Source: Xanthostigma xanthostigma
Taxonomy: Eukaryota; Arthropoda; Insecta; Raphidioptera; Raphidiidae
Assembly (NCBI GenBank): GCA_963575645.1
Contig: OY754464.1
Coordinates: forward strand, 83,798,948 to 83,862,947
DNA: 64,000 nucleotides
Direction: 5' to 3'
In this document: positions 1-64,000 of the stretch, piece by piece
Layout: each line of letters starts with the position of its first letter
How positions within the stretch are numbered: position 1 is the stretch's first letter
Program-made: the position numbers and the translations under genes
The notes under the pieces: model-generated
Told to the model about the DNA's origin: nothing
What the model saw: the letters and a program-made list of their open reading frames with translations, nothing else
Databases searched by the model: none

Positions 1-518
1 GCCACCCCGCTCGGTGACCTTATTAATGTATAAAATGTTAAAAAATTGCGTATATTTTTAAATTAGAAACTTGTCTCGATTCCAAATGTCAAGTTCACAA
101 AAATGAGACACCCGGTATAAACCAATTTTCGGTTGAACGTGTATAGAACGGCGAGGACCAGACCGGTTGCTATACAATTTAAAATGATTTCGTCTACACA
201 CAACGAGTACTTACGGCGACCAAGCGACCGCTACGTCCAAGGCGTCGCGACGATACGTATATAAGCAAGACAAGCGACGGTCACTGAAAATGCACTGTAC
301 ACACAACAAACACACACACACACACACACAGCAACACAGGTATTGTATTTACCTACCGATGCACTATATCTTGTGCAGTGTCTTACCAAAAATGAAAGTC
401 CGTTTCAAACAGAAAAAAGATGCGTATAACGTTTGAAGATTCAGTATTCATAGTCGAGATACCGAAAAGATTTATTTCGGTTGTTGCTTCGCTCATAACC
501 TTTATTTGTTTGTTTTTG
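1..518. other. No gene seen; short (CA)n tract
   Basis: No supportable ORF on either strand. A CA microsatellite lies at about 302-331, and a TATA-like string (gtatataagc) at about 257-266, but nothing downstream supports a transcript. The segment ends where a family A repeat begins at 519. Confidence 0.5.
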
Positions 519-1113
519 AAGTAAAACTTCTTTACGCCACGCTTGACTTGGGGAGTAAGCTGATGAATGCGTGACGAGAGGTTTACGGAAAGTGTGATCG
601 GGCGAGGCGAACGGAAATTGAGAGGGAGATATGAGTTAGTGAAGATAGAAAGAGGATGACAAATACTTCACTGGCTAGTGGCGCCATCATGTGGCCGAAG
701 ATATAAGCCGTGCTAACAATAGAATGACACATACTTTACTTGCCAGTGGCGCTATCGGGTGACAGAAAAAAGTTTTGTAATCCTACTTAACTTGTAGAGC
801 TAAATAATATTTCATAAAGAGTTACGCTTAAAATCCAACGAGAGCTAAGTAATTGCAATGTATTACTTTTGTTTTCATTATCTTTATGTTTATATTTCTT
901 TCTTCTTACATTAGACTGTTCATTTCGTTCTTGAACAATTTTATAAATTAATATTTTGTTCATTACATTAAATATTCTACGTTTAAAGTGAATAAAATTG
1001 TAAATTCATTTTAAAGTTCATATTTTATGAATTTTCGGGTGAATAATAACAAATTGTGGCAGGAAGATAGTTTTACCTCAATCGTGTGGTCTAAAGCACA
1101 CTCGCTTTTTTAA
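519..1113 (-). repeat. Family A repeat, copy 1
   Basis: One end carries TTGAAGTAAAACTTCTT followed by a conserved 100-bp block (cttgacttggggagtaagct...). The other end carries a hairpin block that reads gtgtggtctaaagcacac here. The middle differs from copies at 9567 and 28383: it holds two divergent copies of a segment with tggcgccatc / tggcgctatc, shared with copy 3 at 8160. Non-coding. The class is unknown; the inverted end motif GAAGTAAAACTTC suggests a non-autonomous DNA element. Confidence 0.6.
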
Positions 1114-2003
1114 AGAATTATACCAGTTTTATAGTGTGCAGTTGAAAATACACGCTTTTTTCGTATCTGAAAAAAATATTGTACACAAATACATGGCAAA
1201 TGCGTCTTTTAATTCAGTGATGTCAAAGATACGGCCTTCAAGCCATCTTAATACCAGAATCTATCCAGTGAGGATTTTAGACACCTGACATCAATGAGCT
1301 CATCAAAAACAAAAGACCTCGGGTGTTTGGATAATTTACCCTTTTTATTACCTTTATAATAATAATAATAATTTATTGTCATTCCTACATAATTAATGTA
1401 CATGCTGACAGTCAAGGAATTCCTTTATGCTATAGAAACAATTTTCTAATAACAATTTTTTCACATTTCTTTTAAAATATTTTGTTTCTAAAATTCTTAT
1501 TTCCAATGGCAATTTATTACTGAAAATTGATTTAAACTAAATAAATAAAGATTTTAATTTAGTATGCATTTAAGTTTTTAATTTAGAGTCTGGTCCACTA
1601 ACACACCCTAAATCTTATAAATGGCCCTTTAGAAAAAGCAGTCTGACACCTCTATTTTAATTGTCACAGACGGCTACGCCACTGAGAAGGAGTGGTATAC
1701 AGTTGTCGTAAGTATGTATTTCTATATCGCGTGGAATCGATCGGACCCGAGGGAAATCACTAAACAGGATATTCAGTACTGTACACAGCAGCCATAGGCA
1801 TAGACTCTAGTGTCTCTATACTACCTGTGTTGGTATGGTTAGCTGCTATGCCGAGGACTGTCTAGCGATCAAACGATGAGGAGCCCCGAAGATCCACGAA
1901 CAGTATGCAGAGGCAGACTTTTTCGACGGGAAACAATTTCGGTGCGAGCTTGCGTTTTTTAGCGAGGTAAAAAGGGGCCGAGGAGTGCAGGAGACAGTTC
2001 TTC
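1114..2003. other. No gene seen
   Basis: Mixed AT-rich DNA with a short (TAA)n tract near 1358. The part at 1730-2000 is less AT-rich and looks single-copy within this window. No ORF above 60 codons and no repeat ends were recognised. Confidence 0.45.
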
Positions 2004-2073
2004 AAAAAAAAGCGAGTGTGCTTTAGACCACACGACTGAAGTAAAACTTCTTCCTGCCATATATTATAATATA

Positions 2074-2957
2074 CTAGCGGCCCTGTACGTGCTTCGCTAA
2101 GTATAAAGTGAAATAATAAAACAATTTAGTTGGAACATCTATCTATGTATTTTATTAATTGCTAGCTATTTTAAAATATACATGGGCGTATATGTGTGTA
2201 TGTCGAGCACTCCGGCTGCGCCGTCGTGCTCGAAAAAAAATAGCGTAAAGTATTCGTAGATAACTGGTCTTTAAAACACTTGCTCTATTTCGAGCACTCC
2301 GGCTGCGCCGTCGTGCCGAGCAGTTTTAAACGATATTCAGTTTTTTTACATCCTCGATCTAGATATATGGTTGTTAAGTTCGTTGCGCCATCTATTGAAT
2401 ATTCACTCAATCCAGTCAACAGATATGGTTGTTAAGTTCATTGCGCCATCTATTGAATATTCACTCAATCCAGTCAACAGATCTTATATGGTTGTTAAGT
2501 TCGTTGCGCCATCTATTGAATATTCACTCAATCCAGTCAACAGATATGGTTGTTAAGTTCATTGCGCCATCTATTGAATATTCACTCAATCCAGTCAACA
2601 GATCTTATATGGTTGTTAAGTTCGTTGCGCCATCTATTGAATATTCACTCAATCCAGTCAACAGATCTTATATGGTTGTTAAGTTCGTTGCGCCATCTAT
2701 TGAATATTCACTCAATCCAGTCAACAGGTACGCCATCTTATATGGTTGTATTTTGACTGTCAAGGAATAGACAAATAATTTGCAATAAAATAATATTGCG
2801 ACTATAAATTGAAATGTAAGCTATCCTATCTTTTAAGTTGGGTCGAATTGCACACGGTGTGCAAATCAAATTTAAAATCGGTTCAGTAGTTTAGGAGTTC
2901 ATCGAGGACAAACGCGGACAAACAACGTGACACGTAATTTTTATAGGTATATAAAGA
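2074..2957 (-). mobile_element. Non-autonomous Helitron, family B, nested in family A
   Basis: Read on the minus strand, it starts with TCTTTATATA and ends with GGGCCGCTAG, flanked by A and T as Helitrons require. Its body matches the copy at 59983-60563, including the blocks cgagcactccggctgcgcc and acaacgtgacacgtaattt. It encodes no Rep/helicase. This copy differs from its sister by a six-fold internal minisatellite at 2365-2739. Confidence 0.8.
2365..2752. repeat. Minisatellite of 58/63-bp units inside the Helitron
   Basis: Six tandem units start with atatggttgttaagtt at 2365, 2423, 2486, 2544, 2607 and 2670, with a partial unit at 2740. Unit lengths run 58, 63, 58, 63, 63, 70, the longer ones having an extra 'cttat'. 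The related Helitron at 59983 has a single unit (near 60195-60245), so the array expanded after the families separated. ORFs here are by-products of the repeat. Confidence 0.9.
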
Positions 2958-3343
2958 TTAGCACAATTTATAATACATTTAAAAGGATTTATTAACTAAC
3001 CTACATTATTTCCCGTTACAAAATGCAGCAAAATTCGATGAAATGTATTTTTGATACAAAAACAATTGTTTTCATTTTAAACGTCAAATACTTGTCAAAA
3101 AAAAATTCGATTAATGCTCCGTCTTTGTCGCGCTTACTAACTTATATCTCCCTCTCAACTTCCAATATACGAAACGTAACTTTCTCTCTTACTATCTTCA
3201 CTAACTTATATCTCCCTCTCAACTCCGTTCGCTTCGAACGATCACGCACCGTCGCGATGATGCACTTCCGTAAACGATTTCGTCAGGCATTTACCAGCTT
3301 ACTGCGCAAGTCAAGCGTGCCTAAAGAAGTTTTACTTTAAAAA

Positions 3344-4000
3344 TAGCCGTCATTAGACGCCTGGCAGATGTGAAACATACATTTAAGCAAAATTCTGGTG
3401 TCTAAATATCGCCCTGTAACTAAATTTCACTCTGTAACTAGTACAAAGTGTGTATACAAGCGGTGAACGGGTCGTATAGTCGTATAGCGCACGCGCGCAC
3501 TCACACACAAGAGAGTCGAGAGCGGTGGCGTAGAGGGGGCATGACGGCATAAGAGAGCGTAAATAATTTCTGAAATCGATAATAATCAATATCAAATACC
3601 GTAATGGATCATCCAAAAGTCTCGCAGCGACTGCGTTTAGATTTCAATGAAAAATTTCAATTACGAAAGCTTTATTATATCAGACCCAACTATCAAAGGT
3701 ACCGCGGCCTGTTAATGATGTGAAAATTCACACAAGACTTGAAGTCATAAGAAACAAGTTATTTAAAGTAAGTGATGACGAAACGCGGTCTTTTGTTGGG
3801 AGAAGCCGGGAGACGGAACAAGGCATTCCTTTGGGAACGTTCAGTAGTGTTCCAGCACCGCATTGTGAGAAAAAGGATTGCAGCAAATACACGGCAAACA
3901 ACATATAGATACCTACTACCGTACAATAAAGAAAATATTGGTCGCAGTGCCAAACCCCGCTGACAAAATAATGCATTATAATATTAAAATGTATCATTTT
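3344..4000. other. No gene seen
   Basis: AT-rich to neutral DNA. Short ORFs on both strands overlap one another and none has a recognisable domain. A purine/CpG-rich patch at 3480-3560 stands out slightly. Confidence 0.4.
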
Positions 4001-4368
4001 TAACACCACGTCTTAAAAAGCCACGCCGCCACTGGTGTACCCTGGTGGTCATGTGGAGAAACAGAGGAAAGATGGCAGCCGAGCGTATGAACTAGCAAGT
4101 AGTGTTCATTTTACAAACTTACGTTAATAAATATGTTGAATAAAATAATAATAATAATTGTTACAAACTGGCGCCCCACGTTGGGCGCCAGTTTTATTCA
4201 ACATAATTATATTAACGTAAGTTTGTAACATGAATATTATTTAATTCAACACATTTATTAATTTAAGTTTTTTAACATAAACACTCCGCTGCCATCTTGT
4301 ATATGTTTCTCCACATGACCACCAGGATACACCAGTGACGGCGTGGCTTTTTAAGACGTGGTGTTACA
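4001..4368. mobile_element. Head-to-head pair of short LTR-like arms around a tRNA-Lys primer site
   Basis: Two arms are inverted relative to each other. Each starts TAACACCACGTCTTAAAAAG and has about 60 bp of near-perfect identity at the outer end. Each then runs to ...GTTGAATaAAA...GTTACA followed by AAC and TGGCGCCC. On the minus strand the arm at 4368-4226 begins TGTAACACC and ends GTTACA, the usual TG...CA form of an LTR. A retrotransposon or relict is inferred; a foldback MITE is the alternative, though it would not explain the primer site. Confidence 0.55.
4173..4190 (-). promoter_or_regulatory. Primer binding site for tRNA-Lys
   Basis: The minus strand reads TGGCGCCCAACGTGGGGC, complementary to the CCA-tailed 3' end of animal tRNA-Lys (recalled; this is the type of site used by Drosophila gypsy). 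It lies between the two inverted LTR-like arms. Confidence 0.65.
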
Positions 4369-5040
4369 CATTTTATTTGATTTTGAATATTTTAAAAACA
4401 CATTTAATCATTTCAAAAACTGATTTATTTATTTTTTTATTTTCAATATTCGACAAGGATTTTATTAATCCTACATCTCTACCAAATTCTACACGCCGCA
4501 TAAACTAATATTTATATCAAACAAATTTATATCGATTTTGTTTAAAAAATAAAAGCTAGTTTTTCATTTTTTCTAAAAAATATTTATTGACAGCTTTATC
4601 AAATATGATCTCTATTGTTTTTTGGCATGCGGTTAAAATTAGTTTCTTATCATTATTGCCCAAAAAAAAGACTTCTAGTTCACAAAATAATTTAGAAGAC
4701 ATTTACTTTTAGCTAATAATTTATTTTAAATTGATGTAAAGAAACATTTGACTGAAGATAAATGATTTAAAAACCACGTATAAGAAGAAATCTTTAAATA
4801 TATCATACCTAATCTATAATTCACTATTATTACTTCTGCACAGTACTGTAATCCCACAAACAATGCAACAAATGCACTTATATACGTGTTTGTGTAAAAT
4901 AATGTTCAGAAACGTTTAACGGATGTTTTGATAATATTATTGAATACCGATCAATTCTATATATAATGATAAAGAATTACTATCGAAAAATTTCAGTGAT
5001 TGTAAATCAATATAATATACCGGATGAAAAAAACCTACAG
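4369..5040. other. No gene seen; very AT-rich
   Basis: Long A/T runs with stop codons in all frames and no repeat termini recognised. Confidence 0.5.
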
Positions 5041-5302
5041 TTTTTGACGTGATAACGTCTTATAAATTGATGAAACACCGGCTGCATGCACGAAAAAGTG
5101 TAACGTTCCGAAAAGTGTCACGTTCCGCCTGACCCTGTGCGTGCAAGCGAGAGCGCAGTATAAGCGATAGAGAGTCGGTAAAAGTATAGTTTAACAGCTA
5201 CTAAAATTTAGGTTATGTATTATTAAATATGATATTCGAGCGGAATACGTTATCACGTAAAACTATCGTCCGTAAACCGACTTTACAGACAACCAATTTT
5301 TT
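5041..5302 (+). repeat. Family E repeat, copy 1
   Basis: It starts TTTTTGACGTGATAACGTC and ends with the conserved block gtaaaccgactttacagac followed by aaccaatttttt. A palindrome lies at each end: GACGTGATAACGTC at the left and ACGTTATCACGT at the right. Six other copies occur in the window. Non-coding. The terminal layout (subterminal palindromes, no clear target duplication) does not place it in a superfamily. Confidence 0.7.
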
Positions 5303-5449
5303 ACGAGTTCTTTGGAGTTAAAATTTCTACTTTTGTCTAAATAACAAAATAGTAATTTATCTAGAATCTAGATTGTAATGTACATTATTTTATGTACGAG
5401 GTATGACATTTCATGAAAACGAATGATTACCGAGTTTTAACAATATATA

Positions 5450-5562
5450 CCTAGTTTAGTGTATTGCTGAAGATGAGAGCATAGCTCTCGAAATGTACAT
5501 CGTTTATGAACCTAGTTTAGTGTATTGCTGAAGATGAGAGCATAGCTCTCGAAATGTACATC
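5450..5562 (+). repeat. Tandem pair of 61-bp units with a hammerhead-like hairpin
   Basis: The 61-bp unit at 5450-5510 is repeated from 5511. Each unit contains CTGAAGAT, a GAGAG/CTCTC hairpin, GAAA, then TGTACATC. This resembles a hammerhead core (CUGANGA, stem II, GAAA, a 2-bp stem III with loop GUAC, cleavage after C), with one extra U before stem II. Such motifs are known from Penelope-like elements. No ORF nearby supports an autonomous copy. Confidence 0.45.
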
Positions 5563-6676
5563 CACTAATAAACTTGTTGTGGTAAGAAGTAACTATTCTC
5601 TATTTTTTATTAGATTCAAACCACAGTGCTCTTAATATTTTTGTTAATATATACCTCCTATAAAATAGCTGATTTTAACTTCATAATAAGTATTTATTTA
5701 TATAATGGACAGTATAGGTCCGGCCACATTGAAATTCTTTACGAAGACAACGCCTACTTTGCCAGCTGATTTTCACCTAATTTTGACAGTTCAATTTTGA
5801 GCTTCTGATTGCAGGCTGCGTTCAATCATCACCCCGTTAGACTATTATTATACATCGAAGCCCTCGATGTATATTGTATTCGCAATAATCCTGTATGAAT
5901 TCCTATGTCATACGTTTTCTCGAGTAACTGAAATCTGTTTTCGACGAAATTTTGGACACAGATGCGTTCCCATCATGTCAAGAGCCTTGCTAAGTTTAAT
6001 TTATGTAACTAAAAAATTAGCGCCCTTTTGGCTATAATTTGTCAAACAAACCTCCGTAACTTCTATACCATGCAAGCTACAAAAAAAAAAAAAAACTATT
6101 GCTTCGATGTATTATTGTTGCGGGCTCTATAGACCCGTTAACAATCAGTTAATTATAAAATAGACAGACAGTTTTGTAAATGTGTCAATGGTATAAAATT
6201 TAATATAAAATGCAATATATCTTTTCTAATTTCTGTACACACAGTTACTCGGAGGGTTTTCTATGAAAAGCGTTAGCTTTTCTTGTTTACTATGGAAATG
6301 GTAGCGGGACTATATTCATTATATTTTACAGCACTAGTGTTAAATGTGTCATTTCACAGACGTGAAAGCGACTATTTTATAGCTGGGGGGGTGTTAAAAA
6401 AAATAAAAAACAACCAGAGAACAGTCTGTATGTAATGAATGCGTTTTACTTATCTCCCGCGGGCAAATATATAATATACTAATTATGGTTTTGCGAGGCG
6501 CGAACACAGAAGAAAATGCCGCCCGTTTCACGAGGAGCGCTTGCGCCGACATCGCGACGCTCAAAGACGCCAACCGCATCACATCCACACCGCCACTTCC
6601 ACTAAACCTACTCTATATATAGTTTTAATTTATGCTTATACTAGACGTCCGTAACATAAAAAAAAAATGAAATTTG
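5563..6676. other. No gene seen
   Basis: Contains an 8-bp-stem hairpin at about 5849-5870 (tacatcga/tcgatgta), a poly-A tract near 6080, and a stem around 6113-6145 (cggg...cccg). These may be ends of old elements but could not be assigned. Confidence 0.4.
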
Positions 6677-6935
6677 TTCATAATGAACGACTCCTTTCAC
6701 GGAGCGGAGCGAGTCGCACTTTTTTTTGTGAGTGACTCACTCCGAGCGCCATTGCTCTGTGCTGAGCTATTCTGTACTGTTGCATTCGCACATTTGCAGA
6801 ACGCACACAGCACAGGCCACAGAGGCGCTAGTGAATTTTGCACGTACGGAGTTATCTTTGCTGAGTCATTTAATGTTACAGTGACTTAAACCATTCACAT
6901 TGACGTCGTTGACAAAGATATAATATTGTAACAAT
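6677..6935 (+). repeat. Family I repeat, copy 1
   Basis: The block runs from gttcataatgaacgactc to gacaaagatataatattg. It matches, on the opposite strand, the block at 38434-38720 with moderate identity, including cagcacaggccacagaggc and acgtacggagttatctttg. Non-coding; class unknown. Confidence 0.6.
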
Positions 6936-7062
6936 AATAGTATATTGTGCGACTAGTGAGAGAAGGAGAAGACTCCATGAGCGTGAAATTTGCCGCACGA
7001 GCTTAGCGAGTGCGGTAACACGCGAGTGGAATATTCTCCTTCGATCAATGGTCGCACATAAT

Positions 7063-7362
7063 ATTTTATTCAACTAGCACGAGTGATATGTAATCGGGGC
7101 CCTGATAAAAGAGGGAAAAATAATAAATCACTTCATTGATTGACGTACCCACCGCCCTCGATGCACACAAGATGGCCCTGACTTTCGCTGAATTGCGATG
7201 CTGTTTTCATATATACAATACCGCCTACCACTTTCCTATTGGTCCAGAAACTATGCAGTAATACATTATCGTACAGTTTCGGCAACACGAAGTAATTTAT
7301 TATTTCTCCCGAATTTAGCAGGGCCCCGAAATTACATATTACTCACGCGTGTTGAATAAACA
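7063..7362. repeat. MITE, family R, copy 1
   Basis: The terminal inverted repeat is about 75 bp. The left end is attttattcaactagcacg and the right end is the inverse of the same, each followed inward by gtaat(tt)cggggccct. The interior is about 150 bp without an ORF. The outer 20 bp are shared with the element at 10476-10879. Confidence 0.65.
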
Positions 7363-7435
7363 TTAGTATTGTTAAACTTTTAATATACTTTATAGTTTAT
7401 CCGAAATGCGAATAATATAAGATCAGAATCAAATT

Positions 7436-7640
7436 AAAATGAACTCAGAGCTGAGTGTGTATTGTGCTGTGCAATGCTACGTAACTCCAAAGCATACATG
7501 ATGACAGTTCACACATCTGTACTGTCTAGTGTCGCTCCTTTGAACGACTCGCTCTGAGCGACTCTTTTTAGTGAGCGGAGCGCACGGAGCCAGCTCCCAA
7601 TAAAGAGTCATGTGGACCCATCGCACTATTATTATACTGG
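7436..7640. repeat. Family I-like fragment
   Basis: Contains tgaacgactcgctc and gagcggagcg strings arranged as an imperfect hairpin at about 7535-7585, like those in the family I copies. Probably a divergent or truncated member; the boundaries are approximate. Confidence 0.4.
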
Positions 7641-8159
7641 TATTCACAAATATACTAAATCGAGTTTTTTCGAGAGAACTTTAAAGCCATAAGACGACGG
7701 TCGGTTCTACTTATTCTACGAAGAGACATATATTATAATAGGTATTATATAGGCGCAAGTATAGCGATCAGTTTAATAGAGACGAAGCAAAGTAAGTGAA
7801 GAGAGTCAGAGACCTCACCTCGTTTTGTATTAGTCGCTGAATGAAGTTGCCCCTGAGCCAGGATTCTCTACACGAACATCCCAACAGTCTAACTACGGCC
7901 ACTACCGTTGATTCCTGAGCGGATTCTTTATGAGTCAGAAAATATGGATTCTGGATTGACAATGTGTATATTCCTTCATTAGGTAAACATCGCGGAATCT
8001 AGAATGAATACAGACATTTATGAAATGTGTTCTCCTGTTCCTAAAAACACGCAAAAACACGGAATTACGTTTTTATGTCAGTAAAACGTTAGTAAATTTC
8101 TGAGACATTTGTTTTTTTACAAAAAATAATTTTCAAATAACAAACCAGTCAGTGAACCA

Positions 8160-8430
8160 CAACTTTCAGTACTGCTTATATTTTCGGCCATCTGATGGCG
8201 CCAAGTATGTGTCATTCTATTGTTAGTACTGCTTATATTTTCGACCACCTGATGGCGCCAAGTATGTGTCATTCAACTCTCTCTTTCTATCTTCACTAAC
8301 TTATATCTCCCTCTCAACTTCCGTTCGCCTCGCCCGATCACGCACTTTCCGTAAACGCTCTCGTCAGGCGTTCACCAGCTTACTCCCCAAGTCAAGCGTG
8401 CCTAAAGAAGTTTTACTTCAAAAAGTTCTC
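8160..8430 (+). repeat. Family A repeat, copy 3 (partial)
   Basis: Two tandem copies of a segment with ctgatggcgccaagtatgtg are followed by the conserved A right half (cttatatctccctctcaact ... caagcgtgcctaaagaag) and the GAAGTTTTACTTC end. The tggcgcca block ties it to copy 1 at 519, on the other strand. The left end is missing. Confidence 0.6.
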
Positions 8431-8513
8431 TTCAAATATATTGTAGATATCTGATGTAATTTGCGTCTACAAGTTGTAATGTTTCGCGTAGTGATACTCG
8501 AAAAACATAGGTA

Positions 8514-9174
8514 TCTATATAAAGTTCTCGTGTCACAGTTTTGCCGGCGCTTATCTCCGAAACCACTGAACCGATTTTAATGAAATTTTGTAAATGTGTC
8601 TTGCTTGGTGGAACTTACGCTATCGGGTAATATTTTGTACCCAATTACGGTGCTTTCTCAGAAAACCTGTTTTAATTATTCAATTAGATTCAAAAAATGC
8701 CATAAATTTGGAAATTTTGATGAAAATGAGAAGAAATCATTTTCAAAAAATTTTTATTTTTAATTATTTAATTTTTGAGCGCTTTCGGACAACTAGTCCA
8801 TCTTCAGAATTGTTTTTTTATAAAATCATTAAAATTATCATAATAACTTAAAACAAAAATCTATCACTAAAAAGCAATTAAAGACGTTGCTCATAACGAA
8901 TTTTTTGGAAAGGATTTCTTCTCATTTTCATCAAACCTGTTTTAGTAACATGCAACGACATCCGATAGAATTTACTCAAAGATACTAGTTCAGAAGCAAA
9001 CAAAAAAACTGTTTTAGTAGCAAGTGGCGACATCTCTTAGAATTCGCTCAAAGCTACTAGTTCAGAAGCAAATCTGGTAGAATTTGCTCAATGCCATATT
9101 ATAGTTCAGACGCCGGGCCGCAAACGAAATAAATTTATCTATCGCACCCGGGTGAAACCGGGACGGACCGCTAG
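8514..9174 (+). mobile_element. Non-autonomous Helitron
   Basis: It starts A^TCTATATAAAG and ends CACCCGGGTGAAACCGGGA...GGACCGCTAG^T. The 3' hairpin CCCGG/CCGGG lies just upstream of CTAG. Host A and T flank it exactly as expected for Helitron insertion. It has no coding capacity and contains a nested 216-bp inverted-repeat element. Confidence 0.8.
8718..8933. repeat. MITE nested in the Helitron
   Basis: Inverted termini TGATGAAAATGAGAAGAAAT are identical at both ends over 20 bp and extend imperfectly to about 36 bp. Internally, on the minus strand at about 8777-8806, it holds CTGAAGATGGAC...GTCCGAAAGCGC, the same hairpin class as in the tandem repeat at 5450. Confidence 0.7.
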
Positions 9175-9566
9175 TTAGTTATTATAGCAATTTCATAAGC
9201 AACAAAGTTTTTAAGAACAGCGCATTTAATTATTCCATGTTTACGACACACACTTCGAGGAGGCCATAGCAACGCCGCGGCCACAGCAATACGACACACA
9301 ACATTGCACAAGTGGTGCTGTGGGACTCCGCCCCATCCGTCTCCTCTTAATTACAATTTATAGCTTTCCAATTGACGCGTGCAGTTTACTTTTAGTTCAA
9401 GTAGAACTTTGTCTTGGTTCAAAATTACGTTCTGTCGCCGTCGTCGCAGACCAAAAGAGAGAAACGCGGGAATATTGCGTTGTTGTGAACCGGGGTTCCG
9501 TTTTAGACAAGCGAATGTATGAGACGCCGCGGCGTTCAGTCGTGGACTTTTACACGTTTGTCTCAC

Positions 9567-10204
9567 AAAAAAAGCGAGTGTGCTTTAGACCACACGACTG
9601 AAGTAAAACTTCTTCCTGCCATATATAAAATAATGATACAATAATATTCTATTATAATCTATCACCATATTTTGATTAGACATCCTGATTTAACGACACA
9701 ATATAACCTCACTTTGTAGCACATATCTACAAAGACGAAAATGTTAAAAATATAATTTTTGATTAATTAATAGGCAAAATATGCATATATATTTATTAGC
9801 ATAATTTATAATACATTTAAAAGGATTTATTAACTAACCTACATTATTTCCCGTTACAAAATGCAGCAAAATTCGATTAAATGTATTTTTGATACAAAAA
9901 CAATTGTTTTCATATTTTTAAACGTCAAATAGTTGTCCAAAAAAAATAAAAAAGAATTTCGATTAATGCTCCGTCTTTGTCGCACTCACTAACTTATATC
10001 TCCCTCTCATCTTCCAATATACGAAACGTAACTCTCTCTCTTACTATTTTCACTAACTTATATCTCCCTCTCATTTACCGTTCGCCTCGAACGATCACGC
10101 ACCGTTCGCCTCGTCCGATGATGCACTTCCGTAAACGCTTTCGTCAGGCATTTACCAGCTTACTTCCCAAGTCGAGCGTGCCTTAAGAAGATTTACTTCA
10201 AAAA
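9567..10204 (+). repeat. Family A repeat, copy 4 (full length)
   Basis: Runs from the agcgagtgtgctttagac block and GAAGTAAAACTTC through an AT-rich middle (caccatattttgattagaca) to the ctccgtctttgtcgcactca block, ending near gatttacttcaa. About 640 bp. It is collinear with copies at 28383 and, inverted, 18405. Confidence 0.75.
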
Positions 10205-10475
10205 CGATTTCAAAATCTTGACTTTAATACAAACAGTTCCGTTTTAGCTATTACCGTTATCAGAAGAGAGGTTGGAACAGAGAAAGTTTCAAAATACAGA
10301 CTGTTTTTGAAGTGAAACTTTTTAGGAGCGCTAGGGTAGTCAAAGCTTTTTTAATGAATTTTTTATTTTCAGTGTGTACTGGAACACTCGTTTGTTAATA
10401 GTTATTGGCGTAACTAGTAGTCTAAGTCATTCATCGCGCTGACAGGTCATGACTTAGCCTACAAGTTGCGCCCAT

Positions 10476-10879
10476 AATTTTATTCAACAATTGCGCGTTA
10501 TTCATGTTTTAATTATAATGAGTTGTTGTAAATATCTATTTATTTCTTTATAAAAAAAACTGTCAATACTAACAGCACCAAACAGCACGATTCAATGTTT
10601 TGGTTTGAGGTTAGCCGGTTATGAATAAACTCCATGTCGAAAACATTCGGCCTCTCAATTTTAGTCTCAATGGGTAACAACGGAGTTGTTGTTACCTACT
10701 ATTTCGTTACGACTCAGAAAATAGTTACGTTTATTTTCATTACTCCACAATGGCCGAGCTAGTAGGAATCTTCATTGAGTTATGACAAGTAATTGTCACC
10801 AGTCGGTAAATGGCTATTTAGGGTTCGGTTTTTAGGCATGATAAAACATGAATAACGCGCATGAGTTGAATAAAATTTC
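10476..10879. repeat. MITE, family R, copy 2
   Basis: Terminal inverted repeats of about 35 bp: aattttattcaacaattgcg at the left, and its inverse ending ttgaataaaatt at the right. No ORF. The outermost sequence matches the element at 7063-7362, but the interiors differ, so one family has at least two internal types here. Confidence 0.65.
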
Positions 10880-11438
10880 TTATATAATTATTTCTTAACA
10901 TTTTTAATAAATTCTTAAGTTTATCATATAGGCATTCCATCAAACTCAGAGTACTTATATAGATATTATTATGTACAAATATATATACGATAGGTTTGTA
11001 GATAGTAGCTAGTACACATATGTATTACATAGTCGGTCTCATTTCCTTTCTCGCTCCCACAGGCGTTCCTTCTATCCTACAGGACGCGACAAACACATTT
11101 ATTAGATTTACATCGTTACTTTGTGTTCCCGACACACTGACACTTGATCAAGACATATAGTTTTGTTTTGTTTTTTAATAAGAGCACAGTGCATAGCCAC
11201 CGGCGCATTACCACGGCAATTGAAGTTTTTTTATCAATGTAGCAAATAACATTGCTCAGAATGTGATAGAAGATTGTTTTAAAAAATCTTTAGAAAAACA
11301 AAATTTGTCAAATTAATACAGAATTGGACAGAAGACAAAAGCAGTAATCAAAAAAGAATCTATAAGTTAAGTTATATAAAAGTCTAACAAAGTTATTCAA
11401 TTTTTTCACCGATTAAAAAAGAGGTTATCAATTCGACA

Positions 11439-11510
<72 letters not shown>
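11439..11510. repeat. (TA)n microsatellite
   Basis: About 35 uninterrupted TA units directly abut the Helitron end at 11511. An AT dinucleotide tract is a permissive A^T target for Helitron insertion. Confidence 0.95.
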
Positions 11511-11511
<1 letters not shown>

Positions 11512-12352
11512 TAGCGGACCGGTACGTGCTTCGCTACGTATAAAGTGAAATAATAAAAAAATTTAATTGGAACATCAAATTCATTTATTCAAACAAAAAA
11601 ATATTTTATTAATTGCTAGCTATTTTAAAATATACATGTGCGTATATGTGTGTATGGAAATATATATGACTGCATACGTCAATATATATAAAAATGTCAT
11701 TAAATAATTCATTTTTAAATCGACGTGCTTCCATCTGTTACAATAAAACACCCGTATGAACACAATATGTTTTTTCAAATAAAGAAACACACATACTACA
11801 TACATGTAATTCACTTTAACAGTTCAAAACTTACCGTTTGTGTAAATGCGTTTGACAATTTAATTCAAAAAAAGCCTGTAAACGATATGAAACACCGACG
11901 GCTCGCTAAAAAACTGAGAAAAGTACACGCACACATATACATAGTACATTTGAACAATTCAAGACTCACCGTTTGTATGAATGCACTCAACAATATGTTT
12001 AAAAATATAATTACAAAGCAATAATTATCGCTGACAATTGCTTTAATCGAAGCACGTCCAAAATGAAATGACCGCATGAATGACATAACAACATGCTTGT
12101 ACTGTCAACACTGAAAAAAGTTTCAATTTGACAGCAAAATCCCCATTAACAAAATGATCCGCCATTTATTGAATTCATTTGTTACAAAAAATGTGATAAA
12201 TGAAGAACCGCTCGACCGATTTTGTGCAAACTTCACATAAACCATCTACTAAATAGTCCGAACAAAGTCTAAACATTTGGTTTGGATAGGCGAGCCCGTT
12301 CTTGAGTTATAAAATTACAACGAAAAGTGGCATTGATTTTTATAGATATAGA
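11511..12352 (-). mobile_element. Non-autonomous Helitron, family B-related
   Basis: The minus strand starts TCTATATCTATAAAAATCAA and ends GTACCGGTCCGCTAG, flanked by A and T. The 3' ~120 bp match the Helitrons at 2074 and 59983 (agcacgtac...cgctag, taaagtgaaataataaa), while the 5' half differs. No Rep/helicase coding. Short ORFs inside lack recognisable domains. Confidence 0.75.
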
Positions 12353-12379
12353 TTTTTGGCACGGCCCGCTATAAAACAA

Positions 12380-12725
12380 CTGCTTTTCATGCCTGCATAG
12401 CGGTAGTAAAATTACCCTTTATAATAAAACAAAAGTAATGTAATTTTTTCAATCCAATAGCTATATATCTCTGTCAGTTGCCATTTAAATCCATAGAAGC
12501 AAAGCAGGCGCTGAACAGTCCGCATGATAATGTCAAAAATATTACAAATATACTTATTATGACTTGAAAATCAGCTATTTTATAGAAGGTACGTGCGAAA
12601 AATGTAGTGTGTGTCTCGATTGTAATGCTTTTATGACTCGTGTGACTGTTGAAACTCGCCAATCTCTCGTTATTGATACAATGTAACGACTCGTCATAAA
12701 ATAATGCATTACAAACTAGATACAT
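12380..12725. repeat. Family N repeat, copy 1
   Basis: Shares cttttcatgcctgcatagcg, the stretch around cgtgcgaaaaatgt and actcgtgtgactgtt with copies at 45535 and 53595. Non-coding and degraded; the minus-strand 83-codon ORF inside is not preserved in the other copies. Boundaries are approximate. Confidence 0.5.
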
Positions 12726-13402
12726 AAACTGCTATTCTTTGTTGATTTAAGCGCCTTGGGGCAGATGCCGAGTCTGTCCGGGGTTCGGGGTTATGCCACG
12801 AATTGTGGTACCATTTAAGTTAATTTTTATAGCCAGAAACATTCAGATAATGACTGCAGCGGTTACTAAAATAAAAAAACTAATTGATGTTTTTTTGTGG
12901 TTGTTGGAATAATGCGTGTTGTTATTCACCAATTAATATAAATTTTGGATTTTTGAATTTTCTCTAAAATTAAGCGCTAGTAAAGTCACAAACACTATAG
13001 TAGGTATGTTATACGGTTTAGAATTGCATAGGTCATCAATAACAAACTTCCAATAATGTTACAACTTTGATTGCAGCGATTTTTTTTCTGAATTAGGTCC
13101 TTGAAACTGTTATTAACTGAAAGAAGAAAAAGACTTCAAAAATAAGCACACACTTGATAGGGTATGACGTATTTGTAAGCTAATAATTTATTGGTCGCAT
13201 TCGTTGGTTTACAATTATCATCCCCTAACCTAGAAATGCGTCATTGCAATATGTTGATACTGTTTTGTAGATTATTAAGTAAAAAAGAAGGTAGTTTTGG
13301 AAAAAACAACAAAAATTGCTTATGATAAGGTCGCTCAGAAAATCTCAGGGAACCGAGTAATTTTAAAATGTCACAGATAAATATGGCGTCGGGTATTCGA
13401 TT
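12726..13402. other. No gene seen
   Basis: AT-rich DNA between two repeats. A 74-codon minus-strand ORF at 13241-13465 runs into the family E repeat and has no recognisable domain. Confidence 0.4.
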
Positions 13403-13636
13403 AAAAAAAAAATCGGTTGTCTGTAAAGTCGGTTTACGGACGATAGTTTTACGTGATAACGTCATAAAGAAACATTGATGAACTCTCTGACGTCACGCGA
13501 GAAGAGAGAGAAATGCGTACAAGCCGACGCTTGGGCCGATCGTGCCTCTCTATCGCTTATACCGCGCTCTCGCTTGCACTTTTTCGTGCGTGCAGCCGGT
13601 TTTTCATCAATTTATCAGACGTTATCACGTCAAAAA
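13403..13636 (-). repeat. Family E repeat, copy 2
   Basis: Inverted relative to copy 1: begins cggttgtctgtaaagtcgg and ends gacgttatcacgtcaaaaat. The interior carries the cgtgcgtgcagccgg block of the family plus a private segment (ctctctgacgtcacgcgag). Confidence 0.7.
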
Positions 13637-13648
13637 TTAAAAATGTTT

Positions 13649-13869
13649 TACGAGAACGCATTACAGAAGTGAAACTTCTAGTTGCAAATCATACGATTGC
13701 ATTTGGACAAGTGGGAAAAATGTGTTACCAGATAGTTTCCCGTTCAGATATTTCGTCTGTACAAGTTAATCTGAACGTGAAACTATCTCGTAACACATTT
13801 TTCCCACTTGTCCAAATGCAATCGTATGATTTGCAACTAGAAGTTTCACTTCTGTAATGCGTTCTCGTA
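13649..13869. repeat. Near-perfect foldback element
   Basis: Two arms of about 100 bp are almost perfect reverse complements around a ~20-nt centre near 13750-13770. The outer sequence is tacgagaacgcattacagaa and its inverse. The arm contains gaagtgaaacttc, reminiscent of the family A end motif. It sits directly beside the end of the family E copy. An ORF spanning it simply reads through both arms. Confidence 0.85.
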
Positions 13870-13932
13870 ACACGTTTTTAATTTTTTTCGCAAATAATAA
13901 ATAACTTCATGGGTTGAAAAATTATTCGAATA

Positions 13933-14440
13933 TTTTTTGACGTGACAACGTCTTATAAATTGATGAATCACCAATCTTATAAATTGATGAAACACCGGCT
14001 GCATGCACGAAAAAGTGTAACGTTCCTAACGTTCCGCCTGACCCTGTGCGTACTTTTCTCGAAAACGGCCCTAACGATTTGGATGAAATTTACTGAAAAG
14101 GGATTTTGGGGGGCAAAACATCGTTTTAGCTAGGTCTCATCTCTCGAAAAAATCGTTTTCTTACAAATTTTATCATTATAAAAATCAATTTTTTGACGTA
14201 TGAAAATACTTAAATATTGTAAGTAGGTTTTGGAATTTTATATAAACAATGAAACAATTGTTTTCAAAATATTATGACAGTTAATCTTTGAGACTTAAAA
14301 TAAATACGAAAGAAAGAAAGTTAAAAAAAACAATTATTATTATAGGTGGTGAGTAATTTTAATAAATAAAATTAACCTAAATTTGAAGCGAAAGATGCAA
14401 TATCATAGATTCGCATTATTATAATTATTATATGTAGAAG
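13933..14440 (+). repeat. Family E repeat, copy 3, long form without its right end
   Basis: Starts TTTTTGACGTGACAACGTC, has the doubled block aatcttataaattgatgaaa, then a ~350-bp interior (gaaaacggccctaacgattt...). The interior is nearly identical to the copy at 26121. It stops where copy 26121 would continue into its right terminus; another E copy begins 24 bp later. Confidence 0.7.
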
Positions 14441-14463
14441 ATAGGAGAAATAGAACATAAATT

Positions 14464-14668
14464 ATTGACGTGATAACGTCTTATAAATTGATGAATCACG
14501 TCAATATAAAAAGATGAAACACCGGCTGCATGCACGAAAAAGTGTAACGTTCCTAACGTTCCGCCTGACCCTGTGCGTGATTATTAAATATGATATTCGA
14601 GCGGAATACGTTATCACGTAAAACTATCGTCCGTAAACCGACTTTACAGACAACCAATTTTTTTAAAT
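14464..14668 (+). repeat. Family E repeat, copy 4, short form
   Basis: A complete short member, from TTGACGTGATAACGTC to cagacaaccaattttttt, adjoining the truncated long copy. Recombination between an internal and a terminal palindrome could have produced this arrangement (inference). Confidence 0.7.
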
Positions 14669-14764
14669 ACAAAAAAAAATTATAATAGGATTAGGTACTA
14701 AACAAAAATTAATCGTATTATTTGCAACTCTAAAAAAAATAAATAAAAAAATACAAATTGTTAC

Positions 14765-14836
14765 GCGTACCTGACGGTAATCGAACTCAAACCTGCCGCG
14801 TGGCAGGCCGGGATTCTACCACTGAGCTACGGATGC
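14765..14836 (-). pseudogene. tRNA-Gly(GCC)-like pseudogene or SINE head
   Basis: The minus strand starts GCATCCGTAGCTCAGTGG, has a perfect Pol III A box (TAGCTCAGTGG) and an anticodon-loop region CCTGCCACGCGG as in tRNA-Gly(GCC). The B box (AGTTCGATTAC) is degenerate. The 3' acceptor strand does not pair with the 5' GCATCCG, so a functional tRNA is unlikely. Confidence 0.6.
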
Positions 14837-15738
14837 TTGCTGAGAACTACTGTTTATACAGGGTTACTAAATACAATTTCGTGGCAAATTCAGTGACATA
14901 GGTTTCATTACAAACGAGTTTACACCCGTTGTTGAAGAAGTATTCACTTCAAAAACCTTCTGATTTAACAAGCACCCTGTAGTACATGTAAACGGGCATC
15001 TCAGGTGTATAGAGTACACAATGTTTACAGATGTCAGGTACACGTGGCCTAGATACTGTACACATAGCCGACATGTTTAAAACACAAAGCATTATCAAAT
15101 TAAAATAGGAGTGGTTAGCGGTCTGCTTGAACTATAGTGTACGAGGATGTTTCAACAAATAATAATGACGGATTCAACGCTCATGAGGTATTTCTCAAAA
15201 CAATTTTTTATTACTCATGCGGGAAAAGTGGTATCTTTACGCATGCTGTTACGGTTGAAAAGTAGCTATTTTCATTTGCGTGCGGAAACTTTATTTGTCG
15301 CACTGAAATTGTTGTTTGCCGCACGCAAATTCAGAGAAAAAAACAAAATAATAACGGTGTTAATGTACAAACTGTCATTTGAAGCAGATTTGAGGTTAAA
15401 ATTTTCGATTATGGACTTTTATTCTTGACAATTTTAACAATTTTAACTGAATTTTCAACTTTTTAATGATTTAATTTTAATTTTTATTACTTCTAATTTC
15501 TTTTTTTAATTCGTAATAAAATTTTAATTTAAATTAATTCGTAATAAAAAATCGTATGTGCAACTCGTGCGGAATTGTCGCACTAGTTGCACAATATACT
15601 ATTGTGGACTGCTCAGAATGGAGCGAAAAATGTACCTCCAGCAGCACTAGTCTTACGGTAGGGACAAACATTTCAAAATCCCATTAAAACACATCGAAAA
15701 AAATTTGAAAAGAAGTTTGACCCTGCAGGCCATCCCTG
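14837..15738. other. No gene seen; possible old repeat
   Basis: A 93-codon plus-strand ORF (15147-15428) has no recognisable domain. The segment contains GC-rich hairpin-like strings (tttgccgcacgc, gtgcggaattgtcgcacta). The string ttgcacaatatactattg is the inverse of one at 6937-6955, so an unassigned repeat is likely here. Confidence 0.35.
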
Positions 15739-16819
15739 TAACTTCCCGCTATTTTCGAGTTTAAAACGCTCAAAAATATATAAAATATAGCAAGAAGTTT
15801 ATTTATTAGCTCTTCGAGCTCAAAAAAAAAAACACTTTGTTACGAAATTTTCGTTCACTATATCTCATGAACAAATGAACCGATTTTGATGCGATTTGCG
15901 GCAGTCGACTCAATTTTTTATCCTAAAAAAGTAATTTATTACAGAAAAATCGATCTCATAGGAATTTTACGAGCAATTTAAAAAAACACTTTTTTACAAA
16001 TTTTTCGTTCACGATATCTCGTGAACAAATGAGCCGATTTTGATGCGGTTTGCGTCGATCGACGCAGTTTTTTTAACCTAAGAAAGTAAATTATTACAAA
16101 AAAATCGATTTGATAAGAATTTTACGAGTAATTATAGAAAATTACTTTTCTCGTAATTTTTCGTTCACGTTATCTCATGAACAAATGAACCAATTTTGAT
16201 CTGGTTTGCGGCGATCGACGCAGTTTTTTTAGCCTAAGAAAGTAATTTATTACAAAAAAATCGATCTGATAACAATTTTAAGAATCATTTTAAAAAAACA
16301 CTTTTTTACGATTTTTTCGTTCACGGTATCTCGTGAACAAATGAACCGATTTTGATGCGGTTTGCGGAAATCGACGCAGTTTGTTAAGAAGAAGAGCTGG
16401 TTAGATTTTGGAATAATTTGGTTTAGTAGTTTAGAAAATATTTTACAAAAACAAATTTTTAAAAATTTTTGAAACTTGTTTTTTTAAGATTTCTCTAAAT
16501 TTTTTGGGCCGTATCGTTTCAAATTTTCAGGAAGTCTAAGTTCACCAAGATCACGTAAGATACCGCAAACCGCGTTTCAGTCGGACACTCCGTTCAAAAG
16601 ATATAAAAGGTTTACATCATACATACACACACACACACACCCCCCCCCACACACATACATACAGCCCTACGGACATCATTGCCAAAATAGTTTCAATAGC
16701 TTCCTAGGACCTCAAAACGTCGAGATCTGGCGAAAACTCGATTTTCAAAAATCGGGGTGAAACCAATAACTTCCCGATTTTTGAAAAAAAAAAAAATTTT
16801 TTTTTAAAGCGGGAAGTTA
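15739..16819. mobile_element. Putative inverted-repeat element with tandem core
   Basis: TAACTTCCCGCT at 15739 and its exact inverse AGCGGGAAGTTA ending at 16819 bound 1081 bp. The bounded segment contains a four-unit tandem array, a (CA)n/(C)n tract at about 16619-16665 and cgacgcagttt motifs. No ORF. A chance 12-bp inverted pair cannot be excluded; similar cttcccgc-ended repeats are common in insects (recalled). Confidence 0.45.
15840..16390. repeat. Four tandem units of about 155 bp
   Basis: Each unit carries ttttcgttcac, tatctc(g/a)tgaacaaatga, ccgattttgatgcggtttgc and aaaaatcgatct. Units start near 15848, 16002, 16156 and 16312. Divergence between units is roughly 10-20 percent, so the array is not recent. 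Confidence 0.8.
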
Positions 16820-17380
16820 AAAATCGACTTATGTACGTACATTTTCAAACTTCAAAGGCAATAACGGAGCAACTCTGCAACTAGCAACGTTAAAACATTG
16901 GTTGTCTTATCGTAATTAAAAAATGTCAGGGAAAAAAATGAATTGATTTCTAGGTCAGTAAGTCAGATACAATTATTTTTAGCGACAGATAAAAATGATA
17001 ATAATTATAATTAATGATTTTTTTATCTATATAAAAAAGAGAGGTTATATTTTCAATTAATTATGCAATTATGAATTGAGTTTATAAATTATGATCTATA
17101 TACTTGATAGTTTTGAACAAATATGTGATATTTTAATTTTTTTTTAATGCTCCGTGCAAACAAAACATTTGTGAAATCACTTCAGTGTCCGTCCGTCCGT
17201 CTGTCACAGACGATTTTCTCTGAAACTATGTCACGTAAAAATTTGAAATTTGGCGCAGTGGTGCCCCAATCATAGATTTAAACCGTGTATAAAGATTACG
17301 CGTACACTTTTTGGGAAGAATAATGGGATAGTTAAAGAGTCGTTTACTTATTAAAATAAGGTTTGTGCTGATTGTACATC
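16820..17380. other. No gene seen
   Basis: AT-rich; contains (CCGT)n-like gtccgtccgtccgtctgtc near 17188, a feature often found at ends of insect repeats. No ORF with a domain. Confidence 0.4.
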
Positions 17381-17981
17381 GCACGTTGAAAACAATAGTG
17401 ACACTATATAAAAAAAGTTAACTTTTCACTATACGAAAATTTTCGTTTGCTCATAAACCCACTTACTTCCGCTAGACTGAGCTAGTGTCACTTTATATTT
17501 TGAAAGAATTGCCCATGGTCATGACAGATATAACGACACTATTTTGATTGTGTCAAAGCAGTTGTTTGGTACGCAAGTCGCTGTAAGTGAAAAAGTGACA
17601 CATTTTGTTAAACGACAGTTTACTGCGATTACAGTTGCTACAAAAATTAATGCAAGTAAGTAAATACATAAAATGACACATTTTGTTTAGTGACACTTTT
17701 TGCAGTTGAAGTCTCCAATTTACTGATTATAGGTTATGACAACAATGACACTAAACAAAAAATTATTGTAAAAAGGTCTTTTTTTTAATAACTTTATTTT
17801 TAACATTGTGGTCAAAATATAAATTAAAACAATAATAAATTGTCTCATTATTAACAAAAGAATCTCTATAAGCAGTATTTTAATAGTACTTTTTTAGGAC
17901 AAAACAATAATATTAAAACTAAAAAATGCTCTACTGTAAAATGCCATTTTTTGCATAATGCCACTTTTGTTTTCAACGAGC
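17381..17981. repeat. MITE, family H, copy 1
   Basis: Terminal inverted repeats gcacgttgaaaacaatagtg and the inverse of gctcgttgaaaacaaaagtg bound 601 bp. Subterminal gtgacac(t) strings recur on both strands (agtgacacta, aagtgacaca, atgacacatt), a typical transposase-binding layout. Non-coding. A collinear copy lies at 39235. Confidence 0.75.
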
Positions 17982-18404
17982 ATGTATTGTGGAAGTGGGT
18001 CAAAATTGAATTACCAGATAATTAGTGAGGATAATAAAACGCCTGTAAAAATGAATTACCATCCTACTTCAAATACGCAACTGAGCATAAAATTCAGTTC
18101 GAAAATATACATAAATATAGCTCCGTGCAAAAAAAGTATCCCTATTTTTAGGTATGACCAATAACACACGTTTATTCTATGTGGGCAAACGGTATAAGAC
18201 GCTTAGTTTATCTATAATATTACGCAAACAAATCTATCATTTTCCCCTAACCTTTAGCAAACACACTTGTTCTTATACCTTACGTTTTTAATTTACTGAA
18301 TGACAAAATAAACACTGAAAGACATGAGAACTAAATGCGCTATCCATTTTTGATTTAGATACTCTTCTGCAATGTAATATTTTCAAAAATCTTGAATTTT
18401 ATAT

Positions 18405-18919
18405 TTGAAGTAAAACTTCTTTCGGCACGCTTGACTTGGGGAGTAAGCTGGTAAATGCCTGACGAAAGCGTTTACGGAAGTGCATCATCGGACGAGGCGA
18501 ACGGTAATTAAGAGGGAGACATAAGTTAGTGAGTGCGACAAAGACGAAGCATTAATACAACTATTTGACGTTTAAAATGAAAACAATTGTTTTTTTGTAT
18601 CAAAAATACATTTCATCGAATATAGGTTAGTTAATACCCTTTTAAATGTATTATAAATTATGCTAATAAATATTTATAAATATTTTGTCTATTAATTAAT
18701 CAAAAATTAAATTTTAAACATTTCGTTTTTGTAGATATGTGCTACAGAGTGAGGTTATATTGTGTCGTTAAATCAGGATGTCTAATCAAAATATGGTGAT
18801 AGATTATCGAATATTATTGTATCATTATTATATATTATGTAACATAATTATATATTATATAATATGGCAGGTAGAAGTTTTACTTCAGTCGTGTGGTCTA
18901 AAGCACACTCGCTTTTTTT
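18405..18919 (-). repeat. Family A repeat, copy 5
   Basis: Inverted full-length member, from ttgaagtaaaacttctttcg through the caccatattttgattagaca block (inverse strand) to the gtgtggtctaaagcacac end. About 515 bp. Confidence 0.75.
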
Positions 18920-20229
18920 ATCAAGAACAGGACTATTAATTATGTAAAATTTGCAATATGACCTTGATATATGTATTGATATCTAAAAACTCAAAAAACG
19001 TGATTATCTTAATGAATATCTTTAAAGTTTAAAAAAATTAGTGAGACACGCGTCTTTGAAAAGCAGGGATTGAACTGTGAAATTTTTCGAACTATGACTT
19101 TTTAAAAATTATGTCCCCAAGAAAATCGACATTAGGCATCGGAAAAAGGACACTAATTGTTTATATAATTGGGTATTGTCCTATTTTCCACAATATATTG
19201 GAACATATATTATAATCGTTTGTAGGTACGAAAAAAATATTACAAATGGGGAAAAAAACTTTCTTTTTAAATATATCAATAAGTTATGGTCAACAAGAAA
19301 CTGATCACCTATCGACCAAGGCGTAACGTTATTTGTCTGCAGTCTACGTACAAGCAACAAGAAGGCCTTTATTACTAGCTACTGAATTTGTATAAACTTA
19401 GTAATAATGACAGACGCGGATTTGTACAAAGAGACTTAAAGAATCGCAGCTTTTTGACTTCATTTACGAAACTGAAAGGTTTGAACCGTTTAAAATAAAA
19501 TTGTAATAAGAATTACTATTCTTTAAACCATTTTTTACAACAAATACCCAATTATCCTTGGACCCTAAGCCACCGTCGTATCAATTATTAAATGGAAAGC
19601 GACTGTTTCTTCTGCGTCAGTAGCTTCTACTAGATCTATATACACAGGTAATAGGGTATATGTACACAGCTAAGTACTGTGTATTACCTGCCCGTAGTGC
19701 CAGACCAACACCCATTGTTATGGATGATTGACGTCAAGTTATCTTAAAAAATATTATATTTGCACGTAATTGTTCTTAATGAGATCTTAAATAATGACCA
19801 CAAGCTCAAAAGGGACAAAACAATCATACAGTAATAATTTACTTCGGTATACGACCTGAATGCAAAATTGTCTATGTCGAAATCTTTATATAAAATATAT
19901 TTTTAGATAAGTAAATACTAAAAAAAATATTCACACTCGATTGAGACGAAACACGGCAGCGACAACAGCAGGGGAATCTTTGGCTCCACCGTATTACACT
20001 CTTGTCTCGCGGAGGTGTGCCCCCCGTTCGGTAGCGGCAACAGTAGTGGAGCCTTCAGCTCCACCGTCTGATCCAGTTCAATTTACCTCCCTATAGCGAA
20101 ACAGTTCTCCCAGTCTTCCTCTCAGCTGTTTGCTGTACTGTATAATACATATTTCTAATTTTATGATCTAGTGGTGTACCTTATGAGTTGAACCTGATAT
20201 TTATCAAAATTTCGGTTTAGGGGCTTTTG
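18920..20229. other. No gene seen
   Basis: Contains a 9-bp-stem hairpin at about 19645-19691 (caggtaata/tattacctg) and a less AT-rich patch at 19940-20100. No ORF above 60 codons with recognisable content. Confidence 0.4.
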
Positions 20230-21256
20230 AGATCATTTTTAAGGGGAAAAAGTTCTAGAGTTGGCAACACTGGGCCGAAAAGAGTTAGAGAGAGCGGTAG
20301 GATACATGCACGTCACTGATTGGTACGTACGTACGTACGTACATCATGCAATGAACGTGCAGAGAGGAAGTAACAGATCATTTTTAAGGGGAAAAATTCT
20401 AGAGTTGGCAACACTGGCGCCGAAAAGAGTTAGAGCGAGCGGTAGGATACACATGCACGTCACTGATTGGTACGTACGTACGTACGTACGTACATCATGC
20501 AATGAACGTGCAGAGAGGAAGTAACAGATCATTTTTAAGGGGAAAAATTCTAGAGTTGGCAACACTGGGCCGAAAACAGTTAGAGCGAGCGATAGGATAC
20601 ATGCACGTCACTGATTGGTACGTACATACGTACGTACGTACATCATACAATGAACGTGCAGAGAGGAAGTAACAGATCATTTTTAAGGGGAAAAATTCTA
20701 GAGTTGGCAACACTGGGCCGAAAAGAGTTAGAGCGAGCGGTAGGATACATGCACGTCACTGATTGGTACGTACGTACGTACGTAGGTACATCATGCAATG
20801 AACGTGCAGAGAGGAAGTAACAGATCATTTTTAAGGGGAAAAATTCTAGAGTTGGCAACACTGGCGCCGAAAAGAGTTAGAGCGAGCGGTAGGATACACA
20901 TGCACGTCACTGATTGGTACGTACGTACGTACGTACATCATGCAATGAACATGCAGAAAGGAAGAAACAGATCATTTTTAAGGGAAAAAATTCTAGAGTT
21001 GGCAACACTGGGCCGAAAAGAGTTAGAGCGAGCGATAGGATACATGCACGTCACTGATTGGTACGTACGTACGTACATTATGCAATGAACGTGCAGAGAG
21101 GAAATAACAGATCATTTTTAAGGGGAAAAATTCTAGAGTTGGCAACACTGGGCCGAAAAGAGTTAGAGAGAGCGGTAGGATACACATGCACGTCACTGAT
21201 TGGTACGTACGTACGTACGTACATCATGCAATGAACGTGCAGAGAGGAAGTAACAC
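20230..21256. repeat. Satellite-like array, seven units of about 147 bp
   Basis: Units start (agatcatttttaagggg) at 20230, 20375, 20526, 20674, 20822, 20969 and 21109, giving spacings of 145, 151, 148, 148, 147 and 140. Most length change comes from a (GTAC)n stretch inside each unit. Identity between units is high, so amplification is recent. All ORFs here on either strand are repeat artefacts. Confidence 0.95.
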
Positions 21257-21575
21257 GCGCAGCGGGATTTATTTCCTATTGCAATACCACCTACAGGTTA
21301 CATTTCTCTTCATTTCCAGTCCCTGTCTCCAGATACACACTTCTTCACTAGCTACACTAATTTCGTATACTACAGAACATCTGTACAGTGATCTCATCTC
21401 ATCTCCTCTCCTCTACTCTCTTCTTTCACACTATCTCTTTCACTGTTTTCTGCAGTCTTGACATCGCAGATATCCTGAAAAGAAGATAGACCTTCGCTAC
21501 TGCACACGAGGCTGGTTTTGCCGCTAGATTTAACTGCCATGCCGGCGAACTTGTGCTCACTGGCTGCGAATATGT

Positions 21576-21985
21576 AAATGACGTGCCAACGGTTCGACGC
21601 CAACGTTTCGACGCGTGGTCAGTTCGACGCGAGGTCGTTTCGACGCGGGGTCAGTTCGACGCCATACTTTTTTTCGTATTTTTTTTATTTTTAGAATAAC
21701 TTTGCATCATCATTCAAATAAATGCGATATGCCTGATATAATATAACATATATTTTATATGTTATATAATATATAAAACGTGATTCAAATAAATAAGTAA
21801 TATGACTGATATAATAGATATAGGTATATAATAAATGGTAATGTGAAACCCAAAAAGCTATAACAAAGAATTCAACAGGAATTACTTCGTTGATAAGAAA
21901 AACCTGTCGTTGTACTTTACTATTAAAAATTCCCGTTGAAATTTACGTGGAACCGTTGGCGTCGAAACGACCTGCTTCGCCCATC
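21576..21985. repeat. Inverted-repeat element with ttcgacgc arrays
   Basis: GCCAACGGTT at 21585 and its inverse AACCGTTGGC at 21951 bracket the element. Inside the left end, five copies of (g)ttcgacgc separated by ggtc occur within 90 bp; one inverse copy (gtcgaaacgacc) follows the right repeat. No ORF. Exact ends uncertain. Confidence 0.5.
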
Positions 21986-22434
21986 TACAAAACTAGCATA
22001 GTGTGAAGCGAAAACATAACAGCCATCACGCTTCAAACCTATAGCGCCCAAGTCTCGAAAAGATATTATGGGAAATATGTTTGATTAAGCTTTGAAAGTG
22101 CTTATTAAACGCATTCCTATTGCAGAAATGAATAGATCTTGGCTTCAAGCCAAGAAATGAGTAGTTCAGTCTTTTTATACAAGGATTGTCTAAGCTAGGC
22201 ATTATGGTGTATACAAAAGAAGCCTCCCGGCATTTCTAATAATGGAAAACAAAGCATCGAAAAAACTAAACAACGACATATTCCAAACAAAAATATTGTT
22301 GCACAATGTTTTACTTTAACAAGTGTGCTGGTAATTCAAGACACATAAGACGAGACGCAAATTCGTATAAAATTTTAAATCTCTCGGAAGATGTAAAAAA
22401 AGTCTAGATTTAAATATTTCCTACAGACGAACAC

Positions 22435-22856
22435 TATGGCACGCCGCGCCGTTTTACTATTTCATAGTAAAATATTTTTCCAAAAATTATAAAAATATTT
22501 AACAATTTTAATTTCAGAAAAAAAAATTTTGAGTGATATTTTTTATGTGGTGACATAATAAAAATACATTATTATTATGTCATGACATAATAAAAATACA
22601 TTATTTTTATGTCATGACATAATTATAATTCGTCGTTTTTCTTATCTCTTCCTATATGTATAAGCATTTAATTTTGTCATGACAAAAATAATGTATTTTT
22701 ATTATGTCATGACATAATAATAATGTATTTCTATTATGTCACCACATACAAAAAATGCACTCAAAATTTTTTTTCTGAAATTAAAATTGGTACCTAAATG
22801 TTTTTATAATTTTTGAAAAAATATTTTACTATTAAATAGTAAAACGGCGTGCCATA
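22435..22856. mobile_element. Foldback MITE with ~180-bp arms
   Basis: Arms start TATGGCACGCCG at the left and its inverse at the right, with long imperfect complementarity through gtttta(ctatt)...aattttaatttcag. The inner region has several atgtcatgacat palindromes. cgaacac on both sides (22428-22434 and 22857-22863; acgaacac if the right end is one base shorter) is the target duplication. A 7-8 bp duplication suggests hAT- or P-type, but the tip does not match a family I can name. Confidence 0.75.
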
Positions 22857-22863
22857 CGAACAC

Positions 22864-24245
22864 GGTGTAGCGGTGTCGCAGTATATAAAGAACATTATAC
22901 TATCTAGTAGTCGGTACTGTTTGGTGAACAATTTCTTTGACCTTGAAACAGCCAATAATAATCGGATGACGGATTTGGTGTACACGACTGCATATACTAC
23001 ATAGTGCCAAAAAAACCATATTAGAAATATATGTTTTCAAATGCTACCATTATTAAAAATGATTTTGCATATTTAGCATATATTTCGATACACTAATAAA
23101 TTTAATAGTTTGAAAGTTATTTACGTATATTTCCAAATAATCAATTTCTTGTTATGACAATTGAATTTTGAGTATTATACACTGTTTTGTACCATATCTA
23201 CAGAAGATTTCAAAATAGACTGTTACTTGGAAGTCACATTCATAAAAAAACCTTAAACTTACTCTAACTGCAGGTTTTAAGGTTACCAGACTAAAAAACA
23301 TCTAGGTATTTTTTAACATTCCGAACTCCAAATATGCTGTTCAAAATATTCTGCAAAGTTTTCACGGCCTGCTAAAAGTTTTTGTATTTTTTTTTTTGAA
23401 AATTGTTTTTCCCAGATTCTTTGCTACACAGAAATGATTATCAAATAATAAATTACCACATTGCAAAATCGTTTAAAAAATGCGAGTAGTTTAAAAAATC
23501 ATATTTTATTAAGCTTTTAACGAATTCAACTTTTGGCGCAATCCTACATCCGTCTGCACTATACGTATAAGTGGCCATGTTGTCTAGTGTTTTTGTGCTT
23601 TTGACTCGTGTCGCTCAGTTTGTATGCAAACTAAAAGGGTACTCTTGTTACAATGTTTATGTATAATATCTACTATATTATTTTGTGTTACTAGTCCCAT
23701 ATACTACACAATATCGAGTGTTTTGTAACGTGATTCTCGAAATGTACAGTACAATTCTCTGTGACCAAAAAGCACTATCGCTTAAGGCCGCTGCACGCGA
23801 AGCTGGTTTCTCCAAGCGTGATCTGGCGCGCTGGATTTTGTGACGCGCGTTTGGATTTAGTTCGAATGTAAACAAAAATCAATGCGATTATAGTGGAAGT
23901 TATTTCGTCGCAGACGAATAGCAATTATTGGGTTTTTTATTAATCAACTGTCTCAAATGACAACACTATATGCCATGATGTTATGTTTGTTTGTCCACAT
24001 TGCCTACGTGACAAGATGCTGTTTTCTGATTCTCAGCAGAGAATCAAGCACGAAAATTAGCTCTGGTTTCAAGGTTATTAGATACAGTGGTGGCCTCGTT
24101 TGGATGACGTCATTGCGTGATAGATCTGCCAGCTGACGTCATTCACGAACGAAGTAACCTGTGTTCTTCTAATGACTTTTTCTCGGTTGTAATTTTGAAA
24201 GCCAGCTTGTGGCCATGCATTGGAGCCCGCATTGACGGCAATTCA
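22864..24245. other. No gene seen
   Basis: AT-rich DNA with no repeat ends recognised. A slightly CpG-rich stretch at 23780-23840 and another at 24085-24160 (two tgacgtcat palindromes) carry no ORF of interest. Confidence 0.4.
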
Positions 24246-24506
24246 AAATAGTTGGCAAAACCAAAAGTGCACATCCCGCAAGTTTTCCACTGTATGATAA
24301 AAAAATAACAATTAAAAAATATTTTTAATAAATTTAAAAAGATTTAAAAATTTAAAGAAATAAATAATTAAAAATTGAAAAAATATTTTTTTTTAAGTTT
24401 GCAAAAATAAAAAAAATTAAAAACTATACATAATATAATATATAATTAATATCAAGTGGAATAAAATAAAACAAAATAAAAAGAAAAAAAAAAGAAAAAA
24501 GTCAAT

Positions 24507-24578
24507 GATACCGTAAGGAATCGAACCCAGGACCTTGCCCTTGGGAATCCAACGGCATAACCATTACGCCACGGCTGC
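24507..24578 (-). pseudogene. tRNA-like unit with Pol III boxes inside family G
   Basis: The minus strand has a perfect A box (TGGCGTAATGG) and B box (GGTTCGATTCC) at tRNA-like spacing. The acceptor and T stems pair poorly, so it is a tRNA-derived sequence rather than a functional tRNA. It sits in the middle of the repeat, not at a SINE-like 5' end. The same unit occurs in the copy at 63526. Confidence 0.65.
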
Positions 24579-25084
24579 CTAATACGTCTAGTGGTGTTAT
24601 CACGGTATACAAGTGTAGCACTTGTTTTATGGATTACACTATATTTTCATAGCGATTATTATATTGTTTTTAAACTATATTAGCTGTCAAAAATAATAAA
24701 AAATAAAACTGTTTATAAAAATTAAACTACTGAACACATTTTAGTGAATTTAAATAGGGTTCTGGTCTGATAGTAAACAAAGTGAATAAAATATAACCCA
24801 AGGCAATCCGACCAAAATTGCGATCTGTAGAGTCGTGACGTACGTACGTACATACGTACGTACGTACATACGTACAGACCAACCGACAACTGCTGTTTGT
24901 GATTTTCAATTACAATTTTAATAGTATTTATGAACTCAAATTGATTTAAAAATGGTTCTATTTTATAGATTAGAATCTCCTCTTTTCAAAAAGCTTCAAT
25001 TTGAATGGATTTCGTGTGAAATTAACTTAAATATAACTTCTTATATGAACGAAAGTCAGCTCTGACGCACAAAGCGATAATAAA

Positions 25085-25113
25085 GCACATACCGCTAGTT
25101 TAGCGGTATGTGC
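25085..25113. repeat. Perfect terminal hairpin of family G
   Basis: GCACATACCGCTA and its inverse TAGCGGTATGTGC are separated by three nucleotides. The partner copy has the same hairpin at 63006-63033 with one arm end mutated. Confidence 0.85.
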
Positions 25114-25117
25114 AATT

Positions 25118-26120
25118 AAGCATATTTCAGATATATTTATATTTTTTCAAATATAAAATTCTTTTTTTTGAAGTGAAAACTTCTTTAGCGGCGTTGTACA
25201 ATTTTTTTGTAATGGGTAAAAAATGTTAAACTCGCGTCAGATCGTCAGGGTCACGTGTCCTGATCGAAAATGCGTAAGACGAAAACTTTTATTTATACGT
25301 TAGACATCTAGCGTTGAAATATCGTACATAAAAATTCAATCTATGATACAAACCATTTTGATCGAAAATTCGTAAGACGTTAATATTCAAGTTTTCACTT
25401 CCGCCGGCACTCCCGGAGTTTTTTTTTATATTAAGCGCTTTCTGATACGCTTACTATTAACCGAATCGAGCCGAATTTCGATCAATTTCAATCGCGTCGT
25501 CCGCTGGGTCACGATTGAAGAGCACACCTGATAAAGAGTGTCTCGACCCCATCTTCCTGCATGGGACGGAATGCACAACCGTCAATTCAGTGTAACTTGA
25601 TTTGCCGCTCATCTGGTTGGTGGTTCATCTAATTTCGCGCCGCTGGGATTCGCCACTATCAGCCCAGAGACACTATATTATGAACAGCTATATACACAGT
25701 GGCGTACCTCTCTCTCTCTCTCCATTTTTAAAACACAATATTTTCTATCTAATCGCAAAAGTATATTGATTATACTATTTTTGAAGCTATATGCTTCTCA
25801 ATGCAAACCTCGGGACTTCCAGTGAGCTGCGAAAAACGAGCGAGCGAGCGACAATAAACAAACGTACACACACGTATTTATGTTTCGATCATAGAAACAA
25901 AGCGCACATAGTACCTACGTCGTTGATGATACAAATACTCGGTGCATTCTGACCGATCTATTTTACCGGTGAAGGGATGCATTTTGTATATCTGTTTAAG
26001 GTCGTCCGTCAAAGACAATCGTAACTGTATTAGATATGTAAAAACTCGCTTATTTAAATACCAAATTAGCATTAGTTTTTTCACTACTGAAGGTTCCTTT
26101 GTATATTTCTTATTTACAAT
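25118..26120. other. No gene seen
   Basis: Contains gaagtgaaaacttcttt at about 25178 and gttttcacttc near 25394, a family A-like end motif in inverted pair, possibly bounding a degraded element. Also a (TC)n tract at 25709-25722 and a CpG-rich patch at 25480-25660 without recognisable ORF. Confidence 0.4.
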
Positions 26121-26705
26121 TTTTTTTGACGTGATAACGTCTTATAAATTGATGAATCACCAATCTTATAAATTGATAAAACACCGGCGCATGCACGAAA
26201 AAGTGTAACGTTCCTAACGTTCCGCCTGACCCTGTGCGTGCTTTTCTCGAAAACGGCCCTAACGATTTGGATTAAATTTACTGAAAAGGGATTTTGGGGG
26301 GCAAAAAATCGTTTTAGCTAGGTCTCATCTCTCGAAAAAAGCGTTTTCATACAAATTTTATCATTATAAAAATCAATTTTTTGACGTATGAAAATACTTA
26401 AATATTGTAAGTAGGTTTTGGAATTTTATATAAACAATGAAACAATTGTTTTCAAAATATTATGACAGTTAATCTTTAAGACTTAAAATAAATACGAAAG
26501 AAAGAAAGTTAAAAAAAACAATTATATTATAGGTGGTGAGTAATTTTAATAAATAAAATTAACCTAAATTTGAAGCAAAAGATGCAATATCATAGATTCG
26601 AATTATTATAATTATTATATAAATTTAGGTTATGTATTACGGAATACGTTATCACGTAAAACTATCGTCCGTAAACCGACTTTACAGACAACCAATTTTT
26701 TTTTT
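26121..26705 (+). repeat. Family E repeat, copy 5 (complete long form)
   Basis: The best full-length long member: TTTGACGTGATAACGTC at the left, a doubled aaattgatgaa block, the gaaaacggccctaacgattt interior, then taaaccgactttacagacaa at the right. It defines the part missing from the copy at 13933. Non-coding. Confidence 0.75.
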
Positions 26706-27245
26706 AATTTATAAACTATGTTATTTTTTGTGTATACGTAAATTTAAAACATCAATATAAATGCGTAAGGAACACAGCTTTCCGTTGTGTGTCCACAAAC
26801 CGACGCACCTCTTTTTTTTCAATATTCATTTTTGAAATTTAAGGAGTGAGTCATAACTTACATTTCCCTATATGTATATATAAGCGACCTACTTTTTTGT
26901 ATGTATGTGACGAGTATTCTTGTTTCATTGCTTTGCCGCTCCATTCACCGAACCGTACTATAACTACTTTTATCTGACAAGAAAACTGTATGAATTGACG
27001 TCAATATTTCGACACGGCACCCATGGTTTATCACATATTATATTTGCAGTATATCGACAACTTTTCCAATGCACTTCCTGTCCCGGTATATGTGTGTGTG
27101 TGTATATATGAAAACAGGGAATACAACCCGTGTCCACAGGACGCAAAGCTCAACACGGTAGCACTCACGCTGAATGTGAATGTCTTTAATTTCAGAAAAC
27201 TATTATAGATACTGCAGGTGACTTGTTTGAAATAAATATATATTG
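26706..27245. other. No gene seen
   Basis: AT-rich. Short ORFs on both strands near 26920-27255 overlap each other and show no domain. A gt microsatellite lies at about 27090-27105. Confidence 0.4.
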
Positions 27246-27551
27246 TACGCGCCACGGATCTAAAAGGTTCGAAAGTTAGTCACAAACAGCGTCGCAAAGG
27301 CACATTGAGACTCCCACCACCTCCCAGCTACCTGCACGGAACGTGCGCTCGTCTGTGATTGGCCGTGATCGCTCGTTGCCTTTGTCACTTGTCGCTTTCC
27401 TGCTTTAAAGTACAGTCGAGTACGCTATTGTCAAGTTGTTATTGCTATGTTAGTTTTGTTGACTTGCGAGTTTGTAGTTTTTCAACAGACTGTACAAGCG
27501 CAAGCCTGCATTCGCATCTACCTTCCGAGCCTTTTAGATTCGTGGCGCGTA
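27246..27551. repeat. MITE, family D, copy 1
   Basis: The inverted termini are about 26 bp: tacgcgccacggatctaaaa at the left and the inverse of tttagattcgtggcgcgta at the right. 306 bp, no ORF of note. It matches 30228-30537 along its whole length. The outermost TA may be the target duplication. Confidence 0.8.
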
Positions 27552-27599
27552 CTATACCTATGTCAATTATTATTACTTAAAAAAAGTATAAATACTGCT

Positions 27600-27753
27600 T
27601 TTTATCGACAAAAACTTTTGATCGGTAACTCCGATCATCATGAAATTTGGACACAACATTCATCTCGGTAAACTAAGATGAACGCGCGTACTCATGTCCC
27701 TCCCTTCACCATTCGTTCTTTTGCACCCGGGTGAAACCGGACGGGACCACTAG
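27600..27753 (+). mobile_element. Helitron family C, 3' fragment
   Basis: Matches the 3' 150 bp of the Helitron at 40513-40887 (acaacattcatctcggta; cacccgggtgaaaccgg), ending GACCACTAG^T. The 5' part is missing; a family D MITE lies just upstream. Confidence 0.75.
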
Positions 27754-28382
27754 TTGTGTATATAAAAAGTTTTCGACTTAGCCTAAAAAGCAATATTTCA
27801 ATATCTGTAAGAACTAAAGTCTAATCGAGGGAAAAAAAACTTCTTTAGGTACGTTTTGTGAGTTGCCGTTACAAATAAATGTGACGTTACAGCGCGGCCT
27901 ACACAAACAACAAAACAGACTTTTCCTGTGTTTGAATTACAAAGTCGACATGTTGAATTTTTTTTTTTATGAATTATAATTTGTAATTAATTTTAAAGGT
28001 CATTTGAGTTCAGTTTCAAAGAAACAAAAAAACATTCATATTTCCGATGCGCAGGTGTCTGTATAGCCATTTTAAAAATATCTATTGTGCGTGGCAGATA
28101 ATGTAGCCTGTTACCTAATCTGAATCGCACATACAATATATGCATTATTGTAGAGACGCTCATATAGCGTACACCTTACAATGTTCAATACATGGAAAGA
28201 TATTATATTATTATGTAACTGCGTGCGCCCTGTGTGTAAAAGCCGTAATAATATCGCTCCGTATGACTGAGTACCTACGCCCAGGGCCGTTCCAAATCTC
28301 AAAACCGATTTATAAAAAATGGGACCGAGCCTAAGGTTATTTATTTTTGATCTATAAATTCATAGAATAATATTCATACTAT
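27754..28382. other. No gene seen
   Basis: AT-rich with two small overlapping ORFs of opposite strand near 28111-28334, neither with a domain. Confidence 0.4.
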
Positions 28383-28960
28383 AAAAAAGCGAGTGTGCTT
28401 TAAACCACACGACTGAAGTAAAACTTCTTCCTGCCATATATAATAATGATACAATAATATTCGACAATCTATCACCATATTTTGATTAGACATCCTGATT
28501 TAACGACACACTATAACCTCACTCTGTAGCACATATCTACAAAGACGAAATGTTTAAAATATAATTTTTAATTAATTAATAGGTAAAATATGTATATATA
28601 TTAATTAGCATAATTTATAAAACATTTAAAATGATTTATTAACTAACCCACATTATTTCCCGTTATAAAATGCAGCAAAATTCGATGAAATGTATTTTTG
28701 ATACAAAAACAATTGTTTTTATTTTAAACGTCAAATAGTTGTCCAAAAAAAAAAAAAAAATTTCGATTAATGCTCCGTCTTTGTCGCACTCACAACGCAG
28801 ATACTTACGAAACTCTCTCTCTTACTATCTTCACTAGCTTATATCTCCCTCTCAACTACTGTTCGCCTCGTCCGATGATGCACTTCCGTAAACGCTTTCG
28901 TCAGGCACTTACCAACTTACTCCCTAAGTCAAGCGTGCCTAAAGAAGTTTTACTTCAATA
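28383..28960 (+). repeat. Family A repeat, copy 6 (full length)
   Basis: Left hairpin block gcgagtgtgctttaaacc, GAAGTAAAACTTC, the caccatattttgattagaca middle, ctccgtctttgtcgcactca and a right end gaagttttacttcaa. 578 bp, the cleanest reference for the family in this window. Confidence 0.8.
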
Positions 28961-29188
28961 ATTATAATTATTACTGTGTATTTAATTAATAAACTGATAA
29001 CGTTTACCTCGAATATTTTCTTATGTAACCTTACAAAATTTTATATGAATTAATAAAGAGAAAAATGTAGATTTCTAAAGTGAAAAAAAATGTATGTTGC
29101 CATTTGAAAAAAAATGTAGTTGAAGTACAAAAAATATACCTATACCTCAGCAGTTTCTGATAGTAAATCTCGAGTTGAACAAAAAAAC

Positions 29189-29413
29189 TTTTGACGTGAT
29201 AACGTCTTATAAATTGATGAAACACCAGCTGCACGCACGAAAAAGTGTAACGTTCCTAACGTTCCGCCTGACCCTGTGCGTGCAAGCGAGAGCGCAGTAG
29301 GCTTCGGCCCAAGTTTGACAGCTACTAAAATTTAGGTTATGTATTACGGAATACGTTATCACGTAAAACTATCGTCCGTAAACCGACTTTACAGACAACC
29401 AATTTTTTTTTTT
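29189..29413 (+). repeat. Family E repeat, copy 6 (short form)
   Basis: Runs from TTTTGACGTGATAACGTC to acagacaaccaatttttttt. The interior retains cacgaaaaagtgtaacgttc, cgtgcaagcgagagcgcag and tttaggttatgtattacgga. Confidence 0.75.
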
Positions 29414-29871
29414 GTATCTAGAAGGATATTCGAACTATAAAAACCAAATTGCGTTTGTATTTCGGTAAATTATGCTTTTTAGTATCGTCCCGTCGAAGTG
29501 ATAGATTGCGTTGATTATTAATTCCGGACCTGCAAACAAATTCTAGTCGTCGTACATTGTGCGATCCTGCGCGTGGCAAGTGACAAGCAGAACTGACAGG
29601 TTTGTTATTTTGTTTGAATGAACAGAGCCGACACATTTTATAATTTGCTTTATGTCAATACCTATTCGATTGTTCCTATGTACACTGTATGTGCTTACTT
29701 TATTATAAAATACATAATATACAACTTTATGCATTACGTAGGTATATTCATTACACCTATGTATTATATAAAATTATAAATTATGTAAAAAACATCATGA
29801 ACAGTAAGAACGAGGCAGTGGCGTACGATTTAGTTAAAGGGTCGTGAATGCATTCAAAATGAAAGCTTTTT

Positions 29872-30216
29872 AAAGTGAAACTTTTATTCTATCGCCCCGA
29901 ATTTTTCTGGCCGTCTGTTGCATGTCGCATTACAGGCGGCCGCGGAGTAGGGGTAAAGTGAAAGGCGTTCGGAGTAGGCGCTCGGTAGAGCAGCCAAGGC
30001 CAATATGGCGGCGCCCATGGTTAGCATCAGCTGAACACATAGTCAGTCTGTCATGCGGGCAAGTGCTGTACAGTGTTTACATGTTTTTATTCGTGTATTC
30101 ATGTGAATATTGTTGTTTATAATTAATCGTGATGGATAAGTGTCTACAATCCAACGCCTACAATCCAATAAAAGTTTCACTTGCGTCGTGGTTTCTTAAA
30201 ACCACACAACTGGTTT
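29872..30216 (-). repeat. Family A-related repeat, copy 7 (variant)
   Basis: Ends aaagtgaaacttttatt at the left and aaaagtttcacttgcgtcg plus ccacacaac at the right, mirroring the family A end plan (GAAGT-A/G-AAACTTC and a ccacac hairpin) with a different interior. An ORF of 66 codons inside has no recognisable domain. Confidence 0.5.
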
Positions 30217-30227
30217 TTTATGGAGTA

Positions 30228-30537
30228 TACGGATCTAAAAGGTTCAAAAGTTAGTCACAAACAGCGTCGCAAAGGCACATTTTATAGCCGTTGAGACTCC
30301 CACCACTTCCCAGCTACCTGCACGGAACGTGCGCTCGTCGATGATTAGCCGTGATCGCTCGTTGCCTTTGTCACTTGTCGCTTTCCTGCTTTAAAGTACA
30401 GCCGAGTACGCTATTGACAAGTTGTTATTGCTATTTTAGTTTTGTTGAGTTGCGAGTTTGTAGTTTTTCAACAGACTGCACAAGCGCAAGCCTGCATTCC
30501 CATCTAATTATCGAGCCTTTTAGATTTGTGGCGCGTA
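30228..30537. repeat. MITE, family D, copy 2
   Basis: Collinear with 27246-27551 (cagctacctgcacggaacgt, gtttttcaacagactg), with an extra ttatagccgt insertion. The left terminus is shortened to tacggatctaaaa. About 93 percent identity by eye. Confidence 0.8.
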
Positions 30538-30540
30538 TTT

Positions 30541-31812
30541 TATTGATTACTTATATTATTAAAAATAAAAAAAAACAAGAAATTTTTTTATTATAAAAAA
30601 AATAAATATAATGAGATTTTTAGAAGGTCTTGTTGAACAATATATTTACATCTTTATTGTATGACACATACCTTGGTGATCAACTGCAAGAAACAATCTA
30701 GCTGTGGATAAAGTGATCGTGGATTTTCAGTTATAAAGGCATATATATCGTTTATATTTTTGGCAAATCCAAGCACGCCTCTGCTAGAAACATATATATC
30801 AAATAAGGTGTTCATAAAATTTCTTTCTATACATATATAAATGTATAATATTAAATAGATACCTATATAATTATGATTTTTCTAAAAATGAATTATTCTT
30901 TTTGATAAAATATTCTCTATGTTATTTTCATTCAGTGTAAACAGTCTCTAAGAAGAATTAAGAAACAAGAAAAACTTTCTACAACCGTTCTAAAGAGAAA
31001 AACAAATGCATCATATTATTTATTCTTGCATAAAAGAAGTCCAGAGCTGTATGTATATAGGTATAAAAATTGAGAAGAACTTTAAAATGCCATAATGATG
31101 ATTTCAAATTTGATATAATAAAGCATCACTATAGTGATTCAATTAATTAATATAATGATAAAAATAAACGCATTGGTCGCCCGGATTTGTAAATTGCCTA
31201 TTCAAGATAAACATTTTATGCTTTTTATAGTGGAATATAGCCGCATTATCCGACTTTGCTCGGTATTCGTGGAAGTCATTAAAAAAAATGTCATCCCTTC
31301 AAACACAAATTATAATTTTGATATATTATTTAACTCTAGAACTACTGAACCTATTTAAAAAAATTCTCGCACTTTTTGACTAGTAAGCTATGTCACGTAG
31401 AGAGAGTGACAATAGATTTGTACTCGGGTGAAGCCGGACTGGCCAGCTTGTAAAAAGGAAAATATAAAGATATTTCTACAATTACGACTAATCTTATAGA
31501 CTAAAAAAATCGACAGCAAATTAATTATTTACCAAAATGTTATTTTTATCACATTTTATATGAGCGTATTATGTACAAGTTTGCAGGGATCTTGAAATGA
31601 AGTAAATCTTGTTGAGAAAACTGAATGAACCAATCAGGAAGTGCGTTAGTCAGTTGTCATTATAAGGCTTTCGTAATTACATGTGGGGTAGGCTATTATT
31701 TGTGCTATAATAAAATCATTAAATTTAATCAAATAGCAAATATAGTCTGGCACCGCTAAAACGGTTGTTGCGTCAAATAATAATGGCAAAACACCGTTCC
31801 ACATATCTTATA
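30541..31812. other. No gene seen; one Helitron-like end
   Basis: Mostly AT-rich. At 31422-31450 the string actcgggtgaagccggactg followed by gccagCTTG^T looks like a decayed Helitron 3' end (CTAG to CTTG); no matching 5' end was found. A 74-codon ORF at 31134 has no domain. Confidence 0.4.
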
Positions 31813-31816
31813 AAGT

Positions 31817-32879
31817 TGTTACGTTATTATTTTTCTTGTGGGGGTTGGTTGGGTTTTTAAATAAACAGGTTCGAGCGTTAAAGTTTTAACACGTATAATT
31901 TAATATATAAAACTCAAATGACAAATTATAACAATACACAAAATATATAATGGAAATAAACAATAGGTTCAAATGGCTAATTTACTTTCATCGGTCAACA
32001 GAGTACTTTTAATTAAATACTCCCATCAGTGCAAATAACGATATTATTTGTACGGTCACATTCAATTTTACATAATAATAAAGTTAATGAGTCTAGCGGT
32101 CTGAAGAATCCTAAACTCGGGCGGGACTCTAATTATATTTAACTCGAATCTCTAGGTCATTCCTACGTTGTGTTTTTTTATTAGGTCATTATTTATATCC
32201 TCGGCACGGTCATTGAATTTAATACGGTCGTTGCGGTCGTGGGTCGATTTACGCTAAGGTCTGGAACAGACGAAATCCCGATCATGATCCAGAACCCTCG
32301 CGATGGTCAAGCAGTGTGCTATTAGAAGACACCGGGAAACTTATCGGAGCAGACGACAACACGATCGTACTTCAATAGTTTCCAGATCTTCGGCAAGCGA
32401 GCTGAGAATGAATCCACAAAATGCTGGAATAGACGGAACACGATCGTAAACCAGCACTTAAAGGGCTATTCAAAGCTTTCCCCGTTAGACTAGATAGGCC
32501 ATACTAGAATAGACGGAACACGATCGTAAACTAGCAAGCCACTGAGCCAACAGGGTGGTCACTGAAAGACAAATTTTTATGCGCACTGTTGCTTGACACC
32601 AATAAATGTCGAACCGCAGTAGGTACGACCGCTAATCATTTTTAATAAAAATATTAATTAAAAAGGAAATTAATGAGTAGCCATCTATTGGCGGACAACA
32701 TAATATTAATTACAAAAATATAAGTTCAATTAGACGCGGCGCTAATACGTACTTAATACCGGTCTCTGCTTAACCATAAACGCGTTTGAACACAATTTCG
32801 TGTACCTATTACTGTACACGAATATAAAGCAAACTAGATTTTACCGTGATATTAATATTATTAAATTAATATCGTTACA
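31817..32879 (-). repeat. 3' LTR (element on minus strand)
   Basis: 1063 bp, TGTTACG...CGTTACA on the plus strand. No difference from the other LTR was seen in a base-by-base reading. It contains three related hairpin repeats (32260-32293, 32422-32456, 32502-32536), a 9-bp-stem hairpin near 32802-32828 (ttcgtgtac/gtacacgaa), and on the minus strand a TATAAATA string and AATAAA near 32175-32200. Confidence 0.95.
32260..32536. promoter_or_regulatory. Three repeated hairpins with palindromic loops in the LTR
   Basis: Stems are TCTGGA/TCCAGA (32260-32293), TGCTGG/CCAGCA (32422-32456) and TACTAG/CTAGCA (32502-32536). Loops share AATAGACGGAACACGATCGT, or a related form, and include the palindromes GATCATGATC (32280) or ACGATCGT (32440, 32520). 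A further ACGATCGT is at 32361. One stem pair changes G:C to A:T in a compensatory way. The same structures occur 5479 bp away in the other LTR. They may be RNA dimerisation loops or enhancer repeats; the transcript start is unknown. Confidence 0.5.
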
Positions 32880-32891
32880 CTCCTCCGGCCC
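32880..32891 (-). promoter_or_regulatory. Polypurine tract
   Basis: The minus strand reads GGGCCGGAGGAG immediately upstream of the 3' LTR's TGTAACG, the expected place and composition for plus-strand priming. Confidence 0.75.
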
Positions 32892-33282
32892 GTGTAAAAA
32901 TACGCGATTATAAGGTCATAGTTATGTGCACCAATGGTCATAAACTTCAATGTAAAACAAAAATCGTACTTAGGGCAATTATTTGATCAATTTTCAATAT
33001 TATTCACTATCGTTCATATGACTAAATATCAAAAATACAAAACAAAATATTTCACTTCAACGTTTCAAATAAACGTAAATAATCACAGTTCAATGTCCTT
33101 AATACTACTATCAACGTTCAAACATTTATCTTATCTCTAAATATGGTCCAAATTATTAATAGTTACAAAAGGTCTGCATTAATAATTTTCAAATACGGGC
33201 AAAATAATGAAAGTTCAAAACTTCTGTATTCATCAATACAGTCAAATTTCAAAAAGGTCAATATTGTATTCTAATATCATAA

Positions 33283-33522
33283 ACACGGTCAAAAAATCAT
33301 TAAACTGAATATTGTGTAATATGATATATTTAATACGGTCAAAAATCATTAACATGAATATTGTGCTATGATATATTTAATACGGTCAAAAATCATTAAT
33401 ATGAATATTGTATTAGAATATATCCAACACGGGCAAAGTTAAAAAAAATTAATACTATGTCGTGATTTATTTAATACGGTCAAAAATCATTAATATGAAT
33501 ATTGTATTAAAATATATCAAAC
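33283..33522. repeat. Tandem ~48-bp units in the retrotransposon 3' region
   Basis: Five units carry tacggtcaaaaatcattaa and tgaatattgt. Later units are more divergent (one has acgggcaaag). They lie in the non-coding part between ORF3 and the 3' LTR. Each unit contains a cggtca motif. Confidence 0.8.
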
Positions 33523-33695
33523 ATAGTTGAAATTCAACATTTCAATAATCTACAACAAAAAAAAGGTATCGTGATATTTCAAAATGCGGTCAATGTTCTA
33601 AATGTTAATATTGCATTAGGAAATAATCACTATTTATCAAAAAAAAAAAACAAAAGTTCACATACCAAACACTTTAGCTTACTCAGCACAAAACC

Positions 33696-34238
33696 TTAGT
33701 CCACTACTTTACACACACTGGGGACAACGCGTCCCATACGGATTTGTCCGTTGGCGGCCTTCGTGAAACGAATCACGCGTCCATCGGGCAGTACGGTCTT
33801 TCTCCTACATCGTCTCTTCAAGGCTGGAGTCCAGGTGGGTAGCGGCGGCACATACGGTCGCGACGTCGGTGGCGTTGACACTGGCGTTATAGCTGGTTTT
33901 AAAGGTGCTGGAGGTTTTATTGGTGGTGGTGGTGTCGATTTGGCGGCTGGCGTTTTTATAGTCACCGGAGGCCTCAGTAAAGCCTCTGGAACCGGCGGCG
34001 GGATCACACATCGACGCCTCTTAGGGGGTGAGAGGGTCAATTGGATCAACCTCCACGGTAGCAGCTCCAGGGGTGAACGATCCTCTATTCCTCGCGTTGG
34101 CGGCGTTTCGGGGAAGCGTTCCTGCGGTGGTTTGTTGAAGGAGTTGATAGAAGGGCACGGCGATAGTGTCGGCGGCGTATTGGGTGTGCGCTGTTCATCT
34201 TCGAAGGTCGGTACGTCGTCGATATCTAGGAAGTCCAT
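33696..34238 (-). CDS. Proline-rich third ORF of the retrotransposon
   Basis: 180 codons starting ATG at 34238 (MDFLDIDDVPTF); an upstream in-frame TTG at 34244 is not a credible start. The N-terminal 15 residues are acidic. The centre (about 20-125) is dominated by Pro, Thr and Ser, with PPPP and KPP runs. The C-terminal 40 residues are basic (KRRCRRK, then DGRVIRF). No signal peptide or membrane segment is seen, so it is not an envelope protein. It follows pol after a gap of about 110 nt and would need splicing, reinitiation or its own promoter. I do not recognise the family. An acidic/proline-rich part with a basic tail could bind nucleic acid or act as an accessory structural protein (inference). 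A 165-codon ORF on the opposite strand is its antisense shadow. Confidence 0.7.
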   Translation of the reverse strand: MDFLDIDDVPTFEDEQRTPNTPPTLSPCPSINSFNKPPQERFPETPPTRGIEDRSPLELLPWRLIQLTLSPPKRRRCVIPPPVPEALLRPPVTIKTPAAKSTPPPPIKPPAPLKPAITPVSTPPTSRPYVPPLPTWTPALKRRCRRKTVLPDGRVIRFTKAANGQIRMGRVVPSVCKVVD

Positions 34239-34350
34239 TTTCAACTGAATGAGACTGCTGTTATCGCCGGTCTTTTTATAGTCGATGTTACATAAATAGT
34301 TTTGATCTTAGATTACGCAATTACGTAATTCATTTTAGTTATTCATTTGA

Positions 34351-36225
34351 TTAGTTAAACGTTTTTAAATCACTAATATGCCATATTCCAATGCTTTTAC
34401 CGTCCATTTTTGCTAGCTCATAAATTATTGGCGAAATTTTCCTCTTGATGGAAAACGGGCCCTCGTACCGGGGAGCTAATTTGGCGGCATATCCCTGCGT
34501 AGCATTGGATAGTGCGTATTTCCTTTTCAGAACTCGGTCTCCTATATTGTACTCATTTGTCCGGCGGCGCAAATTATATCGGACGGCGCTGTCTTGATGA
34601 GCCTTTTGCAAGCGATCTTTTACTTCAGTGAAAAGATGTATCAGTTCCGAGACGTGGTCGTTTGTTGTATCGGGAGCGACGTTTTGATATTCACTGGCGT
34701 GAATTTTTAGTTCGCGCCCATAATTCAGATAGGCAGGGGTGTAGTTGGTGACATCGCTTCGCGCAGTTCGCAACGCAAAGCCAAGCTCGGCTATGTTAGC
34801 GTCCCACTCGTTGTGTTTGTCGGTCACATATGCGCGTAGCATATTGTTTATAGTCAAGTTCGTGCGCTCGGTAGGATTCGCTTGCGAATGTCGACGGGCA
34901 TTTAATAACGCCTTTACCCCAAATTTTGCTAATAATTCGCGTACATTTTTCCCGGTAAATTCGGCTCCATTATCAGAGATTAGAAACTCGGGAACACCAT
35001 ATATCATAAAAACTGAGTCGTTCAAGTGTTGAGCGACTAATTTTGACGTGGCGGCCCGAAGCGGGAATAACAAGACAAATTTTGTATGCGTGTCCTGAAC
35101 AACCAGTAGGTATCTACGACCCCTTTTCGATCGAGGAAAAGGGCCCATCAGGTCAGCACTGATCGTTCTCCAGGGCACATCTGCGGTCCGGTCTTGTCCC
35201 ATTAATCCTTGGGGCGCTTTATTATCAGGTTTTGTTTGTTGACATACACTGCAGTCATGTACGTATCGTGCTACGTCAACGATCATTTTCGGCCAATAAT
35301 AACTTCGTTTTATTCGGTCGTATGTTTTGGCGACACCTAAGTGTCCGGCGGTCGGTTCATCGTGAAACTGTTTGAGTATTTCGGGTCGTAATTTATTGGG
35401 CACCACTAATTTCCATTCATACGCAGGATTTGGAAAGTGGTGTCGGTCAGTGATTTTTTTATAAATCTTGTTGTCGTGAATTTTCCATCGTGGATAATCA
35501 TCAGGGTTGGCTTCAATATTTTCGGTCATTTTATTATACCAGCGGTCATGTAATTGTTCCGGAAAAGTGATAACATCAATCGGTACAGTATCGTTCAGAG
35601 GTTCACACAATGCATCATTTCTAGCGTTGTCTTTTCTTTTTCTGTACCTTTTGTTCCTCAACTTTTCTTTGGGCGTGATGGTCGTTATGGTCGTTACATG
35701 GTCAGTGTTCGGAGAAAATGTCCAAGTTCCTCTACTCATATCGGGCACTATCTGCATAGCGATCCAAAAATCAATGCCGAGAATTAAATCTTGCGGTAAT
35801 TCGGGCACTAATAGGACAGTAATACGGCGTGTTCGGTCAGATACGGTCATTAACACACTCATTTCTTCTTCAACAGAGTACGTGGTTCCATCAGCGGTCT
35901 GAATTTTGTGATTTAATGAAGGTCGAGGGCGGTATCCCCGTTCAGCGAGTAGCAATCTTCCTCTCGGTCCGGTCATCGTTCGGCTAGCTCCTGAATCTAA
36001 TAATCCGGGTAACTCTCTTCCTCCAATGGTCACAAATAAATACGGTCGGGCATCTCCTGGCATTTTTGAAATCACGTTCTGTTCAGCGGTCGGTGCAGAT
36101 TGTTTTAAGGTCGGTCTAGAGGAATACAGGCGACGTTTACGACCTGTTAACGTGCCTGTAGGGCGTTTCCCTGTGTCTGTCGACAGCGAGGACAATTTGT
36201 CGTCGTAGTTCCGTTCATTCCACAC
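34351..36225 (-). CDS. pol: Pol (protease-integrase), RT and RNase H absent
   Basis: 624 codons, entered by -1 frameshift from gag; the frame has no ATG at its 5' end. The aspartic protease (about 62-170) has DSGA at 77-80 and an ILG(I)DF motif at 148-153. A basic linker (185-205) leads straight to integrase. The zinc finger is H288, H295, C325, C328. The catalytic triad is D358 (SADLMGP), D418 (ISDNGAEF) and E453 (PTERTN). The C-terminal module has GPF at 589-591 and WHISDLK near 615. A usual gypsy Pol has about 500 residues of RT/RNase H between protease and integrase; here about 60 residues of linker replace them and no YxDD box exists anywhere in the element. Integrase and protease look intact. 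Mobility would need RT supplied by another element (inference). Confidence 0.9.
   Translation of the reverse strand: MWNERNYDDKLSSLSTDTGKRPTGTLTGRKRRLYSSRPTLKQSAPTAEQNVISKMPGDARPYLFVTIGGRELPGLLDSGASRTMTGPRGRLLLAERGYRPRPSLNHKIQTADGTTYSVEEEMSVLMTVSDRTRRITVLLVPELPQDLILGIDFWIAMQIVPDMSRGTWTFSPNTDHVTTITTITPKEKLRNKRYRKRKDNARNDALCEPLNDTVPIDVITFPEQLHDRWYNKMTENIEANPDDYPRWKIHDNKIYKKITDRHHFPNPAYEWKLVVPNKLRPEILKQFHDEPTAGHLGVAKTYDRIKRSYYWPKMIVDVARYVHDCSVCQQTKPDNKAPQGLMGQDRTADVPWRTISADLMGPFPRSKRGRRYLLVVQDTHTKFVLLFPLRAATSKLVAQHLNDSVFMIYGVPEFLISDNGAEFTGKNVRELLAKFGVKALLNARRHSQANPTERTNLTINNMLRAYVTDKHNEWDANIAELGFALRTARSDVTNYTPAYLNYGRELKIHASEYQNVAPDTTNDHVSELIHLFTEVKDRLQKAHQDSAVRYNLRRRTNEYNIGDRVLKRKYALSNATQGYAAKLAPRYEGPFSIKRKISPIIYELAKMDGKSIGIWHISDLKTFN
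36108..36171 (-). promoter_or_regulatory. -1 ribosomal frameshift signal: slippery site plus pseudoknot
   Basis: In the gag frame the minus strand reads G GGA AAC (36171-36165), a canonical X XXY YYZ heptamer. After a 4-nt spacer, stem 1 pairs TACAGGC+ACG (36160-36151) with CGT, a one-base bulge and GCCTGTA (36135-36125). The loop sequence AGGTCG (36145-36140) pairs with CGACCT (36113-36108), giving an H-type pseudoknot. The gag stop (36149-36147) lies in the loop. Pol is in the -1 frame relative to gag, as required. Confidence 0.8.
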
Positions 36226-37211
36226 GTATTGCAGAATTGGTGATTCGGCGGGTTAGGGCAGTCTCTGTATGCATGTCCTTGTGTGCGACAGTTCCAACAC
36301 TTGTAGCGGAATGCCGGTTTATTGTTCGCAGTGTTTATTTCATAAACAGGACTAGTTCGTGACTTTTGGATCACCCGTATATTATCATTTTGTGTTCCGG
36401 TCATGTTGGATACTTTTGATAAATCGGGCTCCAACAGTTGGTTCGGGGGGCACGATTGACGGCGTGCTCTCAGTCGTCCTCGTTCAAGTCGAGAAACTAA
36501 GTTTTCAAGTTCGTCAATGGTTCGGGGTTCGTTCAAGCTTATTTGTTCCTGATAATCGGGCAGACAATTAAGTTCAATTGTCTGCATTTGTTCACTATAT
36601 GCAGGCGGACGCTCCATACGTTTGTATAGACTAAACATTTTTGCGACATAAACAGAAAATGGTTCAGTAGGTCCCTGTTTTCGTTTATTAATTTCTATTT
36701 TTAATAAATGGTCATAGTCTGGATCTCTAAAAGATTTGCGTAACGTTTGCACTAGCTCATCCCATGTACGTAACTTATCTCGAGCATAGCGGTAGACTTG
36801 TAAGGCTGAGCCTCCAAACAGTCCGGAAGCTGAGTGCAACAAGTCGGTTGTTGTTATACTGTTGTCACGGCGTCGGTCTTCTACATCCTCCAAAAACGTT
36901 TCTAAACTATTTCGATCGTCCCCGGTAAACTTTATTCCCCATTTGTACACGGGAATAGCTTTATAGGAACGGACAGCGGGCGTTAGGTCTAAGTTCAATG
37001 CACGCAAGCGTGCTGAAAAATCATTAGGTCGGTCAGCAATGTCAATATTTTGTTCAACATTTGGGTCGGGTCGGATTGGCTCAGGCGGTGTTGACGTTGC
37101 CTGTGTGGGTCCATCAATCTGCTCTTCTTCTTGAAGGGTGGATTGTCTAGGAAGGTCAGGTCGGATAACAAGTTGATCTAGTTCGTCTCGTGAAAGTCTG
37201 TCAACGTCCAT
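36147..37211 (-). CDS. gag: Gag (capsid-nucleocapsid)
   Basis: 354 codons from an ATG at 37211, 62 nt downstream of the primer site. Residues 1-85 are acidic and Pro-rich. About 90-265 form a retrotransposon Gag capsid-like region (KFTGDDRNSLETFLEDVE ... LRKSFRDPDYDHLLKIEI ... FSVYVAKMFSLYKRM), matching the family pattern of Ty3/gypsy Gag. The tail has one canonical zinc knuckle CX2CX4HX4C (CWNCRTQGHAYRDC, 305-318) and a second Cys cluster at 327-340 lacking the usual His. It would assemble the particle and bind genomic RNA. The last 25 codons overlap pol and contain the frameshift site. No disabling mutation is seen. Confidence 0.9.
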   Translation of the reverse strand: MDVDRLSRDELDQLVIRPDLPRQSTLQEEEQIDGPTQATSTPPEPIRPDPNVEQNIDIADRPNDFSARLRALNLDLTPAVRSYKAIPVYKWGIKFTGDDRNSLETFLEDVEDRRRDNSITTTDLLHSASGLFGGSALQVYRYARDKLRTWDELVQTLRKSFRDPDYDHLLKIEINKRKQGPTEPFSVYVAKMFSLYKRMERPPAYSEQMQTIELNCLPDYQEQISLNEPRTIDELENLVSRLERGRLRARRQSCPPNQLLEPDLSKVSNMTGTQNDNIRVIQKSRTSPVYEINTANNKPAFRYKCWNCRTQGHAYRDCPNPPNHQFCNTCGMNGTTTTNCPRCRQTQGNALQAR

Positions 37212-37273
37212 TTTGAACCCGTGTACGGTCGGTATTGTTACAACAATAGGTCAATCGGATCTTTGTTTTATAA

Positions 37274-37293
37274 GAATCCTGGTCACGGCACCA
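37274..37293 (-). promoter_or_regulatory. Primer binding site for tRNA-His
   Basis: The plus strand here equals the CCA-tailed 3' end of animal tRNA-His (gaatcctggtcacggcacca, 20 nt; tRNA sequence recalled). It lies 2 nt inside the 5' LTR (37296). So the minus-strand RNA would pair with 20 nt of tRNA-His. Confidence 0.75.
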
Positions 37294-37295
37294 GT

Positions 37296-38358
37296 TGTTA
37301 CGTTATTATTTTTCTTGTGGGGGTTGGTTGGGTTTTTAAATAAACAGGTTCGAGCGTTAAAGTTTTAACACGTATAATTTAATATATAAAACTCAAATGA
37401 CAAATTATAACAATACACAAAATATATAATGGAAATAAACAATAGGTTCAAATGGCTAATTTACTTTCATCGGTCAACAGAGTACTTTTAATTAAATACT
37501 CCCATCAGTGCAAATAACGATATTATTTGTACGGTCACATTCAATTTTACATAATAATAAAGTTAATGAGTCTAGCGGTCTGAAGAATCCTAAACTCGGG
37601 CGGGACTCTAATTATATTTAACTCGAATCTCTAGGTCATTCCTACGTTGTGTTTTTTTATTAGGTCATTATTTATATCCTCGGCACGGTCATTGAATTTA
37701 ATACGGTCGTTGCGGTCGTGGGTCGATTTACGCTAAGGTCTGGAACAGACGAAATCCCGATCATGATCCAGAACCCTCGCGATGGTCAAGCAGTGTGCTA
37801 TTAGAAGACACCGGGAAACTTATCGGAGCAGACGACAACACGATCGTACTTCAATAGTTTCCAGATCTTCGGCAAGCGAGCTGAGAATGAATCCACAAAA
37901 TGCTGGAATAGACGGAACACGATCGTAAACCAGCACTTAAAGGGCTATTCAAAGCTTTCCCCGTTAGACTAGATAGGCCATACTAGAATAGACGGAACAC
38001 GATCGTAAACTAGCAAGCCACTGAGCCAACAGGGTGGTCACTGAAAGACAAATTTTTATGCGCACTGTTGCTTGACACCAATAAATGTCGAACCGCAGTA
38101 GGTACGACCGCTAATCATTTTTAATAAAAATATTAATTAAAAAGGAAATTAATGAGTAGCCATCTATTGGCGGACAACATAATATTAATTACAAAAATAT
38201 AAGTTCAATTAGACGCGGCGCTAATACGTACTTAATACCGGTCTCTGCTTAACCATAAACGCGTTTGAACACAATTTCGTGTACCTATTACTGTACACGA
38301 ATATAAAGCAAACTAGATTTTACCGTGATATTAATATTATTAAATTAATATCGTTACA
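37296..38358 (-). repeat. 5' LTR (element on minus strand)
   Basis: 1063 bp, identical to the 3' LTR as far as I could read. Offset between the copies is 5479 bp. It should contain the promoter; no strong initiator could be pinned. Hairpin repeats recur at 37739-38015. Confidence 0.95.
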
Positions 38359-38433
38359 AAGTTATACTTCTTTTAACGCGTTACAAAAAAATTAACAGAA
38401 TGACCTTGACGACAGAAGCGCGCAATACAATAT

Positions 38434-38720
38434 TATATCTTTGTCAACGACGTCAATGTGAATGGTTTAAGTCACTGTAAGCTTAGTACTATTGCACTGA
38501 CAATGTGTCATTCAACAATAAATGCGACTCAGCAAAGATAACTCCGTACGTGCAAAGTTCACTAGTGCCTCTGTGGCCTGTGCTGTGTGCGCTCTGTAAA
38601 TGTGCGAATGCAACAGTACAGAATAGCTCAGCACAGAGCAATTGCGCTCGGAGTGAGTCATTCACAAAAAAAGAACGACTCGCTCCGCACCGAGAATGGA
38701 GCTGTTCATTATGAACGACT
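38434..38720 (-). repeat. Family I repeat, copy 2
   Basis: Inverted partner of 6677-6935, from caatattatatctttgtcaa to gttcattatgaacgactcgc. It has an insertion (gcactgacaatgtgtcattc region) relative to copy 1. Confidence 0.6.
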
Positions 38721-39234
38721 CGCTCAGGAGCGACACATCACTACAACAGAAGTTAAGTTTGGCTTGTGGTTAAGATGACATGACCCATTTTGAACATTAC
38801 GTAACGACACAGTAACATGTTATAATGTTACGTTCAAAGAAAGCACTGCAATAGGCGCCAATTAATGTCGGCTCCCTGTTGGAAGCTAGGTCACCTATGA
38901 AACCTGTCGATATATACTTTGTAAGTGTGTTTGTGTTTTCATCAATGCATATGTGAAAGGATTTAATTTCGTATACCTGCGTATGTATGTCCCGTTTGTA
39001 CTTTGCCATCACGTTGCGGGAGACGGAGAGAAAGAAGAGAAGGTTCCCGTTGGACTTATTGATGGCTATACACAAAGTTCGATTAGGTGAAATGTCACTA
39101 CAGACTGCTTATTGGAACAAATCTGAGAAACGTTAATTTGACAAAATACGTTACGTTCGAAAATGATCAGATCTACTTCTGAAAAAGATAATCAGGAACT
39201 TTCTCCGCTACGCATGCGCCGACAGCTAAATTGT

Positions 39235-39837
39235 CACATGCTGAAAACAATAGTGACACTATACAAAAAAGTTGACTTTTCACCTTTTGTAAGATTCATG
39301 TTTTACTGCAAGAGTGTCACTATACGAAAATTTCCGTTTGCTCATAAATCCACTTACTTCCGCTAGACTGAGCTAGTGTCACTTTATATTTTGAAAGAAT
39401 TGCCCATGGTCATGACTGATATAACGACACTATTTTAATTGTGTCAAAGCAGTTGTTTGGTACGTACGTCGCTGTAAGTGAAAAAGTGACACATTTTGTT
39501 AAATGACAGTTACTGATTACAGTTGCTACAAAAATTAATGCAAGTAAGTAAATACATAAAATGACACATTTTGTTTAGTGACACTTTTTGCAGTTGAAGT
39601 CTCCAATTTTCTGATTATAGGTTATGACAACAATGACACTAAACAAAAAATTATTGTTGAAAGGTCTTTTTTTTAATAAATTTATTTTTAACATTGTGGT
39701 CAACAAATAAATTAAAACAATAATAAATTGTCTCATTATTAACAAAAGAATCTCTATAAGCAGTATTTTAATAGTAACTTTTTTAGGACAAAACAAATGT
39801 AATTTTTTGCTTAATGTCACTTTTGTTTTCAACGTGC
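39235..39837. repeat. MITE, family H, copy 2
   Basis: Collinear with 17381-17981, identity roughly 90 percent: gtcactttatattttgaaag, aagtgacacattttgtta, ttttaacattgtggtcaa. The right tip is gttttcaacgtgc; the left tip is decayed to cacatgctgaaaac. No intact ORF. Confidence 0.75.
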
Positions 39838-40512
39838 CCAAAAGTACTATTATATTCATAAATCATAAGTCGTACCAGAAACCCAGAATTAAATTTGCAT
39901 GACCTTCAAAGTGAATTGGTCAGTCTATCCCGCAGGTTTTCACGACGGGCGTTACTCTAAATCTTCTTCTTCTTCTAAATCTTTCCGAGTTTGTAGGTCA
40001 TGGTCCATTGGTATTTATACCTGACGTTTCGTCTACAAATGCGATGAACATTATCAAAGGCGATGTGGCAGCGGACGAAATGTCCTTCTTGGCGGCTCGT
40101 AGGTTAGTGTATCGACGACTGGTGTTCTCTCTTATGTTCAGCGTGTTAATGTGTTCTGCTCGGCCGTAGTTCGCTGTTATGTGATTGGTCTTTCCGTTCA
40201 GCGGTTGAAATTCCCGCGTGATTGTGTAGGTTAATGGCGAGGAAAGTAACTCGATGTTCTGTCTATACCTTGGGTTTCTTCGAAGAGAATCTTGTGGTTG
40301 TCAATGTCACTCTGGACAATAAAAATAAATTCTTGAAACTAGTAACTTTTCGTGTAAAACTTTTAATATCAATTAATTATCCTTTAAAGTGTTGAGATAG
40401 GAGCAATTTAAGTTTGTTAAACTTTGGTTCAGTTATAGTGTTGTCCTGTTTATCTTCAAATCATCCTTGGTGTGTGATTACCACAATTGTGCGAGTACCA
40501 TGTTTTTTTTTA
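39838..40512. other. Unassigned; possible retroelement tail
   Basis: At 40020-40065 the minus strand carries a string ending gacgaaacgtcagg after cttcatcgca-like sequence, a type of hairpin tail seen next to LINE or Penelope-like elements (recalled). The plus strand at 40080-40330 is less AT-rich but has no recognisable domain. Confidence 0.35.
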
Positions 40513-40887
40513 TCTATACTAATACCTATATAAAGCTGAAGAGTTTTTCTTCTTTGTTTGTTTATTGGTTTGTTTGTTTGGTGGAAAGCGCTAATCTCAG
40601 GAACTACTGGTTCGAATCGAAAATTTTTTTTTTGTTGGATAGCCCATTTATTGAGGAAGGCTATAGGCTATATAATATCACACTACGACCAATAGGAGCG
40701 GAGCATCACTGAAAAATGTAGCAAAATATTTTGTCCATCCGACAAAAACTTTTGAACGGTAACTCCGATCATCATGAAATTTGGACACAACATTCATCTC
40801 GGTATACTAAGATGAATGTGCGTACTCATGTCCCTCCCTTCCTCATTCGTTTTTTTGCACCCGGGTGAAACCGGACGGGACCGCTAG
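40513..40887 (+). mobile_element. Non-autonomous Helitron, family C (complete)
   Basis: 375 bp, A^TCTATACTAATA...GGACCGCTAG^T, with flanking A (40512) and T (40888). The 3' hairpin ACCCGGGTGAAACCGG precedes CTAG. Other members are at 27600, 45084 and 59650. Non-coding. Confidence 0.9.
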
Positions 40888-41540
40888 TAGTTAATAAGGT
40901 GATATGAACAAGAAAGCAAAGTAACCCCGGTTTACAATAGTCTTTTTCAGATTTATAAATTCAGAATCTCAATCAATGTCGATTTGATGAATTGAGTACC
41001 GACTACATATACCTACTGCAAAGTTATTCGTACAAAAGGTCAATTCTAGCGAAAGAAAATATTTCTATAATTGTCAAAAAGTGTCCTGGACAGCTACCTG
41101 TAACAATTGAAAAGGGATTTATTGAAACTCTAGCGATGCGTAAATAACGTCGGATATATTAAAAAAAAACATATTATGTTGTACCCTTTTGAATTAAGGC
41201 TCACATGTGTTAATAACCTACTTTTGTTCTGAGTAATACATTATATAAAATTTCTTATTATCTGTCCCTTTCCGATAAAATGGACGTATGTTTTGCGTAA
41301 TATGTTCTATTGTGATAATTTTTAATAATTTGTGTACAATTTATTGAAACAAGATTCCGTTATTAAAAAGTGAAATAATATGACTGCGTATGTCTGCAAT
41401 TCTGAACAGCAGTCTCGACAAAAAAAGTCAGCCAAACAATGAATATCCGAGAAAAATTCACCGTCAGTGAAACCGTATATAAAAATGGGTGTTCATCAGT
41501 ATAAAAATATAGACAGCTATCATAATATATATTAATACGC

Positions 41541-42117
41541 TAAGGTTAAAGATGTTTGCCTCCCTTTTTAGAAAAAACCTCACAATTTCTCCACATAAAT
41601 TATATATCATTTTACAGATAATCGCTTGCTCTACTGACATCGACAACTAAAAAATTTATTATTGCTTTTGTTTTTGTAAATTAATTAAAATACAGCAACG
41701 CTGAACAACGTCCGCTATCTGACGGCTTAAATTTTGAAACAATGTCAACACTTCGATCTGTCATCTGACCTTCATATTGTAATACAACAGACACAATACT
41801 GCATACTGCCATCTAACGGCTTTAATTTTGAAACAGCGAGCAACGCTGAACAACGTCACAGCAATGCTGCATGATGCCATGTGACGGCTTAGCTCAACGC
41901 TTTTGCTACTTGCGCCTCTATATGACAATTTTAGTAAAATATTTCTTCGATCTGTCATCTGAGCTTCATATTGTAATACAACAAAAAGAAGAACGTTATA
42001 AGCAGTGCGCAAAATTAGAAACGAATTGAATACCTGCAATCATATTTAAAAAATAATTTTGTAAAGTGATAATTATTATACTTATTTAGTGCGATTAATT
42101 CGCACAGGTCACACTAG
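41541..42117 (+). mobile_element. Putative Helitron, family J, copy 1
   Basis: The 3' end has a perfect hairpin GTGCGA/TCGCAC (around 42088-42104), then AGGTCACACTAG^T, which fits a Helitron terminus. It is about 97-98 percent identical to 55131-55702 in direct orientation. It contains an internal duplication (cttcatattgtaatacaaca twice; aacgctgaacaacgtc twice). The 5' end is not defined. A 92-codon minus-strand ORF is present in both copies, but the differences are mostly replacements, so it is not evidently selected. Confidence 0.55.
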
Positions 42118-42838
42118 TTATATTATAAAACGTCTATTGAAGACGTTACAATACAATATCAGAAGAAATTATTGTTCAAAAAATGTCACTTAGACTATCG
42201 CGGCGGCTAGTTATTATTTACTCTACAGTGACATCTAAATTTAAAAAAAACAATCTGGTGTCATTGGTTATAGTTTGAACGTTTTGATTGGTATATTATA
42301 TAACTGGCCTCATATACACGGCGTTATATGGGAGACAGGCAAAATCAATGTATAAGAATACGTTAGAGATTCGTCGGCATTTAGCACAGAAAAGAATCTC
42401 TAACGAGATTCTTCGATATCGAACATAGAATACATGTATATTGTATATAATATCTGAATTAGACATGACGATAGAAGAGAACAGAAGTAAATTCAATTAA
42501 ACCAAACTGTTTTGAATGTCGGGTTTAATTGAAACCCTTATAAACAGTTTCACAGCGGGATTTTGCATATTGCCGGCTGTATTTGCACAATCACATACTT
42601 GTTGAATCAGCTTGTAGGGGAGGGAGGGGGAATGGCGCTCACTGGGTAATGGCGCTCACCTCTGTAACTCTGTCAAAAAGAAACGTAGCGACACGTCACG
42701 TCGCGTGAAGCGCGAGGGGAGGGGGCCTCTAATAGACAGCGTTGCAAACGGACAGTCAGCTCGCGTCATGTGACCGTGAAGAGCGTTTCTTCGTTTGCGG
42801 CCGCACTGATCTAATTTTTAATTACGTGTTTTTTGTCG

Positions 42839-43044
42839 GTAAGTCAAAAACTTTAATGCTTATTTAATTACTAATTTTACTTTTCTGCCAATAAACTATT
42901 CTATTTTGTGATATTGCAGTCAATTTTCAACAATCGTGTATGATTTTTTTTAAATTTCAAATTAATTACAAAACGACCGGTTGGGGTTATACCGCTCATC
43001 TGAGCGCCATTACCCCTTAGTGACTTATTTTTTTATTGTTTTAG
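42839..43044 (+). other. Likely intron of the pogo-like transposase unit
   Basis: Donor tgtcg|GTAAGTC at 42839 and acceptor tttattgttttAG ending at 43044, six bases before the ATG at 43051. The upstream exon would be non-coding. Confidence 0.5.
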
Positions 43045-43050
43045 ATAGAT

Positions 43051-43301
43051 ATGCCAAGAAATTGTCAAAGGACCACCACTAAAGCGGCTTGGACCGAAGA
43101 AGCCCGTTTTCCACCCAACAGCAAGAAACTGAAATTGCTGAACAAGTTAAGTTGCTGGGCTCGCTATATTATGGACTCAATGTTGCAGATTTGCGTAAAC
43201 TTGTTTATAAATTTGCTGAGCGCAACAATATCAAAAACAATTTTGATCAAAGCAGCAAAACAGCCGGATTGGATTGGGTACACTTCTTTATGAGACCCTG
43301 A
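43051..43301 (+). pseudogene. pogo-type transposase, N-terminal remnant
   Basis: The ATG opens MPRNCQRTTTKAAWTEEA, the start typical of pogo-like proteins with a Psq-type helix-turn-helix. After about 20 residues the frame slips. The second frame, from about 43110, reads on to KFAERNNIKNNFDQSSKTAG and DWVHFFMRP, ending in a stop at 43301. That segment matches the CENP-B/pogo DNA-binding region just before the catalytic domain. About 60-80 residues between the two parts are missing and the DDE domain is absent. It cannot be active. Family assignment rests on recalled protein patterns. Confidence 0.6.
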
Positions 43302-43519
43302 GCGGCATTACCCAAAGTCAGGGGTAATGCCGCTCAAACATGTTTTTTTAATAATGTTTTCCTACTACTAGTAGGTGAAAGATATATGCTTTTGTTGTTA
43401 AATTGTTGATTATTCGATAATTAAAGACTTCGTTACTCTTGTTAATTTTGATTCATAATAAATAATTTAAAAAATACCCCATGTTTTCCTTAAGTGAACG
43501 CCATTCCCCCGTCCTACCC

Positions 43520-43984
43520 TATATAGTATGTTATTATTATCATTATTGTTAGAGAAAAGAAAGAATTCCTTAAAGAATTATGAATACTTAAGCGTCTAAG
43601 CTTCAGGTTCGTCAAATCAATTTTAAATACTAAATCCTGTCCCAACCTTGACGGGTTTTGCTGAATATTGTAAGTGGTTTCATCTATTTATTTTAATACT
43701 ATGGCTTCGTGTATAAATAATTAATAGAAAAGACAATTAATTTTTCAATTGGTTGTCTGTTGGAGTCGGATAGACGCGGCTGTAGGATGGCCCCAGTGGG
43801 GGGCCGGCGTCACTTGGCAGTAACCCTGCAGAGACGTCCCAATGCCGCCCGGAGAACAGTTTTACTAATCAAACACCCTCCAAGAATAACGATCTATTCA
43901 ACATTTGCCTCCAATAATATGTATATATGGAGTGGTTCAACGACCATAATTACAAAATTCAAGGGCTTTTTATATATAAAAAAA
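43520..43984. other. No gene seen; possible LINE scrap
   Basis: The GC-richer strip 43755-43860 (ggccccagtggggggccggc ... cagtaaccctgcagagac) resembles 3' regions of insect non-LTR elements (recalled), but no protein similarity can be shown. Confidence 0.3.
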
Positions 43985-44535
43985 ATGGTTGTCTGTAAAG
44001 TCGGTTTACGGACGATAGTTTTACGTGATAACGTATTCCGTAATACATAACCTAAACCTCCCAAAATTGGGTTTCAATCCGCTTATCCTTGGTGTCGGAA
44101 TGATAAGAAATGTCAAAAGTGACGTTTGCAACTTACAAAGTATTATGTTCTAATAATAATTAGTTATTCCAATACTTAACTTAGAAGGCCTTGCATTTCA
44201 CAATATACTAATGTCAAAAAATTGAATGCATTTATACAGCTATTTTTCTATATAAATTTGTATAAAATATTTTTCTATATAAATTTGAATAAAAAAACTG
44301 TTTAGGCAAATTCTGTTATACGAAATCTATGTAAAATGTTCTCCTCTTTCGTTTAAGACTGGTTTCAAACCGATCTGATTTAAATTGAGCGAGAAATTAG
44401 CAAAAAGCGTCAGGCGGAACGTTACGCGTTATGCGTTATGCGTTACGCGTTACACTTTTTCGTACATGCAGCCGGTGTTTTATCAATTTATAATATTGGT
44501 GATTCATCAATTTATAAGACGTTATCACGTCAAAA
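43985..44535 (-). repeat. Family E repeat, copy 7 (long form)
   Basis: Begins ggttgtctgtaaagtcggtt and ends gacgttatcacgtcaaaag, with the family's attggtgattcatcaattta doubled block. The interior (44060-44390) is unrelated to the 26121 interior. A local tandem cgttatgcgttacgcgtta lies at 44420-44450. Confidence 0.7.
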
Positions 44536-45083
44536 GTGTGTCGTGATAAAAAACTATTTTTTAATAATAATTAATTTATTAAAATAAAATTATTTCCTGG
44601 AAGACCTCCCGGATTATGCTTTCACTAATTAATTATTATTATTTCTCAAAAAACAAAATCTAGCCCTATAGGAGATTTAAAGTTACCTTACTTCATTGTT
44701 TTCAATCAGTTATTAATGCGGCACAAAAGATTCATAAATATGAATATATGAACAGAGTAGTCGATACACTTCGTTTAATAAAAATAAATAAAATATCAGA
44801 TAGTGAACCCTATCTCCAAACTCAATTATGGTACATTTGTGAGATGTGACGCGAAGTCTGAAATAAAAAGAAATGAATTTGTTGTAATGAAGCAATAAAA
44901 GTGATACACAATGGCCAATGAATAACAACTTTTGTTTGTTTGTTCATCTGACACGTTGGGGTCGGTTCGTAAACGGCACCAGAGAACAGAAACATTTATG
45001 GTACTCTACTACTTTTCTAAATTAATAAATTAAGAGTCATTTTTACTAATTTTGCTTATACACATAAGTACATATATATGATA

Positions 45084-45422
45084 CTAGCGGTCTTGCCCGG
45101 TTTCACCCGAATGGGGGGAAGGGACATAAGTACGCACATTCATCTTAGTTTACCGAGATGAATGTTGTGTCCAAATTTCATGGTGATCGGAGTTACCGTT
45201 CAAAAGTTTTTATCGGACGGACAAATTTTGAGTTACACTTTGCAACATTTTTCATTGATGCTCCTCCGCTCCTATTGGTCGTAGCGTGATATTATATAGC
45301 CTATAGCCTTCCTCGATAAATGAGCTATCCAACAAAAAAAAATTCAATCCGAATCAGTAGTTCATGAGATTAACGCGTTCAACCAAACAAACAAACTCTT
45401 CAGCTTTATATATTAGTATAGA
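45084..45422 (-). mobile_element. Non-autonomous Helitron, family C
   Basis: The minus strand starts TCTATACTAATATATAAAGC and ends GGGCAAGACCGCTAG, flanked by A and T. 339 bp; collinear with 40513-40887. The terminal hairpin is weakened. Confidence 0.85.
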
Positions 45423-45534
45423 TATATATAGCTCCAAAAATCAGGCAAATCTATTGTTGGGTTGCAGAAAGCGTTGTCAAAAATTTTAATTTAATAAAAA
45501 TATTTTTTGACAGTTTAGTTCGGCCATATTGGAA

Positions 45535-45670
45535 TTATTCCAATACATACGTGCAAAAAATGTAGTATGTATCTCGCTTGTAATGCGTTTAGGACTCGTA
45601 TGACTGTTAAAACTCGCTAATCGCTCGTTTTAACGATGTCACAACTCGTACATAAAATAATACATTGCGA
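45535..45670. repeat. Family N repeat fragment, copy 2
   Basis: Shares the cgtgcaaaaaatgtagtatg block and gactgttaaaactcgctaat with copies at 12380 and 53595. Only the right half is recognisable. Confidence 0.5.
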
Positions 45671-47439
45671 TCATAATACAAAAACTATTTTTTTTCTAAA
45701 AACAAATTTATTTTCCTAGAGTGTAATATAGATGTCACATAACAAAAAAAAATATTGTGGGTACCACATTTTAATTAATGAAAACATTGCAAATAAAAAC
45801 TGTAATTATTATATCAAAAATTTTGAACATATTTACTAACACTTATCGTATATTATAAATAAAATAAAATATAAATTTAAGCTTGCCAAAATTCAGTTTA
45901 AAACCCCTATGGTCCCTCTACGAACACTTTCTAAAGCCCTATGGACACTGCAACTTTAAGTTACTAGCAGCTCCACTTAAGTGACTATTATAGTAAGTAA
46001 TAAATCTCAGCTAGAAGTCGCCGTCAACAAAAGGCATGTTGAAACCTAATGTATACACACAGCAAGCGTTACGCGCTGTCATCTAACGAAATATTAGTAA
46101 CTAAAAAACATAACGTAACAGTGTCGCGCCAATTGCTCATTTTTACTCCCATTAAAACGCGCGATTAAACGTTTCACATAAAAAATATATCAAATATATT
46201 AATTAATATGTCAATCACTGGTATTTAGAACAAATTCTACTACTAAATGAAATATTTTAGTATCCAATAACATTAAAGATGTCAGCATCTGTACAGCATA
46301 ACTTGCGCGGCATCTGCCTTCAAAATACACAAGTTTCTATACCATGTTTCCACTCGACATAAAGACGAAATATAGAAGAATGCTCCGCCTATGAACATTT
46401 TCCGTAAGCAGTACCAAAGGTACATGCTAACAGCTTACAGAAATAGTTTTTTGATAGATGCAAAAGTACGGTTCTTCGACGGCAGATGGCAGCGTACAAA
46501 GTTTTACAAATGTACGCCCTCTATAATGTGAACACATTAATAAACTTACTCCATGTTCTCCGTAAACAATGATGACTAATACGATTCGCACATGGAATCG
46601 AATCAGTTCATTGGTTTACAAATCATTCACCGTATACTTATTCATTAATAAAAATAAACCTGTAAATGCCGAGTGGGATGTCAATATTCTAAGAAAAACG
46701 TCGTGTAGATAACATAGTAAAATGATATTACTGCACATTATTATCTACATTTTTTTCTTATTTATTTATTTTTATTTTTCGGTTTTTTTATGCACATTGC
46801 TTCGCTCGAATTTGTAGATTACCACCGTTTTTTTTCGTCTTACGTTGCAAAATTGATATCCACGAAAAGCACTTAATATTAAATGGGTATACTTAGTAAG
46901 CTATCCTTAAGAGATAGACAATGCCATCGCGGACTTTTCTGTAGACCTATAAAAGAGGAACAAATTCCACCATACATTGTTTTGTTATAGTATCTTAAAG
47001 GGATTGGGCAGCGTTTTCGATCAAAACTCCCAGTCAGCTTGATTTTTTCTGACGTCTTCAACAATCATCGTCATATTTCAACCAATTTACACAAAACATT
47101 AATGAATTATATTATTATACACAAAAACCTTTCTCTTGAATTACTCCGTTCATCGGTGAAAACTGTATGAAAGTTTTTGAGTTTATCGCGTTCAGACAGA
47201 CAGAAAGACGGGGCGGAAATACTTTGTTTTATAATAGGTAGTGATTTTTAATGTAATTTCATATTGAAACAATTGAATCATCACAGAATAGAATCTGAAT
47301 TCTGAAGAAGGTATCAATTGTGACGAAACGTTGACAACAAATAAACATTGTACAGTCAGAAGGTCCCATTTTCCCGTTATTTAAATCACGATTTTGAGCA
47401 TTCATTGATTGACTGATAGATCATCTACATTATACAGTA
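45671..47439. other. No gene seen
   Basis: AT-rich intergenic-type DNA. Near 47195-47215 cagacagacagaaagacggg followed by ttataataggtagtgat resembles a common insect transposon tail (recalled). At 47300-47340 ctgaagaaggtatc...gacgaaacgttg is another retroelement-like hairpin tail. No ORF of note. Confidence 0.35.
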
Positions 47440-47567
47440 TGTAAACACGTAAGGTGCACATAGGGAAATTAACATTGGGAAAAAATGACTGGATCAGAGT
47501 GAGCCTTGAAATCTTGTTTTTCAATTTGACAGATAATATTCTTTTGCAAAATGAATGTGTATACTTA

Positions 47568-48106
47568 TGCCCGGTTTACATTATTCCAGTCCAACGATCC
47601 AGTCCAGTGCTGGACTGGATCGCTGGACTGGATTCGTTGTCTACATTATTCCAGTCATTTAGAAGCCGTTTTCATTGTGAACACTACAGTGACAATGATT
47701 TCAAAAAGAGATCAGTTTCGAAAATGTTTCAAACGTGCTCAATCACTCTTGCTACAAGAAGTTATTAATGAGGTTGATAATGAACTAAGAAAAAAGGCAC
47801 GGATGTGGGTGAGAAATTGGATCAGCGAAAGAGATCAAAAAGAAGGGTCAGTAATGCTTTTGCAACAACTGAAGGTAGAAGATCCCAATGAATATAAACT
47901 GGCACTGGATTGGCCGTCTACATTATTCCAGTTGCACTGGATTGATCGCACTGGATTCAAAAGTAGACCGCGAATCCAGTAACTGGACTGGAATGCTTAC
48001 TGGATCCAGTGCATTCCAGTGAGGGTTTACATTATTCCAGTTGCAATCCAGCACTGGACTGGATCACTGGACTGGATCACTGGACTGGAATAATGTAAAC
48101 CGGGCA
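47568..48106. mobile_element. PIF/Harbinger MITE with transposase remnant
   Basis: Tips TGCCCGGTTTACATTATTCC and the exact inverse, flanked by TTA on both sides (47565-47567, 48107-48109), the classic Harbinger target duplication. Subterminal cactggactggat strings recur at both ends, probably transposase-binding repeats. It inserted into the element at 47440-48505. Confidence 0.85.
47695..47907 (+). pseudogene. Harbinger transposase N-terminal fragment
   Basis: About 70 codons from ATG at 47695 (MISKRDQFRK...). The segment WVRNWISERDQKEGSVMLLQ followed by VEDPNEYKL matches the WVRPWI...R...G....LL.EL..EDP..F pattern near the start of Harbinger (HARBI1-like) transposases (recalled). The frame then runs into the right terminal repeats, so the catalytic domain is missing. 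The fragment has no in-frame stop, so the internal deletion is probably recent. Confidence 0.65.
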
Positions 48107-48505
48107 TTATACTACCGAAGAAAATATTCAAATGATTACAACATAATCGGACTTTTTTTATTAATGAGACATTAAATTCCCAAAAATACTGAAATATGGT
48201 GCGGAGATCAAATATCTCCGCCTATTCGTGTTGAACCTAAAGACATTGGGTCACTGATTTACCAACGCGCATACGTCATACCAGTCAGACAATTTTTGAA
48301 TGAAACGTTTCCAAACAGATTGAGTTGTTTTTTTGTTTTATTTTTGTACAAAAAATATAAATAATGATTTATAAGAGCTTTTTATTATTAAACAAGATTA
48401 CCACGATAATTCAATAGAAATAACAATTAATGCAGTCATGGCTAACTCTGATCCAAGTATTTTTTCCCAATGCTAATTTCCCTATGTGCACATTACGTGT
48501 TTACA

Positions 48506-49995
48506 TAGTGTATTTAGTATTTGCTTACTTTACGTGGCCCTTTTTTTACATTCCTCTTTTTTGGCGGAATTGTATTTAAAGCTTCAATATGGTATTTACA
48601 TCATCGGTTCCAATCTATCGAAACGGATATAAAATCCAATTTTTACTTCCGTTCGTATAATTTGTCTTTTGGTATTGTTCCAAGTTTTCATGTCCGACTC
48701 CCAACCGAGGGTTCGTTGATTCGTTCGCGACCGAGAGTCGCGAATAAGGCAAGGTGCTGCTGTTGCTGTCCTCTTCTCAAGGGAGGGGCACTGACACCGC
48801 TGTGTGCATGGATCGTTCGGCAGCGCTCTCGGCACCGCTGTCGCTGTCAACGTAGACTCGTTCTCCGAATCGGTCGTGCGCGCTTTACTCCAGGCCATTT
48901 TTGGGTTACATCTTTTGTGCACTGCACTGCACTGTCTCATGTGCGTGTATACGATTGTGTGTGAGTGCGTACATTATTATTATCATGTGTGATACATACT
49001 TTTAGATCCCCGGCATCGAGTGTAAAATAATTCGTGTGACTCTGTGTGTGCAGTTTTCGACAAGAAAATAAACATAAAACTGGACTTTGTATATGTGCCT
49101 CTCTGTGGATGCTACACGTTGCGAAAAGGTATTGTTTCCTTTACTTCATATTGACATATTATGTTAGTATTAAGTTACCTGGCCTGAAGGATGCAAGAAT
49201 AAAACGTCTCACCTTGATGTTACAAACATGTGCAATAGTATCTCGATTATTCTAAATGAAGGTGACTTAGATGTGGCCAGATTTGAACTCTCCGATGTAG
49301 ATTTGATGAAAAATTAACGTAATATGTTAAATTTTAGTTGTTTTGTGGCCGTGGTTTTTGATTTTCAATGCATTTACCTCTCAACCTTTGTGTGTGGTTG
49401 TGCGTGTGTTTGTGTGTTGCATGCCTCCCACTCGGCGATACAAACGTGATCTGTGATTTTTTACGATTAGCATTTTTTTTATTGACTATTGTGACACTGT
49501 CATTTGTTATTTAATTGGACTTTTGCCGCACGTAATCCTTCTACGATTTTTTTACCGTATTTTGGAGGATGTTTTTTAAACGACATCAAAATAGATATGG
49601 AAACATAATACACCCGAAATTACAAGATAGAAAAAAAAAATACTAATTGCACACTCAATTTGGGTGAAAATCAGTGACGTAACTATAGGGTTGCTCCTGG
49701 CCTAAGGAGGCCCCCGGTCCGAGAGGCCATTAGCACTGAAAATGATCGTACTATACGAAAACTGTTTTCTTGAGATACAAACTAAAATATGGGAGGCTTT
49801 TAATGTAGCATTTGAAGTACGAATGAAAATTTGATTTTATACGTTTGTTTTTTTATACTTTACAAAAAAATTATATTGACACACGATAACTGATAACGCA
49901 TCTACAGCTATGTTTGTTTATTTCTTTACTATATTACGAGTATGGAAATGTGTGGAGAAATTTAGAGCGAATAACAAATATCATCTCAAATGAAA
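48506..49995. other. Unassigned; CpG-richer block at 48690-49060
   Basis: The block has overlapping ORFs on both strands (147 and 114 codons) with no recognisable domain, several CpG-rich stretches (gttcgcgaccgagagtcgcg) and a run of TG-rich sequence. It looks single-copy here. It could be a 5' exon or promoter of a host gene, but no start, splice site or homology supports this. The rest of the segment is AT-rich. Confidence 0.3.
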
Positions 49996-50260
49996 GATTT
50001 ATTTAGTGTTAGCAACCCGGTACGACTTTGTCCGGGTTTGTAGATTGTCTACTTTTTAACCGTCGAAAAACAAAAACGGAGGAGGTTCTCAAGTCGACGC
50101 GTATATAAATATTTTTTTTTAATTTATGTATGACCACGCATAACTTCTTACAGAGTAGTCCGATTTTGATAATTATTTTTTTATTGGATAGGGTATACCT
50201 CGAGGTTGGTCTCATATAAATTTGGAAAAAAAATTCCTACCCTAAGGGTGGGAAAATAGG
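49996..50260 (-). repeat. Degraded Helitron-like end plus common insect repeat
   Basis: At 49996-50030 the minus strand has hairpin AACCCGG...CCGGGTT then GCTAA, a CTRR-type Helitron end like that at 57108. Next to it cggaggaggttctcaagtcg and a translated-like gattttgataattattttt block match a widespread insect repeat (recalled); a relative is at 61430. Confidence 0.45.
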
Positions 50261-50328
50261 GGTGATTTATTGTTCACTCACAGATTTTCATGCTGAGTAG
50301 TGTATTACAATAATTATAAATTATATAA

Positions 50329-50850
50329 CCACAAAAAATTATAAAATAAAAACTTTTTAACAAAAAAATTAAACCGCCGAAAAACTGAAAAGCAAAAAAT
50401 AATAAATCTTTTTATTTAACTAAGTTCTATTTAAGTAGTTGAACGTATGTGACAGTCTAGTATATCTAAGTAATTTTGAGTCGGCGTCAAACAACCAATG
50501 AACAAAGATCACTAAAATAAATAACCAAATCAAATTAACAATGATACGTGAAATCTCCAGCGATAAACATTAACATTCCAAACATGCGCTCTCTACACGA
50601 CCACTCGCAAAGACGTGTGCCCTCAGTGTGTGCCCGTTCGGGTTGCTCTGTCGCTGACATTAACTTCGTGAACGCTCAGAGATTTCCGACGAAGGATTGT
50701 TGACGCCGACTCAAAATTACATAGATATACTAGACTGTTACATACGTTGAACTACTTAAATAGAACTTAGTTAAATAAAAAGATTTATTATTTTTTGCTT
50801 TTCAGTTTTTCGGTGGTTTAATTTTTTTGTTAAAAAGTTTTTATTTGTGG
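50329..50850. repeat. Foldback element, family P, copy 1
   Basis: The arms are about 160 bp: ccacaaaaaattataaaata... at the left and its inverse ending ttttatttgtgg. They include the shared ttgctttt(c)agtttttcgg and ttttgagtcggcgtcaa strings, and enclose a ~205-bp centre. Related to 62158-62411 through the gagtcggygtca motif. Confidence 0.8.
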
Positions 50851-51494
50851 AATGTAACCGTAGTTTCAGGATTGAAATGTACCTGTAACATATCGTCGTT
50901 AACAAAACGAACAGACGTAACTCCAAATTTAACATTTTTCAGTATAACGTTTTAAAGTTTTTTATGTTCTATTGTTAAACGCCACTGAGCTATTTATTGA
51001 GTTATCAATCTCAAATAAACGACACAGTGTAGTTTATATTATAAGGTTCAGGAACCAGTGATTGTGTGTAGTAAAAATTGAACACACAGGGGTGATATAC
51101 ACCCCTAAAGCACATACGCCCTTTCGTCTTTTTACTATATGCAACTTCGCATGTCCAGACCTTTAATTACGCCACTGATAACTGCGCTTTAAATGTCGCG
51201 AATGAGCTGAAAATAGGTTAAAATAATAAAATAAAACACGTAACAAGTAAAGTCAATAGTTTAATGCGAGTAAATATCAATTTTTTTGTAAACAATATTA
51301 CGTAAATAAATATTAATGAGGTAAGTTTTCATAAAATTGCACATGCTCTGATAATTGTATTGGTCCTTGGCAAAGTGACATTAGGTCCTTGAACTTTTCT
51401 ATAGAAATTGTAGTACTAGTATTTAGAATAGGTGGATCGCTGTTTGGAGTTACTGACGATCTCGTATTCAGAGTAATGCTGCGGTACTGGTTTG

Positions 51495-52265
51495 TCAGAT
51501 GGCTTTCAGTGAAATATAATTGTTCAAAGTATTCTTAGTAACCATAATTTCTTTAACATTTTTCCAGTCAATTCCAGTATCTCCTAAATCGTCTTTCCTA
51601 ATCGCTAATATTCGTAAATCACGTGCAAGAGTTTTAAAATGAAGGAAATTTTGAGAATTAAGGCAATTGACAATACACGAATTCTTCTTGAGTGCTAAAC
51701 GGATAATTGAAACCAACTGTGAAGGCACGAAAATGTCCCCTGATTTTTCTATTGCAGTACTGATTGTACTATGCACAGAATCACCTTCATTCTGTCCATG
51801 ATGAGCTTCAAAAAACGACAAGGTAATAGATTTAATATTTTTCGATGTGGAAATAATATGCAGCAACATGGCGGCAACGATTGAATTTTTATTTTGCCCG
51901 CTGCACCCATCGGAAAATAAATGTACAGTGTGAACTCCATCTAGGTCAAGTTTTTTAAGATACATACTAAGGCAAGTTGAGATTTCACAAGAACCCCGTT
52001 TGCTGAGTCCTTCATGCCAAAAATAGCATTGACATTGCTTTGATTGTAGGTTGTAAATCATAAAATTGTAATGAGCGAGTCGACGACTGTAGAAAATCTG
52101 GCTAAGTTCTTTCTCACAACCGTCAACGATATATTTCTCTGGAGTTGGTGTTATTACTATTAAATTGTGATTATTTTCGCAAGGTCCCATTTGACCAAAA
52201 TGCTCCCAGCATAGCAAGCATAAACAACGAACACATCTTCTCTCTGACAATTTCCAGTTTGACAA
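51495..52265 (-). CDS. DUF7869-like protein, C-terminal part
   Basis: 256 codons; the listed 5' end is a TTG and not a real start, so this is the continuation of the reading frame upstream. It opens with a Cys cluster (CVRCLCLLCWEH). At about 55-175 it has the DUF7869-type pattern: a YNLQ...Q(C)YFWHEG segment, CEISTCL, VHLFSDGCSGQNKN (Asp in SDG) and FFEAHHGQNEGDSVHSTI. In this family such residues are thought to form an RNase H-like, transposase-derived fold (family knowledge, recalled). The C-terminal 60 residues are not recognised. The upstream ORF overlaps by about 105 nt in another frame, implying a one-base frameshift near 52265, an error or an unseen intron. Confidence 0.65.
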   Translation of the reverse strand: MSNWKLSERRCVRCLCLLCWEHFGQMGPCENNHNLIVITPTPEKYIVDGCEKELSQIFYSRRLAHYNFMIYNLQSKQCQCYFWHEGLSKRGSCEISTCLSMYLKKLDLDGVHTVHLFSDGCSGQNKNSIVAAMLLHIISTSKNIKSITLSFFEAHHGQNEGDSVHSTISTAIEKSGDIFVPSQLVSIIRLALKKNSCIVNCLNSQNFLHFKTLARDLRILAIRKDDLGDTGIDWKNVKEIMVTKNTLNNYISLKAI

Positions 52266-52660
52266 CGATCACCATAGGTAGGATCCTTGTCTACATCATC
52301 AAACTCGGACAAATAAATATCATCGTCTTCTGCAGTATTCTCCATTTCTTGGTGTCTATTTTTATCATCATGAGGATAATTAGTTTTTGTATCGGAAACT
52401 ATTCTCTTTTCAATAAGAATCGCCTGTTTCAAAATCTCGAGAGGTGTATCATCATCATCATCCTCACTGTCGAAATTTGTATTAACTGTTTCATCTTCAA
52501 CTTGCAGAACAGTTCCAAAATACCATTTTTTGTCTGGTTTCCAGTACATTTTAATTTGCACCCCTACGTCATTTTTTTCTGATTTTATAACGGCTTCTAT
52601 GTCTGATTGGGAATTAACTACATTCATCGTCCCATCATCCCAAAGAACGAGGACGTCCAT
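52160..52660 (-). CDS. N-terminal part of the same transposon gene, Tudor-like segment
   Basis: The first ATG in frame is at 52660 (MMDVLVLWDDGTMNVV). Residues 1-55 have a VLWDDGT...WYFGTVLQV pattern resembling Tudor/BEN-associated N-terminal modules of insect transposon proteins (inference). Then comes an acidic stretch DSEDDDDD and a charged linker to YLSEFDDVDKDPTYGD. After this the frame continues about 25 residues to a stop, while the neighbouring frame carries the Cys cluster and DUF7869 domain. The real junction is therefore probably near 52265-52280. Together the two parts would make a protein of about 390 residues. Confidence 0.55.
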   Translation of the reverse strand: MDVLVLWDDGTMNVVNSQSDIEAVIKSEKNDVGVQIKMYWKPDKKWYFGTVLQVEDETVNTNFDSEDDDDDTPLEILKQAILIEKRIVSDTKTNYPHDDKNRHQEMENTAEDDDIYLSEFDDVDKDPTYGDRCQTGNCQREDVFVVYACYAGSILVKWDLAKIITI

Positions 52661-52684
52661 CATTACGGCAAACACACTATTCGA

Positions 52685-52856
52685 CTTTGCAAAATAGAAA
52701 ACACAATATTAGAAATAAAAAACAGCGATAATTATTAATTAAGAATTCATTCTAAACCTCATTATTCCAATGGATGAGTAAGTTCATCAACATGGCACAC
52801 TATATTTTGAATTTATAAAGTAGAAAACGCAATATTAAGTAAAAGAAAACACTTAC
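52685..52856 (-). other. Possible 5' UTR intron of the transposon gene
   Basis: The minus strand has donor CCG|GTAAGTG at 52856 and acceptor TTTTGCAAAG at 52685, 25 nt before the ATG. Plausible by consensus only. Confidence 0.4.
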
Positions 52857-53594
52857 CGGTAATTATTCAGGAGGGCGTATCTCACAACAACTCACAATAA
52901 GTACTCACTATAATAAAACGAATGGCCGTAAGTCAAGTTACGCCGGTACGTCGTTTTTCAAGTTAACACTAAACTAAGATGTGCCCGTGCAACGATTTCT
53001 ATAAAGTAGGTTTCTAGGTGCAGAAGAGCTACGCCACTTCGTCATATCATAGATTTGATATACGCGAATTTCGTGATAGGCTTAACTCAAAACCGCCAAT
53101 TTTCGAGTTACGCCTGTTCGTATTGTTAGCGACGATATATCACAGTCACGGGAGAAGAGGGAATACCGACCTGCCTTAACAACACGTTACGATTTTATAT
53201 AGGTAGGTATTTGAAGTATATGCCAAAAAATAAATTAACTTTGCGATAAGTAAAGCAACGATATTTAATAGTTTTGGAGTAAGATTATAATCGTTTTAGG
53301 TATAGTCACAACTAAACTGCAAATAATTATCTTACTGGTAACTGGAGCCAATTTAATTTTATTAAAAATTATCCAACAATTAGTTTGTTTTTTGTATGAA
53401 CTCGCATGTTCAGTATCTACATATAAGGAGTAAATATTTATTATAATTTTATGCAAATTACAAACTCAGAAAGACTAAGAAACTCGAGCTTAAAATAATG
53501 TTAATTTTATAATGTAATAAAAAAATAATGATTACTAAAAGTGCGAACTCTGAATTTTTTAACGCTATATCAACATAATTATTTATTTAGTTGC

Positions 53595-54350
53595 ATGATC
53601 CCCTGTTTTTCATGCCTCTGTATAGAGGTAGTAAAATGACCAGTGCCGTAAATAGCCTTTTTTGCGCCCTGTGCGAGCTTCTATAACTGCGCCCTTGTTT
53701 TTTTTTTTTAGATATTATAGGTACCCTAGAGCAATGCTATGTATAGGCCTACTTTATTTCATTCAGGGTGATGAAATAAAGCACAAGGAACTTGGTGTTT
53801 TGTCTAATTTAATAGACGTTTTTGATGATACTGGCATGTAGGTACGTATGTGTTGGAATCGAGCACTAGGGGCGCAGCGGGAACTTATCAGGAGCAAACC
53901 GAAAAAATAATAGTCCTGCCTGATCTGGCCATTCTTGCGCCCCCCAGAGTCTACGCCCTGTGCCTGGGCACCGGTGGCACCGCCCTATTTACGGCACTGA
54001 AAATGACCTATTTCACACTAGTGCGTTAAGTATGATTGCCAATCCAAAAGTTATTTTCCTGTCAGTTGCTATTGAAAGCTATATGCGCAACAGAGACAGC
54101 AAAGTATACGTTGCCTTCGTAAATAATTCAAACAGATTCCAATATGGTCGAACCTGAATTGTTAGATATATATAGAAATATCTATGTTCTAAATATGACG
54201 TGAAAATTAGCTAATTTATATAGGAGGAACGTGTGAAAATGTCTCGAATAATGTTTCTAAGACTCGTGTGACTGTTAAAACTCGCCGGTCGCGCGTTTTA
54301 ACAAAATGCCACATTTCGTACATAAAAACTGCATTTACGTTTTGAATACC
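53595..54350. repeat. Family N repeat, copy 3, split by a hAT MITE
   Basis: The left part has tttttcatgcctctgtatag; the right part has gtgtgaaaatgtctcg and actcgtgtgactgttaaaac. Copy 1 at 12380 is continuous across the point where the MITE sits. Confidence 0.55.
53641..53999. mobile_element. hAT MITE with perfect 8-bp target duplication
   Basis: 359 bp with tips CAGTGCCGTAAATAG and the inverse CTATTTACGGCACTG. aaaatgac flanks both sides (53633-53640, 54000-54007). Tip CAGTGCC and 8-bp duplication are diagnostic of hAT. No ORF. The interior is less AT-rich (tctggccattcttgcgcccc). Confidence 0.92.
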
Positions 54351-55070
54351 ATAAATCACTATTTTATTATTATAATAAGAAATCGTCAAATGAAATTATA
54401 TAATTACGAGTATGTTTTTAAAATCGTACAAAAAAAAATACCTATATCGACCTTTTAGAAGTAAAAATTACGACAAAAAAAGGCAAAATAATTTCACATT
54501 TAATGCAAGCGAAATACAGCTAAGTAACTGATGATAAAATATGAAGAAAAAACCTTTTGTATAACAGTATCCCGTCGAGATAGCGAACAATTTATCATAA
54601 AAGAAAAAAAGAAACACAATTCTATAATATTTTTGTATATACAGCAGAATGTGTACCATAAAACCTGGCTGGGGTCAATCACCCACTGCGGCGTGAACTG
54701 TCAGGCGGTGGGGTTGATAGGACTGTATTGTGGTAGGACCTCAACCCTCCAGCCAGTAGAATTTTCATTAGTTTAATGTGAAACTACCGTGCTTACAGAT
54801 GAAATTATTTTTATCACCAATGAAAATTTGTAATACATTCATAAATCAAAGTTAATACTACTTGATATTTATAATGCAGAATGTTTTTTGTTTAGTTCTT
54901 AGTGGAGACGCCATTGCCGTGTGTTCCTGGATTGAGTTTACAAAGGGGATAAAAGTTTATTTTTACAAAAAAACTTCCAAATGAAAAAAATGTTTTTTGA
55001 AGTTATATGTACTTCTATTGGCGCGCTATGAAAAAAATTATGAGAGTGAATTTTAACACTGTAATACCTA
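54351..55070. other. No gene seen
   Basis: AT-rich; overlapping ORFs on both strands at 54468-54776 have no domain. At about 54997-55028 ttgaagttatatgtacttc then tattggcgcgctatg resembles an end motif seen in insect repeats. Confidence 0.35.
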
Positions 55071-55131
55071 CTTAGCAGAATATCATTGTATATTAATTTA
55101 GCGTATTAATATACAATGATATTCTGCTAAG
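55071..55131. repeat. Perfect 27-bp palindrome arms
   Basis: cttagcagaatatcattgta (first 20 of 27) at 55071-55097 is exactly inverted at 55105-55131 with a 7-nt loop (ttagcgt). It directly abuts the left edge of family J copy 2. Confidence 0.9.
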
Positions 55132-55702
55132 TTAAAGATGTTTGCCTCCCTTTTTAGAAAAAACCTCACAATTTCTCCACATAAATTATATATCATTTTA
55201 CAGATAATTGCTTGCTCTACTGACATCGACAACTAAAAAATTTATTATTGCTTTTGTTTTTTGTAAATTAATTAAAATACAGCAACGCTGAACAACGTCT
55301 GCCATCTGACGGCTTTAATTTTGAAACAACATCAACACTTCGATCTGTCATCTGACCTTCATATTGTAATACAACAGACACAATACTGCATACTGCCATC
55401 TGACGGCTTTAATTTTGAAACAGCGAGCAACGCTGAACAACGTCACAGCAATGCTGCATGATGCCATCTGACGGCTTAGCTCAACGCTTTCGATACTTGC
55501 GCCTCTATATGACAATTTTAGTAAAATATTTCTTCGATCTGTCATCTGAGCTTCATATTGTAATACAACAAAAAGAAGAACGTTATAAGCAGTGTGCAAA
55601 ATTAGAAACGAATTGAATACCTGCAATCATATTTAAAAAAATAATTTTGTAAAGTGATAATTATTACTATACTTATTTAATAATTCGCACAAGTCACACT
55701 AG
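55131..55702 (+). mobile_element. Putative Helitron, family J, copy 2
   Basis: Direct copy of 41541-42117 at about 97-98 percent identity, ending CACACTAG^T. The 3' hairpin is damaged (one arm reduced to aataattcgcac). The left edge is replaced by a 27-bp palindrome. Confidence 0.55.
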
Positions 55703-56648
55703 TATTAAAATATATTAAAATTAGATTTCTGGGGAAAATACTACTTATTGGGATATAATATGATATGCAATCTAACAAAGGCAACTTTTGTTGGATTACC
55801 CTTATGTACAGGATAGATATACGGAATATAGATATAGATAGATATACGGAATATATTTTTTTCTAAAAAAAGTTACATTCAAAAAGTCAGCTGTTGGATA
55901 GTGTTCTTCCCCACCTTAAAATCAATAAACAACATAAAAAAAACAGTGAATATCCAGTATTCTCAAGGAATATGTAAACATTTAAATCTAAATACGATGA
56001 CAGCAATACATAACCTCAAAGAAGAGTGGAGCTTTGCTAATTGCGTAACTTCTAGGACATCTTTTCCGTGATATGTTTCTAACTGAAATGGGGGGATATC
56101 AGTAATCAGATACTTCGTGCATCTGTTGGTAGGAAAGACTAGAGTATGCATTTAAAATTTTAAAGGTTATGTTCTGCAGGAAAGCCGCATGGTTTGAAAG
56201 CCTTTGATTGAATTTCTTGTTCGTGCGACCTAATCAAGAATTAATGAACACCGCAAAGCCGCATTCTGTTTACAATTTACAATCGTAGATAAACTAAACA
56301 CAAGAAGGGGTTATGAAATGGTCGCTAATATAACTAATAAGAATATTTCAATTAGTAAGAGAGTTATTTTCGTATAGTGTACTTAATAAAGATTAGACTA
56401 TAATTTAGTATTTTTCTAAAGGCATTCGGCTTATCTTTAATTTTATGTGTATTTGTGTTCTTTTATGACTCGCGTTATTAGTTATCATTACGTTGTATAC
56501 TTTTTTGTCAATGAATTTATTTATAATCGCTGACTATGTAGTCACTACAACTTTTGATTATGTGCACTGAAGATTTCTTTCATGCGATCATTTGCATACA
56601 GTGGCGTAGATAACTACAATTTCATTTCAAAACACTGAATATAATAAA
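55703..56648. other. No gene seen
   Basis: AT-rich with a short duplicated atatacggaatata string near 55820-55855. No ORF with a domain. Confidence 0.4.
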
Positions 56649-57108
56649 TCTATACTGATATATAAAATTCATTGCATGTATGTGTTTGAACGGATTGAAC
56701 TAAAAAACTGTTTGACGATTTTTGATTAAACTTTTTTTGAAATATTTATTATGATTCCAGAAGTACTACAGGCTATATGTTTAATTTCGCAAAGTTAATT
56801 AAAACAATTTATTTTTTGTCAATATCTATATGAAATCGTAACGTTTTGTCAAGGCAGCTCGGTATTCCCTCTTCTCCCGCGCCTGTGTTATTTGTTACCG
56901 GTATATATAAGCCATGAAACAGTCAGTGCAAAGTCATTCGACTTCTGACTTCACACGGAAACCGGAGACCTTTTTTGACTTCCACGAACACCGAAAAAAA
57001 AGTGCGGTGGTTTTAGACACTATGCTTTCATGACAGGGGATTGTTATTTCCGGACAACGCCGTAGTAGGCAATCTATAAATCCGGACGAAACCGGATAGG
57101 GTTGCTAG
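56649..57108 (+). mobile_element. Non-autonomous Helitron
   Basis: 460 bp: A^TCTATACTGATATATAAAA at the start; the end has hairpin ATCCGG/CCGGAT then AGGGTTGCTAG^T. Flanks A (56648) and T (57109) are correct. The interior holds a TATA-like gtatatataagcc and ccctcttctcccg, the latter shared (inverted) with 53147-53205. Non-coding. Confidence 0.8.
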
Positions 57109-58935
57109 TTATCCGAGTCTGATTTGGACATAAAATTGCGATAGAATAGTATATTTGAAGTTCGTTGTTTTGTTGGGAAATGTTAATGCGATAATGTAAA
57201 ACAATGAATAATAAAAAAAATTGGACATATCTTATGTTTTCAGGAATCTGAAATAAAAAAAATTAAGTAAATTAGATTTTACAGTAACAATAAAGTATAG
57301 TAGAAATTATTATAGCCAACCCTGGATATCTGAACGCGTGTATCTATTTCATTTTAAGAATAAATTGTTCTTATCAATGAAAAATGAATCATTTCTAGAG
57401 GAATATTTCACAGTATCACTTTCATATTTAAAATATTTGTTGATAACAATGTTCTGACAGCTCTAAGTAGGCATTTATTAAAAAAAAAGATCGATTCTAA
57501 CTATATCTATAAAGTCAAGAAATTATATATTTTATGTATGCATCGTACGGAAACATTTTTATGACAACAAAAAAAGCGAATTTTCTCTAGGAAGTAAAAG
57601 AAGAAGATTGTAAATTATACACGCTCAACAGCGGAGTTTATCAGCTTCTATGAATCTTTTTTTAGAGTACCCTACATTTCCAATTGGGCGTGGCTTCGTT
57701 TATATAAAAAATATTTCTGTTGGCCGCTCAAACATTAACAACAGAATAAAAAATGACAAGTAACCGTGATGCCAATATTTCTAGCAGCAATTTCAGTTAT
57801 TATTTTACAATTGTAATACCAGCTGAAGAAACATAAAATTTGGCTGAATGATCCAGAAAAAATCTCAATTATTGAAATAAATTTCGTATATATAGTAGAC
57901 CTATTTCAAAATTGCTTAAAATATATGTCGTTCATAGCAGATATTTTCAAATTAATTAGGGAAAAAAACAATATGCGGAACTTAATGCTTAAAACAAAAT
58001 ATTTATTTCAAGGATGACACGATTATTTTGTATGACCAATATTTTGTGTAATATTATGCAATTTCGTGTAGCATATTACAAACAGTATTTTATTGTTGTC
58101 ATCATTATGAATAATTATAATAAATGGCTAACAGTGTTATTGTTTTATTTATATACCTACATATAAATATAATAAACATGCATACAACTGTCATATTACT
58201 GACCCACAATGCAACTTGGTACTGCTTTTAAAATTAACTCTGAGCGAACAGAAACAGTAAACTACAAAAATGTTAAATTTTGTTAATCAAATTAACTTTT
58301 TAAATGGTTACTAATTGAAATGCAAAAGAAAAACTGTCACTACATTATTGACTCTCTTTTTTAAAGACATTCTGTTCAAAATTTAAAAAAAAATAATTTT
58401 TATAAATTTCATTACATTGCAAGAAAAAAAATAGCCTGCAGAATGGCGGTGTTCCCGTAATTTCCCGGAAATCAAATTTTTCCTAGTTAAATAAAACGTC
58501 CAAATAAACATTTCCAAAATTTATATCAGATTTCTTTTCACCTGAGGCTCAAAATTGAGCCTTTAATGATGTTTATTATAAGTCGCAGTGTTGATTTTAT
58601 TTTCTATACAAATTCGATTATACTAACCCGGTCCTGTATGATGTTAATAATACGTACCTATAGGCACATAGGTAGACTCATACATATAAGTACTTTTTTG
58701 ATTTACTCTACAGATAAAGTTTCTGTAAAAGCGAGTAACTTGAAGAATTTTGTAATTAAAGACACGTCAATGTCGAAATTCTTTGTAAGCTTTTAAGTTC
58801 AAAAGGTTTCTTTATATATATGTATGAAATGTTAAAAATTATTGGAATAAAGCTTATTCGAAACAGTGAGCAAGAACTAAGAGGCGTGCAAATATTCTCG
58901 TAAAAGATATTAAATATTAGTAATTAGTAAAATTA
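57109..58935. other. No gene seen; very AT-rich
   Basis: The longest stretch without recognisable repeat or coding signal. A 76-codon ORF at 58566 has no domain. Confidence 0.45.
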
Positions 58936-59174
58936 GTGTTAACACCATAGAGATATTAGACTAGAGTACGCGAGTGAGCCGTGAAAGTGTCTGCAATTCA
59001 GAGAGAGAAATGTTCCTTATCTCTATGGTAACTAATGATACAAAACAATGCTGATTTGAGTAAACAAATATCTGGTTTTCTGCAGCGTTTTCTCTCTCAA
59101 CTGAGGAACTGTCACTTATGGCAAGCATACGAACTAGCGAACTCTAGTTACTTATATCTCTATGGTTAACACAC
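58936..59174. repeat. MITE with ~38-bp inverted ends
   Basis: gtgttaacaccatagagata at the left and the inverse of the right end (tatctctatggttaacacac). 239 bp. The inner part also has paired ctctagt / actagagt strings. No ORF. Confidence 0.7.
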
Positions 59175-59649
59175 GTACTCATACTACTTTTTGTATCACG
59201 ATTGTGCGATTGAGTCATGATCATATTTCTTTTTCACATTTAAGTAATTCCCTATAAAGTAAAAGCTACGAGTAGGTGGTCTTCTGCGTATAATGTCGAC
59301 TTCTTGGTTTAATGATAAACATTTCTGTTTGTGAGGTTACCTACCTACTTGACTGCTTCATGTCTTCGTACTAATATTACTGTGGACTGTGGAATCATTT
59401 AAAATAAATATTTAATCAGTGCATCCAAAATAACATACGCTGACATCATGCTTACACGGCTACCACACCAATATATTGCTTGATATAGTCATTATAATAT
59501 GTATCTGTGACCACAAAGCAAAACGTGTATGTCGAAATTTGGTCATTTTTTTATACCTTCAAATTTGTATGTAACACTACTATTATAAACTTACGTCACA
59601 GCCAAGGAGCTAATGGTCATTTGAAATTTTAAAGTAACCTTATAAGAAA

Positions 59650-60575
59650 CTAAAGCGGTCCCGCCCGGTTCCACCCGGGTGCAAAAGAACGAATGGTGGG
59701 ATGGACATGAGAACGCAAATTCATCTTAGTTTACCGAGATGAATGTTGTGTCCAAATTTCATGATGATCGGAGTTACCGTTCAAAAGTTTTTGTCGGACG
59801 GACAAATTTTAATATACATTTTGCAACATTTTTCATTGATGCTCCGCTCGTAGTGTGATATTATAGAGCCTATAGGCTTCCTCCATAAATGAGCTATTCA
59901 ACAAAAAAAAAATTTTCAATTCGAACCAGTAGTTCATGAGATTAGCGCGTTCAACCAATCAAACAAACTCTTCAGCTTTATATCTTTATATATAAAAATT
60001 ACGTGTCACGTTGTTTGTCCGCGATGAACTCCTAAACTACTGAACCGATTTTAAATTTGATTTGCACACCGTGTGCAATTCGACCCAACTTGAAAGATAG
60101 GATAGCTTACATTTCAATTTATAGTCGCAATATTACTTATTTTATTGCAAATTATTTGTCTATTCCTTGACAGTCATAATTATCTGTTAGCTCCAGGATT
60201 GAGTGAATATTCAATAGATGGCGCAACGAACTTAACAACCATATATCTAGATCGAGGATGTAAAAAAACTGAATATCGTTTAAAACAAATGCTTTTTTTT
60301 TCGAGCACGACGGCGCAGCCGGAGTGAACCCTCGAAATAGAGCAAGTGTTTTAAAGACCAGTTATCCACGAATACTTTACGCTATTCTTTTTCGAGCACG
60401 ACGGCGCAGCCGGAGTGCTCGACATACACACGTATACGCCCATGTATATTTTAAAATAGCTAGCAATTAATAAAATAGATAGATAGATAGATAGATAGAT
60501 GTTCCAATTAAATTGTTTTATTATTTCACTTTATACGTAACGAAGCACGTACAGGGCCGCTAGTATTAGTATAGA
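59650..60575 (-). mobile_element. Helitron family C, split by a Helitron family B insertion
   Basis: The minus-strand 5' tip TCTATACTAATA lies at 60575-60564 and the rest of the element continues at 59982 downward, ending near cgctttag at 59650 (CTAG decayed). Removing 59983-60563 restores a continuous family C sequence. Confidence 0.85.
59983..60563 (+). mobile_element. Non-autonomous Helitron, family B, nested in family C
   Basis: 581 bp, A^TCTTTATATATAAAAATTA...GTACAGGGCCGCTAG^T. The flanking A and T belong to the family C Helitron. Two cgagcacgacggcgcagccg blocks occur within. A (GATA)n tract at 60475-60500 has expanded relative to the copy at 2074. Confidence 0.9.
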
Positions 60576-62157
60576 TTATAAAATAATCTTGTTAAAAAAT
60601 CAATAACGGAAACGTATTTTGTTGGGGTGAAAATCTATTTTTCCTCGATGAAAAGAGGCAACACTGTCGATCCCTCAATACAACGATGAGGAAGCCGCGC
60701 AATTTTTTTTTTTATAGTTGGGATACAAAAGTCGAATTTATTCCCTTTAAATTCATTGCAGCGAAAAATAAAAAAAAACTGATCTATAAAATAAACTGGA
60801 TGAAGTAGTCATTCGGACATACGCCATTTTGTTTTATATGATCATCAGTCAAATAAGCTTGCTGCAATGTGTAATGAATATGGAACGGTTATAATAATTA
60901 AATATCGTTAGTTCTGTTATCCATCATTAGTTAACGCCCCCAAAATATTGTCTCTTATCAGCCGTGTCAAACACGTTTCATCGCATTATCTATTTTAGGT
61001 AGGGCGACGAAACAAACTTTGACAAACAACTTTACAAGAATAATATATTTTATTTCATTCACAGCATCAAGTTCTGATGCGCGTAGGTATTATTTTTGAA
61101 AATGACATTTTTAAACTTAAACCAGCTGATAAAACATTACATTGAAAACCGATTAGTGATCCATTGGCCTATATTCTGTCATTAATCAAAAGTGTTAAAT
61201 TTTTGTACCCTCTTTGAGTAAAGTATTTGATCACAGGTATGGTTTGGGTCGTCCAGAAGGGCTGATGATTTCAGATGTTGAGCTTCAATAATCTACATTT
61301 TAAACTATAATTTTAGAAAAACTGGCTTGAATAGGAGCGGATTTGCAGACTCGATATGATTTGGAATATCTTTTGACATTTTCTGTGTTTTAAATAGGTT
61401 GCAAACGTACCTATTTCACAAGCTTTTTTAACCGACTTAAAAAAAGGAGGAGGTTCTATGTTCGACTGTATATTTTTTTGTTTTTTTTTTATGTATGTTC
61501 ACCGATTTCTCCGTCAATTGGGCTTTTGAATGAATTTTTTTTTTGTCATAAATGGAAAGATCGAATATAAGTTTTATAACAAAACTCTTTTTCTTTTTTT
61601 TATTTTCGTTATAATTCAAAAGTTATATCAAATTAAAAATAAATTTTTGTACCCAGTTCCGTGAACGCGCCGACATTTCCCGAACATAATGTGACGTCAT
61701 AATGTTTTAGTCAATACCTACACATGTAGAAGCCATTGATAGTATACTGCGTATATACATTTTACCATTATGACGTCACAACTGTCAAAAACAATTGTAG
61801 TGCGTTTGCAGTCACGTGATTTTTTTTAATATTTTATCAATTTTAAATTGCTTATAATTAATTTAAAAAAAGTTTTTTGAAAGTTTTTCGCATCGATTAT
61901 CAATATTATTTATAATAAAGTTTTAAAATACAATAAAAAAATCGATAATTATTTTTTTTTCAAAAGCCTAATTATGGACCCATTTTCAAATTTTTTTTTA
62001 TTCGAAAGAGTGCACTGCCGAGGTGGTCCCATCGGAACCAAGTCAGGATCTGATGGTGGAATCCGGAGAAATCGAGGGAAACTCTCAAATTTCAAAGGCA
62101 CGCATACTTGGCCTACACATTGCAATACTTCATCTAACACTAAAAAGTGAAAAATTA
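60576..62157. other. No gene seen; common insect repeat at 61430-61620
   Basis: At 61430 ttaaccgacttaaaaaaagg then aggaggttctatgttcga resembles the repeat near 50040. At 61690-61778 gtgacgtcataatg and its inverse cattatgacgtcac form an 88-bp-spaced inverted pair. No ORF with a domain. Confidence 0.4.
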
Positions 62158-62411
62158 AATATTTTATTACAAAAAAATTGAACCGACTTCAAAAAATATG
62201 CACTAAAAAGTAAAAAATAATAATTGTTATTTTTGGAGTCGGTGTCAGCCAAAATGAAATCTATTCCGTGAACTAGAGATATGTAAGATTTAAATTGCTA
62301 CTTTCGAATTCCGATGTGACACCGACTCCAAAAATAACAATAATTATTATTTTTTACTTTTTAGTGCATATTTTTTGAAGTCTGTTCAATATTTTTGTTA
62401 AAAATATTTTA
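62158..62411. repeat. Foldback element, family P, copy 2
   Basis: Arms of about 90 bp: gaaccgacttcaaaaaatat then gcactaaaaagtaaaaaata...ggagtcggtgtca, inverted at 62318-62411. The central loop of about 70 bp is unrelated. The motif gagtcggtgtca links it to 50329-50850. Confidence 0.8.
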
Positions 62412-63004
62412 TATTAACATCATTTGTTAGTCTGTTAGAGTCTAACTAACAAGTGTGTTTTCGATCTGTCGGGACTTACATGAGTTCTACATATACTGTA
62501 TTTTCTTTCTCTATAGTCTATACAGTCAATATTAATAGACTGTTTAATCGTCCGGATCGTCAAATTTTGATACACATCAAATTTATTATCATTTACATGC
62601 ATATTTATGCATCGCGACAGTATAATTCATCCAATTACCCAACTTATAACATGTGTATCATTGTCCGACATAACTAAGTCCACACATTTATTACATTTTA
62701 TATATGCATATCATATTATGATAGTACATTGTATATTATTATATTATTTGATACGCGCTGTGATGGCCATCATATTTATTAATATTCGTTGGATTAGAGC
62801 CGACAGAAGAACATTTTTAATATATTCATTTCATCTTTATAATAATAATTCACTTTGATATTATTTCAGATACATTCATTATGGCCGGTTTTAAGTACTT
62901 TCAATGCTTATCGAAGCACTTTCATACACTAACATATTTTGATTTACGTAGAATAGGGTATTTGAAAATAAACGGTTAGGATTTTATTTTAGTCCCACAA
63001 TTAT
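62412..63004. other. No gene seen
   Basis: AT-rich with two overlapping short plus-strand ORFs (62453-62858) lacking any domain. Confidence 0.4.
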
Positions 63005-63848
63005 TGCACATACCGCTAAACTAGCGGTATGTCCTTTATTATCGCTTTGTGCATCAGAACTGACTTTCGTTCATATAAGAAGTTATATCTAAGTTAATTT
63101 CACACGAAATCCATTCAAATTGAAGCTTTTTGAAAAGAGGAGATTCTAATCTATAAAACAGAACCATTTTTAAATCAATTCGAGTTCATAAATACTATTA
63201 AAATTGTAATTGAAAATCACAAACAGCAGTTGTCGGTTGATCTGTACGTATGTACGTACGTATGTACGTCACGACTCTACAGATCGCAATTTTGGTCGGA
63301 TTGCCTTCGGTTATATTTTATTCACTTTGTTTACTATCAGACCAGAACCCTATTTAAATTCACTAAAATGTGTTCAGTAGTTTAATTTTTATAAACAGTT
63401 TTATTTTATTATTTTTGACAGCTAATAGTTTAAAAAAACAATATAATAATTGCTGTGTAAATATAGTGTAATCCATAAAACAAGTGCTACACTTCTATAC
63501 CGTGATAACACCACTTCACTTAGTAGGCTTCGTGGCGTAATGGTTATGCCGTTGGATCCCCAAGGGCAAGGTCCTGGGTTCGATTCCTTACGAAATAATT
63601 GATGTTTTTCTTTTTTTTTTCTTTTTATTTTGTTTTATTTTATTCCACTTGATATTAATTATATATTATATTATGTATAGTTAAAACTACTATACTTAAA
63701 AAAAATATTTTTTCAATTTTTAATTATTTATTTCTTTAAATTTTTAAATCTTTTTAAATTTATTAAAAATATTTTTTAATTGTTATTTTTTTATCATACA
63801 GTGGAAAACTTGCGGGATGTGCACTTTTGGTTTTGCCAACTATTTTCT
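63005..63848 (+). repeat. Family G repeat, copy 2
   Basis: Inverted partner of 24246-25117, with the gcacataccgcta hairpin at 63006-63033, (GTAC)n at 63244-63270, the block ctacagatcgcaattttggt and the AT-rich tail ending ttttggttttgccaactatt. Identity looks above 90 percent outside simple repeats. Confidence 0.8.
63526..63597 (+). pseudogene. tRNA-like unit with Pol III boxes in family G copy 2
   Basis: A box tggcgtaatgg and B box ggttcgattcc are both intact, as in the copy at 24507. The 5' acceptor half has changed (aggcttcg instead of gcagccg), showing no constraint to keep a tRNA fold. Confidence 0.65.
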
Positions 63849-64000
63849 AGCTTTTAGTACATCATCGATTGTATGCAATAAAACCACCAAACTTGAAACA
63901 TTTTTTTACCAATTTTATTTTTTTAATTTTTTAGTGTGCTTTATTTGATTAGTTCGATTTTATTACACTAAAACGGTAAATAATTTCATTCGCGTTATTT

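What the first reader, a model, noticed from the sequence alone, without database searches (positions are those of the whole stretch)
34351..36225. A freshly inserted gypsy-type element with intact gag, protease and integrase but no reverse transcriptase
The sequence shows protease (DSGA) fused in frame through a ~60-residue linker to a complete integrase (HHCC, D358/D418/E453, GPF). No RT or RNase H motif occurs anywhere between the LTRs. The LTRs appear identical, so this copy was reverse-transcribed very recently, presumably using RT in trans. Either a replication-defective lineage is parasitising a relative while keeping its own particle and integration proteins, or the deletion arose during the last cycle. 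If many copies share the same junction, it is a distinct semi-autonomous class of LTR element.
Basis: partly seen in the sequence, partly recalled or inferred. Interest (0 to 1): 0.75.

Follow-up and report, generated by a model that had tools for sequence, protein, structure and literature searches.

The report
Mobile gypsy family lacking reverse transcriptase
A young family of gypsy-type jumping elements has lost its reverse transcriptase but keeps a conserved integrase and has spread anyway, so it probably borrows the missing enzyme from another element that has not yet been found.

Summary
The observation largely holds. On the minus strand at 31817-38358 lies a Ty3/Gypsy LTR element: identical 1,063-nt LTRs, 4-bp target duplication, gag, a -1 slip heptamer, protease joined in frame to integrase, a third ORF, and no reverse transcriptase.

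It is not a one-off. The genome server answered one search: 40 LTR matches scored of 189 candidates. I fetched 16 further LTR-to-LTR copies. All 16 run from protease to integrase without RT; all 17 have a perfect 4-bp duplication and 13 have identical LTR pairs. A public contig has the junction too.

The loss is not from the last cycle. The linker holds a decaying RNase H tail, and integrase and ORF3 show purifying selection among the RT-less copies. The copies are mosaics, as expected if their RNAs are co-packaged.

Two corrections: gag is not intact here (about 113 residues missing; 13 of 17 copies truncated), and an RNase H remnant exists.

Best reading: a semi-autonomous lineage that supplies integrase, ORF3 and some Gag and borrows RT/RNase H in trans. 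Protease constraint is not shown. The donor was not found: later genome searches did not complete, and 149 LTR candidates stay unscored.

The parts
37296..38358 (-). 5' LTR, 1,063 nt, TGTAACG...CGTAACA on the element strand
   Evidence: exact repeat with 31817-32879; 40 scored near-identical LTR matches in the genome
31817..32879 (-). 3' LTR, 1,063 nt, identical to the 5' LTR
38359..38362 (.). target-site duplication AAGT, right copy
31813..31816 (.). target-site duplication AAGT, left copy
37272..37295 (-). primer binding site region; likeness to tRNA-His is recalled, not tested; five sequence versions among 17 copies
36147..37211 (-). gag, 354 aa, Retrotrans_gag (just above cut-off); zinc-knuckle-like cysteines by eye (Pfam zf-CCHC_6 below cut-off); 113 aa shorter than the 467-aa form
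36165..36171 (-). GGGAAAC heptamer, read in the gag frame as CAG GGA AAC, fitting -1 frameshifting into pol
   Evidence: 17 of 17 copies
34351..36225 (-). pro-int ORF (listed from a GTG); probably translated as Gag-PR-IN from the slip site
35716..36060 (-). aspartic protease region, borders approximate (DSGA begins at 35997)
   Evidence: Asp_protease_2 E 1.5e-6; position
35587..35715 (-). linker at the RT-RNase H deletion junction with an eroded RNase H tail; residues ALSR absent here, kept in 6 of 16 aligned copies
34354..35586 (-). integrase: H2C2 zinc domain, DDE core D358/D418/E453, GPF/SH3 module
   Evidence: up to 52% identical to integrases of RT-bearing relatives
33696..34238 (-). ORF3, 180 aa from ATG, proline-rich, acidic N-terminus, basic C-terminus; 53% identical to P0121; purifying selection
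33260..33517 (-). 47-bp AT-rich minisatellite between ORF3 and the 3' LTR
32880..32891 (-). polypurine tract (GGGCCGGAGGAG) adjoining the 3' LTR, inside a 40-nt stretch identical in 17 of 17 copies

Best explanation
This is a recently active, semi-autonomous Ty3/Gypsy family. An ancestor with RT and RNase H lost both by an in-frame deletion that joined protease to integrase through the last part of the RNase H tail (arrangement shared by all 17 copies: shown; single origin: inferred). The family encodes Gag, a PR-IN frame reached by -1 frameshift (inferred from the heptamer), and a third protein ORF3, and has made many new insertions since. Its RNAs are packaged together, reverse transcribed by RT/RNase H supplied in trans by another LTR element, and integrated (inferred). 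Purifying selection suggests that integrase encoded by this family, in cis or from sister copies, still does the integrating (inferred). Many copies have gone a step further and lost the Gag N-terminus, so they may also borrow full-length Gag (inferred).
For: 40 scored full-length LTR matches, listed as 100%. 16 of 16 fetched copies run from PR into IN without RT; all 17 have a perfect 4-bp TSD; LTR pairs identical in 13 of 17, 1-2 mismatches in 4. LTR start-to-start spacing 5,191-5,825 in all 17 pairs, while relatives such as P0003 are 447 aa longer than P0001. Same junction in public protein P0001 (4 substitutions in 570 aa), probably on the same 4,713-nt contig as gag P0122. IN changes N18:S23 over 16 copies, omega 0.24-0.34, P 6e-6 to 5e-4 for kappa 1-5.5; ORF3 N40:S38, omega 0.40-0.50, P 6e-5 to 1.6e-3. 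RNase H remnant in the linker. Four-gamete violations in pol rise from 0.19-0.22 below 300 nt to 0.62-0.79 above; the gag, pol and 3' trees disagree. IN keeps 51 of 53 columns conserved in relatives.
Against: No RT-bearing partner was identified, so the trans step is inferred. PR shows no significant constraint (N11:S6, P 0.26-0.47) and has changed 2 of 13 conserved columns, as many as only 3 of 114 relatives; gag core is weak at best (N34:S21, P 0.01-0.16); the Gag N-terminus in the four full copies has N7:S2. L041 and L042 have a broken or deleted IN frame yet LTR pairs with 0 and 1 mismatch, so intact IN in cis is not needed for every insertion. Only 40 of 189 LTR candidates were scored. 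Gene conversion could mimic constraint.
Confidence: 0.8

Rival explanations
1. The family has a full-length parent with the same LTR and gag in this genome; the RT-less copies are deletion derivatives that outnumber it, an ordinary autonomous/non-autonomous pair (a sub-case of the best explanation).
For: Usual situation for non-autonomous LTR elements (passages of PMC9744471). 149 of 189 LTR candidates were not scored. Mosaic copies show that related RNAs exchange sequence.
Against: 0 of 17 LTR pairs hold RT. The gag search of the 5.8-billion-protein set found only the sister P0122; among the 120 listed pol hits (of 444) no RT-bearing one exceeds 52% identity. The remnant tail is eroded and differs among copies.
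Confidence: 0.4
2. RT comes from a distantly related LTR family that shares only primer site, packaging and LTR-end features, as proposed for the wheat Wilma/Sabrina/WHAM system (a sub-case of the best explanation).
For: No same-LTR RT copy seen; RT not restored in any of 17 copies although they are mosaics; PBS versions vary as if re-copied from primers (inference).
Against: No candidate donor was found; genome searches with P0003 and P0122 did not complete.
Confidence: 0.45
3. The deletion arose during the last replication cycle of one copy (dead on arrival).
For: Identical LTRs in the window copy.
Against: 16 of 16 fetched further copies at other sites share the arrangement, and so does P0001 from another source.
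Confidence: 0.01
4. Assembly error removed RT from the window copy.
For: None found.
Against: Same arrangement in 17 assembled copies at different sites with different linker variants, plus P0001.
Confidence: 0.01
5. The coding regions are passengers: the RNA is mobilised entirely by a helper, and the apparent constraint on IN reflects gene conversion from RT-bearing helpers.
For: L041 and L042 inserted recently with damaged IN frames; copies are mosaics; PR and gag constraint is weak or absent.
Against: IN and ORF3 N:S ratios are well below neutral; pol is open over 606-610 codons in 15 of 17 copies and ORF3 near full length in 15 of 17; no RT-bearing conversion donor seen.
Confidence: 0.15

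Closest known systems
RLG_Sabrina_SA / RLG_WHAM with RLG_Wilma in wheat (PMC9744471; passages seen)
   Same: Semi-autonomous Gypsy families that keep Gag (Sabrina_SA: Gag-protease), lack RT, are abundant and are thought to rely on an autonomous partner with little sequence homology
   Different: Those lack RT and integrase; this family keeps a constrained integrase plus ORF3; here the partner is unknown
RLG_Quinta with RLG_Cereba in Einkorn wheat (PMC11302176; passages seen)
   Same: Non-autonomous Gypsy partner that encodes Gag and another domain, lacks RT
   Different: Quinta also lacks integrase; it shares LTR ends and PBS with an identified partner
BARE2 / BARE1 in barley (PMC3735527; passages seen)
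   Same: A parasitic variant keeps part of its genes and takes a missing function from a partner; it predominates over the partner in the genome
   Different: BARE2 (Copia) cannot make Gag but keeps pol; this family lacks RT
Athena of Arachis (PMC5904367; passages seen)
   Same: LTR family called non-autonomous because it lacks the RT coding sequence
   Different: The passages say nothing about integrase
RT-bearing Ty3/Gypsy relatives P0002, P0003, P0048, P0059
   Same: Same PR and IN architecture; the window keeps 51 of 53 conserved IN columns and 11 of 13 conserved PR columns
   Different: They carry RT and RNase H between PR and IN; hosts unknown

Membership tests
Ty3/Gypsy LTR retrotransposon | LTRs with TG...CA ends, short TSD | tested here: met
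   17 of 17 with 4-bp TSD
Ty3/Gypsy LTR retrotransposon | PBS after 5' LTR and PPT before 3' LTR | tested here: met
   sequences at the expected places in 17 of 17; primer tRNA identity recalled, not tested
Ty3/Gypsy LTR retrotransposon | gag and aspartic protease | tested here: met
   (Retrotrans_gag 24.2 bits against cut-off 24.1; Asp_protease_2 29.2 against 24.3)
Ty3/Gypsy LTR retrotransposon | DDE integrase with H2C2 and GPF/SH3 module, related to Ty3 | tested here: met
   (best solved-structure match Ty3-G polyprotein 7q5b, E 6.6e-34)
Ty3/Gypsy LTR retrotransposon, autonomous | RT and RNase H between PR and IN | tested here: not met
   only an RNase H tail remnant
Semi-autonomous LTR family (Sabrina_SA type) | many recent copies sharing the same coding deletion | tested here: met
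   16 of 16 fetched copies
Semi-autonomous LTR family (Sabrina_SA type) | retained proteins under selection | tested here: inconclusive
   IN and ORF3 yes; gag core weak; PR not significant
Semi-autonomous LTR family (Sabrina_SA type) | RT-bearing partner matching in PBS and LTR ends | tested here: inconclusive
   0 of 17 LTR pairs carry RT; further genome searches unanswered
Gmr1-type Gypsy (IN before RT; recalled) | RT downstream of IN | tested here: not met
   no RT match downstream; ORF3 has no Pfam match
LARD/TRIM (recalled) | no coding capacity | tested here: not met
   three long ORFs

The most novel reading that the evidence does not exclude
A division-of-labour retroelement: an RT-less lineage that supplies particles, integrase and a new accessory protein (ORF3) and captures RT from a separate family, helped by a dispersed sense-strand RNA code (GACC motifs, 69 sense against 3 antisense) that acts as a packaging or recognition signal. 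In effect a multipartite retrotransposon whose RT is carried by another element.
Probability: 0.2. Interest if true: 0.85.

Novelty: new variant of a known kind. Interest (0 to 1): 0.62.

Why it matters
Non-autonomous LTR elements are common, but those described in the passages I saw lose RT together with integrase, or lose Gag. A family that drops only RT/RNase H, keeps integrase under selection and still spreads separates the steps of the LTR cycle in nature: it asks whether RT can be supplied from outside while integrase must come from the family's own RNAs. With a chromosome-scale genome the donor question is directly testable.

Tried and rejected
Plain local alignment of the linker to relatives gave no score better than shuffles; the later profile test showed the RNase H tail, strongly only in L031 and L034 of four tested. 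Dead-on-arrival and assembly error were rejected by the shared junction. RT downstream of IN was rejected. A structure after the frameshift heptamer is not supported (z -0.73). GACC columns are not less variable than others among 16 copies (8 of 204 against 198 of 4,048, P 0.62). ORF3 gave a poor model (mean pLDDT 59.7); no fold search was run on it. Scans of viral contigs and genome contigs found no relative. Rfam and ARAGORN found nothing in the window. Ten literature searches of open-licence PMC papers; I saw passages of five papers (PMC5904367, PMC3286476, PMC3735527, PMC11302176, PMC9744471) and only listings of the rest. None of those passages describes an RT-less family that keeps integrase.

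Full report
Check of the observation. The finding is the 624-aa ORF at 36225-34351 on the minus strand. Pfam gives an aspartic protease and integrase domains (H2C2, rve, SH3_Tf2-1) and no reverse transcriptase; the same library finds RVT_1 and RNase H in the relative P0002, a positive control. tblastn of 122 related proteins against the window gives no match starting outside the pro-int ORF other than gag and ORF3. The catalytic residues are D358, D418 and E453. The two LTRs are 1,063 nt and identical, with AAGT on both sides. The element is thus 31817-38358, read from right to left.

Other copies. The first protein search gave P0001, a 570-aa PR-IN with 4 substitutions and the same junction, probably on the same 4,713-nt contig as P0122 since both list that contig length. 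Of the 120 listed hits (of 444), the only others without RVT_1 are P0071 and P0088, which by sequence begin in the RT-RNase H part and look like fragments. The host genome (623 Mb, 28 contigs) answered one search: 189 LTR candidates, 40 scored, all full-length and listed as 100%. Seventeen LTR pairs (window and 16 fetched) were examined: all run from PR to IN without RT, all have a perfect 4-bp TSD, LTR pairs differ by 0 (13 of 17), 1 (3 of 17) or 2 (1 of 17) bases. L042's linker was seen only by tblastn, as its pol was too short for the alignment. Of the six LTRs without a listed partner, four had loci and all four adjoin internal sequence, so they are ends of further elements; two were not examined. 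Pol is open over 606-610 codons from the slip site in 15 of 17; L041 is frameshifted and L042 has a deletion in integrase. ORF3 is shortened in L040 and L043.

Selection after RT loss. Because all copies share the deletion, their differences most simply arose after it. Distinct changes over 16 copies (L042 dropped): IN 18 nonsynonymous and 23 synonymous, omega 0.24-0.34, P 6e-6 to 5e-4 for kappa 1 to 5.5. ORF3 (16 copies, L040 dropped): 40 and 38, omega 0.40-0.50, P 6e-5 to 1.6e-3. Gag core (17 copies): 34 and 21, P 0.01-0.16. PR: 11 and 6, P 0.26-0.47. Linker: 14 and 8, P 0.10-0.33. The Gag N-terminal part: 7 and 2, no sign of constraint. Kappa 5.5 corresponds to the LTR spectrum (22 transitions, 8 transversions); the AT-rich region gives 21 and 24. 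IN keeps 51 of 53 columns conserved in relatives; PR keeps 11 of 13, and only 3 of 114 relatives deviate as much. So integrase and ORF3 are constrained, gag weakly at best, protease not demonstrably. Conversion from RT-bearing elements could mimic constraint and is not excluded.

Mosaic copies. FastTree trees of gag core, pol and the 3' part disagree. Four-gamete violations within pol are 20 of 89 below 100 nt, 32 of 170 at 100-300, and 71 of 115, 22 of 28 and 58 of 94 beyond (gapped columns and singletons dropped). This is what template switching between co-packaged RNAs gives; repeated mutation and gene conversion are alternatives. The PBS has five versions in 17 copies (8, 5, 2, 1, 1) beside an identical last 40 nt with the PPT, which fits re-copying from tRNA primers; that reading, and the tRNA-His likeness, are recalled knowledge and inference.

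ORF3. It has no Pfam match and one homologue in the protein set, P0121 (53% overall, 60% in the best stretch over 42% of the query), with an acidic N-terminus, a shared central block and a basic C-terminus. The model is poor but suggests three C-terminal strands. Function is unknown; a nucleic-acid-binding role is a guess.

A strand-biased motif. GACC occurs 69 times on the sense strand and 3 on the other in 5' LTR plus internal region (5,479 nt); 300 dinucleotide shuffles give 27.4 on average, at most 43. The strand asymmetry (7.8) exceeds the top 4-mer of each of 25 overlapping control stretches of the window (2.3-5.1). In pol the count of 26 exceeds all 1,000 synonymous shuffles (mean 12.9, maximum 22); in gag (12, mean 10.2) and ORF3 (4, mean 2.4) it does not. 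All 17 internals have 50-58 GACC and 1-3 GGTC. The motif is predicted less paired than average (0.49 against 0.33), which partly follows from the rarity of its complement; ACCG shows the same. Against function: its columns are no less variable than others. It may be a packaging or recognition code, or a compositional relic.

How it most likely works. Shown: an RT-less family with constrained integrase and ORF3 that has inserted many times recently and whose copies are mosaics. Inferred: RNAs are packaged in Gag particles, RT/RNase H comes in trans, integration uses the family's IN. Unknown: the donor. With 0 of 17 copies carrying RT and no restoration of RT despite mosaicism, I lean slightly to a donor of another family, but 149 unscored candidates leave a same-LTR parent open.

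Comparison. It is a Ty3/Gypsy element by LTR, TSD, gag, PR and IN, but fails the autonomous definition. The closest described kind is the semi-autonomous wheat Gypsy families (PMC9744471, PMC11302176; passages), which lack RT and integrase; BARE2 (PMC3735527; passages) cannot make Gag. In ten searches of open-licence PMC papers I saw no RT-less family that keeps integrase; most subscription papers and repeat databases were not searched, so this is not proof of absence.

Changes made on re-checking: the constraint test was extended to kappa 5.5, PR's two lost conserved columns and the limits were added.

Noticed in passing
window 32880-38358, minus strand; all 17 internals: GACC is strongly over-represented on the element's sense strand (69 against 3), most clearly in LTR, pol and the AT-rich 3' stretch: a possible RNA recognition code.
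   Followed up: partly
window 37272-37295 and L031-L046: The primer binding site exists in five versions among 17 very similar copies, with small insertions inside it, while the last 40 nt with the PPT are identical.
   Followed up: partly
window 36147-37211; L034-L041, L043-L046: Twelve of 17 copies have a 328-aa gag and the window a 354-aa one, against 467 aa in four: a second layer of loss in a family that still spreads.
   Followed up: partly
window 33696-34238: ORF3 has one homologue found in the protein set (P0121, 1,302-nt contig) and is under purifying selection; nature unknown.
   Followed up: partly
window 51495-52675, minus strand: Two overlapping ORFs; the one at 51495-52265 matches DUF7869 (E 1.6e-7).
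   Followed up: no
window 20230-21255, 15826-16382, 2364-2727: Tandem arrays with units of about 148, 156 and 63 bp.
   Followed up: no
window 24245-25116 and 63003-63846: Two inverted copies of a dispersed repeat, five blocks 85-100% complementary, about 38 kb apart.
   Followed up: no
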